Shown: piece after piece, positions 1 through 41,896 of the stretch
How the letters are laid out: the number at the start of each line of letters is the position of its first letter
Position numbering within the stretch: position 1 is the stretch's first letter
Assembly (NCBI GenBank): GCA_904420245.1
Contig: CAJFUL010000009.1
Location: 1-41,896 of the forward strand
Length of the DNA: 41,896 nt
DNA from: Candidatus Paralachnospira avium
GTDB lineage: Bacteria; Bacillota; Clostridia; Lachnospirales; Lachnospiraceae
Reading direction: 5' to 3'
The notes under the pieces: model-generated
Seen by the model: only the letters and a program-made list of their open reading frames with translations
What the model was told of the DNA's origin: nothing
Database searches by the model: none
Position numbers and translations under genes: made by a program

Positions 1-34
1 ACTTCTTTACAGAATTTTCAGGGATTGGAATATA

Positions 35-52
35 CTGTTCAGTTATCAAGGT
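35..52 (-). promoter_or_regulatory. rRNA leader / boxA-like antitermination segment
   Basis: The minus strand reads ACCTTGATAACTGAACAG here. A close relative of this string (CTTGAAAACTGAACA) is common in leaders and spacers of Firmicutes rRNA operons, where it belongs to the antitermination and processing region. Its place downstream of two tandem promoters supports a 16S gene just beyond the left edge. The rRNA itself is not in the window. Confidence 0.6.
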
Positions 53-81
53 GCTTCGTCGTCATCAGCGACAACTTCTAT

Positions 82-110
82 ATACTATCATATCTGCCGC
101 TTTCTGTCAA
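82..110 (-). promoter_or_regulatory. rRNA-type promoter P2 (leftward)
   Basis: On the minus strand a perfect TTGACA (105-110) and TAGTAT (82-87) are separated by exactly 17 bases. It is the second of two tandem sigma-A promoters and lies just upstream of a conserved rRNA leader-like segment. Transcription would start near base 75 and leave the window at the left edge. Tandem strong promoters without an open frame downstream are typical of rRNA operons in Firmicutes. Confidence 0.8.
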
Positions 111-164
111 CAACTTTTTTCTTTTATATCGCGCCGGACTTATCAAGGTCCGCCGTGGATTTAC

Positions 165-194
165 AATATATCATATTATTTCCCGATTTGTCAA
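165..194 (-). promoter_or_regulatory. rRNA-type promoter P1 (leftward)
   Basis: On the minus strand TTGACA (189-194) and TATATT (165-170) are separated by 18 bases. It sits 84 bases upstream of P2 in the same direction, directly after the stop codon of the CvpA-like gene. Between P1 and P2 a GGAC/GTCC hairpin carries CTTGATAA in its loop, a sequence that recurs in the leader after P2. Confidence 0.7.
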
Positions 195-285
195 GGGTCT
201 GTAAAGGTAAATTTTGCACAGATTTTAGACGTTCCTATCGTCACTTTTATGAAACCGCCTCTGTGTATCCCTTTCTTCGGTCCCA

Positions 286-1152
286 TCACATTCCCGCTAT
301 CTTCATCAGGAAGCTCACCAGTATATTTTTGTGGTATAAAAAGCTCAGGATCCTGCTGCTCTCCACCTGGTTTAAGATGCTGCTGCCCCAGCCTGTCCCC
401 GTGAAAGGGACTAAGAGCAGGAGAAGAATCTCCAGGATGAGAAGCCCCTTTACGATTCCCAGCAGAGCTCCTGCCATATGGTTGATCCCATGGATCACAG
501 GGATCCGGTCCACCACGTTGAACACCACCAGCAGGATATGGAGCGCGAAAAACACCAGCAGGAAAGTCAGGAGATACCCTATGATATTCAGGCAGATATT
601 GCTGATAAAGCCTCCTATATAATCGGTAAATCCTTCCGCTCCCATCTGTCCATAGACCGCGCTGTTATTATTTTCTTCCAGCGCATTCTTCAAACTGTCC
701 GGCAGAGGCAGGCTCTCGATCACCTGGCTCTCCTGAGCGGCAGACAGCCCCGTATCCAACTGTTCCTTAAATTCATCAAAGCCGATGCCGGCAGGCAGTT
801 CTGTCCCCGCCGGGATCACAGTCCCAGCCGGGATAAAAGTACCGTCGGGCAGTCTTATATCCGCAGGCACCGTCACATCCTGGCTCAGGATGATGGTATC
901 TTCCTCCGTTTCCGCCCCGGCTCCCATCCCGTCAAAGATCAGCGCTTCCGCTCTTTCCTGTATCCATTCGTCCAAACCAGTGGAATTTCTCAGAAAACCT
1001 GTCACAAAAGGATTTATGGCCATGACCAAAACTCCTGCCAGGAGCAGGGCCGCCAGCGACAGACAGCTTTTTAAAAAGCCCCGGATGCTCCCCCGGATGA
1101 TGCTGGCCAAAAGGATCAGCAGGGCCACGATAAACACATAATTAAAGTCCAT
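286..1152 (-). CDS. CvpA-like membrane protein
   Basis: Encodes 288 residues of a polytopic membrane protein that resembles the CvpA family (colicin V production), a broadly conserved family linked in other bacteria to envelope homeostasis; its molecular role is not settled. Hydrophobic segments lie near residues 5-25 and 30-50, then after a long hydrophilic extracellular or cytoplasmic insert (about 65-175) near 185-210 and 228-250. The insert is Asp/Glu-rich with a repeated Pro-Ala-Gly pattern near 95-120. The start overlaps the end of the HAD gene by 11 bases, which suggests translational coupling in a three-gene operon. Nothing but rRNA-type promoters follows it. The family call comes from the N-terminal pattern of helices and small residues; it could instead be an unnamed membrane protein. 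Confidence 0.7.
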   Translation of the reverse strand: MDFNYVFIVALLILLASIIRGSIRGFLKSCLSLAALLLAGVLVMAINPFVTGFLRNSTGLDEWIQERAEALIFDGMGAGAETEEDTIILSQDVTVPADIRLPDGTFIPAGTVIPAGTELPAGIGFDEFKEQLDTGLSAAQESQVIESLPLPDSLKNALEENNNSAVYGQMGAEGFTDYIGGFISNICLNIIGYLLTFLLVFFALHILLVVFNVVDRIPVIHGINHMAGALLGIVKGLLILEILLLLLVPFTGTGWGSSILNQVESSRILSFLYHKNILVSFLMKIAGM

Positions 1153-1993
1153 TCTTTTTTCCCAAATCTAAAACTTGCGTCTCGATGGCATACGCCACCC
1201 CATCCCGGTCATTTTCCAAAGTCACCAAGTCCGCAACCTCTTTTACGGAGTCCTCCGCATTTCCCATCGCCACTCCGATCCCCGCCGCCTCCAGCATGGA
1301 AATATCATTTTCCCCGTCTCCGAAAGCCATGGTCTCCTCCCGCGGGACCCCCAGATAAGCCGCCAGAGCCTTTAAACCGTTTCCTTTCGTAGCATCTTTA
1401 TGGTTGATCTCCAGGTTGTTGCCAAGAGAAGCCGTCACCGCCAGATACTGAAACCGCTTCAATTCTTCTCTGGCCCGGATCCGGTCCGCCTCCCGTTCCT
1501 TCTGAAAAAACAGATTAAACTTTTCAATATGATTTCCGGGATCCAGGACCCATCTGTCCAGGTCCTCCGTAGGTTTCCTGGTGGTACGGATCAGACGGCA
1601 TCTGGGTTCATCCGGCATATACTGTTCCACACGGCCGTAATAGTCCGGATCCATCCTGGCCACTCCGTCCACGCAGGCATCCATCATCGTATGATATTTT
1701 TCCAAAAATCTCCAAATCTCCGCCGCCTGCTCTCCGGAAAAAACGTGATGGGCGATCAGCTTTTCTTCCTTTATATCCCACACAGCAGCGCCATTGACCG
1801 TAATGGCATAGCGGATAAAAGGCAGGTCCCGCACCTCCCGTGCGAGACCTGTAACGCTTCTTCCTGTAGCCGGCACGATATGGATCCCGCGGGCCGCTGC
1901 CCGGGACAGCACCTCTGCCGTATGTCCGGTGAGCGCTTTATCCGTAGTCAGCAGCGTTCCATCCAGATCCAGTGCGATCAGCTTGACCTTCAT
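1142..1993 (-). CDS. Cof-type HAD-IIB phosphatase
   Basis: Encodes a 283-residue haloacid dehalogenase hydrolase of the Cof/IIB subfamily, which dephosphorylates sugar phosphates or similar small metabolites in the cytoplasm. Motif I is LDLDGTLL with the nucleophile Asp9 and the acid/base Asp11; motif IV is GDGENDISM near residue 230, preceded by the conserved Lys in KGNGLKAL. The cap between motifs II and III has the size usual for Cof proteins (whole family about 265-290 residues). A ribosome binding site AAGGTGA lies 5 bases before the ATG. The gene starts 12 bases after the TPR protein and runs into the CvpA-like gene. The substrate cannot be read from the sequence. Confidence 0.93.
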   Translation of the reverse strand: MKVKLIALDLDGTLLTTDKALTGHTAEVLSRAAARGIHIVPATGRSVTGLAREVRDLPFIRYAITVNGAAVWDIKEEKLIAHHVFSGEQAAEIWRFLEKYHTMMDACVDGVARMDPDYYGRVEQYMPDEPRCRLIRTTRKPTEDLDRWVLDPGNHIEKFNLFFQKEREADRIRAREELKRFQYLAVTASLGNNLEINHKDATKGNGLKALAAYLGVPREETMAFGDGENDISMLEAAGIGVAMGNAEDSVKEVADLVTLENDRDGVAYAIETQVLDLGKKNGL

Positions 1994-2005
1994 ACTTCAC
2001 CTTAT

Positions 2006-3838
2006 CTATGAAAAAAATTGTTCTTTCAGGATCAAATAACCCTGTTTATCATATTTAGAAGAAAACAGACCCTTAAAGCCTCTGTGCTCCGCCTTTTCGA
2101 TGGCGTCGTCGATCATGGCCCTTGCCGACTCCTCAGAAAAGGCCGCGCCGTCATTTCTCATCCTCTCGGCCGCCGCGTACATGGCCATCTTTGCCATATC
2201 GTCGATGACGCACTCCTCCGACTGGGCATACGCTTCCGCCGCCTCGATGAAATCTTCCAGACTCATCTGGCCGTCCTCTTCCAGATAGACGCAGAGCTCA
2301 TCCAGATCTTCATGGGAGACCAGAAGATCCTCGATCTTCTCCGGAGAATCCACCAGGATCACCACCATGGAAGCCCTGGGATGCCGCAGCTCCTTCACCA
2401 GCCCGGACACGGCGCGTCCATTTAACTGACCGGCTCTGTCAATGATCAAGTCCCGGCCCGCCAGTTTTTCAAAGATCCCCGAGATCTCCTTCGTATTCAG
2501 CTTTCCCGCGGAGATCTTGGCCGCCTGATTTGCGGGAAGCCCCAGGATCTCATGGGTCTTTTTCAGGCTCTCCACCGCAGCGGCTATCCGCTTATCGTCC
2601 TCGGCAGCTTCCACCACCACGCAGGTGATCTGAAGCTCCTGCTCTTCTTCCGGCTCCTCCGGCAGCTCTGCCGCTGCTTCTTCCGCCATCTCCTCCGACA
2701 CCGTAGCCGCCAGGGCTGCCGATACTTCATCGACCAGCTCCCTCGTATTCCCAAAGTCCTGAGCAGGCTGCTCTTCCGGCTCCTCCTCAGGGACTTCCGG
2801 CTCTTCATGAGGCTCTTCCTCCGGCTGCTCCTCTTCCGGTTCAGGAGACGGAGCAGTTTCCTCCTCCTGTACGGTCTCTTCTTCCCGCGCGGGCTCTGTC
2901 ACATCCGGCAGCTCTTCCGTCGCAGACATATCATCCCTGGGCAGAAACTCCTTTGTCTGCCCCATATCGTCCTCTTCCGCGGCTTCCTCTTCCTCAAAAG
3001 CCTCTCCGGCCTCCTTAACAGCCTGAGCCAGATCTGCCTGTATATCCTGCAGCTCCGTATCCGGAAGCGGGACATCTCCTTCCATGACCGCTTCCTCTGT
3101 CATAGCCGCCTCTTCCAGGCCTTCCTCCTCCAATGTGGGCTCTTCCTGATTCTCCGGAGCCTCCAGGGTCTCCTGGGAATATTTCTCTTCAAATTCCCGC
3201 TCGACAGCCTTGATCCGCTCTTCAAACTTCTTCTTATTTACCAGCTTCTCCTGCTGGGAAGGCGTCAGCGGCTCATACTGCATCTTCAGGTTCAGAGCCT
3301 TGTCCACATAAGGGCCTACGCTGAACCAGAGGATGATCTCATTGCAGAGCTGGACACATTCTTTTTCCCAGCCGGCTTTGTGATACAGATAAGCCAGCTC
3401 ATAAGCCCACTTCTCTTCAAACTCGTTCTTCCGGTACAGCTCCAGGATCGTGATCAGCTTTTCTATGGGGGCTCCCTTGGCCGATTCGATCTGATATGCC
3501 AGGATCAGCTTGCTGATGTCATTGGGCGCGATCTCCTGAAACTCCTCAAAAAACTCCTCCGCTTCATCCAGATTTCCGGCTTTTACGCACAGCTCCGTCA
3601 GCTTATAGAGCATGCGGCGTCCCACGGGGACTCTTTCATAGGCCAGCAGAAGGACGTTTTTCGCATCTGTATAATTCTGGATCTTTTCATAAATCTGAGA
3701 GACCAGAGTCAGCATTTTGATATTTTTTACCCGGCTCCAGTCAATGGTGTCCGCGATCTTCGCCGCAGTCGCATAATCCTTTTTCTCAGCGTGCTTTCTT
3801 ATCTTATCCTCTTTGATACTTAATTCATACTTGTCCAC
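2006..3838 (-). CDS. TPR protein with acidic linker and degenerate AAA+ domain
   Basis: Encodes 610 residues in three parts. Residues 1-200 are helical repeats of TPR type (for example LTLVSQIYEKIQNYTDAKNV). Residues 210-395 are a very Glu/Pro-rich low-complexity linker. Residues 402-605 look like a degenerate AAA+ domain of the SpoVK/CbbX type: a beta strand and helix where the P-loop should be but with no GKT, a Walker-B-like RDLIIDRAGQL (462-472), then MVVILVDSPEKIEDLL (490-506), which parallels the VVVILAGYPEEME stretch of that family, and a lid-like tail. It probably acts as a non-hydrolysing scaffold (inference). The start is GTG with AGGTGA 6 bases upstream. It heads the operon with the HAD and CvpA-like genes and has its own promoter at 3882-3910. 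Confidence 0.85.
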   Translation of the reverse strand: MDKYELSIKEDKIRKHAEKKDYATAAKIADTIDWSRVKNIKMLTLVSQIYEKIQNYTDAKNVLLLAYERVPVGRRMLYKLTELCVKAGNLDEAEEFFEEFQEIAPNDISKLILAYQIESAKGAPIEKLITILELYRKNEFEEKWAYELAYLYHKAGWEKECVQLCNEIILWFSVGPYVDKALNLKMQYEPLTPSQQEKLVNKKKFEERIKAVEREFEEKYSQETLEAPENQEEPTLEEEGLEEAAMTEEAVMEGDVPLPDTELQDIQADLAQAVKEAGEAFEEEEAAEEDDMGQTKEFLPRDDMSATEELPDVTEPAREEETVQEEETAPSPEPEEEQPEEEPHEEPEVPEEEPEEQPAQDFGNTRELVDEVSAALAATVSEEMAEEAAAELPEEPEEEQELQITCVVVEAAEDDKRIAAAVESLKKTHEILGLPANQAAKISAGKLNTKEISGIFEKLAGRDLIIDRAGQLNGRAVSGLVKELRHPRASMVVILVDSPEKIEDLLVSHEDLDELCVYLEEDGQMSLEDFIEAAEAYAQSEECVIDDMAKMAMYAAAERMRNDGAAFSEESARAMIDDAIEKAEHRGFKGLFSSKYDKQGYLILKEQFFS

Positions 3839-3881
3839 GGTATCACCTCAAAATGAATTCATCATATACCCATATAGGATA

Positions 3882-3910
3882 AGTGTACCATACTCATTTT
3901 CCCTTGTCAA
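3882..3910 (-). promoter_or_regulatory. Promoter of the TPR-HAD-CvpA operon
   Basis: Minus strand TTGACA (3905-3910), 17-base spacer, TACACT (3882-3887), with TGG just before the -10 as a partial extended -10. Transcription would start near 3875, giving a leader of about 37 bases before the GTG start. Confidence 0.8.
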
Positions 3911-3950
3911 AAACAACAAGAGAAAAGTGTCCCGGATTTGCGCGCCGCGG

Positions 3951-3964
3951 GACCTGTACAGGTC
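3951..3964. promoter_or_regulatory. Perfect 14-bp palindrome of unknown role
   Basis: GACCTGTACAGGTC is fully palindromic and lies between the terminator of the noncoding RNA and the promoter of the TPR operon, about 40 bases upstream of that -35. TGCGC/GCGCA sequences flank it, so a larger imperfect hairpin is also possible. It could be a dimeric repressor or activator site; no regulator is identified. Confidence 0.4.
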
Positions 3965-3977
3965 TCTTCCGGCGCAC

Positions 3978-4011
3978 AAAAAAGAAAGGGCGATGCTGCC
4001 CTTTCTTTTTT
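3978..4011 (-). terminator. Strong intrinsic terminator of the noncoding RNA
   Basis: A perfect 14-bp stem (3978-3991 with 3998-4011) with a 6-base loop contains a GGGC/GCCC core flanked by A and T runs, so it can terminate in both directions. On the minus strand the stem ends in TTTTTT. It separates the noncoding unit from the TPR operon. Confidence 0.9.
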
Positions 4012-4677
4012 ATGATTATAAAGTTGTTTTTCTTTTTTATGAATCGAAGGAATTCTTGTGATACCTTCCTGTCCCGCCCTTTTCAAATTGTACTTAGCCT
4101 ACGGTTTCTAACGTCAACTTCCAATACCTTGACGTTTCTCTTCCATTACCTGCATACACTTTGATCTTTCTTTTTCCTAAGCTGAAAACTCTATGATCCT
4201 CAATGGCGGTATCACATCTGATCCGATCTTTCTCTTCGATTTGTATATTTTCATATACGGATTCGGATACTTACGACTTTTACTGATTCTCTATATCAAG
4301 AAGGCGATTCCTACAGGAACTCTCTGCCATCTGCTGAGAATCATATTGAGTTTTCAGCTTTGAAGCTTCACTGTCCAGTGGACTCTCCTCCTTTCCATTT
4401 TCCATGTCAGCAATTCTTCCAGACCCTTTATTGACGACCTTACACGATCTTGTCGTGTAATACATCTCTCTTGTTTGGAGAAGCTTTTTTCGTCCATCAG
4501 CCGGTATGTCTAATTTTGATTGATATTCCTATCACATCTCCACTGACTCCTGTCACTCTCTGGATCGATTTTACCAGATCAGATTTCTTTACATCTGTTC
4601 TGTTATCCAGAATCCTTTCTCGTCAGATTCTTTCGCTGCTTCTTTGTCTTGAAGATTTGCTTGTGTTTCTTTGTTGT
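3978..4677 (-). ncRNA. Large structured noncoding RNA (about 700 nt; ROOL-like candidate)
   Basis: A consensus promoter at 4684-4712 and the terminator at 3978-4011 bound a roughly 700-nt unit with no credible coding frame. The RNA is A/G-rich, unlike the GC-rich genes around it, and full of perfect inverted repeats: a 12-bp long-range stem (4348-4359 with 4180-4191), nested in it an 8-bp stem (4336-4343 with 4284-4291), an 8-bp hairpin (4129-4136 with 4110-4117), a 7-bp hairpin (4453-4459 with 4441-4447), a 6-bp hairpin closed by a GAAA tetraloop (4253-4258 with 4243-4248), and 5-6-bp stems at 4626-4631/4609-4614, 4593-4597/4580-4584, 4574-4578/4559-4563 and 4263-4268/4221-4226. Size, ornate folding and host group fit the ROOL class of giant RNAs, known from Firmicutes, but I cannot check the consensus; GOLLD, OLE or a new class are alternatives. 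The longest reading frame inside (61 codons, 4280-4465) looks accidental. Confidence 0.8.
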
Positions 4678-4683
4678 GTCTTT

Positions 4684-4712
4684 ATAATAGCACGCAATCT
4701 TTTTCTTGTCAA
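4684..4712 (-). promoter_or_regulatory. Promoter of the large noncoding RNA
   Basis: Minus strand TTGACA (4707-4712), 17-base spacer, TATTAT (4684-4689), with TGC forming an extended -10. Predicted start is an A near 4677. An A/T-rich stretch upstream (4713-4790) could act as an UP element. The near-consensus elements predict strong constitutive transcription. Confidence 0.88.
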
Positions 4713-4791
4713 TAGTATTTTTTAGATTTTTTAAAGTTTTTTCTTGTATTAATTGATATAAATATCTTATTTTTCATAATTAACTGAATTA

Positions 4792-4820
4792 TTGCATACA
4801 AGACCCAAAACAGCTATAAT
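4792..4820 (+). promoter_or_regulatory. azlCD promoter
   Basis: TTGCAT (4792-4797), 17-base spacer, TATAAT (4815-4820). It is divergent from the promoter of the noncoding RNA, with 79 bases between the two -35 elements. Confidence 0.8.
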
Positions 4821-4854
4821 GGGGGCAGATTCTATAGACAATGAGGGATTTTTT

Positions 4855-5538
4855 ATGATCAAAAAAGCTTTCCGCGCTGCCTTCCCGCTGACGCTGCCTG
4901 TTTTCATGGGATACTTGTTCCTGGGGATCGCTTTCGGCGTCCTCCTCAGCAGCAAAGGCTTTCATGCGGGCTGGGCAGTCTTTATGAGTGTCGCCATCTA
5001 CGCCGGTTCCATGCAGTTTGTCGCCATCGACCTGCTGGTGCAGCCCTTCCATCTGCTGTCCACGGTCCTTCTGACCCTGACCGTCAACGCCCGCCATCTG
5101 TTCTACGGGCTTTCCATGCTGGACAAATTCCGGGACACCGGAAAGGCCAAGCCTTATCTGATCTTTTCCCTGACAGATGAAACGTATTCTCTCCTGTGCT
5201 CCGCCGATCCGCCGGAGGGCGTCAGCCGGAAATGGTTTTTCTTTTTCATCGCGGCGCTGGATCATCTCTACTGGATCCTGGGCAGCGTCATCGGCTGCGC
5301 GGCCGGAAATCTGATCCCTTTTGATTCCACCGGGATCGACTTTGCCATGACCGCCCTGTTTCTGGTGATCTTTACCGAGCAGTGGGAAAGCTCCAAGGAC
5401 CACACTCCCGCCATCCTGGGCGTCCTGTTCACCGTCCTGTGCAGAGTCCTTTTCGGGACGGACTGGTTCATTCCCCTGGCCATGGTCTGCATTTTTGTAT
5501 CCCTGACCGCATACAGAAAAAAGGAGGCCTCCTTATGA
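4855..5538 (+). CDS. azlC: AzlC family branched-chain amino acid exporter, large subunit
   Basis: Encodes 227 residues of the AzlC family, the large membrane subunit of a two-component exporter of branched-chain amino acids or their analogues. The family pattern is clear: an N-terminal segment AAFPLTLPVFMGYLFLGIAF, then YAGSMQFVAIDLL and LTVNARHLFYGLSML, all hallmarks of AzlC. About five to six membrane segments follow. The ATG at 4855 is chosen because GAGGG lies 7 bases upstream; an earlier in-frame ATG at 4792 falls inside the promoter. The last codons overlap azlD (ATGA), so both are made together. Confidence 0.93.
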   Translation: MIKKAFRAAFPLTLPVFMGYLFLGIAFGVLLSSKGFHAGWAVFMSVAIYAGSMQFVAIDLLVQPFHLLSTVLLTLTVNARHLFYGLSMLDKFRDTGKAKPYLIFSLTDETYSLLCSADPPEGVSRKWFFFFIAALDHLYWILGSVIGCAAGNLIPFDSTGIDFAMTALFLVIFTEQWESSKDHTPAILGVLFTVLCRVLFGTDWFIPLAMVCIFVSLTAYRKKEASL

Positions 5539-5855
5539 AACCGGCGCTGACTGTCCTCATCATCGCGGTCCTGACCTTCCTGACCCGCGCCCTTCCCTTT
5601 CTCCTGTTTCCTGCCCATAAAAAAACGCCCGGATTTGTCGTTTATCTCGGACGTGTGCTCCCCTATGCCATCATGGGGATGCTGGTGGTATATTGTTTTA
5701 AAGATGTTTCTCTCCTGTCCTGGCCATTTGCCCTCCCTGAGCTGCTGGCCGGAGCCTTCGTGATCCTGGCACACAGATGGAAGCATAATATGCTCCTGAG
5801 CATAGGAGGAGGGACCGTGCTCTATATGATCCTGGTACAGGCTGTATTCGTCTAG
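5535..5855 (+). CDS. azlD: AzlD family exporter, small subunit
   Basis: Encodes 106 residues with about three to four membrane helices, of the AzlD family, partner of AzlC. The features [13 protein letters not shown] near the N terminus and [13 protein letters not shown] in the middle are typical of the family. Its ATG overlaps the azlC stop codon by four bases, and AAGGAGG lies just upstream within azlC. The gene ends four bases into the convergent recR, so little room remains for a terminator between them. Confidence 0.92.
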
Positions 5856-6448
5856 AGCTCCGTCCGCCCCTCCAAAGCCCGCAGGAGCGTCACTTCATCG
5901 ATATATTCCAGATCTCCGCCCACCGGAACTCCGCTGGCGATCCTGGTGACCTTGATGCCTGTGGGCTTGATCAGCTTCGCGATATACATGGCCGTGGTCT
6001 CCCCCTCCAGACTGGAGTTGGTGGCGATGATGACTTCCTTCACATCTCCCTGGAGCCTGGTCATCAGCTCCTTCAGCCGGATGTCCGACGGCCCGATCCC
6101 AAGGGCCGGGGAAATGGCTCCGTGGAGCACATGGTAGACGCCTTCATACCGGCCTGTCTTTTCATAAGCCGCCAGGTCCCGGGTGGTCTCCACCACCATG
6201 ATGGTGCTGTGATCCCGCTTCTCGCTGGCACAGATGGGACACAGCTCCGTATCCGTCAGCGTATAGCACTCCTTACAGTAGCGCACTCCGCCTTTGGCCT
6301 CCATCAGGGCATCCGCCAGCCGCTTGACCTTATCCTCCGGCATGCTCACCACATGGAAGGCCAGCCGCTGGGCCGTCTTGGCCCCAATGCCCGGAAGCCT
6401 GGAAAATTCTTCGATCAGCGCCGTGATCTTACTGCTGTAATAATCCAT
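5852..6448 (-). CDS. recR: Recombination protein RecR
   Basis: Encodes 198 residues, the normal RecR length. RecR works with RecF and RecO to load RecA at single-strand gaps. Visible features are a helix-hairpin-helix near residues 10-30 ([17 protein letters not shown]), a four-cysteine zinc site (Cys58, Cys61, Cys70, Cys73) and a Toprim domain from about residue 80 with the [10 protein letters not shown] signature. The start ATG shares one base with the ybaB stop (TGATG), so it is translationally coupled. This completes the classic dnaX-ybaB-recR cluster. Confidence 0.98.
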
Positions 6449-6792
6449 CAGAACGGGAAGCCTCCGCCAAGGCCGCCTGCCAGACCGGACATATTGGCCG
6501 AGGAAGCCTCTTCCATCTGCCGAAGCGCCTCATTGGCCGCCGCCATGATCAGATCCTCCAGCATCTCGATGTCGTCGGGATCCACCACTTCCTCCGACAG
6601 CTTGACAGCCGTAAGCTCTCTCTTGCCGGAAACCGTCACTTCCACTGCGCCGCCTCCCGCGGACGCGGTGAACTCCTTGGTCTCAAATTCCTTCTGAGCC
6701 TCTTCCATCTGCCTCTGCATCCTCTGGGCCTGCTTCATCAGATTATTCATATTGCCAGGCATTCCTCCTGGAAAACCGCCGCGCTTTGCCAT
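6448..6792 (-). CDS. YbaB/EbfC family nucleoid-associated protein
   Basis: Encodes 114 residues of the YbaB/EbfC family, small dimeric DNA-binding proteins found between dnaX and recR in most bacteria. The core has a helical [20 protein letters not shown] segment, the strand [20 protein letters not shown], and a C-terminal helix. Both ends are Gly/Phe-rich ([10 protein letters not shown] at the start, GLGGGFPF at the end). AAGGAGG lies 10 bases before the ATG; the gap from dnaX is 35 bases. Confidence 0.96.
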
Positions 6793-6827
6793 ATCCGAAT
6801 TCCTCCTTTTGCGAATCTCCTATCATT

Positions 6828-8411
6828 CTAACTATTTTCCGTGACAATGTCCATATGAATTTTCGATTTTAATTCCTCTTCACTGATGTAGCGGGTGTTT
6901 CCGGCTTTCTTGTCCGACAGCAGCTTGGCCTGGAACTTGATCTCTTTCCGGTAGTTGGCCTTCACATATTCCTCCAGCCTGGAGATCACCTGCTCCCTGG
7001 CTCCCATCAGATAATACGTCTCGTCGGTGAAGCCCAGGGACATCACGCCGTCTCCCACAGGCTCCACGATGGCTTCCGCCAGAGCCGGCCGCATGGAAGC
7101 GCCCAGATCCCGTATGATCTGCTTCCACTGTTCCCTTATCATCCGCAGATCCTCATACTGGGCCTTGGAAATGGCCACCACCTTCTCCTCGGCCTTTTCC
7201 CCGCTCTCCTGCCGGACCGGAGCAGCCGTCCCGGCAGGCGCCGAAGCCGCGTACTGGCCGCTGTCCAGACGCTTCTCCAGCTCTTTCACCCTCTGGACCA
7301 GGGAATCCAGGTTCTCCTCCATCTGAGGCTTTGTCAGCCGGATCACCGCCAGCTCCAAAAGGACCCGCTTTCCCGCCGCATAGCGCATCTGGCTGGAGAG
7401 CTCCGAAAAGACACGGATATAGCGCATCAAGGTCTCGTTGTCAATGAGCTTTGCCTCCTCCCGGAGACGCGCCATATCCTCGGCCGTCATATCCAGCACT
7501 TCTTCGTCTCCTCCGGCAGTTTCCAGCAGCAGGAGATTTCGCATGTACCAGGTGAAATCCAGTACGAACTGGGAAAGCTCCCGGCCCTGGAGCACCAGCT
7601 CCTCCACCATCCGGATGCTGCCGGCCGTATCTCCTGCCGCCACAGTCCGCAGAAGCCGGCTGAAGACCTCATTGTCCACGGCGCCCAATACTTCCAGCAC
7701 CTTCTCATAAGTGAGGGTCTCTCCGTAATAAAAAGCGGCGCACTGGTCGAACAGGCTGATGGCGTCCCTCATGGAGCCGTCGCCTTTTTTCGCGATATAC
7801 CGCAGAGCCTTCTCCTCCGCCTGTATCGCTTCCGCCTGGGCCATCTGGGCCAGGCGGCCCGCGATGGTATCTCCGGAGATCCGGCGGAAATCATACCGCT
7901 GGCACCTGGACAGCACGGTGACGGGGATCTTATGGACCTCCGTGGTGGCCAGAATGAAGATCACATAGGAGGGGGGCTCCTCCAGCGTCTTTAACAGAGC
8001 GTTGAAAGCCCCCGTGGACAGCATATGCACCTCATCGATGATATAAACCCGGTATTTTCCCTCGGCGGGAGAATACTGGACCTCATCCCGGATCTCACGG
8101 ATATTGTCCACGCCGTTGTTGGAGGCCGCATCGATCTCCACCACGTTGACGGAATTTCCCGCCGCTATGGCTCTGCACGTCCTGCATTCTCCGCAGGGAT
8201 TCCCGTCCACCGGATGCTCACAGTTCACAGCCTTGGCCAGGATCTTGGCGATGGTGGTCTTTCCGGTCCCCCTGGTCCCGCAAAACAGATACGCATGGCC
8301 GATGCGTCCTGTCCTTATCTGGTTTTTCAAAGTCGTCACGATATGGTCCTGCCCCTTTACATCCTCAAAATCCGCGGGGCGCCATTTACGGTATAATGCT
8401 GTATATGCCAT
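6828..8411 (-). CDS. dnaX: DNA polymerase III subunit gamma/tau
   Basis: Encodes 527 residues of the clamp-loader ATPase. Starting from MAYTALYRKWRP, the Walker A motif is GTRGTGKTT (45-53), a zinc site uses Cys64, Cys73, Cys76 and Cys79, the Walker B is IIDEVHM (124-130), and the SRC arginine-finger motif follows at about 170. Domain III and a short tau-like tail complete it. The start at 8411 is preferred over an upstream in-frame start at 8501 because AAAGGA lies just upstream and the protein then begins with the family's usual sequence. It follows pfkA by 70 bases that hold a weak hairpin. I saw no convincing programmed frameshift site for a separate gamma form. Confidence 0.97.
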   Translation of the reverse strand: MAYTALYRKWRPADFEDVKGQDHIVTTLKNQIRTGRIGHAYLFCGTRGTGKTTIAKILAKAVNCEHPVDGNPCGECRTCRAIAAGNSVNVVEIDAASNNGVDNIREIRDEVQYSPAEGKYRVYIIDEVHMLSTGAFNALLKTLEEPPSYVIFILATTEVHKIPVTVLSRCQRYDFRRISGDTIAGRLAQMAQAEAIQAEEKALRYIAKKGDGSMRDAISLFDQCAAFYYGETLTYEKVLEVLGAVDNEVFSRLLRTVAAGDTAGSIRMVEELVLQGRELSQFVLDFTWYMRNLLLLETAGGDEEVLDMTAEDMARLREEAKLIDNETLMRYIRVFSELSSQMRYAAGKRVLLELAVIRLTKPQMEENLDSLVQRVKELEKRLDSGQYAASAPAGTAAPVRQESGEKAEEKVVAISKAQYEDLRMIREQWKQIIRDLGASMRPALAEAIVEPVGDGVMSLGFTDETYYLMGAREQVISRLEEYVKANYRKEIKFQAKLLSDKKAGNTRYISEEELKSKIHMDIVTENS

Positions 8412-8433
8412 GCCTGTCCTTTCAAGTAAAAGG

Positions 8434-8454
8434 GGACGGGCCCGAGACCCGTCC
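8434..8454 (-). terminator. Hairpin between pfkA and dnaX
   Basis: A 7-bp stem GGACGGG/CCCGTCC with a 7-base loop is followed on the minus strand by CCTTTTA. The T tract is short, so it may attenuate rather than stop transcription from pfkA into dnaX. Confidence 0.5.
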
Positions 8455-8481
8455 TGCCTTAATGTCTGTGATCCTTTACGC

Positions 8482-9585
8482 TCATTCGGTGGGTTCGTCA
8501 CCGAAGCTTATGCCGAGAAGGCGCGCTTCCTCGATGATGGTGGCCTTGGGATCCACGGTCTTAAGCTTCCCGGCCACCTCTTCCAGAGGAGTCATGGAAA
8601 TTTCCCGGTTCTTGACGGAAACCATATATCCGTACTCCTTCTTGCTGATCATCCTGGCCGCCTCCACGCCGAGACGGGAAGAGAGGACTCTGTCGTACGC
8701 GCAGGGCGCTCCGCCCCTCTGCATATGGCCGGGAACCGTCACCCGCACCTCCAGGCCGCAGGCCTCCTCGATCTGGGCTCCGATCTCATAGGCAATGGAA
8801 GGATAGGAGACCGCGCCGTCCTTGCGGGCCTTTTCTTTCTTTTTCTTCAGCTCTTTCTTGGAGAGCTTGGCATCCTCCTTGGAAATGGCGCCCTCCGCCA
8901 CCGCGATGATGGAGAAATCCTTTCCCGCCTTCTCCCGCTTCTTAAGGGCGGTGACGATGGAATTGATGTCGTAGGGAATCTCCGGGATCAGGATGATATC
9001 CGCGCCGCCGGCCATGCCCGCGTTGAGGGTCAGCCAGCCGGCTCCATGGCCCATGATCTCCACCATAAATACACGGCTGTGGGAAGCCGCCGTGGTATGG
9101 ATGCAGTCGATGGCGTTGGTGGCAATGTCCACCGCGCTCTGGAAGCCGAAGGTCATATCCGTGCCCCAGAGGTCATTGTCGATGGTCTTGGGCAGGCCGA
9201 TGACATTGAGCCCCTCTTCCCGGAGCAGGTTGGCCGTCTTCTGGCTCCCGTTTCCTCCCAGCACCACCAGACATTCCAGCCTCAGCTTCTTATAAGTATG
9301 CTTCATGGCCTCGACCTTGTCCAGGTCGTTCTCGTCATGGACCCGCATAAGCTTAAAAGGCTGTCTGGACGTCCCCAGGATCGTGCCTCCCAGCGTCAGG
9401 ATGCCGGAAAAGTCCTCCGGCTGCATGATCCGGTAATCCATATAGATCAGCCCCTTGTATCCGTCCTTGAAGCCGATGATCTCCACATCGTCATACATCT
9501 GATAAAGGGCCTTGGCCACGCCTCTCATGGTGGCATTCAGGCTCTGGCAGTCGCCTCCGCTGGTCAACATCCCCACTCGCATCAT
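8482..9585 (-). CDS. pfkA: 6-phosphofructokinase
   Basis: Encodes about 367 residues of the PfkA family, which phosphorylates fructose 6-phosphate to the 1,6-bisphosphate in glycolysis. Motifs: GMLTSGGDCQSLNA at the N terminus, LGGNGSQKTA, PKTIDNDLWGTD with the catalytic Asp, and MGHGAGWL. Residues that tell donors apart are mixed: Gly at the position equal to E. coli Gly104 (ATP type) but Lys at the position equal to Gly124 (PPi type), and Asn in place of Asp103. Because PPi enzymes need Asp104 plus Lys124, ATP is the likelier donor (inference). A Lys-rich insert lies near residues 235-255. The ATG at 9585 is chosen because GGGAGG lies 7 bases upstream. Confidence 0.93.
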   Translation of the reverse strand: MMRVGMLTSGGDCQSLNATMRGVAKALYQMYDDVEIIGFKDGYKGLIYMDYRIMQPEDFSGILTLGGTILGTSRQPFKLMRVHDENDLDKVEAMKHTYKKLRLECLVVLGGNGSQKTANLLREEGLNVIGLPKTIDNDLWGTDMTFGFQSAVDIATNAIDCIHTTAASHSRVFMVEIMGHGAGWLTLNAGMAGGADIILIPEIPYDINSIVTALKKREKAGKDFSIIAVAEGAISKEDAKLSKKELKKKKEKARKDGAVSYPSIAYEIGAQIEEACGLEVRVTVPGHMQRGGAPCAYDRVLSSRLGVEAARMISKKEYGYMVSVKNREISMTPLEEVAGKLKTVDPKATIIEEARLLGISFGDEPTE

Positions 9586-9629
9586 AATAACGCCTCCCTC
9601 TCTCAAATTTTCCGGTAAAAACTAGTTTT

Positions 9630-9658
9630 ATTATATAATAAACCGGGACTCGGGGCAA
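9630..9658 (-). promoter_or_regulatory. pfkA promoter
   Basis: Minus strand TTGCCC (9653-9658), 17-base spacer, TATAAT (9630-9635). It probably also feeds dnaX-ybaB-recR, as no separate promoter is clear before dnaX. Confidence 0.75.
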
Positions 9659-9701
9659 GCACAGAATTTCCCGCTTCCCGCTGTCCGCCCCTCCCGTTTC
9701 A

Positions 9702-9710
9702 TGCTATAAT
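9702..9710 (+). promoter_or_regulatory. Extended -10 promoter of adenine deaminase
   Basis: TGCTATAAT is an ideal extended -10 element about 50 bases before the start codon. The matching -35 position (TGTCCG) is poor, which extended -10 promoters tolerate. I see no purine riboswitch in the short leader. Confidence 0.65.
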
Positions 9711-9759
9711 ATAAAAAGAGTATATCCTGTTGTACGTCCATTTATAAAGGAGGTCTTTT

Positions 9760-11550
9760 ATGATCAACACCTTTTGCCGAAAGCCCCTGTGGGAGACCAG
9801 CCGGACTCTGGCCGCCGTGGCCCAGGGAAAGATCCCTGCGGATCTGGTGATCACCCATGCCCGTCTGGTAAATGTCTGCACCCATGAGATCCAGGAAGAC
9901 GTCTCTGTAGCCGTGGCCTGCGGCCGCATTGCCCTGGTGGGAGACGCCTCCCGCTGCATCGGTCCCGGCACTCAGGTCACAGACGCCAAGGGGCGGTATC
10001 TGGCTCCCGGCTTCCTGGACGGCCATATCCATGTGGAATCTTCCATGATGGGCGTCGGCGAATATGCCCGTGCCGTGATCCCCCACGGCACAGTGGGGAT
10101 CTATATGGACCCCCACGAGATCTGCAATGTCCTGGGGTTAGACGGAGTCCGGTGCATGCTGGAGGACGCTTCCCGGACTCCTTTGAAAGCCATGCTCACC
10201 ACCCCTTCCTGCGTTCCCGCCGTTCCCGGTTTTGAGGATACAGGAGCCTGCGTCGGTCCGGAGGAGATCGCCGGGACCATGGACTGGCCGGAATGTGTCG
10301 GGATCGGGGAAATGATGAACTTTCCCGGTGTCCTGCAGGGCGATCCCAAGGTCCACGAGATCACGGGGGCCGCGCTGAAGGCCGGAAAGATCGTCACCGG
10401 CCACTATTCTCTGCCGGAAACCGGGCCGGGCCTCAACGCCTACATCGCCTCCGGCGTCCGCTGCTGCCATGAATCCACCAGGGCCCAGGATGCCCTTGCC
10501 AAAATGCGGCTGGGCATGTACGCCATGCTCCGGGAGGGCTCTGCCTGGCACGATCTGAAGGAAGTGGCAAAGAGCGTTACGGAACACGAGATCGACACCC
10601 GCTTCGCCGTCCTGGTCTCCGACGACGCCCATCCCCATACTCTGGTGGAGCAGGGGCATCTGGATCACATCCTCCGCCGCGCCCTGGAGGAGGGCATCGA
10701 TCCTGTCACAGCCATCCAGATGGTGACCATCAACTGCGCCCAGTGCTTCCAGATGGATCATGAGCTGGGGAGCATAACGCCCGGAAAATGCGCGGATATG
10801 GTCCTGCTGGAGAGCCTGGAGACCATAAAGATAAAAAAGGTCTGGATCGACGGGAACCTGACCGCGGAAAACGGCTCCATGACCATGGAATTTCCTTCCT
10901 ATACTTATCCGGAGTGGGCCACCAGGTCCATCCATGTGGGGGAGGAAGTCACGGCGGACACTTTCCGGCTCCCGGCCTCTTCCGGTTCCGTCACCGTTCG
11001 GGCCATCGAAGTGATCCCCGGAAGGGTGGGTTCTCTGGAGCGCCATATCACCCTGGCCTCCCAAAACGGTCTCCTGGAGTCGGATCCCTCTCAGGACGTG
11101 CTGAAGACGGCCGTCTTTGAGCGGCACCGCGGCACCGGCAAAAAGGGCTTTGGGTTCGTGAAGGGATTCGGGATCACCTGCGGCGCCATGGCCTCCACGG
11201 TGGCCCACGACGCCCACAATCTCCTGGTCATCGGCACCAATGACGAGGATATGGCCCTGGCCGCCAATACTCTGATCCAGTGCGGCGGCGGCATGACGGC
11301 CGTGCAGAAAGGCACGGTGCTGGGAACAGTTCCCCTCCCCATCGCGGGCCTTATGAACGACAAGCCCGCCGCGGAAATGAGCCGCATGGTGGAGGCGCTG
11401 GAAAAGGCCTGGAAGCAGATCGGCTGCACCATGCCGTCGCCCTTTATGACCATGGCTCTGATCTCCCTGGCCTGCCTGCCCAAGCTGCGGCTGACGGACC
11501 GGGGGCTGGTGGACTGCGAATCCTTCTGTTTCGTTCCGCTGGAGGTCTGA
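9760..11550 (+). CDS. ade: Adenine deaminase
   Basis: Encodes 596 residues of the bacterial adenine deaminase family in the amidohydrolase superfamily, converting adenine to hypoxanthine and ammonia in purine salvage. The metal-binding HIH of GFLDGHIHVESS (His89, His91) lies at the expected place; downstream MDPHEICNVLG, GHYSLPE, the SDDAHPHTL Asp motif, and the C-terminal GFGITCGAMASTVAHDAHN region match the family. Length is normal. AAAGGAGG lies 6 bases before the ATG. It stands alone on the plus strand between pfkA and the SRP RNA, interrupting what is usually a tadA-SRP-dnaX neighbourhood. Confidence 0.96.
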   Translation: MINTFCRKPLWETSRTLAAVAQGKIPADLVITHARLVNVCTHEIQEDVSVAVACGRIALVGDASRCIGPGTQVTDAKGRYLAPGFLDGHIHVESSMMGVGEYARAVIPHGTVGIYMDPHEICNVLGLDGVRCMLEDASRTPLKAMLTTPSCVPAVPGFEDTGACVGPEEIAGTMDWPECVGIGEMMNFPGVLQGDPKVHEITGAALKAGKIVTGHYSLPETGPGLNAYIASGVRCCHESTRAQDALAKMRLGMYAMLREGSAWHDLKEVAKSVTEHEIDTRFAVLVSDDAHPHTLVEQGHLDHILRRALEEGIDPVTAIQMVTINCAQCFQMDHELGSITPGKCADMVLLESLETIKIKKVWIDGNLTAENGSMTMEFPSYTYPEWATRSIHVGEEVTADTFRLPASSGSVTVRAIEVIPGRVGSLERHITLASQNGLLESDPSQDVLKTAVFERHRGTGKKGFGFVKGFGITCGAMASTVAHDAHNLLVIGTNDEDMALAANTLIQCGGGMTAVQKGTVLGTVPLPIAGLMNDKPAAEMSRMVEALEKAWKQIGCTMPSPFMTMALISLACLPKLRLTDRGLVDCESFCFVPLEV

Positions 11551-11782
11551 GCCTTCTTTCCGGCGGACCCGGTTCCATCCAGGCCATGAAAAAGGATCCC
11601 CTCTTTTCGGTCCGGCTCTGCCTGCCGGTTGAAAAATTTCCGGAGCAGGAATATCTCCCCCGCGCTCTCCGGATGCCGGCTGTATCCACACGGAAGCTCC
11701 GCGGGAAACTGCGTTTCCCACGGAAAGGCCGGAAAGCCCCCTGCCGCCGCGCGGTCCCCGCGGAGCTTTTGACAAAACAAAA
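11551..11782. other. Intergenic stretch after ade
   Basis: No credible gene, repeat or regulatory site was seen in these roughly 230 bases. They separate ade from the SRP RNA terminator region. Open frames crossing it on either strand lack ribosome binding sites and family features. Confidence 0.6.
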
Positions 11783-11830
11783 AGCCGGGACAGGACTCTC
11801 ATCTCCTGGATGAGACTGCCTGTTCCGGCT
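11783..11830 (-). terminator. Terminator of the SRP RNA (may also stop ade)
   Basis: AGCCGGAACAGG pairs with CCTGTCCCGGCT with one mismatch, enclosing a CTCATC/GATGAG hairpin. On the minus strand the stem runs into TTTTTGTTTT. On the plus strand it is followed by GTCTGGTTTTATTTT, so it may also stop transcription from ade. Confidence 0.82.
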
Positions 11831-11848
11831 GTCTGGTTTTATTTTAAT

Positions 11849-12111
11849 CCGCACGCCCTGCGTCGAAAGACTCACCGCAAACGTTACCTCTACAGCCTGC
11901 TCGGCCCAGGCTGCCTCGCGGCACACAGACGGTCCTGCTTAGTGCTGCTCCATTCCTGGCCTGACACGGTTCACAGGGGCCTGTTGCGCAAGACCCAGGC
12001 TTCAACGCCGCTTATAAAGGGCAGCTTCACAGCTTGTGATCCTCGGCAGGGCATCACCCCTGCTATAGCGGATTGCAGGTACAGGACACCGCTAACTCCC
12101 CGGCTGTGCGG
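11849..12111 (-). ncRNA. ffs: Signal recognition particle RNA, large bacterial (Firmicutes) type
   Basis: The RNA component of the signal recognition particle, which with Ffh targets membrane and secreted proteins. The minus strand carries the domain IV core GTGTCAGGCCAGGAATGGAGCA (seen at about 11940-11970) with the GCAGCACTAAGC tail, and the Alu-domain segment near the 5' end (GGTGTCCTGTACCTGCAATC and CGCTATAGC). The ends pair, CCGCAC (12106-12111) with GTGCGG (11849-11854), giving 263 nt, right for the large Firmicutes form with an Alu domain. It lies directly downstream of tadA, as in other Firmicutes. Confidence 0.95.
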
Positions 12112-12139
12112 AAGCTTTATGACAAAACCACGCTTAAAC

Positions 12140-12168
12140 AGTATACCCTCTGCCGTTCCATTTGTCAA
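12140..12168 (-). promoter_or_regulatory. SRP RNA promoter, overlapping the tadA stop
   Basis: Minus strand TTGACA (12163-12168), 17-base spacer, TATACT (12140-12145). The TGA inside the -35 hexamer is the stop codon of tadA (12165-12167), so gene end and promoter share bases. Start near 12133 implies about 20 nt of trimmed 5' leader. Confidence 0.88.
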
Positions 12169-12665
12169 ATCTTTTCACCGGCTTCTTTTGCCTGCCTCTT
12201 TTCCTCTTTGACCCGAATCCTCAGCTCCTTAAAAAAATCCTTTAAGATCTGGGAACACTCCTCCTCCAATACGCCTCTCGTCACCTTCACCTGATGATTG
12301 AATTCCGGCATTTCCAACAAGTTTAAGATGGAGCCTGCGCAGCCTGCCTTGGGATTCATGCAGCCAATGACCACTTCCGTGATCCTGGCCTGCACCAAAG
12401 CGCCCGCGCACATCTGGCAGGGCTCCAGGGTCACATACATGGTGCAGCCCTCCAGCCTCCAGTCCCCCAGCTTTTTGCTGGCTTTCTTGATGGCCTGGAG
12501 TTCCGCATGGGCCAGGGTATTTTTGTCGGCGGTCCTCCTGTTGTATCCCCTGGCGATGATCTTTCCCTCATGGACGATGACGCATCCGATGGGCACCTCT
12601 CCGATGGAAGCCGCCTTCCTGGCCTGTCTGACGGCCTCCTTCATAAAACGCTCCTGCTCTGTCAT
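12165..12665 (-). CDS. tadA: tRNA-specific adenosine deaminase
   Basis: Encodes 166 residues of TadA, which deaminates adenosine 34 of tRNA-Arg(ACG) to inosine. Zinc and catalytic residues are visible: HAE (His53, Glu55) and PCQMC (Cys83, Cys86). The C terminus is extended with a Lys/Glu-rich helix. AGGAGG lies about 9 bases before the ATG; it starts 18 bases after the C39-like gene and its stop lies within the SRP RNA promoter. This gene must not be confused with the pilus ATPase TadA at 31743-32864. Confidence 0.96.
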   Translation of the reverse strand: MTEQERFMKEAVRQARKAASIGEVPIGCVIVHEGKIIARGYNRRTADKNTLAHAELQAIKKASKKLGDWRLEGCTMYVTLEPCQMCAGALVQARITEVVIGCMNPKAGCAGSILNLLEMPEFNHQVKVTRGVLEEECSQILKDFFKELRIRVKEEKRQAKEAGEKI

Positions 12666-12683
12666 ATATTCCTGCCTCCTGTG

Positions 12684-13955
12684 TCAGTCCTCCCAAAAGA
12701 TCCCATATCCGCGGCCCGACTGATTGTCCAGGACCGTCTCCATATCGTCATATGTGACGTCCGTATTGATCCCGGGATTGTTTACGATGACCTTTCCATC
12801 CTCTGTAAGGCCCGCCAGGACCACATAGTGATACACCGTGGCATACCGGCCTCCGCCGTCTCCCGGCTTCATGGACATGACGATCTTGGCCCCGCTCTCC
12901 AGGGCTTCCCGGATCCGCCCGGCGGAAAGAGAATCCGTGCCCGTCTCCGCGGACAGACCGTAATCTTCCGCCGCCGCCAGGCACATCTTTCCTCCGTAGG
13001 ATCCCTGCTCACGGCTCCTGTATGCATCCTGGTCATACCTGGCCGCCACCTGCGAAGGCGTGATCCTCTCTCCCTTAAAGTAAGACAGGACCATGGCTAT
13101 GGCCGTGGGACAGCAGGCGTCGCTGGCAAGAGTCCCGTTCCCAAAGGGCTCGGCTCCCCACTCCGAAGCCCCCTGTTTGTAAAAGGGCACCGGAGACGCC
13201 AGAAGGCTCTCCTCCTGCCGCCGCCGCAGCGTCTCCGCAAATGTCTCCTCATCCATGGCCAGCAGCTCTTCACATTCGGCCCGGTTCTCCTCTGTCCAGC
13301 CTTCCCATTCCACGGGGATCGTAAAGGCATAGGAATCCGTCCCATACAGCTCCTGGCTGGAGCGTTTTCCCAAAACGGCGGTGTCCCGGTACTTTCCGTC
13401 CAAAAGGGCTTCAAGGCCCGCGGTCCCCGCCCCCAGGGCGTTTCCGGCTCCCAGGCAGGAGACGGTCCCGGAAGCCATGGACAGCAGCGTCTCCACCGCC
13501 GCCTCCTGACCGCCGCTTTCCGCGATGCTGTACGTCCACGTCTCATTCCACAGATTTTCCGCGTACCATTGGCAGACGATCCTGTTATAAAAAGTATAAT
13601 CCCTGCATACGGCAGTCATGGCCAGGATCTGCCTGGATATATCCTGAAAATCGCTTCCCGCCGCCGCGCACGCGATCCCCTCCGGGATCCCGGCGGCAAC
13701 CAGTACCTCCGGACCGCCCTCCAGGAGCTGCGTCTTTTTATCCTCGATAAATCCACAGAAGGCTTCCAGATCCTTGGTGTCCTGTACTCCCAGAAGCGCC
13801 TCCGAATCCGGCCCCACTTCCTGCACTCCCACCAGGACTTCGTGATAAGGCGACAGGGTGACGGTGCCGTCCTCATCCTCCGCCCTGCCGGAGATGGAAG
13901 CGCCGGCGAGCGCAAAGGCCACGGTCAGACAGACTATCCTTTTCCATCGTTTCAT
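12684..13955 (-). CDS. Secreted C39-like cysteine peptidase domain protein
   Basis: Encodes 423 residues. An N-terminal signal peptide (basic MKRWKR, hydrophobic core 7-20, likely cut near Ala25) sends it out. Residues 30-250 are unrecognised and Ala/Glu-rich. Residues 255-420 resemble a peptidase C39-like domain: ASDACCPTAIAMVLSYF with the candidate nucleophile Cys281, YHYVVLAG with His376, and VNNPG with Asn393 where Asp or Asn is expected. The usual CGPT motif is CCPT here. Without an ABC transporter next door, bacteriocin leader cleavage is unlikely; a cell-wall or secreted role is a guess. It follows the coiled-coil gene across a hairpin and leads into tadA after 18 bases. Confidence 0.8.
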   Translation of the reverse strand: MKRWKRIVCLTVAFALAGASISGRAEDEDGTVTLSPYHEVLVGVQEVGPDSEALLGVQDTKDLEAFCGFIEDKKTQLLEGGPEVLVAAGIPEGIACAAAGSDFQDISRQILAMTAVCRDYTFYNRIVCQWYAENLWNETWTYSIAESGGQEAAVETLLSMASGTVSCLGAGNALGAGTAGLEALLDGKYRDTAVLGKRSSQELYGTDSYAFTIPVEWEGWTEENRAECEELLAMDEETFAETLRRRQEESLLASPVPFYKQGASEWGAEPFGNGTLASDACCPTAIAMVLSYFKGERITPSQVAARYDQDAYRSREQGSYGGKMCLAAAEDYGLSAETGTDSLSAGRIREALESGAKIVMSMKPGDGGGRYATVYHYVVLAGLTEDGKVIVNNPGINTDVTYDDMETVLDNQSGRGYGIFWED

Positions 13956-13975
13956 GTGATTTCCCCGTATATAGA

Positions 13976-13999
13976 AAGAAGCTGCGAAAGCAGCTTCTT
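13976..13999 (-). terminator. Hairpin after the coiled-coil gene
   Basis: A perfect 10-bp stem AAGAAGCTGC/GCAGCTTCTT with a 4-base loop overlaps the stop codon of the coiled-coil gene and is followed by TCTATATA rather than a pure T run. It lies only 20 bases before the C39-like gene, so partial readthrough probably feeds that gene. Confidence 0.65.
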
Positions 14000-15086
14000 A
14001 TTTGACATTTTTATAGATCTGCTGCGCTTCAGTAAGGCTGGTGGCCAAGCCCTGGTTTAAAATGTCGATCAGCTTGTCCAGCTTTTCCTGCTGCATAAAT
14101 TCCTGGCCGATATAAGGGCCGTACTCATCGGTAAAGGCTATGGTCTTTCTCTGCACGCTGTCGCTGAGCTCCCGGCAGGATGCCGATACCTGGCCAAGCT
14201 GCCTCGTCATATTCTCCAGCTTTTCCCGGTTATTTTCGTAGATCTCCCGCTGCAGCTCCTTCTTTGTCTGATTCTCAAAGATGCGCAGCGCTTCCTGCTT
14301 GCGTTCCGCGATGTCTCCCAGCTCACCCTCCACCGAAGCGATCTCCCGGTCGTAACTGTCCAGATTGTAGATGGATTCGTTCTTGTCCTTTTCGATGGCT
14401 TTGATGATGACCCGGATCTTCCGCTTATTGGCGTCGACCATATCCCGGTTCTTCCTGGCGTCCTTCATGATCTCCAGATGGTTCACCTTCGTCCTGTTGT
14501 TCAGCGCGATATAGGCGCCGCACAGCAGGACAATATCCGCCACATAGATCAGGATCAGCATCCAGAGCTGGCGCTCGGGGATCAGCCAGTATATCCCGCA
14601 GGGGATCACCAGAAAACCGATCAAAAACGTCAAGAGCAGGATCATGACCTCTTTGAACCCCTTCGTAAAATACAGGGCGTAATAAAATTTTGTATTGCAT
14701 ATGGAGGGGATCCCGTTCTGATGGAAGACCGTGGAATTATGGAGCTTTAACTGGCGGTTTTCTTCCCGGAGCTGGGCCGTCTCATTTCCGATCCTGGCCT
14801 TAATGCCCTGATCCTTCGCCCGCTCTCTCCGTCCTCTGGCCTTTTTCAGCTTGTCCTGAGTCTTGCTGATCTCCCGGTCATAGCTCAAAGTGATCTCTTC
14901 CTTGCGCTTATGGATGGTAGACTCGATCGCATCCTCCACAGACTTTTTCTCTGCCGCCAACGCCCTGGTCAGCCTCTTTTCCTCTGCCTGAAGGCGGCTG
15001 CTCTTCGCCCGCTCTGCCTCCAGCTCTGCCAACGCGGCCTTGGCCTCCTGCAGGAAGCCCACATTATCCCGTATCTCCCGTGCCAT
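13998..15086 (-). CDS. Coiled-coil protein with two central membrane helices
   Basis: Encodes about 362 residues of no family I recognise. Long Lys/Glu-rich coiled coils occupy residues 1-120 and 195-325; two hydrophobic segments lie in the centre (about 146-168 and 174-195: MILLLTFLIGFLVIPCGIYW and LWMLILIYVADIVLLCGAYI). The short C-terminal tail has a FTDEYGPYIGQEFM stretch that may be a small folded element. The layout suggests a membrane-anchored structural or tethering protein. The start at 15086 is preferred over 15092 because AGGAGG then lies 6 bases upstream. Promoter at 15122-15150; hairpin at the stop codon. Confidence 0.75.
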   Translation of the reverse strand: MAREIRDNVGFLQEAKAALAELEAERAKSSRLQAEEKRLTRALAAEKKSVEDAIESTIHKRKEEITLSYDREISKTQDKLKKARGRRERAKDQGIKARIGNETAQLREENRQLKLHNSTVFHQNGIPSICNTKFYYALYFTKGFKEVMILLLTFLIGFLVIPCGIYWLIPERQLWMLILIYVADIVLLCGAYIALNNRTKVNHLEIMKDARKNRDMVDANKRKIRVIIKAIEKDKNESIYNLDSYDREIASVEGELGDIAERKQEALRIFENQTKKELQREIYENNREKLENMTRQLGQVSASCRELSDSVQRKTIAFTDEYGPYIGQEFMQQEKLDKLIDILNQGLATSLTEAQQIYKNVK

Positions 15087-15121
15087 GGTCATCCTCCTGT
15101 ATAGAACCTGCTTCTTGTACT

Positions 15122-15150
15122 AGTTTACACCACTTTAGGAAAGCAGGCAA
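15122..15150 (-). promoter_or_regulatory. Promoter of the coiled-coil gene
   Basis: Minus strand TTGCCT (15145-15150), 17-base spacer ending in TG, TAAACT (15122-15127). Confidence 0.7.
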
Positions 15151-15270
15151 GACCTTTTAGGCGAATGGGATTTCCTCTATTTTCTTCTCCGCCTCTCTTC
15201 CCAATATCCGCCCCGCATGATAGAATAATATATCATGTCAGGAAGCAAGAGCAGCGAGGGGGAATACGAA

Positions 15271-15540
15271 TTGTTCAGAATCTGGGGAAAGGAATGGCAC
15301 AACAACCATCTGATAAAAGATACCGTCATCGAAAATGGAGACCCGTCCCTGAACCGCACCCGCAAGGTATTTAAGGGACTGGAGGAGATCTGTATGGAAC
15401 TGGATCTGAGCGTTCCCATATGGTTTGACTCCACCATTGAAGAATTCCGCCGGCATTCCAAGTGCCGGTTTACGCAGGACAATTTCATCGAACACATTGA
15501 TTTTGATTTTCTGGAGATCCAGGTGATCGAAGAAGATTAA
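15271..15540 (+). CDS. Small conserved hypothetical protein, likely TTG start
   Basis: Encodes 89 residues beginning FRIWGKEWHNN and ending in an acidic FDFLEIQVIEED. I recall similar short proteins in other Lachnospiraceae, without a known function. The start is uncertain: an ATG at 15235 has no ribosome binding site and would be leaderless behind a TGATAGAAT extended -10, whereas the TTG at 15271 has GAGGGGG 8 bases upstream. Composition and two conserved Trp suggest a small soluble cytoplasmic protein. It is followed at once by a terminator shared with pgi. Confidence 0.75.
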   Translation: MFRIWGKEWHNNHLIKDTVIENGDPSLNRTRKVFKGLEEICMELDLSVPIWFDSTIEEFRRHSKCRFTQDNFIEHIDFDFLEIQVIEED

Positions 15541-15565
15541 GGCTCCGGCTTCTGCCGGAGCCTTG
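15540..15565. terminator. Bidirectional terminator between the small protein and pgi
   Basis: AAGGCTCCGG and CCGGAGCCTT form a perfect 10-bp stem with a 6-base loop. On the plus strand GCTTTT follows; on the minus strand the stem ends in CCTTAATC. It serves two convergent genes. Confidence 0.8.
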
Positions 15566-15568
15566 CTT

Positions 15569-16912
15569 TTACAGGCGGGCCAGAAGAGCTTCTCTCTGCT
15601 CTTCATAACCAGGCTTACCCAGAAGGGCGAACATATTCTTTTTATAGCTCTCCACACCGGGCTGGTTGAAGGGATTTACTCCCAGGATATATCCGCTGAC
15701 GCCGCAGGCAAATTCATAGAAATAGAACAGCTCTCCCAGGAAGAACTCGTCCTGCTTGGGCACGGAAACTTTCATATTGGGCACCTGCCCGTCGGTGTGA
15801 GCCAGGATCGTGCCGTTCATGGCATTCTTATTGACAAAATCCATGTTCTTTCCGGCCAGATAATTGAGGCCGTCCAGATCCTCGTCCTCCGCCTCGATGA
15901 CGATCTCAGCCGCCGGCTCTTCAATGGAGATCACCGTCTCCATCAGATTTCTGGAGCCATCCTGGATAAACTGGCCCATGGAATGAAGATCCGCAGTCAG
16001 ATCCACGGCTGCCGGGAAGATACCCCGCTGATCCTTGCCCTCGCTCTCTCCATAGAGCTGTTTCCACCACTCTGCCACATAGTGGAGGCTGGGCTCATAA
16101 TTGGCCGTGATCTCAATGCATTTCCCCTTCCGCAAGAGGATATTCCGGATCGCCGCATACTGGAGGGCATCATTGGATTCAAAATCATTTTCCAGAGCCC
16201 TCTTCCTGCCGGAGGCAGCGCCCTCCATCAGCTTGTCAATGTCCGCGCCGCTGACGGCGATGGGCAGAAGTCCGACGGCCGTCAGGACAGAGAAGCGTCC
16301 GCCCACGTCATCCGGCACCACGAAGGTCTCGTATCCTTCTTTATCCGCCAGGGTCTTCAAAGCGCCGCGGGCCTTGTCCGTGGTGGCATAGATCCTCTTC
16401 TTCGCTTCCTCCGCTCCGTACTTCTCTGTCAGGAGCTTCTTTAAGATACGGAACGCGATGGCCGGCTCCGTGGTGGTCCCGGATTTGGAGATCACATTGA
16501 TGGAAAAATCCTTATTTCTGATGAGATGGATCAGATCGTTCATATATGTGGTGCTGATATTGTTCCCTATGAAATAGATCTCAGGAGTTTTCCGCTCTTC
16601 TCTGGACATACAGTTATAGAAATTGTTCTTCAGAAATTCAATGGCCGCCCTGGCGCCCAGATAAGAACCACCGATGCCGATCACCAGAAGCACTTCTGAA
16701 TCGGACTGGATCTTAGCCGCCGCCTTTTTGATCCTCGCGAACTCTTCCTTGTCATAGTCCACCGGCAGATCGATCCATCCCAGATAATCATTTCCCGCCC
16801 CGGACCTGGATACCAGGAGCTCCTTCGCATCCAAGGCCAGTTTCTTCATATTCCGGACCTCTTCCTCGGAAATAAACGCGGCTGTCTTACTGTAATCAAA
16901 TGTCACCTGCAT
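15569..16912 (-). CDS. pgi: Glucose-6-phosphate isomerase
   Basis: Encodes 447 residues, the length of bacterial Pgi in Firmicutes, interconverting glucose 6-phosphate and fructose 6-phosphate. Motifs include [34 protein letters not shown] (phosphate-binding loop) and the C-terminal [14 protein letters not shown] with the catalytic lysine. ATG at 16912 has AAGGAG 7 bases upstream; an upstream in-frame start at 16966 overlaps the promoter and is rejected. Single-gene unit with promoter at 16958-16986 and terminator at 15540-15565. Confidence 0.97.
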
Positions 16913-16957
16913 ACTCTTTCTCCTTCTTGTAATCTCCATTTGGCAGGAGTTTTTTTT

Positions 16958-16986
16958 ATTATACAAAATTCACAGCTTTAATGCAA
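16958..16986 (-). promoter_or_regulatory. pgi promoter
   Basis: Minus strand TTGCAT (16981-16986), 17-base spacer, TATAAT (16958-16963). The start point lies about 40 bases before the ATG. Confidence 0.82.
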
Positions 16987-17006
16987 GCAATCGGGCATTT
17001 TTTACA

Positions 17007-17801
17007 CTATTCATACAAATATTCCTGAATAATGTCTTCGATCAGATGCTCTTCCTCAGCCGAAAGCTTTCGTTTCGCGCCGTCCCGCCGTCCGGAAGCG
17101 ATGCGCTCCAGACGGTTCCGGAGAAAATCCGCATCCGGCTCCCTTCCGGCAGCCTCCTCATTTTTCCGCATCTGCTCCAGCGCCTGCCCGTCGGGCTGAT
17201 CTGCCGTCATGGCGGCCGTCTCCAGGACGGCTCCCGCCAAGTCCGGTCCGCCTGACAGGACAGGGACCGCCTCCTGCTCTCTTCCGGACTCCAGCCGCCT
17301 GGACAGGATATTTTCAAAATAGTCCTGGATGCACAAGGCCAGCCTCTTTTCCTTTCCCGGCGTATTGCACAGACTCTCCCACAGGACCATGGCTCCGCCC
17401 AGCAAAAAGCCGGATGCTCCGTAAAGCACCACGATCCGCGCGGAATCCGCGAACCAGTAAGTCATAAACGCCGCCGTCAGGCCTCCGAGGCAGAGGAGCT
17501 GCGCCGCCAGCCTGTTCAGCCTCTCCAGCTTGGAAAGCCGTATCCCCAAAAACTTGTATTGTCCCAGATTTCTTTCCACATATACCTGTACATTGTTGAC
17601 TCCGCTGCTGGACCGGTATGTATTTTCAAACTTCACTTTCCACTGTTTCAGATATTTGTCCTTGGCATTTCCCATGTCCTCAGACTGCCGGATCAATTTC
17701 CGGTATCTCCCGTTCACAAGGAATTTACTCAGGATTCCGATCACACTGACCGCCAGCATCACATAGAGGACCCGTCCTGTCTCCAAAAACTCTAGCAACA
17801 T
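17007..17801 (-). CDS. Membrane protein of unknown function
   Basis: Encodes 264 residues. One hydrophobic segment is N-terminal (about 12-29), followed by a basic soluble stretch with RLSKLERLNRLAAQL, two helices near 96-118 and 124-142, and a long hydrophilic C-terminal tail (150-264) ending in a charged helix EEEHLIEDIIQEYLYE. I do not recognise a family. The tail after residue 190 is low-complexity and probably disordered. It is the only gene between pgi and mtnN on this strand; a TGGTATACA extended -10 near 17900 may drive it. Confidence 0.75.
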   Translation of the reverse strand: MLLEFLETGRVLYVMLAVSVIGILSKFLVNGRYRKLIRQSEDMGNAKDKYLKQWKVKFENTYRSSSGVNNVQVYVERNLGQYKFLGIRLSKLERLNRLAAQLLCLGGLTAAFMTYWFADSARIVVLYGASGFLLGGAMVLWESLCNTPGKEKRLALCIQDYFENILSRRLESGREQEAVPVLSGGPDLAGAVLETAAMTADQPDGQALEQMRKNEEAAGREPDADFLRNRLERIASGRRDGAKRKLSAEEEHLIEDIIQEYLYE

Positions 17802-17969
17802 ATCAATACCCCTTTCTCATCCGGATCTGCCCGGTTTTTCATGCTCACTCCGGCGTATCCGCGCGCAACCCCCGGAGACTGCCCCCATTGTATACCACAA
17901 AAACCCAGGATGAGAAGTAAAATCGTTCGTATTTTTCCGACAGGAATGTCCATGAAGCGTTTGGTCCGC

Positions 17970-18665
17970 TTACCTGAAGTCCTTCACCATTTCCTTGACC
18001 AGAGCCACCGAATGGGCGATGGCCTTCGCCTCAAATTCCGGATAATCCACGGACGCGCTGTCATCCGCCTTATCCGAGATGGCGCGGATGACCAAAAATG
18101 GGATCTTATTCAGATACGCAGCCTGTCCCACGGCAGCGCCTTCCATCTCCGTGCAGTATCCGCCGAAGGTCTCCCTCAGCCACTCTTTCTTGCCCCGGTC
18201 CGCCACAAACTGGTCTCCGCTTAAGATCCGCCCGCAAAAAGTCCGGATGTCGGGATTGACCCTCCGGCAGCACTCCTGGGCGCAGCGGATCAGACCCTCA
18301 TCCGCCGGAAATGCCAGCGTATCCATCCTGGGGATCTGGCCTGCCGGATACCCAAAGGCTTCCGCATCCATATCATGCTGCACGGTATCTGAGGACAGCA
18401 CGATGTCTCCGATGTTGATCTCCGCTCTCAGGGAACCGGCGATGCCTGTGTTGACGACCGCTTCCACTCCATACCGGTCGGCCAGGATCTGCGTGCAGAT
18501 CCCGGCGTTGACCTTTCCGATGCCGCTCTGAACGACCACCACTTCCCGGCCGTTTAAAGATCCCTTATAGAAATCCATGGACGCTGCCGTCTCGATGGAT
18601 ACATCCTCCATAGCTTCCTTTAACTGTGCCACTTCTTCTGCCATGGCTCCTATGATTCCGATCAT
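17970..18665 (-). CDS. mtnN: 5'-methylthioadenosine/S-adenosylhomocysteine nucleosidase
   Basis: Encodes 231 residues of MTA/SAH nucleosidase, which releases adenine from methylthioadenosine and S-adenosylhomocysteine in the methionine and methyl-cycle salvage. Key parts are GIIGAMAEEV with the conserved Glu, GSLRAEINIGDIVLSS, the TEMEGAAVGQ substrate loop and the catalytic Asp in RAISDKADD. The adenine it frees is the substrate of the adenine deaminase encoded at 9760-11550 (pathway link, inferred). AGGAGG lies 6 bases before the ATG. Confidence 0.96.
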   Translation of the reverse strand: MIGIIGAMAEEVAQLKEAMEDVSIETAASMDFYKGSLNGREVVVVQSGIGKVNAGICTQILADRYGVEAVVNTGIAGSLRAEINIGDIVLSSDTVQHDMDAEAFGYPAGQIPRMDTLAFPADEGLIRCAQECCRRVNPDIRTFCGRILSGDQFVADRGKKEWLRETFGGYCTEMEGAAVGQAAYLNKIPFLVIRAISDKADDSASVDYPEFEAKAIAHSVALVKEMVKDFR

Positions 18666-18734
18666 GGTCTTCCTCCTGTCTCACGATATGATCCCGCACC
18701 CGGCCTCATGTTCCGGTCCGAATGCTTTATCCCT

Positions 18735-18763
18735 ATTATATCTGCCTCACCCGGGGGCCGCAA
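18735..18763 (-). promoter_or_regulatory. mtnN promoter
   Basis: Minus strand TTGCGG (18758-18763), 17-base spacer, TATAAT (18735-18740). Divergent from an extended -10 (TGCTATACT, about 18793-18801) that serves the TSCPD gene. Confidence 0.75.
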
Positions 18764-18827
18764 CGAAAAAAAACGTACAAATGCCGGATTTTGTGCTATA
18801 CTTGCGTAAAAGGAGGTAATCTACAGC

Positions 18828-19076
18828 ATGAATACATTTAAGACTCACGGCGTCTGCAGCCGTGAAATCCAATTCGATATTGACGGCGATACCATCAAGT
18901 CGGTCCAGTTCATCGGAGGCTGTTCCGGCAATACCCAGGGAGTCTCCCGCCTGATCCAGGGCATGAACATCGACGAAGCCATCAAACGGATCGACGGCAT
19001 CGACTGCGGCGGCAGGGGCACCTCATGTCCCGACCAGCTGGCAAAAGCCCTGAAGGAATATAAGAAAACTCACTGA
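18828..19076 (+). CDS. TSCPD domain protein (TIGR03905 type)
   Basis: Encodes 82 residues, nearly all one TSCPD domain, named for the TSCPD residues that appear here as GGRGTSCPDQLAKAL. The same fold forms the C-terminal part of some vitamin B12-dependent ribonucleotide reductases; the free-standing form has no settled function. Cys10, Cys33, Cys61 and Cys67 could bind metal. An AAAGGAGG precedes the ATG by 11 bases, and an extended -10 TGCTATACT lies upstream. murG follows after 15 bases, so the two are probably cotranscribed. Confidence 0.92.
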   Translation: MNTFKTHGVCSREIQFDIDGDTIKSVQFIGGCSGNTQGVSRLIQGMNIDEAIKRIDGIDCGGRGTSCPDQLAKALKEYKKTH

Positions 19077-19091
19077 GCCTTAGGAGCAGAC

Positions 19092-20159
19092 ATGAAAAAG
19101 ATCATTTTAACCGGCGGCGGGACCGCCGGACACGTCACACCCAACCTGGCCCTGATCCCGGCGCTCAGAGAGCAGGGCTGGGATATTGGTTATATCGGTT
19201 CTTACAAGGGGATCGAGAAGGAACTGATCGAGAAAGAAGGGATCCCGTACAGGGGAATTTCCTCCGGAAAGCTCCGCAGGTATTTCAGTTTTAAGAATTT
19301 CACGGATCCATTCCGGATCTTAAAAGGTTATTTCCAGGCCAGAGGGATCCTGAAGCGGGAAAGACCGGATGTGATCTTTTCCAAAGGAGGCTTTGTGGCG
19401 GTTCCCGTGGTCCTGGCGGCAAAGGCCCGCCGCATCCCCGTCATCATCCACGAATCGGATATGACCCCCGGTCTGGCCAACAAGCTGTGTATCCCATCTG
19501 CCAGAAAGGTCTGCTGCAATTTCCCGGAGACCTTAAAGTATCTTCCCAAAGAAAAAGCAGTCCTGACCGGTTCCCCCATCCGCCGGGAGCTGCTGTCCGG
19601 CTCTCCTCTGGCGGGTTTTAAGTTCACAGGCCTTTCCTCCAAAAAGCCTGTGCTGCTGGTCATAGGCGGAAGTCTCGGCTCTGTAAAGGTCAACACCGCC
19701 ATCCGGGAGATCCTCCCGGAACTGCTGAAGGAATGGCAGGTGGTCCATCTGTGCGGAAAAGGAAATCTGGACGCCTCTCTTTCCGGACTGGATGGCTATG
19801 TGCAGTACGAGTACATCAGCGCCCAGCTGAAGGACCTGTTCGCCATGTCCGATCTGATGGTCTCCCGCGCCGGAGCCAATTCCATCTGCGAACTGCTGGC
19901 CCTGCGCAAGCCCAATATCCTGATCCCCCTGTCTGCCGCCGCCAGCCGGGGCGACCAGATCCTCAATGCGGAATCCTTCCGGAAACAGGGATTCAGCGAG
20001 GTGCTGCAGGAAGAGGAGCTGACAGGCGAAGTTCTCCTCTCCCTGATCAAAAAGGTCCATGGGGACCGTCAGAAATATATCTCCGCCATGAACGCGGCTT
20101 CTGCCTCCAATGCGGTGGAGATCATCCTCAAGTTATTAAATGAAGCGGGCGGTCACTGA
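19092..20159 (+). CDS. murG: MurG, lipid II synthase
   Basis: Encodes 355 residues of the GT28 glycosyltransferase that adds GlcNAc to lipid I to give lipid II at the inner face of the membrane. Signatures: TGGGTAGHVTPNLAL at the N terminus, HESDMTPGLANK, VIGGSLGSVKVN between the two domains, and SRAGANSICELLAL in the C-terminal nucleotide-binding domain. The length is normal. It lies outside a division-cell-wall cluster here, paired with the TSCPD gene, and ends in a 10-bp hairpin over the stop codon that has no T run. Confidence 0.97.
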   Translation: MKKIILTGGGTAGHVTPNLALIPALREQGWDIGYIGSYKGIEKELIEKEGIPYRGISSGKLRRYFSFKNFTDPFRILKGYFQARGILKRERPDVIFSKGGFVAVPVVLAAKARRIPVIIHESDMTPGLANKLCIPSARKVCCNFPETLKYLPKEKAVLTGSPIRRELLSGSPLAGFKFTGLSSKKPVLLVIGGSLGSVKVNTAIREILPELLKEWQVVHLCGKGNLDASLSGLDGYVQYEYISAQLKDLFAMSDLMVSRAGANSICELLALRKPNILIPLSAAASRGDQILNAESFRKQGFSEVLQEEELTGEVLLSLIKKVHGDRQKYISAMNAASASNAVEIILKLLNEAGGH

Positions 20160-20175
20160 CCGTCCGCTCCGTCTG

Positions 20176-20592
20176 TCACAGGGCAGCCCCGATCTCCTCA
20201 GCCAGACGGGCCAGCTCCTCAGAAGAGGCCGTCCCCGGCTCCCAGCTGACGATCTGAGGACCTCCCTCATATCTGGGGATCACATGGATATGGAAATGGA
20301 AGACCGTCTGGCCCGCCGCCGTTCCATTGTTCTGCACCAGGTTGAACCCGTCGCACTTCAAAGCTTTCTTCATGGCCGCGCCGATCCTGGCGGCCAGCCC
20401 CAGAGCCTTTGACGCCACCTGCTCATCCAGAGCGCACAGATCCGCGTAGTGGTCCTTGGGCAGGATCAGGGCATGTCCCCTGGATGCGGGACCCAGATCC
20501 AGGATCACCCGGAAAGTCTCATCCTCATATAAGGTGGCCGACGGGATCTCACCACCTGCTATTTTGCAAAAAATACAAGTTTCATCCTTCAT
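20176..20592 (-). CDS. HIT family protein
   Basis: Encodes 138 residues of the histidine triad superfamily (Hint-like), which hydrolyse nucleoside phosphoramidates or related nucleotide conjugates. The triad is clear: QTVFHFHIHVIPR. The N terminus CIFCKIAGGEIP is typical of bacterial HIT proteins, with its CxxC possibly binding zinc. The ATG at 20592 has AGGAG 8 bases upstream and is preferred to a GTG at 20601 that overlaps that site. Own promoter at 20628-20656; ends 16 bases from the convergent murG stop. Confidence 0.94.
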   Translation of the reverse strand: MKDETCIFCKIAGGEIPSATLYEDETFRVILDLGPASRGHALILPKDHYADLCALDEQVASKALGLAARIGAAMKKALKCDGFNLVQNNGTAAGQTVFHFHIHVIPRYEGGPQIVSWEPGTASSEELARLAEEIGAAL

Positions 20593-20627
20593 TACCGTCA
20601 CTCCTGTCCGTTTATTTTTCTCTATCT

Positions 20628-20656
20628 AGTTTACTGCGGTCCCGTTCTTTTGTAAA
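20628..20656 (-). promoter_or_regulatory. Promoter of the HIT gene
   Basis: Minus strand TTTACA (20651-20656), 17-base spacer, TAAACT (20628-20633). It begins 4 bases after the ssb stop codon. Confidence 0.72.
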
Positions 20657-20659
20657 CCG

Positions 20660-21019
20660 TCAGCAGAAAGGGATTTCCTCCTGCTGCTCTCTCCTCTGGG
20701 CATCTTCCCTGCTCTCCGCAAATTCCTGTTCGCCCACTACGACATCCGTAGTATATACCTTCTTCCCCTCCTGATTGACATAACTCCCCGTCTGGATCCT
20801 TCCGGACACCAGGATCCGCATCCCCCGGTGCAGATACCGTTCCGCGAATTTGGCCCCTTTCTGGAACGCCACGCAGGAAATAAAATCTGTCTGCTCCCCA
20901 TCTTTCTTATATCCCCGTCCTACGGCCAGCGTATAACGGGCCGCCAGAGCGTTTTCCCCGTCTCCCCGCCGGATCTCCGGCTCCGCCGTCAGCCTTCCCA
21001 TCAAGATCACTTTATTCAT
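20660..21019 (-). CDS. Single-stranded DNA-binding protein, paralogue with altered C-terminal tip
   Basis: Encodes 119 residues of SSB: an OB fold starting MNKVILMGRLTAEPEIR with FISCVAFQKGAKFAERYLHRG and VSGRIQTGSY, then a short acidic tail. Normal SSB ends in DDDIPF, whose last Phe and carboxylate bind partner proteins; here the end is EEIPFC, with one residue after the Phe. The linker is also very short. Most Firmicutes keep the main ssb between rpsF and rpsR, so this is probably a second copy. Its ATG overlaps the stop of the adhesin gene (ATGA), and GGGAGG within the adhesin's last codons lies 7 bases upstream. Confidence 0.93.
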   Translation of the reverse strand: MNKVILMGRLTAEPEIRRGDGENALAARYTLAVGRGYKKDGEQTDFISCVAFQKGAKFAERYLHRGMRILVSGRIQTGSYVNQEGKKVYTTDVVVGEQEFAESREDAQRREQQEEIPFC

Positions 21020-23256
21020 CTCGTTCCTCCCTGTCTTTTTCTCGTAAACCACAGAAGCGCCAGCGCGCTCATCCCTATGCAGGAAGCTGCTGCCCAGACC
21101 AGTATCCTGCTTCCGTCTCCGGTGGCAGGCGCCCCGCCTTCTTCCGGCCTAAAGACTCTGGTCTCAGTCTCATCCGCGCTCCGGAAGGTCTCTCCCTCCC
21201 AGGTCCCGGTCACCTGGATCTGATTGAGCAGGCAGGCGCCGTCCGCCGCCTCTCCGTCCGCCTCCATCCAGTACTCCGGTCCGGTCCCGTCAATGGAAAA
21301 TCCCGCCGGGACACAGCCGAACTGCCACTTGATCTCCGTGATCCGTTCTCCCTCTCCCAGACCGATCCCATCCAGCTCCAGGATCCGGCTCTCCCGGCTG
21401 TCGATCCCCTCTGCCAGAGGAAGCCACTGCGCGCCGTCTCCTGTCCTATAATAGATGCTGTAGGTCAGACTCTCGTTAAAGGTCCCCGTGCGGAGCTTTT
21501 TTAAGCGTGCCTGATCCGGAAGCCGGTCCGTTACGGAAAAATCTTCAAGGCTCGTATTGGAATCGTTCTTCAGCTCCGCGATCTTGCAGGAAAACAGTTC
21601 CCCTGCCCTTACCTGCTCCTCTGCCTCTTTGTCAATGACCAGCCGGATCTGCGCAGCCCGCTCTTCCAAAAGGATCTGCCGGACTTCACCTGTATCGGCC
21701 ACCGTAAAGAAGAGATCCTCCGCCTTTAAATATCCGTCCGGCGTCTCCTTTTCGCGGATCACATACGTCTCTCCCGCCGTCAGTCCTTCTATCAGGTGAG
21801 GGGTCTCTAATGTGACCCATTCCTCCATCAGCTTTCCTTCCGGATCCAGCAGCTGGAGACTGGCCCCTTCCACTGCCTTTCCTGTGGCGGCATCCGTCTT
21901 CAGGACCTCCGTCTTGGTGACGTCGTCCTCCATCCGGATCCTCTGTACCTCCCCTGTATCCTCCACCACAAACGCTTCCGCCTCCGCCGTCGCGTATCCC
22001 GGAGCCGGCGAAACCTCCTTAAGGATATACGTCATCCCCGCGCAAAGGCCCTCTATCATATGCGGTTCTCCATCGGATACCCAGGCATCCACCAGATTTC
22101 CTTCCAGGTCCGTCACCTGCATGGCGGCGCCGGAAAGCTCCTTCTCCCCTGTCATATCCGTTTTGGAAACCTGGATCTTCGTGACGGAATTTTCCATAAC
22201 AACCTTCTGGCTTCCCGGCTCCGCCGTGAAAACTGCCGGCTCTGCCGTGGCATATCCGGAAGGCGCCTCCAGTTCTGTGAGCGTATAGACTTCTCCTGCC
22301 TTCAGCCCCGTGAGCCTGTGTGGCATACCGTCGGAGACCCACTCCTCTATGACGTTCCCCTGCGGATCCGTCACCTGGAGCCTGGCGCCGGGCAGATCCT
22401 TTCCCGTCGCGGCATCGCGCTTTATGATCTCCGCCCCACATTCAGCCGGAGTGATCTCCACTTGGAGGCTCGCCTGCAGAGGCTCGTAATATCCGATAGT
22501 CATGACATCCTGATAATCTTCCGAGTAATACGCGAAATTACTTCCCGGAACTCCTTCCAAAAGAGGCTTTTCAAACAAGAGCTCCGCCTGGGCCGCCTCC
22601 GTTCCCTCCGCCGTGATCACCAAGCGGTTTCCCTCCACCGAAACCTGCACGGGCCCCTCCGCCTTCTTCAGCACCATATCCTCCAGGACGCCCTCTCCAT
22701 CTTCCAGCGTCAGGCTCTTCCCCGCTTCCACCTGTACCTTTGTCCCATGGAACTCCGGCAGGGTCAGATACTGCCGCACCTGCTCTTCCACCTGGTCATA
22801 ATACGCCTGCATCTGTTCTCTTGTGGAAACAGAAGGCGTGGAGAGCCATTGTTCTCCCGTCTCGCCGTCCCGCTCCATGATATATTTCCAGACCAGAGAC
22901 TGTCCCACCGCGATGCCGTCCTCTCCCCATCCCGAATGGAGGCTGTAGTAAGCGGTCAGGGACAATTTCTGCGCAAAAGCGGCGTCATTTCCAAAATACT
23001 GGGCCAGATCCATCCACTGCTCCCTTGGTCCGCTGGTGGCGTTGAAATGGGGCTGGAGACAGAACAGGGTTTCCCCCGTCCCATCAATGACAGGATACGC
23101 GCCGTCCGACGTATGCCCGTCCTGGTAGTGGAACTTCCACCCTTCCGGCCATACTGTGACCACATGGTTGGCATAGGGATGGGCCGCCGAAGAGGCTGCC
23201 AGACCCAGACTGCAGACAACGGCTGCCAAAAAGCACAGAAAAATTCTTTTACCCAT
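21016..23256 (-). CDS. Cell-wall anchored adhesin with thioester and SpaA-like repeats
   Basis: Encodes 746 residues of a surface protein. A signal peptide (residues 1-25) is followed by a thioester domain: Cys66 in GETLFCLQPHF and Gln119 in VGQSLVWKYI are placed like the Cys and Gln that form an internal thioester in Gram-positive adhesins. Three SpaA/Cna-B-like repeats follow (about 275-370, 375-455, 460-535), each beginning with a Lys-containing strand (EIIKRDAATGKDL, IQVSKTDMTGE, EVLKTDAATGKAV) and ending in an E-x-x-x-P-x-G-Y stretch, suited to isopeptide bonds. A DUF11-like domain lies at 545-700, then APATGD sorting motif, a hydrophobic helix and RKRQGGTR. The ATG at 23256 has AGGAGG upstream. 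No sortase gene is in the window. Confidence 0.9.
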   Translation of the reverse strand: MGKRIFLCFLAAVVCSLGLAASSAAHPYANHVVTVWPEGWKFHYQDGHTSDGAYPVIDGTGETLFCLQPHFNATSGPREQWMDLAQYFGNDAAFAQKLSLTAYYSLHSGWGEDGIAVGQSLVWKYIMERDGETGEQWLSTPSVSTREQMQAYYDQVEEQVRQYLTLPEFHGTKVQVEAGKSLTLEDGEGVLEDMVLKKAEGPVQVSVEGNRLVITAEGTEAAQAELLFEKPLLEGVPGSNFAYYSEDYQDVMTIGYYEPLQASLQVEITPAECGAEIIKRDAATGKDLPGARLQVTDPQGNVIEEWVSDGMPHRLTGLKAGEVYTLTELEAPSGYATAEPAVFTAEPGSQKVVMENSVTKIQVSKTDMTGEKELSGAAMQVTDLEGNLVDAWVSDGEPHMIEGLCAGMTYILKEVSPAPGYATAEAEAFVVEDTGEVQRIRMEDDVTKTEVLKTDAATGKAVEGASLQLLDPEGKLMEEWVTLETPHLIEGLTAGETYVIREKETPDGYLKAEDLFFTVADTGEVRQILLEERAAQIRLVIDKEAEEQVRAGELFSCKIAELKNDSNTSLEDFSVTDRLPDQARLKKLRTGTFNESLTYSIYYRTGDGAQWLPLAEGIDSRESRILELDGIGLGEGERITEIKWQFGCVPAGFSIDGTGPEYWMEADGEAADGACLLNQIQVTGTWEGETFRSADETETRVFRPEEGGAPATGDGSRILVWAAASCIGMSALALLWFTRKRQGGTR

Positions 23257-23418
23257 GACTCCTCCTGTTTTAAAAAGACCCTTCCATAGATACGACGGCA
23301 GATTTCTGCCGCAAAAGGGAAAACGGTCTGTTTTTGTCACATATTTTTATTTGCCATATGAAATTTTTAATGTTACGCTTGCCTATATGGAATTAAAAAA
23401 CGACAGGATGTGTGAAAT

Positions 23419-24204
23419 TTGAAAAATTCAGAAATGAAATCGGTTATCTTGGAAAATCAAAAGCTGAAACGGGAAAACGAGGATCTGCGCAGACAGCTGG
23501 CGGAAACAAAGACCAATCTGCAGACTGCCCTGTCTTCGGTCTCCCATGAAATGAAAAATACGCTCACTCTGGTCATCGGAAACTCCCGCCTCCTGGAGCA
23601 GGAACAGCCGTCCATCGCTTCCGGCAGCCGCTGGAAGAGTATCCAGTCAGACCTCCTGCATATGCGCAGCTTTCTGCTGGATGTGTCTTCCTTCAAATCC
23701 ATGGACCAGATACGCCTGGACCGCCGTCTCTGCGATCTGTCCGCCTTTCTCCGGGACGTCTGCCGCAGCTGCGGCGGCTGGTTCGACGGCAGCCACCGGC
23801 GGCTGGTCCTGTCCTGCCCCGATACTGCCGAAGTCCTCTACGCGGACACCAACAAACTGTACCAGGCCCTGGTCAATCTGATCAAAAACGGCCTGGAAGC
23901 CCTGGGAACAGAAGGTACGGTCTCCATCCTCCTGAGGACCGGAACGGAAGAAGAACAAAAGCGCATCGGCGCGGAAACCGCGGTCATTGAAGTCAAGGAC
24001 ACCGGCTGCGGCCTGAGCCGCGAAGATATGGAAAACGCTCTCCGCCCCTTCTGCACCACCAAGCAGGACGGCACCGGCCTGGGACTGCCCATCGCCAAGA
24101 GCATCACCGAAGCCCACGGCGGCATACTGTCCCTTTCCTCAGAACCCGGAAAAGGCACCACGGCCGCCCTTCTTCTTCCCCGTCTTCCAAGCCTTTACAA
24201 ATAG
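23419..24204 (+). CDS. Soluble sensor histidine kinase
   Basis: Encodes 261 residues with no membrane segment. Residues 8-38 are a coiled coil, followed by the dimerisation/phosphoacceptor helix SSVSHEMKNTLTLVIGNS with His43, then an HATPase domain: N box NLIKNGLEA (153-161), G1 DTGCGLS with Asp194, and GTGLGLPIAKS near 217-227. No sensor domain precedes the H box, so input must come from a partner or an intracellular cue. No response regulator is adjacent. The start is probably TTG at 23419 with CAGGA about 10 bases upstream; ATG at 23434 is the alternative. Its last 66 bases overlap the convergent rhomboid gene. Confidence 0.88.
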   Translation: MKNSEMKSVILENQKLKRENEDLRRQLAETKTNLQTALSSVSHEMKNTLTLVIGNSRLLEQEQPSIASGSRWKSIQSDLLHMRSFLLDVSSFKSMDQIRLDRRLCDLSAFLRDVCRSCGGWFDGSHRRLVLSCPDTAEVLYADTNKLYQALVNLIKNGLEALGTEGTVSILLRTGTEEEQKRIGAETAVIEVKDTGCGLSREDMENALRPFCTTKQDGTGLGLPIAKSITEAHGGILSLSSEPGKGTTAALLLPRLPSLYK

Positions 24205-24774
24205 AAAGCCCATGAGAATCCCCGCCAGGAAGCCTCCGATATGGGCCGCCAGATTGATCCCCGCACTGACTACTCCGCTGTACAGCATGAGAAACACCGT
24301 AAGGAGCATCCGCTCCCTGCTGAAACCCGGCACGCTCCCCCGGCTCCTTATCATCAGACAGAACAGGGCTCCCAACAGTCCGTATATGGCGCCGGAGGCT
24401 CCTGCCGAAACCACAGTATCTCCCATCCATCCGTACCACAGGATGCTGATCCCATTTCCAGCCAATCCGGTGACCAGATAGATCAGGATCACCCGGACAG
24501 CTCCCAGCCGCTCTTCCAGCATATCGCCCACCACCAGGAGCATCAGCAGGTTCCCGCCGATGTGATGGATATCAAAATGCATGAACATGGATGTGAGCAG
24601 CGGAAGAATGCCTCCGAAGTATCTGCCGTCCACAATGAGCAGAGCGCCCTTCTGAGCCATCTCCAGCGTGTTTTCCGTGGCTCCCGTCATCAATAGATAT
24701 AAAAAATAGCTAACGTTGACTGCCGCCAGCGCCAAAACGCCGTAGGGCAGATTTCTTCTTTTCCCTCTGTCCAT
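24139..24774 (-). CDS. Rhomboid family intramembrane serine protease
   Basis: Encodes 211 residues with six hydrophobic helices. The catalytic dyad is visible: Ser128 in GASGAIYG and His178 in NLAAHIGGF, with the supporting HxxxN-type motif HHIGGN (70-75) in the second helix. Rhomboids cut single-pass membrane proteins within or near the membrane. It is the last gene of the Tad pilus locus, 30 bases after the FHA gene, so single-pass TadE-like or pilin proteins encoded upstream are possible substrates (inference). Its 3' end overlaps the convergent histidine kinase by 66 bases. Confidence 0.94.
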   Translation of the reverse strand: MDRGKRRNLPYGVLALAAVNVSYFLYLLMTGATENTLEMAQKGALLIVDGRYFGGILPLLTSMFMHFDIHHIGGNLLMLLVVGDMLEERLGAVRVILIYLVTGLAGNGISILWYGWMGDTVVSAGASGAIYGLLGALFCLMIRSRGSVPGFSRERMLLTVFLMLYSGVVSAGINLAAHIGGFLAGILMGFLFVKAWKTGKKKGGRGAFSGF

Positions 24775-24804
24775 TCCGTTTCTTCACTCCCTGAAGAAAC
24801 CTTA

Positions 24805-25905
24805 TCACGATTCCCCTCTCCTGTCAAACACCCGGAACTCATAGACCTGTCCCACGATCCCGATGCTGTCGCCATGGACCAGCTCTCTTTCTTCATTGGG
24901 CGCCAGCTCCTTTCCATTCAGGCGGCTCCCATTGGTAGAATTCAGATCCATGACCCAGTAACGGCCATTCCGGCAGTCCAGCCTCAGATGGAGCCTGCTG
25001 ACTCCCCGTTCTCCAGGATCATAGTGGACGCCTTTGCGGCATCCGATAAAAAAAGGAAATTCGGTAAGAACGATCTTTTCTTTCCGCTCCTGACAGAAGA
25101 GGAACGGAAGGTCTTCCGAATCCTCCTCTGCCAGAAACAGCTCCGTATCCGTTTCCGGACCGCCCTGGAAAGGCTGAGGATATTCCCGGGAGGTTTCTCT
25201 TTTTTCTGCCGGGGCCGCAGCCTCCTCCTCCCGCTGCGGCTCCAGATCATCCCACATTTCCACGGGCTTTTTCCGAAAGAGCCGCCGGATCCTGTTCCAA
25301 ACGCCTCCTTCTCTCCCCGCTTCCTCCCGAAGATCAAAAGCCTCTGCCTCGGGAAGCCGCGCAGGCGGCGGCTCCGGCGCATCCAGACAGGCAAACAGCT
25401 TCTCCGGCACCAGCGGCTCTTCCATACAGCTCCTGTAAAGGCGCAGCAGCAGCCGTTCCAACGCTTCCTTTTCATTTCCGGTCTTTCCCAGAAGCCACAT
25501 CAAAAGCGCCTTCATATGGTCCTCAAAGCTTCCCTCCTGACCCTCGCAGAAGAAAAATAGACCGTGTCCCGCGTCCTGACGGCAGTACAGATACTCCGGA
25601 TCCAGTACGACGCCCTTCCACTCCAGGAGAAAGGGCTCCAGTCTCTGCAAAAACTCCGCCAGACGGACGATAAAAGCTTCCGTCTCCTCTTTCTCCAGAT
25701 CCCGGAATTCCAGAAGACGGGACAGGGGCTGGGCTCCCGTCACATCATACCCGCAGTACCAGCGGCCGTCCTCCCATTCCTCGTAAAAGGCAGCCAGCCC
25801 CGGGATCCGGTTCCTGCGTATCATCTCTGTCTGGGCTCCTCCTTCTCCGATCTCGTAAAATAAAATATAATTGCGGCCCTTGATCCGCCTGTAAAGGGCT
25901 TTCAC
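24805..25905 (-). CDS. DUF6382-like/FHA domain protein of the Tad locus
   Basis: Encodes 366 residues. The N-terminal 170 residues form a soluble domain like DUF6382 proteins, which accompany FHA domains in Clostridia. A charged, Pro/Glu-rich linker (about 180-265) leads to a C-terminal FHA domain (about 280-355) with the phosphothreonine-binding features GVSRLHLRL and LNSTNGSRLNG. FHA domains dock phosphothreonine peptides, hinting at Ser/Thr kinase control of the pilus; no kinase gene is nearby. The start is GTG with AAGGAGG upstream, 12 bases after the TadE-like gene. Confidence 0.88.
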   Translation of the reverse strand: MKALYRRIKGRNYILFYEIGEGGAQTEMIRRNRIPGLAAFYEEWEDGRWYCGYDVTGAQPLSRLLEFRDLEKEETEAFIVRLAEFLQRLEPFLLEWKGVVLDPEYLYCRQDAGHGLFFFCEGQEGSFEDHMKALLMWLLGKTGNEKEALERLLLRLYRSCMEEPLVPEKLFACLDAPEPPPARLPEAEAFDLREEAGREGGVWNRIRRLFRKKPVEMWDDLEPQREEEAAAPAEKRETSREYPQPFQGGPETDTELFLAEEDSEDLPFLFCQERKEKIVLTEFPFFIGCRKGVHYDPGERGVSRLHLRLDCRNGRYWVMDLNSTNGSRLNGKELAPNEERELVHGDSIGIVGQVYEFRVFDRRGES

Positions 25906-25917
25906 CCGGCTCCCTCC

Positions 25918-26325
25918 TTAAAAGCGCGACTTTCTCACGATCTCTTCTCCAAACAAAAGCCCGGTCTCCTTCTCCTCCATATGGTCCGGTTCCTTCAGAG
26001 AAAAGAACGTCTCTTCCAAAAAGGAGAGAAAACGCCCTTTTCCCCGGCAGGAGATCACAAATCGATCCCCTTCTGTCTTCCGGACCGTTTCTATATCGGA
26101 AAGCAGAGTTTCCGGTCCCGTTTCCTTCCCGTCCGCCTCTTTCTGAAAAGCCTGTTTCTGCACCTGGTCACAGAGCCACGCCTTCACAACAACCTCATCA
26201 TGGAGGAACATGGCCATCCACAGGATCAGAAAGACCAGCGCTATCCCGGCGGGGATCACAAACGCCGCCTCCACGGTGAAGCTTCCCTTCCTGGTCTCCT
26301 GAAAAAATCTACGCGCCTTATCCAT
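25918..26325 (-). CDS. TadE-like minor pilin (second copy)
   Basis: Encodes 135 residues. The N terminus has the TadE signature KGSFTVEAAFVIPAGIALVF, in which Glu at +5 follows the predicted prepilin-like cleavage or membrane-insertion site, and a single hydrophobic helix (about 15-40). The rest is hydrophilic and would face outward. TadE/TadF pseudopilins help assemble the Flp pilus. AGGAG lies upstream of the ATG at 26325, 11 bases after the short prepilin peptidase gene. Confidence 0.88.
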   Translation of the reverse strand: MDKARRFFQETRKGSFTVEAAFVIPAGIALVFLILWMAMFLHDEVVVKAWLCDQVQKQAFQKEADGKETGPETLLSDIETVRKTEGDRFVISCRGKGRFLSFLEETFFSLKEPDHMEEKETGLLFGEEIVRKSRF

Positions 26326-26336
26326 CCTTCCACTCC

Positions 26337-26750
26337 TTAAAATAAGATCCGGAAAAGACAGCCTCCCAGGAGGAACGGCGACAGCGGCAGCTCCTTCTTC
26401 CTCTGTTTCCGGACCGCCCCATAGTAAAATACCAGAGGCGCCATCAAGATCAGTCCCATTTCCAGTATAAAAAGACCGTTGATCCAGCCTCCCATGGCGC
26501 CCACCGCCATCACGGTCCAGCCATCTCCTTCTCCGATCTTTCCCGGACAGGCCGCCGCCAGGAGCCGCAGGACGGCTCCCGGGATCAGGCCTGCAAAAGC
26601 CAGCCCCGGACCTGCCCTCAGAAATCCCACAGCCAGGCCGCCGGCCAGCCCCAGGATCAAAAGCCAGACCGGAAGGCGCCTCCACCGGACATCCCATATG
26701 CTGCACAGGGCCAGAAAGCCTGCTGCCGCAGCCTGCCACCCGTCTTCCAT
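26337..26750 (-). CDS. Short A24-type prepilin peptidase (second copy)
   Basis: Encodes 137 residues, a short aspartic prepilin peptidase of the TadV/CpaA type. Both expected aspartates are present: CSIWDVRWRRLPV in the first loop and the GxGD motif as KIGEGDGW. Four to five hydrophobic helices fit the short form of the family. It removes leader peptides of Flp pilin and possibly pseudopilins at the membrane. It sits between two TadE-like genes, separate from the longer peptidase at the front of the locus. AGGAGG lies 9 bases before the ATG. Confidence 0.85.
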   Translation of the reverse strand: MEDGWQAAAAGFLALCSIWDVRWRRLPVWLLILGLAGGLAVGFLRAGPGLAFAGLIPGAVLRLLAAACPGKIGEGDGWTVMAVGAMGGWINGLFILEMGLILMAPLVFYYGAVRKQRKKELPLSPFLLGGCLFRILF

Positions 26751-26763
26751 GCCATCCCGCCTC

Positions 26764-27669
26764 CTATCTGCCGCATTTTCCGCAAAACGTCCTGTCTCCC
26801 GCTTCCGCGGCCGGCACTTTCGTGATCCATCTGCTGATCCCTCCGCAGCTCCGGCTGCTGTGGTAGCGGTCTCCATGATCCGTGATATAGACTGCCGGAG
26901 TTTTGTTTTCTCCGCATCTTTCACAGGCCGTATACCGCTCTCCGTTCCGGTTCCTGAGACTCTTTAAGCTGGCTGCCGGGACTGCTCTTACAGAAAGGGA
27001 CAGATAGGCGCACTCCCTCGTGCGGTGCTTCGCCGTGCCATAGGGCGTGATATATACGGCCTCTCCCCATCCGTCCAGCTCTCCGGCCCCCAGCTCCGAG
27101 ATGGATGCCTGTCCGTTCCAGAGCCGTCTCCTGACGCTCTGTGTGCAGACCGTCTTCCACGGGGCAAAAAGAGGTCCGGCCTGGTAGACCGCAGTAGTCT
27201 CCAGAAAATCTCCTTTTCTTTCCAGGGTAACCTGGATCCCATCCTCCTTCAGGGAGATGCCTTCCGCCAGCGGGATCATCTCCCGGAGGGCCGCTTCCCG
27301 GAGACCTGCCCCATGGCTGATGCGGTAGATGGCCCGCTCTCTGGTTTCCTGCTCCAGAAAGAGCTGGAACCTGGCTTGAAAACCCATGAGGGAAAACAGA
27401 TAAAACAGCTGGACGCAGGCCATCAAAAGCAGCGTCATGACAAAAGCCGCTTCTATGACCAGGCTTCCTCTAAGGGAGGCGGAGGCAGATGCCCTCCTCC
27501 CGCAGCAGCGTCGAGTTGATGGATTCCGTTTTAAATCTGACTTTTTGGTTACTTGGAGAGGTTTTAGGAGAAACGTCCCCCCGGGCTTATAACAGGGGAC
27601 TTGATAGGAAATTGTTTTATGAAATTGTTTTGATATGCAAAGGGGTTTCTGCCGCAAAGAGAAGGGCAC
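26764..27669 (-). CDS. TadE-like protein with duplicated His/Cys domain
   Basis: Encodes up to 301 residues. The TadE-type segment is SLRGSLVIEAAFVMTLLLMA (65-84) with its hydrophobic helix, followed by an outward region. The C-terminal third contains two copies of a small domain starting VYIT and holding H-x4-C and CxxC: His215, Cys220, Cys249, Cys252 and His270, Cys275, Cys296, Cys299, well suited to bind two zinc ions. The start is uncertain: GTG at 27669 has AGGAGG 9 bases upstream but gives a 66-residue basic N terminus before the TadE segment, unusual for the family; a later non-ATG start is possible. Confidence 0.82.
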   Translation of the reverse strand: MPFSLRQKPLCISKQFHKTISYQVPCYKPGGTFLLKPLQVTKKSDLKRNPSTRRCCGRRASASASLRGSLVIEAAFVMTLLLMACVQLFYLFSLMGFQARFQLFLEQETRERAIYRISHGAGLREAALREMIPLAEGISLKEDGIQVTLERKGDFLETTAVYQAGPLFAPWKTVCTQSVRRRLWNGQASISELGAGELDGWGEAVYITPYGTAKHRTRECAYLSLSVRAVPAASLKSLRNRNGERYTACERCGENKTPAVYITDHGDRYHSSRSCGGISRWITKVPAAEAGDRTFCGKCGR

Positions 27670-27690
27670 CTGTCTCCACCTCCTTTCTGT

Positions 27691-29493
27691 TCAGTATCCG
27701 TAAGCGGCCGTCTGGGAAAAGACATACCGTCCTCCCTGAGTCTTCCAGACAGGCAGCCGCAAAAACAAAGCGTCCGCGTAAAAGCTCGTCTCCACAGTGC
27801 TAAAGGCCAGGCAGTTTTCCATATAAAAGCCTGCATCCTCCCGGCGGAGATTAAACTCAATGACATCCATCATGCGGAAATACTGCTCCTCTCCGTCTCC
27901 CAGGAGAAACAAGAGCATCAGATACCCGCCGTAATCCCATATCCCGTCTCCGGAGAGATCCCCGGCTTCCGGCGATAAGATGGCTCCCGGAGCCTGGGAC
28001 AGCGACAGCTTCCAGTCCGCCGCCGTCTTGCGGAGGGGGACCTGGCCTCCGGAAAAAAGCGTCTTTACATCTGTCAGGGCCTCCGCCAGGGCCCAGGCTC
28101 CCATGATGAGACCGGCGGCCAGACGCACCAGCGGGTACACTCCCGTAAATCCCACTAAGGAGGCCGCCAGGGCTTCCGCTTCCGCCCGTTTTTCTCCGTC
28201 CCGCATAAGGTACAGAAAATTCAGTCCTGTCCGCACCGCCGTCAGGCGCCTGGCTGTGCTTTCCAGATTTTCCCTGTCGCTTTCCGCTCCGTTTAAGATG
28301 TATTCCGCTTCATAAGATAAGAGTTCTTCCTCTCCCTCCTTCCCATAACGGCTGAAGTGCTCTGCCATATAACAGGCCGCGGCTCCTTTTACGGCGGCCG
28401 CAGTCTCCTCCGGCGGTTCGGAAAGCGCCGACGGATACGGTCCTCCCTTTAAGGTCTTCTGAGATACCGTTCCCTCTTCTCCCAGGACCAGCCTTAAGAT
28501 CCCCTGTCCGTTCCACTCTCCCGCCGCTTTTAACAGAGAAGCTTCCTCCTCCTGCTCTGCCGCCTCTCTCTCCGGGATCCCGGAGAGGGACTGGATCCCT
28601 TCCCGGAGCAGATCTTCTGCCGGAACTCCAGATTCCCGGTCCAGAAGCTTCTCCGCCTGGTCCATGACGGTCTGCCGTACCGCTTCCGCTTCCCTGCTCC
28701 TGCTGCCCGCCGGATCGGCGTATTCTTCCAGATACGAAACTTCCTGCTCCATCATCTCATACGCGGCCTCACTGATCTGCCCTTTCCGCGTCTCCAGGCG
28801 CTGCCGCTCTGCCTCCAGCTCTTCTCTCAGCTCTTCCGTCAGGTCTGCCGCCTGATCCTCCCGGCAGTCTGCAAGGACCGTCTGGGCATACCGGCGGAGC
28901 GCTTCCATCTGCTCTTCCGACCGGTCTCCGCTCTCCAGGAGCCCGGTCATCTGCTCTTTCAGAGTTCTTCCGGCTTCCGCCGTCTTCTCATAGGCTTCTT
29001 CGATCCGAGCCGCCGCTTCTCCGTACCCGGCCAGGTCCTGGATATAGGCAAATACTTCCTCCCCGTCCCGCACCAGATCCGCCTGGCCGGCGACCGTTTC
29101 CAAAAGCTTCTCCTTCCCATGGGCTTCCGCATCCTCCATAACCTGTTCCAGGAACGCGGCTCCTCCTCTGTCCAGCGCCGTTTCCGTCTCCAGGATCCGG
29201 ACCGTTCCTGCTTCAAAGCCTCCGGCTGCGCCCGCCAGAGACAGCTCCCGCTCCATGGTCTCCAAAAATCCCTGCCCGTCCGCCATGAACAGCAGATGAT
29301 ACTCTTCCCAGAGAGGGCGGTAATATCCCGCGTAGACCGATTCCAGAGCCGCTCCCTGGGCCTGGGATGTGAGATAATCCAAAAAGGAATATCTGGCGGA
29401 TTCCAGAGCTGTACAGACAATGGCCAAAAGCAAAGTCAGAAGCAGGGAAAAAAATACGGTGACGCTCCCCCGGCTCTGCCCGTCCGCCGTCAA
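27691..29493 (-). CDS. DUF5702 family TadG-like pilus protein
   Basis: Encodes 600 residues with one N-terminal hydrophobic helix (GSVTVFFSLLLTLLLAIVCT, residues 9-28) and a long outward part, largely helical and Glu/Arg-rich between 90 and 330, then a mixed C-terminal domain. This is the DUF5702 arrangement found in Tad loci of Clostridia, where it takes the place of TadG. A TTG start overlaps the stop of the small pilin gene (TTGA), with GAGGAGA upstream, so the two are translationally coupled. Confidence 0.88.
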   Translation of the reverse strand: MTADGQSRGSVTVFFSLLLTLLLAIVCTALESARYSFLDYLTSQAQGAALESVYAGYYRPLWEEYHLLFMADGQGFLETMERELSLAGAAGGFEAGTVRILETETALDRGGAAFLEQVMEDAEAHGKEKLLETVAGQADLVRDGEEVFAYIQDLAGYGEAAARIEEAYEKTAEAGRTLKEQMTGLLESGDRSEEQMEALRRYAQTVLADCREDQAADLTEELREELEAERQRLETRKGQISEAAYEMMEQEVSYLEEYADPAGSRSREAEAVRQTVMDQAEKLLDRESGVPAEDLLREGIQSLSGIPEREAAEQEEEASLLKAAGEWNGQGILRLVLGEEGTVSQKTLKGGPYPSALSEPPEETAAAVKGAAACYMAEHFSRYGKEGEEELLSYEAEYILNGAESDRENLESTARRLTAVRTGLNFLYLMRDGEKRAEAEALAASLVGFTGVYPLVRLAAGLIMGAWALAEALTDVKTLFSGGQVPLRKTAADWKLSLSQAPGAILSPEAGDLSGDGIWDYGGYLMLLFLLGDGEEQYFRMMDVIEFNLRREDAGFYMENCLAFSTVETSFYADALFLRLPVWKTQGGRYVFSQTAAYGY

Positions 29494-29660
29494 TAGATCT
29501 CCTCTGCCTTTCCTCCTATGCGGATAAAAATGCTCTTCACCAGCGCGGTCAGCTGGTTTTTAAAAATGATCACCAGAGAGATCAACACCACCAGGATCAA
29601 AATGATCTCCACCACGCCGACTGCCGCCTCTTCCTCCCAAAACTGTCTGCCGTCTGTCAT
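29490..29660 (-). CDS. Flp-type (type IVb) pilin, 56 residues
   Basis: Encodes only 56 residues: a hydrophilic N terminus MTDGRQFWEEEAAVGVVE followed by a long hydrophobic helix with IILILVVLISLVIIFKNQ, then a short basic tail. The WEEEAAVGVVE stretch with Glu at +5 after the presumed cleavage point matches Flp pilins, the major subunit of Tad pili. GGAGGAGGG lies upstream of the ATG. It sits between TadC and the DUF5702 protein, with TTGA overlap to the latter. The unusually high hydrophobicity and very short length fit the family (about 50-70 residues). Confidence 0.88.
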   Translation of the reverse strand: MTDGRQFWEEEAAVGVVEIILILVVLISLVIIFKNQLTALVKSIFIRIGGKAEEIY

Positions 29661-29680
29661 TTCACACCCTCCTCCCCGTC

Positions 29681-31039
29681 CTAGAAGGACAGGAATCCCG
29701 GCACCATTATGACCGTCAGCACCACAAGAAGCATTAAGAACATGGGGAGCATCAGCTTCGTCTCCGCCTCTTCTCCCAGTCTCCTGGCCATGTTCTTCCT
29801 TTCCTCAAAGGATTCTTCCGCCTCTTCCTTCAAGCGCAGGGACAGCTTCGTACTCCCCTGACGCAGGTTCTGCTCCAGCAGGGCTCCGAACTTCATATAA
29901 GCATGAAGTCCGCAGCGCCTTCCGAACTCCCCGTATGCCTGACTCTCATAAACGCCGTTGTCCAGCTGGTTTTTCGTGATCCGCATTTCTTCCCAGGCAT
30001 ATCGGGGCTCCGCGCCCTTTCTCTTCTTTTCCTCATATTCCGACACCATCCTTTCCCATACGTTTCTCGGCGACAGTCCTGCCTGCAAAAGCACCGTAAA
30101 CTTGGACACAAGCTCCGGATAATCCAAGAGCATCTGCTTTTCCCTGGCCTTAAGGGCCTCCTTTTGGCTCTGCCCGGCTCTCGCCGCCGTCCACAAAGCT
30201 GCCAGCACCGCCAGAAAGATGATCCATCCGGCCTCTCCCCCCGCTCCCGCCTCATACCAGGTCAGAGCTTCTCCCCGGTAGCTGGACGGAAGCTGTGCTT
30301 CCCCGCTTTCCCCATCCGCTTCAAGGCTTTTCTCCAGTTCTTCTCCAAGTCCCGAAAGGAACTGCTCCTCCCCGGTCTGCTCCGGCGGAAATACCTGTAC
30401 CGGGATCTCATAGGTCCTGATCTCCTCCCCGCAGAACAGGGTCAGCAGATACGTTCCCTCTTCCCCTTCCGGATCCATCTCCCCCGGTTCCTTTAAGATC
30501 CCTCCCCAGTCGTCCAGGAGCTCCCGGTTCTCTGATGTCCACTGAGCCTCTGCCAGCCCTCCCGCCGCCTCATCGGGCAGGAACAGCGGCAGACTGACGT
30601 TTTCCAGACTCTCGTTTTCTCCCGGCATGAGACGGAGGATCTCCTGATAGGCTTCCTCCAGGACACGCTCTTTCTCTTCATCCGTAAGGCGCTGTTCTCC
30701 CACAGAGACCTCCAGCTCTTCCAAGTCTCCCCCTTCCCTTTCCACTTCCAGATAATAGGTGGCCGCTCCGCTGCCGTAGGCGGGCCGCTCCAGGACGGAT
30801 ATTTCCCTCCGCCCTGTCCCGAAGATCCCTGCCAACGCCCACACGGCGCTCCCGGCCAGCAGGATCCGCCCGGCGCGGGACACCAGCTTCCCATCCTGTT
30901 CTCTGGAGAGCTTTTCCGGATCCGCGGAAGGATACAGGCGCCGCAGCCGGCGGAGACGCTCCGCCGGAACGGGAGGTTTTCCACTCTTTTTCCGAAAATC
31001 CCGGTATTTATCCACCATCCATATGCCGATCTTCCCCAT
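29681..31039 (-). CDS. tadC: TadC-like secretion platform protein with large insert
   Basis: Encodes 452 residues. The C-terminal half is a T2SS F/TadC domain (KEALKAREKQMLLDYPELVS, FGALLEQNLRQGSTKLS and ending in a helix LMLPMFLMLLVVLTVIMVPG). The N-terminal half is unusual: one helix near 57-75, then about 190 mostly acidic residues before the next helix (about 262-285). That stretch includes YLEVEREGGDLEELEVSVGE and could form a folded extracytoplasmic domain. TadC acts with TadB as the inner-membrane platform for the pilus motor. It begins 9 bases after tadB, with AGGAGG upstream of the ATG. Confidence 0.88.
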   Translation of the reverse strand: MGKIGIWMVDKYRDFRKKSGKPPVPAERLRRLRRLYPSADPEKLSREQDGKLVSRAGRILLAGSAVWALAGIFGTGRREISVLERPAYGSGAATYYLEVEREGGDLEELEVSVGEQRLTDEEKERVLEEAYQEILRLMPGENESLENVSLPLFLPDEAAGGLAEAQWTSENRELLDDWGGILKEPGEMDPEGEEGTYLLTLFCGEEIRTYEIPVQVFPPEQTGEEQFLSGLGEELEKSLEADGESGEAQLPSSYRGEALTWYEAGAGGEAGWIIFLAVLAALWTAARAGQSQKEALKAREKQMLLDYPELVSKFTVLLQAGLSPRNVWERMVSEYEEKKRKGAEPRYAWEEMRITKNQLDNGVYESQAYGEFGRRCGLHAYMKFGALLEQNLRQGSTKLSLRLKEEAEESFEERKNMARRLGEEAETKLMLPMFLMLLVVLTVIMVPGFLSF

Positions 31040-31048
31040 AAGGCCTCC

Positions 31049-31759
31049 TCACACTTCAATGGTCCCGATCCTGTCCGCCAGGGCCCAGGCCGCCAGATAG
31101 ACCGCCAGACAGACTGTCATGACCACCCGGCCCGGAAGCGTCCCGTACAGCACCTCAAAGAATCCGGGAGAGGTCAGATCCATATAGAATAGGATCAGTA
31201 ACGGGACCGCCTTCATGATCTTCAGCTCGTACTGGCGTCCTCTCAAGAGGGTATAGATCTCCTCCTGAGCCTCCAGTCTTCCCGACAGGATCTGCACCGT
31301 CTCCTGTATCACCTGGTCCGTCCGCCCTCCCGTCCTCCTGGCAGCTCCGAATACTTCGGCAAAACTGAATCCCTCCGGAAGATCCAGCTCCTCCGCCAGC
31401 TCCCTCACCGCCTTCTCAAGGGGCATATTGATCCCGACCCTGGCGGATACCCGGTAAAACCCTTCCGCCATAACGCTGTTTTTTCCATAGAGGAATTCCA
31501 CTTCCCTCGCTGCGTCCAGAAACGCGTTCTCGCCGGAATGTCCGGCCCGCACAGAAGCCGAGAGCGCCAGCAGTCCGTCCCGCAGCTGCCTGGATGCCGC
31601 CCGGCGGTCCTCCCGCTTCTTTCCCGCCTCGTATTTCCGTGAAAAATACCAGGCTGCCGGAAGCAGGAGGAAAAACGCCGGCAGGCTCCTGTAAAACAGA
31701 TACGCCAGCACGCCTGCCAGGGCAAGTCCGTACAGCCATGCCTCAGCCCTCCTTCTCAT
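31049..31759 (-). CDS. tadB: TadB-like secretion platform protein
   Basis: Encodes about 236 residues of the T2SS F/TadB family. Two helices at the N terminus (about 10-35), a cytoplasmic helical domain with RDGLLALSASVRAGHSGENAF, EVFGAARRTGGRTDQVIQET, and two C-terminal helices (ending about 225). The RTGG/ETV pattern is a hallmark of GspF-like domains. The ATG at 31759 overlaps the end of the ATPase gene by 17 bases and is preceded by GGAG; an in-frame ATG at 31798 is an alternative. Confidence 0.9.
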   Translation of the reverse strand: MRRRAEAWLYGLALAGVLAYLFYRSLPAFFLLLPAAWYFSRKYEAGKKREDRRAASRQLRDGLLALSASVRAGHSGENAFLDAAREVEFLYGKNSVMAEGFYRVSARVGINMPLEKAVRELAEELDLPEGFSFAEVFGAARRTGGRTDQVIQETVQILSGRLEAQEEIYTLLRGRQYELKIMKAVPLLILFYMDLTSPGFFEVLYGTLPGRVVMTVCLAVYLAAWALADRIGTIEV

Positions 31760-32864
31760 AGAGGCTCCGGATCCGGTAGTCCTCCGCTTTCCTGTCATAT
31801 CCGTCCACCTCCAATACGGTCCGCACCTGCCGGACTCCGCTCCTGTCCCGGGCAAGGTGGATCATCAGGTCGATGGCGTTTCCTATCTGCTCCCGTATGG
31901 CCGGAAGAGGAAGCTCTCCTCCCATCATGGCCATGGTCTCCAGCCGCGACAGCATATCCCTGGCCGACCTGCCGTGTCCTGTGGACAGAGAACCGTCATG
32001 GCCCGTATTCATGGCCTGGAGCATATCCAGACACGCGCCGTCCCGGACCTCCCCCACGATGATCCTGTCCGGCCGCATCCGCAGCGCGGTCTTGATGAGG
32101 TCCCGGATCGTGATCTCCTCTTCTCCCGCCGAAGGCCTCCTGGCCTCCAGCCTCACCAGATTTTCCAGATCCTGGAGCTTAAGCTCCGCCGAGTCCTCAA
32201 TGGTGACGATCCTCTCCTCCCCGGGGATCCAGGCGGACAGGGCGTTTAAAAGCGTAGTCTTCCCGCTCCCCGTCCCTCCCGACACGAAGATATTTTTCCG
32301 TTCCCTGACGCACTCCTTCAAAAACTCTGCCAGGGCCGCCGGCAAGGTCCCCAGCCTGACCAGGCTGTCCAGCGAAAAGGCCTGCTTCCCGAATTTCCGT
32401 ATGGTGATGACCGGACCGTCCAGAGCCACCGCCCGCAGCGCCACATTGACCCTGGAGCCGTCTGCCAGCCTGGCGTCCACGATGGGGCTCGCCTCGTTTA
32501 CGGTCCTGTTGACCCTGGATACGATTTGCTGGATCACATCCTCCAGCTTCTCTCTGGAGGAAAAAACCTTCCCGCTCTTCTCAAGCCTCCCCTCCCGCTC
32601 CAGAAAGATCTTCTCCGGCCCGTTGACCATGATCTCCGTGACCGTCTCATCCTCCAGGAATTCCTGCAGGATGTCCAGCCGCCTCAGGCTGTTGAACAGC
32701 GAAGCCCGGAGGAAAATCCTCTTATCCAGAGGGAGCTTCCTCATGCGTCCCTCCCGCACGATCTCCTCATCGATCATCTCCAAAAGCCGCTCGTCTTCCG
32801 TCTCGCCTTCCGCTGCCAGCCGGGACAAAAGCCGTCTTCTGATCTCTTCCTCCGCCGTCCTCAC
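31743..32864 (-). CDS. TadA/CpaF pilus assembly ATPase
   Basis: Encodes 373 residues of the CpaF/TadA branch of secretion ATPases, the motor that assembles the Flp pilus. Walker A is GGTGSGKTT (196-204), the Asp box TIEDSAEL (221-228), Walker B region DRIIVGEVRDGA, and the His box STGHGRSARDML. The N-terminal domain has the usual EFLEDETVTEIMVNGPEKIF. A GTG start at 32864 lies almost on top of AGGAG, so the true start may differ slightly. The gene overlaps the end of the TadZ-like gene by up to 98 bases. Confidence 0.95.
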   Translation of the reverse strand: MRTAEEEIRRRLLSRLAAEGETEDERLLEMIDEEIVREGRMRKLPLDKRIFLRASLFNSLRRLDILQEFLEDETVTEIMVNGPEKIFLEREGRLEKSGKVFSSREKLEDVIQQIVSRVNRTVNEASPIVDARLADGSRVNVALRAVALDGPVITIRKFGKQAFSLDSLVRLGTLPAALAEFLKECVRERKNIFVSGGTGSGKTTLLNALSAWIPGEERIVTIEDSAELKLQDLENLVRLEARRPSAGEEEITIRDLIKTALRMRPDRIIVGEVRDGACLDMLQAMNTGHDGSLSTGHGRSARDMLSRLETMAMMGGELPLPAIREQIGNAIDLMIHLARDRSGVRQVRTVLEVDGYDRKAEDYRIRSLYEKEG

Positions 32865-33855
32865 CTCCTGTCAAGTATCCCTGCTCCTCCAGGAGCTTCC
32901 TCACCTGGGCTCCGGCCGCTCCCGCGTACTCCCGCTCCAGGCTGCAAAAACCGGCTCCTTCCCCAAAAACCGGAAAGCCGCACCGGACGATCCTTTCTCC
33001 AAAGCCCCGGCCCTCCAGCCATCCAAGAAGCGCCTCTGTCCGCTGCCTCTCCCACGGCTCCCGCGGAACCGGTACCAGCAGCCTGCCGCACTGGGACAGG
33101 ACCGCTTCCTTCTCCGGCAGCCCTCCTCCCAGTTCCAGCACCAGATAGCGGTAATCCCCGGCCTCCGCCAGCTCCAAAAAGAACTCCGGCTCATAGGACC
33201 GGTCCCGGCCGCAGAGATCCTCCGGCCTCTCAGCCGGTACGGCCCAGTCCGTCCTTCCCCATCTGCCGAGGGCCGTCTGGATCCTGGGTCCGTCCAGCTT
33301 CCCCTGGCAGTAATAATAATACAGCTCCGAAAGCTCTCCCTCCGCCTCCGGAGCCGAAAGCTCCTCCGGCATACGGGCAAAGGCATCCAGCGTAAGAAAA
33401 AGACTCCGCCCCGCCTCCGCCAGGATACGGCTCATGAACAGGCCCAGCGCCAGCAGACGCGCTCCCTGAGAAGGAGAACAGAGTCCCAGGATCTCTCTTT
33501 CCGTCTCCTTCTTTACCCGCAGCGCTCCGGCTCCTCCCGTCTCCAGGATCCTTCGCCAGATCTGCTCGGCGGACTGGTACTTCCCGATGACGGGAAACGC
33601 CTCTTCGGAGACTTCCTCCTCCCGCTCCGCCAGGAGGGCTGTCCACAGGCCGGGGTACTCCCGGCAGACAGACAGTACCGCGTCTCCCGCCAGCACTCCT
33701 TCCAGGCCGCCTTCATCCAGACACATCCGCAGAGCGTCCTCACTGGTAAACACCCTGACCTCCAGCCTCTCCCCGGCCCGCTCCCGGATGTAGCGTCCCA
33801 GACTCCTGACATAACCGGCATCCCGGTCCCAAAGACCCAGCCTCCATCTGTCCAT
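32767..33855 (-). CDS. TadZ/CpaE-like protein with degenerate P-loop
   Basis: Encodes 362 residues. Residues 1-115 resemble an atypical receiver domain; from residue 120 the order of strands and helices follows MinD-like TadZ/CpaE proteins, with GLCSPSQGARLLALGLF where the P-loop should be. The Gly-Lys-Thr/Ser of the P-loop is absent, so ATP hydrolysis is unlikely. TadZ positions the pilus machine at a cell pole in other bacteria. The last 35 or so residues are read through the start of the next gene and are low-complexity, so this tail may be nonessential. ATG at 33855 has AGGAGG 6 bases upstream. Confidence 0.82.
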   Translation of the reverse strand: MDRWRLGLWDRDAGYVRSLGRYIRERAGERLEVRVFTSEDALRMCLDEGGLEGVLAGDAVLSVCREYPGLWTALLAEREEEVSEEAFPVIGKYQSAEQIWRRILETGGAGALRVKKETEREILGLCSPSQGARLLALGLFMSRILAEAGRSLFLTLDAFARMPEELSAPEAEGELSELYYYYCQGKLDGPRIQTALGRWGRTDWAVPAERPEDLCGRDRSYEPEFFLELAEAGDYRYLVLELGGGLPEKEAVLSQCGRLLVPVPREPWERQRTEALLGWLEGRGFGERIVRCGFPVFGEGAGFCSLEREYAGAAGAQVRKLLEEQGYLTGGEDGGGRDQKTAFVPAGSGRRDGRRAAFGDDR

Positions 33856-33866
33856 ATGATTCCTCC

Positions 33867-34451
33867 TCATACCCACAGCCACAGGAGAAAGCCGCCCAGC
33901 AGCGCCGCCGAAAAAGGAATGGTCTCACGTCTGCCCCACGCCCGTCCCCGGCTGTAGGAGATCCATTTTTTCTGGGAAATACAGTGCCTGAACCAGGCAA
34001 GAAAATAAGAAAAGCGTTCCAAAAGACTATGACAGCAGATCATCTTCAGAAAGGATACTGCCCCGCCCAAAAACAGGGCCCAGACAAAGCAGCGGATAAA
34101 GGCCGGAAATCCCATCCATGCCGCCATGAGGCCGCACAGCTTCACATCGCCCGCTCCCGTCATCCCCAGCCGCCAGGCCGGATACAAAAGGACCGCGGCG
34201 GCCGCCGCCCGGGACAGATACGCCGCCGCCTGAAAGGGCGGCCCGGGAAGGACAGACCGGCCGGAAGATCCCCCGGCCGCAAAAAACTCTGCTCCTGCCC
34301 GGTCCAGCGGGATCTCCCGCGGACAGAGTCCCGCCAAAAGAAGGCCTGTCAAAAACCAGGCTGCCAGCCAGACATTTGGCACTCTGCGCCATAAAATATC
34401 CGTCACGGCCGCCGTCATGCAGATCACAAAAAACTGCCATATCACCGGCAT
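33867..34451 (-). CDS. A24-type prepilin peptidase (first copy)
   Basis: Encodes about 194 residues of a prepilin peptidase of the TadV/CpaA type. The two catalytic aspartates are in AAVTDILWRRVPNVW and MTGAGDVKLCG. Six or so hydrophobic helices are seen, and a basic stretch near 150-170. The start is uncertain: MPVIWQFF at 34451 is preferred because GGGA/GGAGG lies just upstream, and earlier ATGs in frame (34478, 34553) lack a site. It heads the Tad operon, 75 bases downstream of a good promoter. Confidence 0.9.
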   Translation of the reverse strand: MPVIWQFFVICMTAAVTDILWRRVPNVWLAAWFLTGLLLAGLCPREIPLDRAGAEFFAAGGSSGRSVLPGPPFQAAAYLSRAAAAAVLLYPAWRLGMTGAGDVKLCGLMAAWMGFPAFIRCFVWALFLGGAVSFLKMICCHSLLERFSYFLAWFRHCISQKKWISYSRGRAWGRRETIPFSAALLGGFLLWLWV

Positions 34452-34524
34452 CCTCCATTCCCTGTTCAGTTTTGTCATCTTTGGGAAAAACACCCGAAAC
34501 GGGCTTTTTGAATTGGTGATTCTG

Positions 34525-34553
34525 ATTATGCATGAAAACCGCTTTTTTGTCAA
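34525..34553 (-). promoter_or_regulatory. Promoter of the Tad operon
   Basis: Minus strand TTGACA (34548-34553), 17-base spacer ending in ATG, CATAAT (34525-34530). It precedes the first Tad gene, and genes from 34451 down to 24139 are so tightly packed that one transcript could cover about 10 kb. Confidence 0.8.
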
Positions 34554-34605
34554 GCATAATTTTCCGGAAATTTTCCCATACTTGGAAAAGAAAGGAGATC
34601 ATGCC

Positions 34606-34800
34606 ATGAAACACGACCAGCTTTGGGAAGATATACGCCGGACCATGGAAGCCATGGACAACGCCCAGAACAACTTTGACCATGTAACGGATCCGGCCCT
34701 CATAGACTATTACAGCTATACTCTGAAGGCCGCTTCCATCCGCTACCAGTTCCTCCTGCGCCAGGCAAAATGTCTTGACCTGACCCCCGGCAGTTGGTAA
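34606..34800 (+). CDS. DUF2508 (YaaL-like) small protein
   Basis: Encodes 64 residues, a short helical protein with the DUF2508/YaaL pattern: an acidic first helix, NNFDHVTDPALIDYYSYTL, and SIRYQFLLRQAK. Function is unknown. In many Firmicutes the family member lies beside recR, but here it is far from it, between the Tad operon and the amylase. The ATG at 34606 has AAAGGAG 8 bases upstream. Its last codons contain the promoter of the amylase gene. Confidence 0.85.
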   Translation: MKHDQLWEDIRRTMEAMDNAQNNFDHVTDPALIDYYSYTLKAASIRYQFLLRQAKCLDLTPGSW

Positions 34801-34803
34801 AAT
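34775..34803 (+). promoter_or_regulatory. Promoter of the GH13-glgB unit
   Basis: TTGACC (34775-34780), 17-base spacer ending in TGG, TAAAAT (34798-34803). It overlaps the 3' end of the DUF2508 gene, whose stop codon TAA forms the first half of the -10. Confidence 0.72.
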
Positions 34804-34831
34804 AAAAGATATTATAGATTGGGGGGATTTG

Positions 34832-36175
34832 ATGTCAGCCTGGTATGACAACAGCGTTTTTTATCATATGTATCCCCTGGGGATGACCGGCGCCCCCAGA
34901 GAAAACCATGAAACGGAAGCCGCCGGACGTTTTGCCGAGCTTACTGCCTGGCTCCCCCATTTGGAAGAGCTGGGGGTTTCCGCCATTTATATCGGTCCTC
35001 TGTTTGAATCCACGAAGCACGGCTACGATACGCGGGATCTGCGTCTCATCGACAGGCGCCTGGGCAGCAATGAGGACTTTCGCAGATTCGTGGAGCTCTG
35101 TCATAAAGCCTCTGTCCATGTGGTGGTGGACGGCGTATTCAACCATACAGGACGGGAATTTTTCGCCTTCCGGGATATTCAGGAAAACCGGGAGGCCTCT
35201 CCATATAAGGACTGGTACAGGAATGTGGGATTTTGGCAGAACAGCCCTCTGGGCGATCCCTTCTGCTATGAAGCCTGGCAGGGACACCTGGAGCTTCCTG
35301 TCCTGAACCTGCAGAACCCGGCTGTCCGGGACTACCTCCTGGACACCGTCTCCTTCTGGATCCGGGAGTTTGACATCGACGGGATCCGCCTGGACTGCGC
35401 CAATGTCCTGGATTTTGACTTCATGAAGGCCCTGCGATGCCACTGCGACGGCCTGAAGGCCGGTTTCTGGCTCATGGGCGAAGTGATCCATGGAGACTAC
35501 AACCGCTGGGCCAACGCCTCCATGCTCCATTCCGTGACCAATTACGAGCTCCACAAAGGCCTCTATTCCGGCCACAACGACTATAACTGCTTTGAGATCG
35601 CCCACACCATAAGGCGCCAGTCGGACCAAAACGGCGGCATATACAGAGACCTGAACCTCTATACCTTCGTGGACAATCATGATGAGGACCGCATCATGAG
35701 CAAGCTGCGCAATAAGCGCCATATCTTTACGGTCTTCGCCATGCTCTTCACACTCCCCGGCATCCCTTCCGTCTACTACGGTTCCGAGTGGGGCATCGAG
35801 GGAGCCAGGACCAGCACCTGCGACGAGATGCTGCGGCCTGCCATCTCGCCGGACCAGTTTCCTTCCCTGGAGGGAGAGCTCTCCCGGTTCGTGGCTAGGC
35901 TGGCTCATATCCACCGGGAACATCCGGCGCTCTGTACAGGCTCCTATGAAGAGCTTTTTCTGACCAACCGCCAGTACGCGTATTCCCGTACGCTCGGAGA
36001 TGAGCGCATCGCGGTCCTGCACAATATCGACGAAGCTCCCTTCTCCTTCTCCGTTCCCACAGGCGGGAACCGTGCCCTTGACCTGCTGGCCGGAGAGGAG
36101 ATCCCTCTGGAAAACGGCCGCCTGGAGCTTCTTCTGGACGGCTGCCAGAGCAGAATATTAAAGATTGAGGGGTGA
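34832..36175 (+). CDS. GH13 alpha-amylase family protein
   Basis: Encodes 447 residues of glycoside hydrolase family 13, acting on alpha-1,4-glucans or maltooligosaccharides. The three catalytic residues are placed as expected: Asp near 188 in GIRLDCA, Glu near 217 in LMGEVIHGDY, Asp near 284 in TFVDNHDEDR; the first conserved region is VVVDGVFNHTG. There is no signal peptide, so it acts in the cytoplasm. Six G residues precede the ATG at 34832. glgB begins 4 bases after its stop, which links it to glycogen metabolism; the exact product specificity is not visible. Confidence 0.94.
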   Translation: MSAWYDNSVFYHMYPLGMTGAPRENHETEAAGRFAELTAWLPHLEELGVSAIYIGPLFESTKHGYDTRDLRLIDRRLGSNEDFRRFVELCHKASVHVVVDGVFNHTGREFFAFRDIQENREASPYKDWYRNVGFWQNSPLGDPFCYEAWQGHLELPVLNLQNPAVRDYLLDTVSFWIREFDIDGIRLDCANVLDFDFMKALRCHCDGLKAGFWLMGEVIHGDYNRWANASMLHSVTNYELHKGLYSGHNDYNCFEIAHTIRRQSDQNGGIYRDLNLYTFVDNHDEDRIMSKLRNKRHIFTVFAMLFTLPGIPSVYYGSEWGIEGARTSTCDEMLRPAISPDQFPSLEGELSRFVARLAHIHREHPALCTGSYEELFLTNRQYAYSRTLGDERIAVLHNIDEAPFSFSVPTGGNRALDLLAGEEIPLENGRLELLLDGCQSRILKIEG

Positions 36176-36179
36176 TCAT

Positions 36180-38060
36180 ATGGGGAAAACAACAGGCATC
36201 ATCACCGATACGGACTGTTATCTGTTCGGAGAAGGCACCCACTATGAGATCTATGAAAAGCTTGGGGCTCATCCAGTATCCCGCCGCGGGAAAAAGGGGA
36301 TCTATTTCGCCGTCTGGGCGCCCCATGCGGAAGCCGTCTCCGTGACGGGGGATTTTAACGGCTGGGCGGAAACGGGCATTTCCATGTCTCCCGTGGGCAC
36401 TTCCGGCATCTTTGAAGTCTTTACGTCCAAAGCCAAGCCGGGAGATCTCTACAAGTATGTCATTACCACAAAGGCCGGAGACCGCATCTATAAGGCGGAT
36501 CCCTACGCCTCCTGGGCGGAGCTGCGTCCGGGCACGGCCTCGCGGATCGCTCCTGCCTCTTCCTTCCAGTGGAAAGACAATAAATGGATGGACAAGCGGA
36601 AAGACAGCCTTCCCACTCTGGGCCCTCTGTCCATCTATGAGGTCCATCTGGGCTCCTGGCGCCGGAAGGGCGAGGAGTTCCTCTCCTACAGGGAACTGGC
36701 CAGGGAACTGGCTGCCTACATAAAAGACATGGGCTACACCCATGTGGAGATCATGGGGCTCCTGGAGCATCCCTATGACGGTTCCTGGGGGTATCAGGTG
36801 ACCGGCTACTACGCTCCCACTTCCCGGTACGGCACGCCGGACGATTTCCGGTATTTCATCGATTATATGCACAGGAAGGGCATCGGGGTCATCCTGGACT
36901 GGGTCCCCGCCCACTTTCCCAGAGACGCCCACGGACTGGCGGATTTTGACGGAGAGCCTCTCTATGAATACGCCGATAAGCGCAAGGGCGAACATCCCGA
37001 CTGGGGGACCAAGATCTTTGACTACAGCAAGCATGAAGTCTCCAATTTCCTGATCGCCAACGCCCTCTACTGGGTGGAAAAATTCCATGTGGACGGCCTG
37101 CGGGTGGATGCGGTGGCCTCCATGCTCTATCTGGATTACGGCAAACAGGACGGCCAATGGGTCCCCAACATCTACGGCGGCAATGAAAACCTGGAGGCCA
37201 TTGAATTTTTCAAGCATCTCAACAGCATCATGAAGCGGCGCAACCCCGGCAGCATGGTCATCGCCGAGGAATCCACCGCCTGGCCCAAGGTCACGGAACC
37301 GCCGGAATACGACGGCCTGGGCTTCACCTTCAAGTGGAATATGGGCTGGATGCACGACTTCCTGGAATACATGAAGCTGGATCCGTATTTCCGGAAGTTC
37401 AACCACGGAAAGATGACCTTCGGGATGACTTACGCCTGCAGCGAAAACTTCATCCTGGTGCTTTCCCATGATGAAGTGGTCCACCTGAAGTGCTCCATGC
37501 TGGAAAAGATGCCCGGCTATCCGGCGGACAAGTTCGCCAATCTGAAGGTGGGCTATACGTTCATGATGGGACACCCCGGCAAAAAGCTCCTGTTCATGGG
37601 CCAGGAATTCGGCCAGCTGCGGGAATGGAGCGAGGAGCGAGAGCTGGACTGGTTCCTGTTGAAGGAGCCTCTCCACAAGGATCTTCAGAACTATTACAGG
37701 GACCTGCTCCACTTATACAGGAAATACCCCGCTTTCTACGGCAAGGATTACGACTGGAGCGGTTTTGAATGGATCAACTGCGACGACGCCGACAGGAGCA
37801 TCTTCAGCTTCGTCCGCAAAAGCCCCACCGGCCGCAACAATCTGCTGTTTATCTGCAATTTCACGCCCATGGAGCGGTCTGATTACCGGGTGGGCGTTCC
37901 CAAAAAGGGCAAGTATACCCTGCTCCTGGACAATGAGAACGGTCTTCTGGACAAAAAGGACCAGAAGGTGTTCCTCTCCCAGAAGAAGCCCTGCGACGGC
38001 CGCAAGTACTCCTTCGCCTACCCTCTGCCGCCATACGGCGCCGCAGTCTTCAAATACTGA
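36180..38060 (+). CDS. glgB: 1,4-alpha-glucan branching enzyme
   Basis: Encodes 626 residues. GlgB makes alpha-1,6 branches in glycogen. It has an N-terminal CBM48-like domain (IYFAVWAPHAEAVSVTGDFN), the GH13 barrel with Asp near 310 in GLRVDAV, Glu near 363 in MVIAEES and Asp near 430 in LSHDEVVH, and the C-terminal beta domain. The first 100-residue N-terminal domain found in some branching enzymes is absent, as in many Firmicutes. ATG at 36180 has GAGGGG 8 bases upstream. No other glg genes are in the window. Confidence 0.96.
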   Translation: MGKTTGIITDTDCYLFGEGTHYEIYEKLGAHPVSRRGKKGIYFAVWAPHAEAVSVTGDFNGWAETGISMSPVGTSGIFEVFTSKAKPGDLYKYVITTKAGDRIYKADPYASWAELRPGTASRIAPASSFQWKDNKWMDKRKDSLPTLGPLSIYEVHLGSWRRKGEEFLSYRELARELAAYIKDMGYTHVEIMGLLEHPYDGSWGYQVTGYYAPTSRYGTPDDFRYFIDYMHRKGIGVILDWVPAHFPRDAHGLADFDGEPLYEYADKRKGEHPDWGTKIFDYSKHEVSNFLIANALYWVEKFHVDGLRVDAVASMLYLDYGKQDGQWVPNIYGGNENLEAIEFFKHLNSIMKRRNPGSMVIAEESTAWPKVTEPPEYDGLGFTFKWNMGWMHDFLEYMKLDPYFRKFNHGKMTFGMTYACSENFILVLSHDEVVHLKCSMLEKMPGYPADKFANLKVGYTFMMGHPGKKLLFMGQEFGQLREWSEERELDWFLLKEPLHKDLQNYYRDLLHLYRKYPAFYGKDYDWSGFEWINCDDADRSIFSFVRKSPTGRNNLLFICNFTPMERSDYRVGVPKKGKYTLLLDNENGLLDKKDQKVFLSQKKPCDGRKYSFAYPLPPYGAAVFKY

Positions 38061-38087
38061 GCCTGAGGTTTTAAAGAAACCAAAAAA

Positions 38088-38120
38088 CCTGCCGCCGGGC
38101 CTTTTCTTCCCGGCGGCAGG
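38088..38120 (-). terminator. Terminator of the regulator gene (convergent with glgB)
   Basis: A perfect 12-bp stem CCTGCCGCCGGG/CCCGGCGGCAGG with a 9-base loop. On the minus strand it is followed by TTTTTTGG, so it stops transcription from the MarR-type gene; on the plus strand it may slow transcription from glgB. Confidence 0.88.
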
Positions 38121-38128
38121 CTCATCTC

Positions 38129-38581
38129 TCAATGTTCCTGCTTCTCTCTGTAATTCTCAAAAAAATCCTTCAGATTGGTCAATGCCCGCACCAGAAGCTC
38201 TGTGTCCTCCGGAGTAAGTCCCTTTACCAGAGCCTCCGTCATCTGCTTGTGGAAATTCTCATGCTGCTTATAAGCCAGCTTTCCCTTGGCCGTCAGCATG
38301 ATATAGACCACTCTCCTGTCCTGCTCGCTCCTCTCCCGCTTCACATACCCCTTCTTCACCAGGCTGTTCATGGAAATGGTGAGAGTCCCGGTGGTCACCC
38401 GGAGCTGCTTGGCGATGGATGACATATTCTTGGGAGTCCCCATACCGATGGCGGCGATGATATGCATATCATTATTGGTAATGTCCTTGAAAGGCTCTGT
38501 GATGATCGCTTTCTGCTCAATATCCATGATATCGTGGAACAGCTTCACCAGGATATGATCAAAGGTCCCATACGCATCCAT
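38129..38581 (-). CDS. FabT-like MarR family regulator
   Basis: Encodes 150 residues of a MarR-type winged-helix repressor. The pattern FKDITNNDMHIIAAIGM, LRVTTGTLTISMNSLVKKGY, RSEQDRRVVYIMLTAKG and FHKQMTEALVKG parallels FabT of streptococci, which represses fatty acid synthesis genes in response to acyl-ACP. No fatty acid genes are in the window, so its target is unknown. GGAGGTGAT lies 3-7 bases before the ATG. It has its own promoter (38603-38631), which carries TTGTGAT twice in direct repeat, a possible operator. Confidence 0.88.
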   Translation of the reverse strand: MDAYGTFDHILVKLFHDIMDIEQKAIITEPFKDITNNDMHIIAAIGMGTPKNMSSIAKQLRVTTGTLTISMNSLVKKGYVKRERSEQDRRVVYIMLTAKGKLAYKQHENFHKQMTEALVKGLTPEDTELLVRALTNLKDFFENYREKQEH

Positions 38582-38602
38582 ATTATCACCTCCACCTGTT
38601 TC

Positions 38603-38631
38603 AGCTTATCACAAACCGGGAAAAATCACAA
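38603..38631 (-). promoter_or_regulatory. Promoter and possible operator of the FabT-like gene
   Basis: Minus strand TTGTGA (38626-38631), 17-base spacer, TAAGCT (38603-38608). The -35 and the end of the spacer contain the same TTGTGAT, in direct repeat, which may be a site for autoregulation. The -35 hexamer overlaps the end of the P-type ATPase gene. Confidence 0.6.
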
Positions 38632-41010
38632 GCTCCCCGCCCTTTTCTCCCTTCTTTTCTCCCAGAAACCGGCCGCTGCCGGGACCGTCTTCAGCATCAG
38701 CAGCAGGAAGGGATAAGAAGCTCCCATGATGACGGCCAGCGTCAATGTCTGGAAACCGTTCAAAGGCACCAGAGAGTATAGCTCTCCCAAAAACAGGATA
38801 TTGGCCGCCATGCCCGCCGCCATGAGCACCCAGATGGCCAGCCTCTTTTTGTCAAAGGGCATGCAGACCTGGGCCAGCACCAGGATCCCCACAAATCCCA
38901 CCGTGATGCCCGCCATGGTGTTCATGACCTCCGTGGGATACCGGAACACCGTGCAGACGATGGAGACTGCCAGCACCGCCGCCATATTGGTAAGCCCTCC
39001 CGGAAACGCCTTGGACAGCACGTTATACATAAACCTTCCCCGGATAAGGCTTTCGTTGGGCTCCAGCGCCAGAAAAAACGAAGGGATCCCGATGGTAAAG
39101 GCGCTGATCATGGTCAGCTGGATCGGCGTCAGCGGATAGGGGAGCGGCGCGAACAAAAGCAGCACCGTCAGGAAAAAGGAAAAAATATTCTTCACCAGGA
39201 ACAGGGCCGCCGCTCTCTCGATGTTGTTGATGACTCTCCGCCCCTCCGCCACCACCCTGGGCATGGCGGAAAAGTCCGAATCCATCAGCACCAGGTGGGC
39301 CGCGTGGCAGGCGGCGTCGCTCCCGGATGCCATGGCGATGCCGCAGTCCGCATCCTTTAAGGCCAGCACATCGTTGACCCCGTCTCCCGTCATGGCCACC
39401 GTATGGCCATGTCCCTTCATGGCCCTGACCAGATCCCGTTTCTGCTCCGGGGTCACCCGGCCGAATACTGTATACTCTTCCGCCGCCCGGAACAGCTCTT
39501 CTTCCGTCTCCAGGGTCCTGGCATCCACAAAGGCCTCCGCGTCCCGGATCCCGGCCTGCCCCGCGATCCTGGCCACCGTGGCCGGACTGTCGCCGGATAT
39601 GACTTTGACCGCCACTCCCTGCTCCTCAAAGTACCGGAAGGTCTCCGCCGCCTTCTCCCGGATATTGTTGGCGATGACCACCATGGCCACCGGCTCCACT
39701 TCTTCCGTCAGAGGTTTTCCCTCCTGGGGCTCCCTGCGGCAGGCCGCCGCCAGGATCACCCGCTCTCCCCGGTCCAGATGGGCCTGGACCTGTTCCATCA
39801 CATCCGGATGCGTTCCCCTGAGGAGTACTTCCGGCGCCCCCGCCACATAGGTGCCCTGCTCCTTAAAGACCACGGCGCTCCACTTGGCCGACGACTGGAA
39901 GGGGATCGTCCTCAGGACCTCCCAGCCTGCCGCCTGCCCGTACCGGCGCCGGATGGCCATGGCCGTCTCATTGTCCGCCTCCATGGCCGCATAATAGGCG
40001 CTTAACAGTTCCTCGGCAAAATCCTTTCCGTAGCGGCTCTCATCCAGGCAGATCACATCCGATACCTTCATAAAAGGCTCCGTGATGGTGCCGGTCTTAT
40101 CCACGCAGAGCACGTCCACGCGGGCCAGAGTCTCGATGCAGCTCATCTCATGGACGACGGTCCCCCTCTGGGCCAGACGCATGGCGCCCAGGGCCAGGGC
40201 CACGCTGGTCAGAAGATAAAGTCCCTCCGGTATCATCCCCACCAGGGCGGCGATCACCGCCACCGTGGCATCGGGAATATCCAGCCCCATGATCCAGTGC
40301 TGCTTCCAGAACAGGATCAGCCCGAAGGGCACCAAAAGCACCGCGATCACATGGAGCAGCCTGTCCAGAGACTCCACCATCTCCGACTTCTTCCCCACGC
40401 CCTTCTTTCTGGCCTCCACCGTCAATCCCGCCGCGTAGGACGCGGCTCCCACCCTGGTCAGTCTCGCGAAACACTTCCCCGACAGGATAAAGCTGCCGGA
40501 CATCAGCTCCGACCCGGCCTGCTTATATACCGCGTCCGGCTCTCCGGTCAGCAGCGCCTCACCTGCCCGCACTTCTCCCGAAAGCACCACCGCATCCGCC
40601 GGCACCTGAGCTCCGGCCTGGAACACCACCACGTCGTCCTGCACCAGCTCATCCGAATGGCACTGGAGTTCCCTGCCGTCCCTCATCACCGGATACCTGG
40701 CCGCCGCCAGGAAAGAGAGCCTGTCCACAACTCTTTTGGAACGGAGCTGCTGGACGATGCCGATCACCGCGTTGACAACCACCGCGATCAGAAACAGCAT
40801 CTGCTTATAACGATGGACCAGCACCAGACAGAATGCCAGGACCACAAATACAAGATTAAAAAACGTAAACAGATTGCCCGCTATGATCTGTCCCGTACTT
40901 TTGGACGGTGCTTCCACCGGCACGTTGGAAAGACCTCTTTCCCTCCGCTCCCGCACCTGTTCCTCCGTGAGCCCCTTCCAAAGGACCCCGGTCTGTGCCT
41001 CACCCGCCAT
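38626..41010 (-). CDS. CtpE/EXP7-like cation-transporting P-type ATPase
   Basis: Encodes 794 residues of a P-type ATPase. Motifs are the phosphorylation site CVDKTGT (Asp near 304), the actuator loop LLTGEPD, MTGDGVNDVLALKDAD in the hinge, and MIPEGLYLLTSVAL in transmembrane helix 4. The last pattern and overall size suggest the CtpE/EXP7 group, which in mycobacteria and streptococci relates to calcium uptake or cell envelope. No N-terminal metal-binding domain is visible. The ATG at 41010 has AGGAGG 7 bases upstream. The FabT-like gene follows with 44 bases between. Confidence 0.92.
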   Translation of the reverse strand: MAGEAQTGVLWKGLTEEQVRERRERGLSNVPVEAPSKSTGQIIAGNLFTFFNLVFVVLAFCLVLVHRYKQMLFLIAVVVNAVIGIVQQLRSKRVVDRLSFLAAARYPVMRDGRELQCHSDELVQDDVVVFQAGAQVPADAVVLSGEVRAGEALLTGEPDAVYKQAGSELMSGSFILSGKCFARLTRVGAASYAAGLTVEARKKGVGKKSEMVESLDRLLHVIAVLLVPFGLILFWKQHWIMGLDIPDATVAVIAALVGMIPEGLYLLTSVALALGAMRLAQRGTVVHEMSCIETLARVDVLCVDKTGTITEPFMKVSDVICLDESRYGKDFAEELLSAYYAAMEADNETAMAIRRRYGQAAGWEVLRTIPFQSSAKWSAVVFKEQGTYVAGAPEVLLRGTHPDVMEQVQAHLDRGERVILAAACRREPQEGKPLTEEVEPVAMVVIANNIREKAAETFRYFEEQGVAVKVISGDSPATVARIAGQAGIRDAEAFVDARTLETEEELFRAAEEYTVFGRVTPEQKRDLVRAMKGHGHTVAMTGDGVNDVLALKDADCGIAMASGSDAACHAAHLVLMDSDFSAMPRVVAEGRRVINNIERAAALFLVKNIFSFFLTVLLLFAPLPYPLTPIQLTMISAFTIGIPSFFLALEPNESLIRGRFMYNVLSKAFPGGLTNMAAVLAVSIVCTVFRYPTEVMNTMAGITVGFVGILVLAQVCMPFDKKRLAIWVLMAAGMAANILFLGELYSLVPLNGFQTLTLAVIMGASYPFLLLMLKTVPAAAGFWEKRREKRAGSL

Positions 41011-41046
41011 GTGAGCTCCTCCTATACTTAAGTCATATACTTTTTC

Positions 41047-41075
41047 AGTATACCTTACCACAGTGAATGACGCAA
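41047..41075 (-). promoter_or_regulatory. Promoter of the P-type ATPase gene
   Basis: Minus strand TTGCGT (41070-41075), 17-base spacer, TATACT (41047-41052). It lies 37 bases before the start codon. Confidence 0.75.
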
Positions 41076-41170
41076 GCGGCGCCCATGCTCCGGATGAAAA
41101 GAAAAGCGCCGGAGCCAGGTCCCATGGAGTGTCTTTGCTCTTTGGAAACGAAGTTTTCGATAGAGTAAAA

Positions 41171-41224
41171 AAGTGTCTTCGACACTTCAACTCCCCTGCC
41201 CCTCAATCTTGAGGGGATCAGGGG
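41171..41224 (+). repeat. Paired hairpins at the upstream side of the IS91-type element
   Basis: Two hairpins lie in tandem before the transposase gene: AAGTGTC-TTC-GACACTT (41171-41187) and a longer stem from CCCCT-G-CCCCTCA (41193-41205) to TGAGGGG-ATC-AGGGG (41210-41224), followed by TTTCTTTTTC. The second looks like a plus-strand terminator, which would shield the transposase from outside transcription. They may mark the element's end; no target duplication is expected for this family and the exact boundary is not visible. Confidence 0.55.
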
Positions 41225-41259
41225 TTTCTTTTTCTGCCTTCTTTCTTCATAATAGTCTT

Positions 41260-41896
41260 ATGAACATTTTACAGAAGATTTTTAAAGACCATTTTGAAGA
41301 AATGATCTATATCCAACACCCTCGCAGCTCTGTCATCGAAAATGTAGAAAAAATGATCCATTGCGGGGATCCCTCTTTCGGCGGCGCCATGTATGCCTGC
41401 CCTTCCTGCGGCGGCTTTAAATTTGTTCCCTTCCGCTGTCACTCCCGCTTTTGTCCTTCCTGCGGCAATATGTATTCCATCGACAGGACCACCTCCATGT
41501 CTTTTAAGATCATCCGCGTCCCGCATCGCCACTGTGTATTTACCATCGCCAGTGAACTTCGCCCTCTCTTCTTATCGGACCGTTCTCTTTTAAACTGCCT
41601 TTTCTCCGCCGTTAACCGTGTTGTCACCCGTATGTTCCATAAAGACAACCGGTCCGAACGCTTTACTCCCGGTTTTATCTGTGTCCTCCATACCTTTGGC
41701 AGGGATCTGAAATGGAATCCTCATATCCATTGTCTCCTTTCCGAAGGCGGTGTTGGAACTTCTCTCCGCTGGCGTCACAAAAAACACTTCAACTACAAAC
41801 TCCTGCGGGATTCTTTCCAGACCGCTCTTTTGAATGAATTACATTCCAGGATCGGTGCCCCTTTTAAAAAGTTGAAAGCTTCTATCTATGCGGACC
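41260..41896 (+). mobile_element. IS91-type transposase gene, cut by the right edge
   Basis: An open frame from ATG 41260 runs to the window edge (212 codons so far). The N-terminal zinc-finger region has Cys47, Cys50, Cys60, Cys65 and Cys68 in CPSCGGFK and CHSRFCPSCGN; FGRDLKWNPHIHCLLSEGG carries the HxH (His155, His157) of the HUH nuclease motif. These are hallmarks of the IS91/ISCR transposases, which use tyrosine recombination through a single-stranded intermediate; the catalytic tyrosines would lie beyond the edge. No strong ribosome binding site precedes the ATG. This is the only mobile element seen. Confidence 0.9.

Follow-up and report, generated by a model that had tools for sequence, protein, structure and literature searches.

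A large, pseudoknotted RNA of Lachnospiraceae with a conserved short reading frame over its central helices

According to excerpts of PMC12286853, the large ornate RNAs of bacteria fall into only a few known classes, and those studied best still have poorly understood functions. The solved ROOL RNA is a complex molecule of 659 nt with multiple pseudoknots and, in the same excerpts, no known protein partner, while many GOLLD RNAs exceed 800 nt and have a conserved 3' region and a less conserved 5' region. Phages and prophages carry ROOL and GOLLD, frequently close to tRNA islands; these two RNAs, like OLE, assemble into homo-oligomers (PMC12286853). For ROOL the assembly is a homo-octameric nanocage. 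An RNA survey of the human microbiome describes, in the excerpt available, 3161 candidates of 27–219 bp (PMC8040213), so pieces of the Lachnospiraceae RNA described here could be among them. Literature searches covering open-licence PMC papers, supplements aside, returned no description of such an RNA.

Other structured RNAs contain a reading frame of their own. RNAIII of Staphylococcus aureus is a long structured RNA that acts in trans and has an embedded ORF of some 26 codons. The tmRNA is structured and pseudoknotted, has a short internal frame, and its gene can serve as a phage integration site.

The RNA described here is encoded on the minus strand of the window, by which we mean the whole 41,896-nucleotide stretch of Candidatus Paralachnospira avium that was analysed. 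The initial annotation had proposed an ornate RNA of large size, transcribed from its own promoter and ended by its own terminator; the stable fold and the covariation reported below support that proposal. The consensus promoter with an extended −10 element is present as described: a −35 element TTGACA (4712–4707) is separated by a 17 nt spacer from a −10 element TATTAT (4689–4684) that is preceded by TGC. The intrinsic terminator is also where it had been placed (4011–3978). Transcription between these two signals would give an RNA of 700 nt (Table 1), and the A/G-rich composition attributed to it amounts to 64% A+G. Its predicted minimum free energy is −185.9 kcal/mol, with a z score of −6.47 against 150 dinucleotide shuffles, none of which folds as low. 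Removing the last 40 nt leaves a z score of −5.89 (150 dinucleotide shuffles), and a smaller control with 20 shuffles gives −8.76 for the RNA. The long-range stem, reported as a perfect helix of 12 bp, exists and reads as 13 bp (AAGCUGAAAACUC/GAGUUUUCAGCUU). The stem nested within it, reported as 8 bp, likewise exists and has 10 bp, one of them G-U. The GAAA-capped hairpin is found at 4258–4243.

Table 1. Features of the RNA locus in the window (positions count from the first letter of the window)
Feature	Position	Strand	Basis
Sigma-70 promoter TTGACA-N17-TATTAT, extended −10	4684..4712	-	sequence; TTGACA at the same place in 11/11 species
700-nt RNA	3978..4677	-	start inferred from promoter, end from terminator
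5' domain, 7 helices	4430..4645	-	95.7% of cells paired; 19/49 pairs doubly changed
Hairpin with conserved 13-nt CUGACGAGAAAGG	4609..4631	-	stem 100% paired, 4/7 pairs doubly changed, n = 10 sequences
Hairpin with conserved 8-nt loop GUAAAGAA	4580..4597	-	genus alignment; similar loop 3' of core in other genera
GGAGG, Shine-Dalgarno-like	4387..4391	-	frame comparison
Short ORF, CTG start, 32 codons + TAA, over 5' strands of central helices	4280..4378	-	
13-bp long-range helix, 5' strand	4348..4360	-	partner 4191-4179
Nested helix, 5' strand	4335..4344	-	partner 4202-4193
Core helix 5' strand AUCCGA	4263..4268	-	partner 4226-4221
Pseudoknot 5' element AAUCGAAG	4234..4241	-	motif comparison across copies
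Core helix 3' strand UCGGAU	4221..4226	-	genus and other-genera alignments
Nested helix, 3' strand	4193..4202	-	sequence and genus alignment
Long-range helix, 3' strand	4179..4191	-	sequence and covariation
Pseudoknot 3' element CUUCGAUU	4042..4049	-	motif comparison across copies
Intrinsic terminator	3978..4011	-	sequence; fold

The initial annotation had tied its reading to conservation in related genomes, and matches are found in 11 of 11 species of the genus, the window's own included. The other ten are 74–84% identical over the matched part, which in seven species comprises about positions 6–599 of the 821-base query. TTGACA lies upstream of the RNA in all 11 species. Towards the 3' end, all 10 copies that are not cut by a contig end share a conserved element with a run of T after it. 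The complete copies (n = 10) span 688–925 nt; the promoter is conserved and the terminators differ in sequence. The 13-mer CUGACGAGAAAGG is invariant in the 11 species. A scan of 84,980 species with one double motif of the genus returned only the ten other species of the genus. Among the carriers in this genus is a named strain of the family Lachnospiraceae, Fusibacillus kribbianus YH-rum2234. One locus, L020, is part of the genus member G002.

The alignment of homologues and the search for covariation that had been suggested have been carried out. In an unconstrained alignment of the 11 transcripts, RNAalifold predicts 110 pairs, 31 of which show double-sided compensatory change. The central domain (alignment A2, 11 sequences) has 95.0% of its cells paired and 11 of 51 pairs doubly changed, and the 5' domain (alignment A3, ten sequences, L032 excluded) gives the values in Table 1. 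For four of the five covariation measures, no shuffle out of 500 matches the observed value in A2 or in A3. The fifth, further pair types, is reached by 2 of 500 shuffles in A2 and by 366 of 500 in A3, where it is no better than shuffling. Sliding the partner by 1–3 columns lowers pairing in A2 and A3 to 31–53%, a control that is lenient because both structures were derived from the same sequences. The core helix AUCCGA/UCGGAU is invariant in the genus, and invariance alone is uninformative on pairing. The compensatory changes support the predicted fold.

The first DNA, pattern and covariance-model searches gave a reading restricted to the genus. R1, a covariance model covering the central domain, found three genus members and one distant match when run on 397 family genomes. 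When 40 genomes were then searched, it matched all three from a second genus, g305, that of the distant match; their copies have the same promoter, motifs, terminator and downstream TPR gene as those of the window's genus. Because the RNA and the TPR gene recur as neighbours, the regions upstream of the TPR gene were examined in 139 genomes of other genera (19 + 120; four regions cut by contig ends). A recognisable copy of the RNA is present in 19 of the 139 regions, recognised by a table of motifs and by reading the regions that stood out. In many of the remaining regions, recR or another gene ends near the start of the TPR gene.

A second covariance model, R2, was built from 14 copies in 14 genera, with the window's genus and g305 excluded and three helices defined by the authors. 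In the alignment of these 14 sequences (A6), 92.6% of cells are paired and 12 of 22 pairs are doubly changed, while 27–39% of cells pair with a slid partner. Four of the five measures are reached by 0 of 500 shuffles, and further pair types beat shuffling only partly (22 of 500). In the core helix, 2 of 6 pairs are doubly changed and 78.7% of cells are paired. A6 omits L127, which is short, and L046–L048, L080, L085, L098 and L167, which are too divergent for MAFFT; parts of L178 and L185 are shifted in it. Another alignment, A5 (17 sequences), was too misaligned for counts, and the R1 alignment A4 was kept out of the counts as well. Covariation has been found in two sets without shared members: the species of the window's genus, and 14 sequences that each represent another genus.

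R2 recovers the window RNA at the correct place (4183–4347), weakly (24.6 bits, E 0.0026 over 100.7 kb), and other members of the genus score 12–23 bits (12–25 bits for the genus overall, also weak). L046, L047, L098, L085 and L127 match at E 5e-4 to 9e-10. Two of the 19 TPR-upstream copies, L080 and L167, are assigned by motifs and place only, with R2 scores of 11.5 and 13.9 bits (E 1.3 and 0.42). Across the 397 family genomes and at E ≤ 0.01, R2 matches 60 genomes, which represent 52 of 334 genera; 59 of these genomes also pass E ≤ 5.2e-5, and the model had been built from 14 of the 60. The three members of the window's genus included in this search, which was run with stricter filters, are not matched. 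Among 295 genomes drawn from the order there are 5 matches, all in the family Lachnospiraceae. The genus-restricted reading has thus been overturned by the TPR-upstream regions and R2: the carriers total about 56 genera, including the window's genus, g305, G280 and G177, with two more that are tentative (G026 and G309). Several candidates have been dropped, namely a pattern match in G257 (L056) in apparently protein-coding sequence, pattern matches on nine IMG/VR contigs without R1 support (one match at E 4.2), and L049–L051 (R1 E 0.55–0.87). R1 found nothing in L012, L013 and L017, and L012–L022 are weak, mostly AT-rich matches on the promoter side.

The carriers share a common anatomy. From 5' to 3', it consists of the promoter, an A-rich start, a variable 5' domain, AGGAGG, a mini-hairpin of three or four pairs, the long-range and nested helices, a small hairpin, the core helix, the pseudoknot elements and the terminator; hairpins with 8-nt loops also belong to it. 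In several carriers the variable 5' domain has a hairpin with the loop GACGAGAA. The core helix is AUCCGA/UCGGAU in the window, AACCAG/CUGGUU in L081 and AUCCAG/CUGGAU in L213. Relative to the core, the hairpin with the loop GUAAAGAA sits on the 5' side in the window's genus and on the 3' side elsewhere, so modules have moved. At L167 (G309), three successive GGAGG/mini-hairpin/start modules are found at about −720 to −560 upstream of the TPR gene, and at L046, at about 2130, a second GACGAGAAAGG motif lies between the promoter-like site and the start of the TPR gene.

A pseudoknot is predicted from the element AAUCGGAG inside the core helix, which can pair at 8 positions with CUCCGAUU close to the 3' end. 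Both elements are present in 49 of 55 copies, eleven of the 55 being from the window's genus. At least 7 of the 8 pairs are formed in 46 of the 55, with GAAG/CUUC in the window's genus and GGAG/CUCC in most others; these counts are supportive only, because regular expressions fix part of both motifs and the best candidate pair was taken. A pairing of AGGAGG with the 3' CUCC motif was considered and dropped on an informal comparison, since AAUCGGAG–CUCCGAUU has 8 pairs and more covariation.

The initial annotation saw no credible gene in this region and overlooked a conserved short reading frame. AGGAGG (GGTGG in g305, AGAGG in L127) is followed at start-codon distance by NTG, mostly with GAC after it. 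The frame from this NTG is open for 25–40 codons in 17 of 21 genus representatives. Mononucleotide shuffles (1000) leave a mean of 2.0 and a maximum of 8 representatives open, equal openness is found at 11% of the remaining start positions in these RNAs (1397/12536), and other offsets are open in at most 8 of 21, the frame's own in-register offsets set aside. A Shine-Dalgarno-placed NTG with 25–36 codons is found in 31 of the 34 R2 loci read (12 of these genomes are already among the 21 representatives). The exceptions are L229, which is cut by a contig edge, and L248 and L249, which are without the Shine-Dalgarno/start motif. As the genera are related, these ORF statistics overstate independence. 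The start codons of the 31 loci are TTG (16), ATG (12) and GTG (3), and CTG takes this place in L098 and in all 11 species of the window's genus. The long-range and nested helices both have their 5' strands within the frame, whose stop codon in most cases falls a short way ahead of the core helix. The frame is short or lost in four of the 21 representatives (L123, L127, L080 and L167) while the RNA otherwise persists, so translation is not always needed. In two g305 copies, L046 and L047, the frame goes out of register within the ORF.

The amino acid sequence of the frame shows no sign of purifying selection, synonymous counts being near or below neutral. Synonymous single changes number 43 of 182 in nine species of the genus (41.7 expected) and 1 of 26 in three close relatives (6.3 expected). 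In the first QY-anchored set they number 84 of 297 (71.2 expected), slightly above neutral, which a weakly constrained peptide could explain. In the 31 R2 loci, the counts are 243 of 1137 around QY (264.7 expected), 60 of 313 near the frame end (68.1 expected), and 93 of 883 and 44 of 797 in the variable codons (239.1 and 178.4 expected). The single differences in the codons before QY are distributed as 323/428/132 over the three positions, the third varying least. This is the reverse of ordinary coding, and neither coding nor plain RNA constraint explains it. The five frame peptides tried have no match in Pfam or NCBIfam. An outright rejection of the middle frame on the basis of nonsynonymous changes has been revised to a frame that is kept open while its sequence is unconstrained. 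A conserved open frame had been named in advance as evidence against a structured RNA; the ~30 codons and the Shine-Dalgarno sequence are indeed conserved, and the codons are without protein-level constraint. Because the frame covers only ~100 of 700 nt and lacks such constraint, it adds to the RNA reading and does not refute it.

Based on these observations, we propose, with about even confidence, that the locus represents a new class of large, independently transcribed, pseudoknotted, trans-acting, ribosome-engaging and translation-gated RNA of the Lachnospiraceae. Ribosomes would engage the RNA through AGGAGG and the NTG-GAC start. A ribosome translating the frame of ~30 codons would hold the central helices open, and these would close when the ribosome is idle or absent. 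Since the frame and the 5' strands of the central helices share nucleotides, we infer that translation and folding must compete, and two alternating states would be expected in the cell. That the entry signal is conserved and the product is not suggests that the important step is the entry or passage of ribosomes, and the identity of the encoded peptide would be irrelevant. The most likely role would be that of an RNA or RNP, bound by ribosomes or gated by translation, that adopts its active fold according to ribosome traffic. A narrower proposal, which we put forward tentatively, is that evolution has kept the act of translation and not its product: a ribosome would enter at the internal Shine-Dalgarno sequence, unzip the central helices and stop before the pseudoknotted core. 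If this is true, the RNA works as a switch driven by ribosomes or as a translation sensor. The CTG carried throughout the window's genus is a poor start and argues against the part assigned to the ribosome.

The main rival is a purely noncoding ornate RNA, a scaffold or homo-oligomer like ROOL, GOLLD or OLE, in which the open frame would be a by-product of RNA constraint, and AGGAGG and the UCC-NNN-GGA hairpin would be RNA motifs. We regard it as possible but rather doubtful. The lack of visible amino acid selection and of a full frame in four representatives is what such an RNA would be expected to show. The pairing of the mini-hairpin is also kept in most representatives (UCC/GGA, GUCC/GGAC, CCC/GGG), L123 excepted, and loops rich in purines would lend themselves to A-minor contacts. 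A by-product of RNA constraint does not readily account for the 25–40 open codons of frame 0 in 17 of 21 representatives when offsets outside its own register reach at most 8. It also leaves unexplained why all 31 R2 loci that have the motif begin the start codon with T, A or G, though C was allowed as well, and why the ORF stays at 25–36 codons despite a variable length from start to core.

An mRNA for a real peptide of ~30 aa with long structured untranslated regions appears improbable. The well-spaced Shine-Dalgarno sequence, the conserved length and a QYVSG(M/T)A...SS pattern that recurs in most other genera would agree with a peptide, but the recurrent residues fall in RNA helices and motifs, synonymous changes are not enriched, the searches with five of the peptides are empty, and most of the ~700 nt covaries as structure outside the ORF.

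The genes around the RNA bear on the choice between a cis-acting leader and a trans-acting RNA. In the window, TPR, HAD and Colicin_V genes lie on one side and azlCD, recR, ybaB and dnaX on the other. Across carriers the order is dnaX-ybaB-recR-(azlCD)-RNA-TPR-HAD-colV, variously reduced, and in G005 none of these genes is near the RNA. The RNA had been described as lying in a core region beside azlCD and outside a prophage; the adjacency to azlCD holds, and for the second part the ten neighbouring proteins scanned include no phage protein. A leader of the TPR gene or of azlCD is, in our judgement, very unlikely. The TPR gene does lie downstream of the RNA in 4 of the 11 genus species, in three g305 genomes and in 19 of 139 regions of other genera. 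However, the RNA has its own terminator, the TPR gene has its own promoter-like site, and azlC is divergent. In 7 of the 11 species the TPR gene is on another contig. Six of these seven show what lies downstream of the RNA, and no TPR gene is seen there; the contig of the seventh, G003, breaks off within the RNA. No fixed downstream gene shares the transcript, given the terminator and the differing downstream neighbours. As its own promoter and terminator and the differing neighbours within the genus make a cis role unlikely, a trans-acting RNA is favoured on these sequence features.

Two side observations concern the neighbouring genes. The TPR gene (2006–3838 in the window) and its orthologues have open frames of 314 to 2474 aa among those listed, some of which may be cut by contig ends. 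In L250 (1–1860) and L218 (G247), a phage-type integrase gene (Pfam Phage_integrase, E 6e-7) is found directly where the RNA terminator should begin, as judged against L213; therefore, the 3' end of the RNA seems to serve as a prophage integration site. The left edge of the viral contig starts at the ATG of the short frame.

Rfam holds a ROOL covariance model, and the search for ROOL, GOLLD, OLE and raiA proposed at the outset has been run. Around the RNA, it returned 14 matches at E ≤ 10, all far below gathering scores and none to these four classes, and at 20 homologous loci it returned only three microRNA models at E ≤ 0.5, far below gathering scores. The sole match at gathering score in the 41.9 kb is the large SRP RNA at 11849–12111. 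ARAGORN finds 0 tRNA and no tmRNA in the window. Phage and plasmid records have no match for L178, the one relative searched. A very divergent ROOL, GOLLD, OLE or raiA RNA missed by the Rfam models, to which the similar size and ornateness might point, is the least probable explanation given these empty searches, the lack of tRNAs in the window and the chromosomal genes around the RNA. Of the alternatives offered by the initial annotation, a ROOL-like RNA or a new class of similar scale, membership of ROOL is not borne out, and no Rfam family matches the RNA at gathering score.

The RNA sits among chromosomal genes in dozens of genera of one gut-bacterial family, and its conserved ribosome-entry frame offers a direct handle on the function of giant bacterial RNAs, whose role becomes testable. 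In comparison with ROOL, as excerpted from PMC12286853, it is alike in size, complexity and pseudoknots. ROOL is borne by phages and prophages, whereas the present RNA lies in a chromosomal recR-TPR neighbourhood, has no Rfam match and carries a conserved Shine-Dalgarno-led ORF. The large size and the conserved 3' and less conserved 5' regions are a likeness to GOLLD, which, in the same excerpts, is encoded in phages and prophages, while the RNA described here is without a match to its Rfam model. OLE is similar as a large structured RNA of Gram-positive anaerobes, as far as the source excerpts describe it, and differs in the same lack of an Rfam match.

Like tmRNA, the RNA is structured and pseudoknotted and has a short frame in its interior. 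Neither ARAGORN nor Rfam finds a tRNA-like domain with a tag frame here, and the frame of this RNA has a Shine-Dalgarno sequence and a start codon. The dual-function RNAs, with RNAIII as the example, share the long, structured RNA, here proposed to act in trans, with an embedded ORF. As in these, a conserved Shine-Dalgarno, start and stop frame lies within the structured RNA, lost or short in 4 of 21 representatives as noted. A peptide under purifying selection, expected of a dual-function RNA, is not indicated by the codon comparisons. In contrast to RNAIII, the ORF here overlies strands of the central helices, and what is conserved is the frame and not the peptide sequence.
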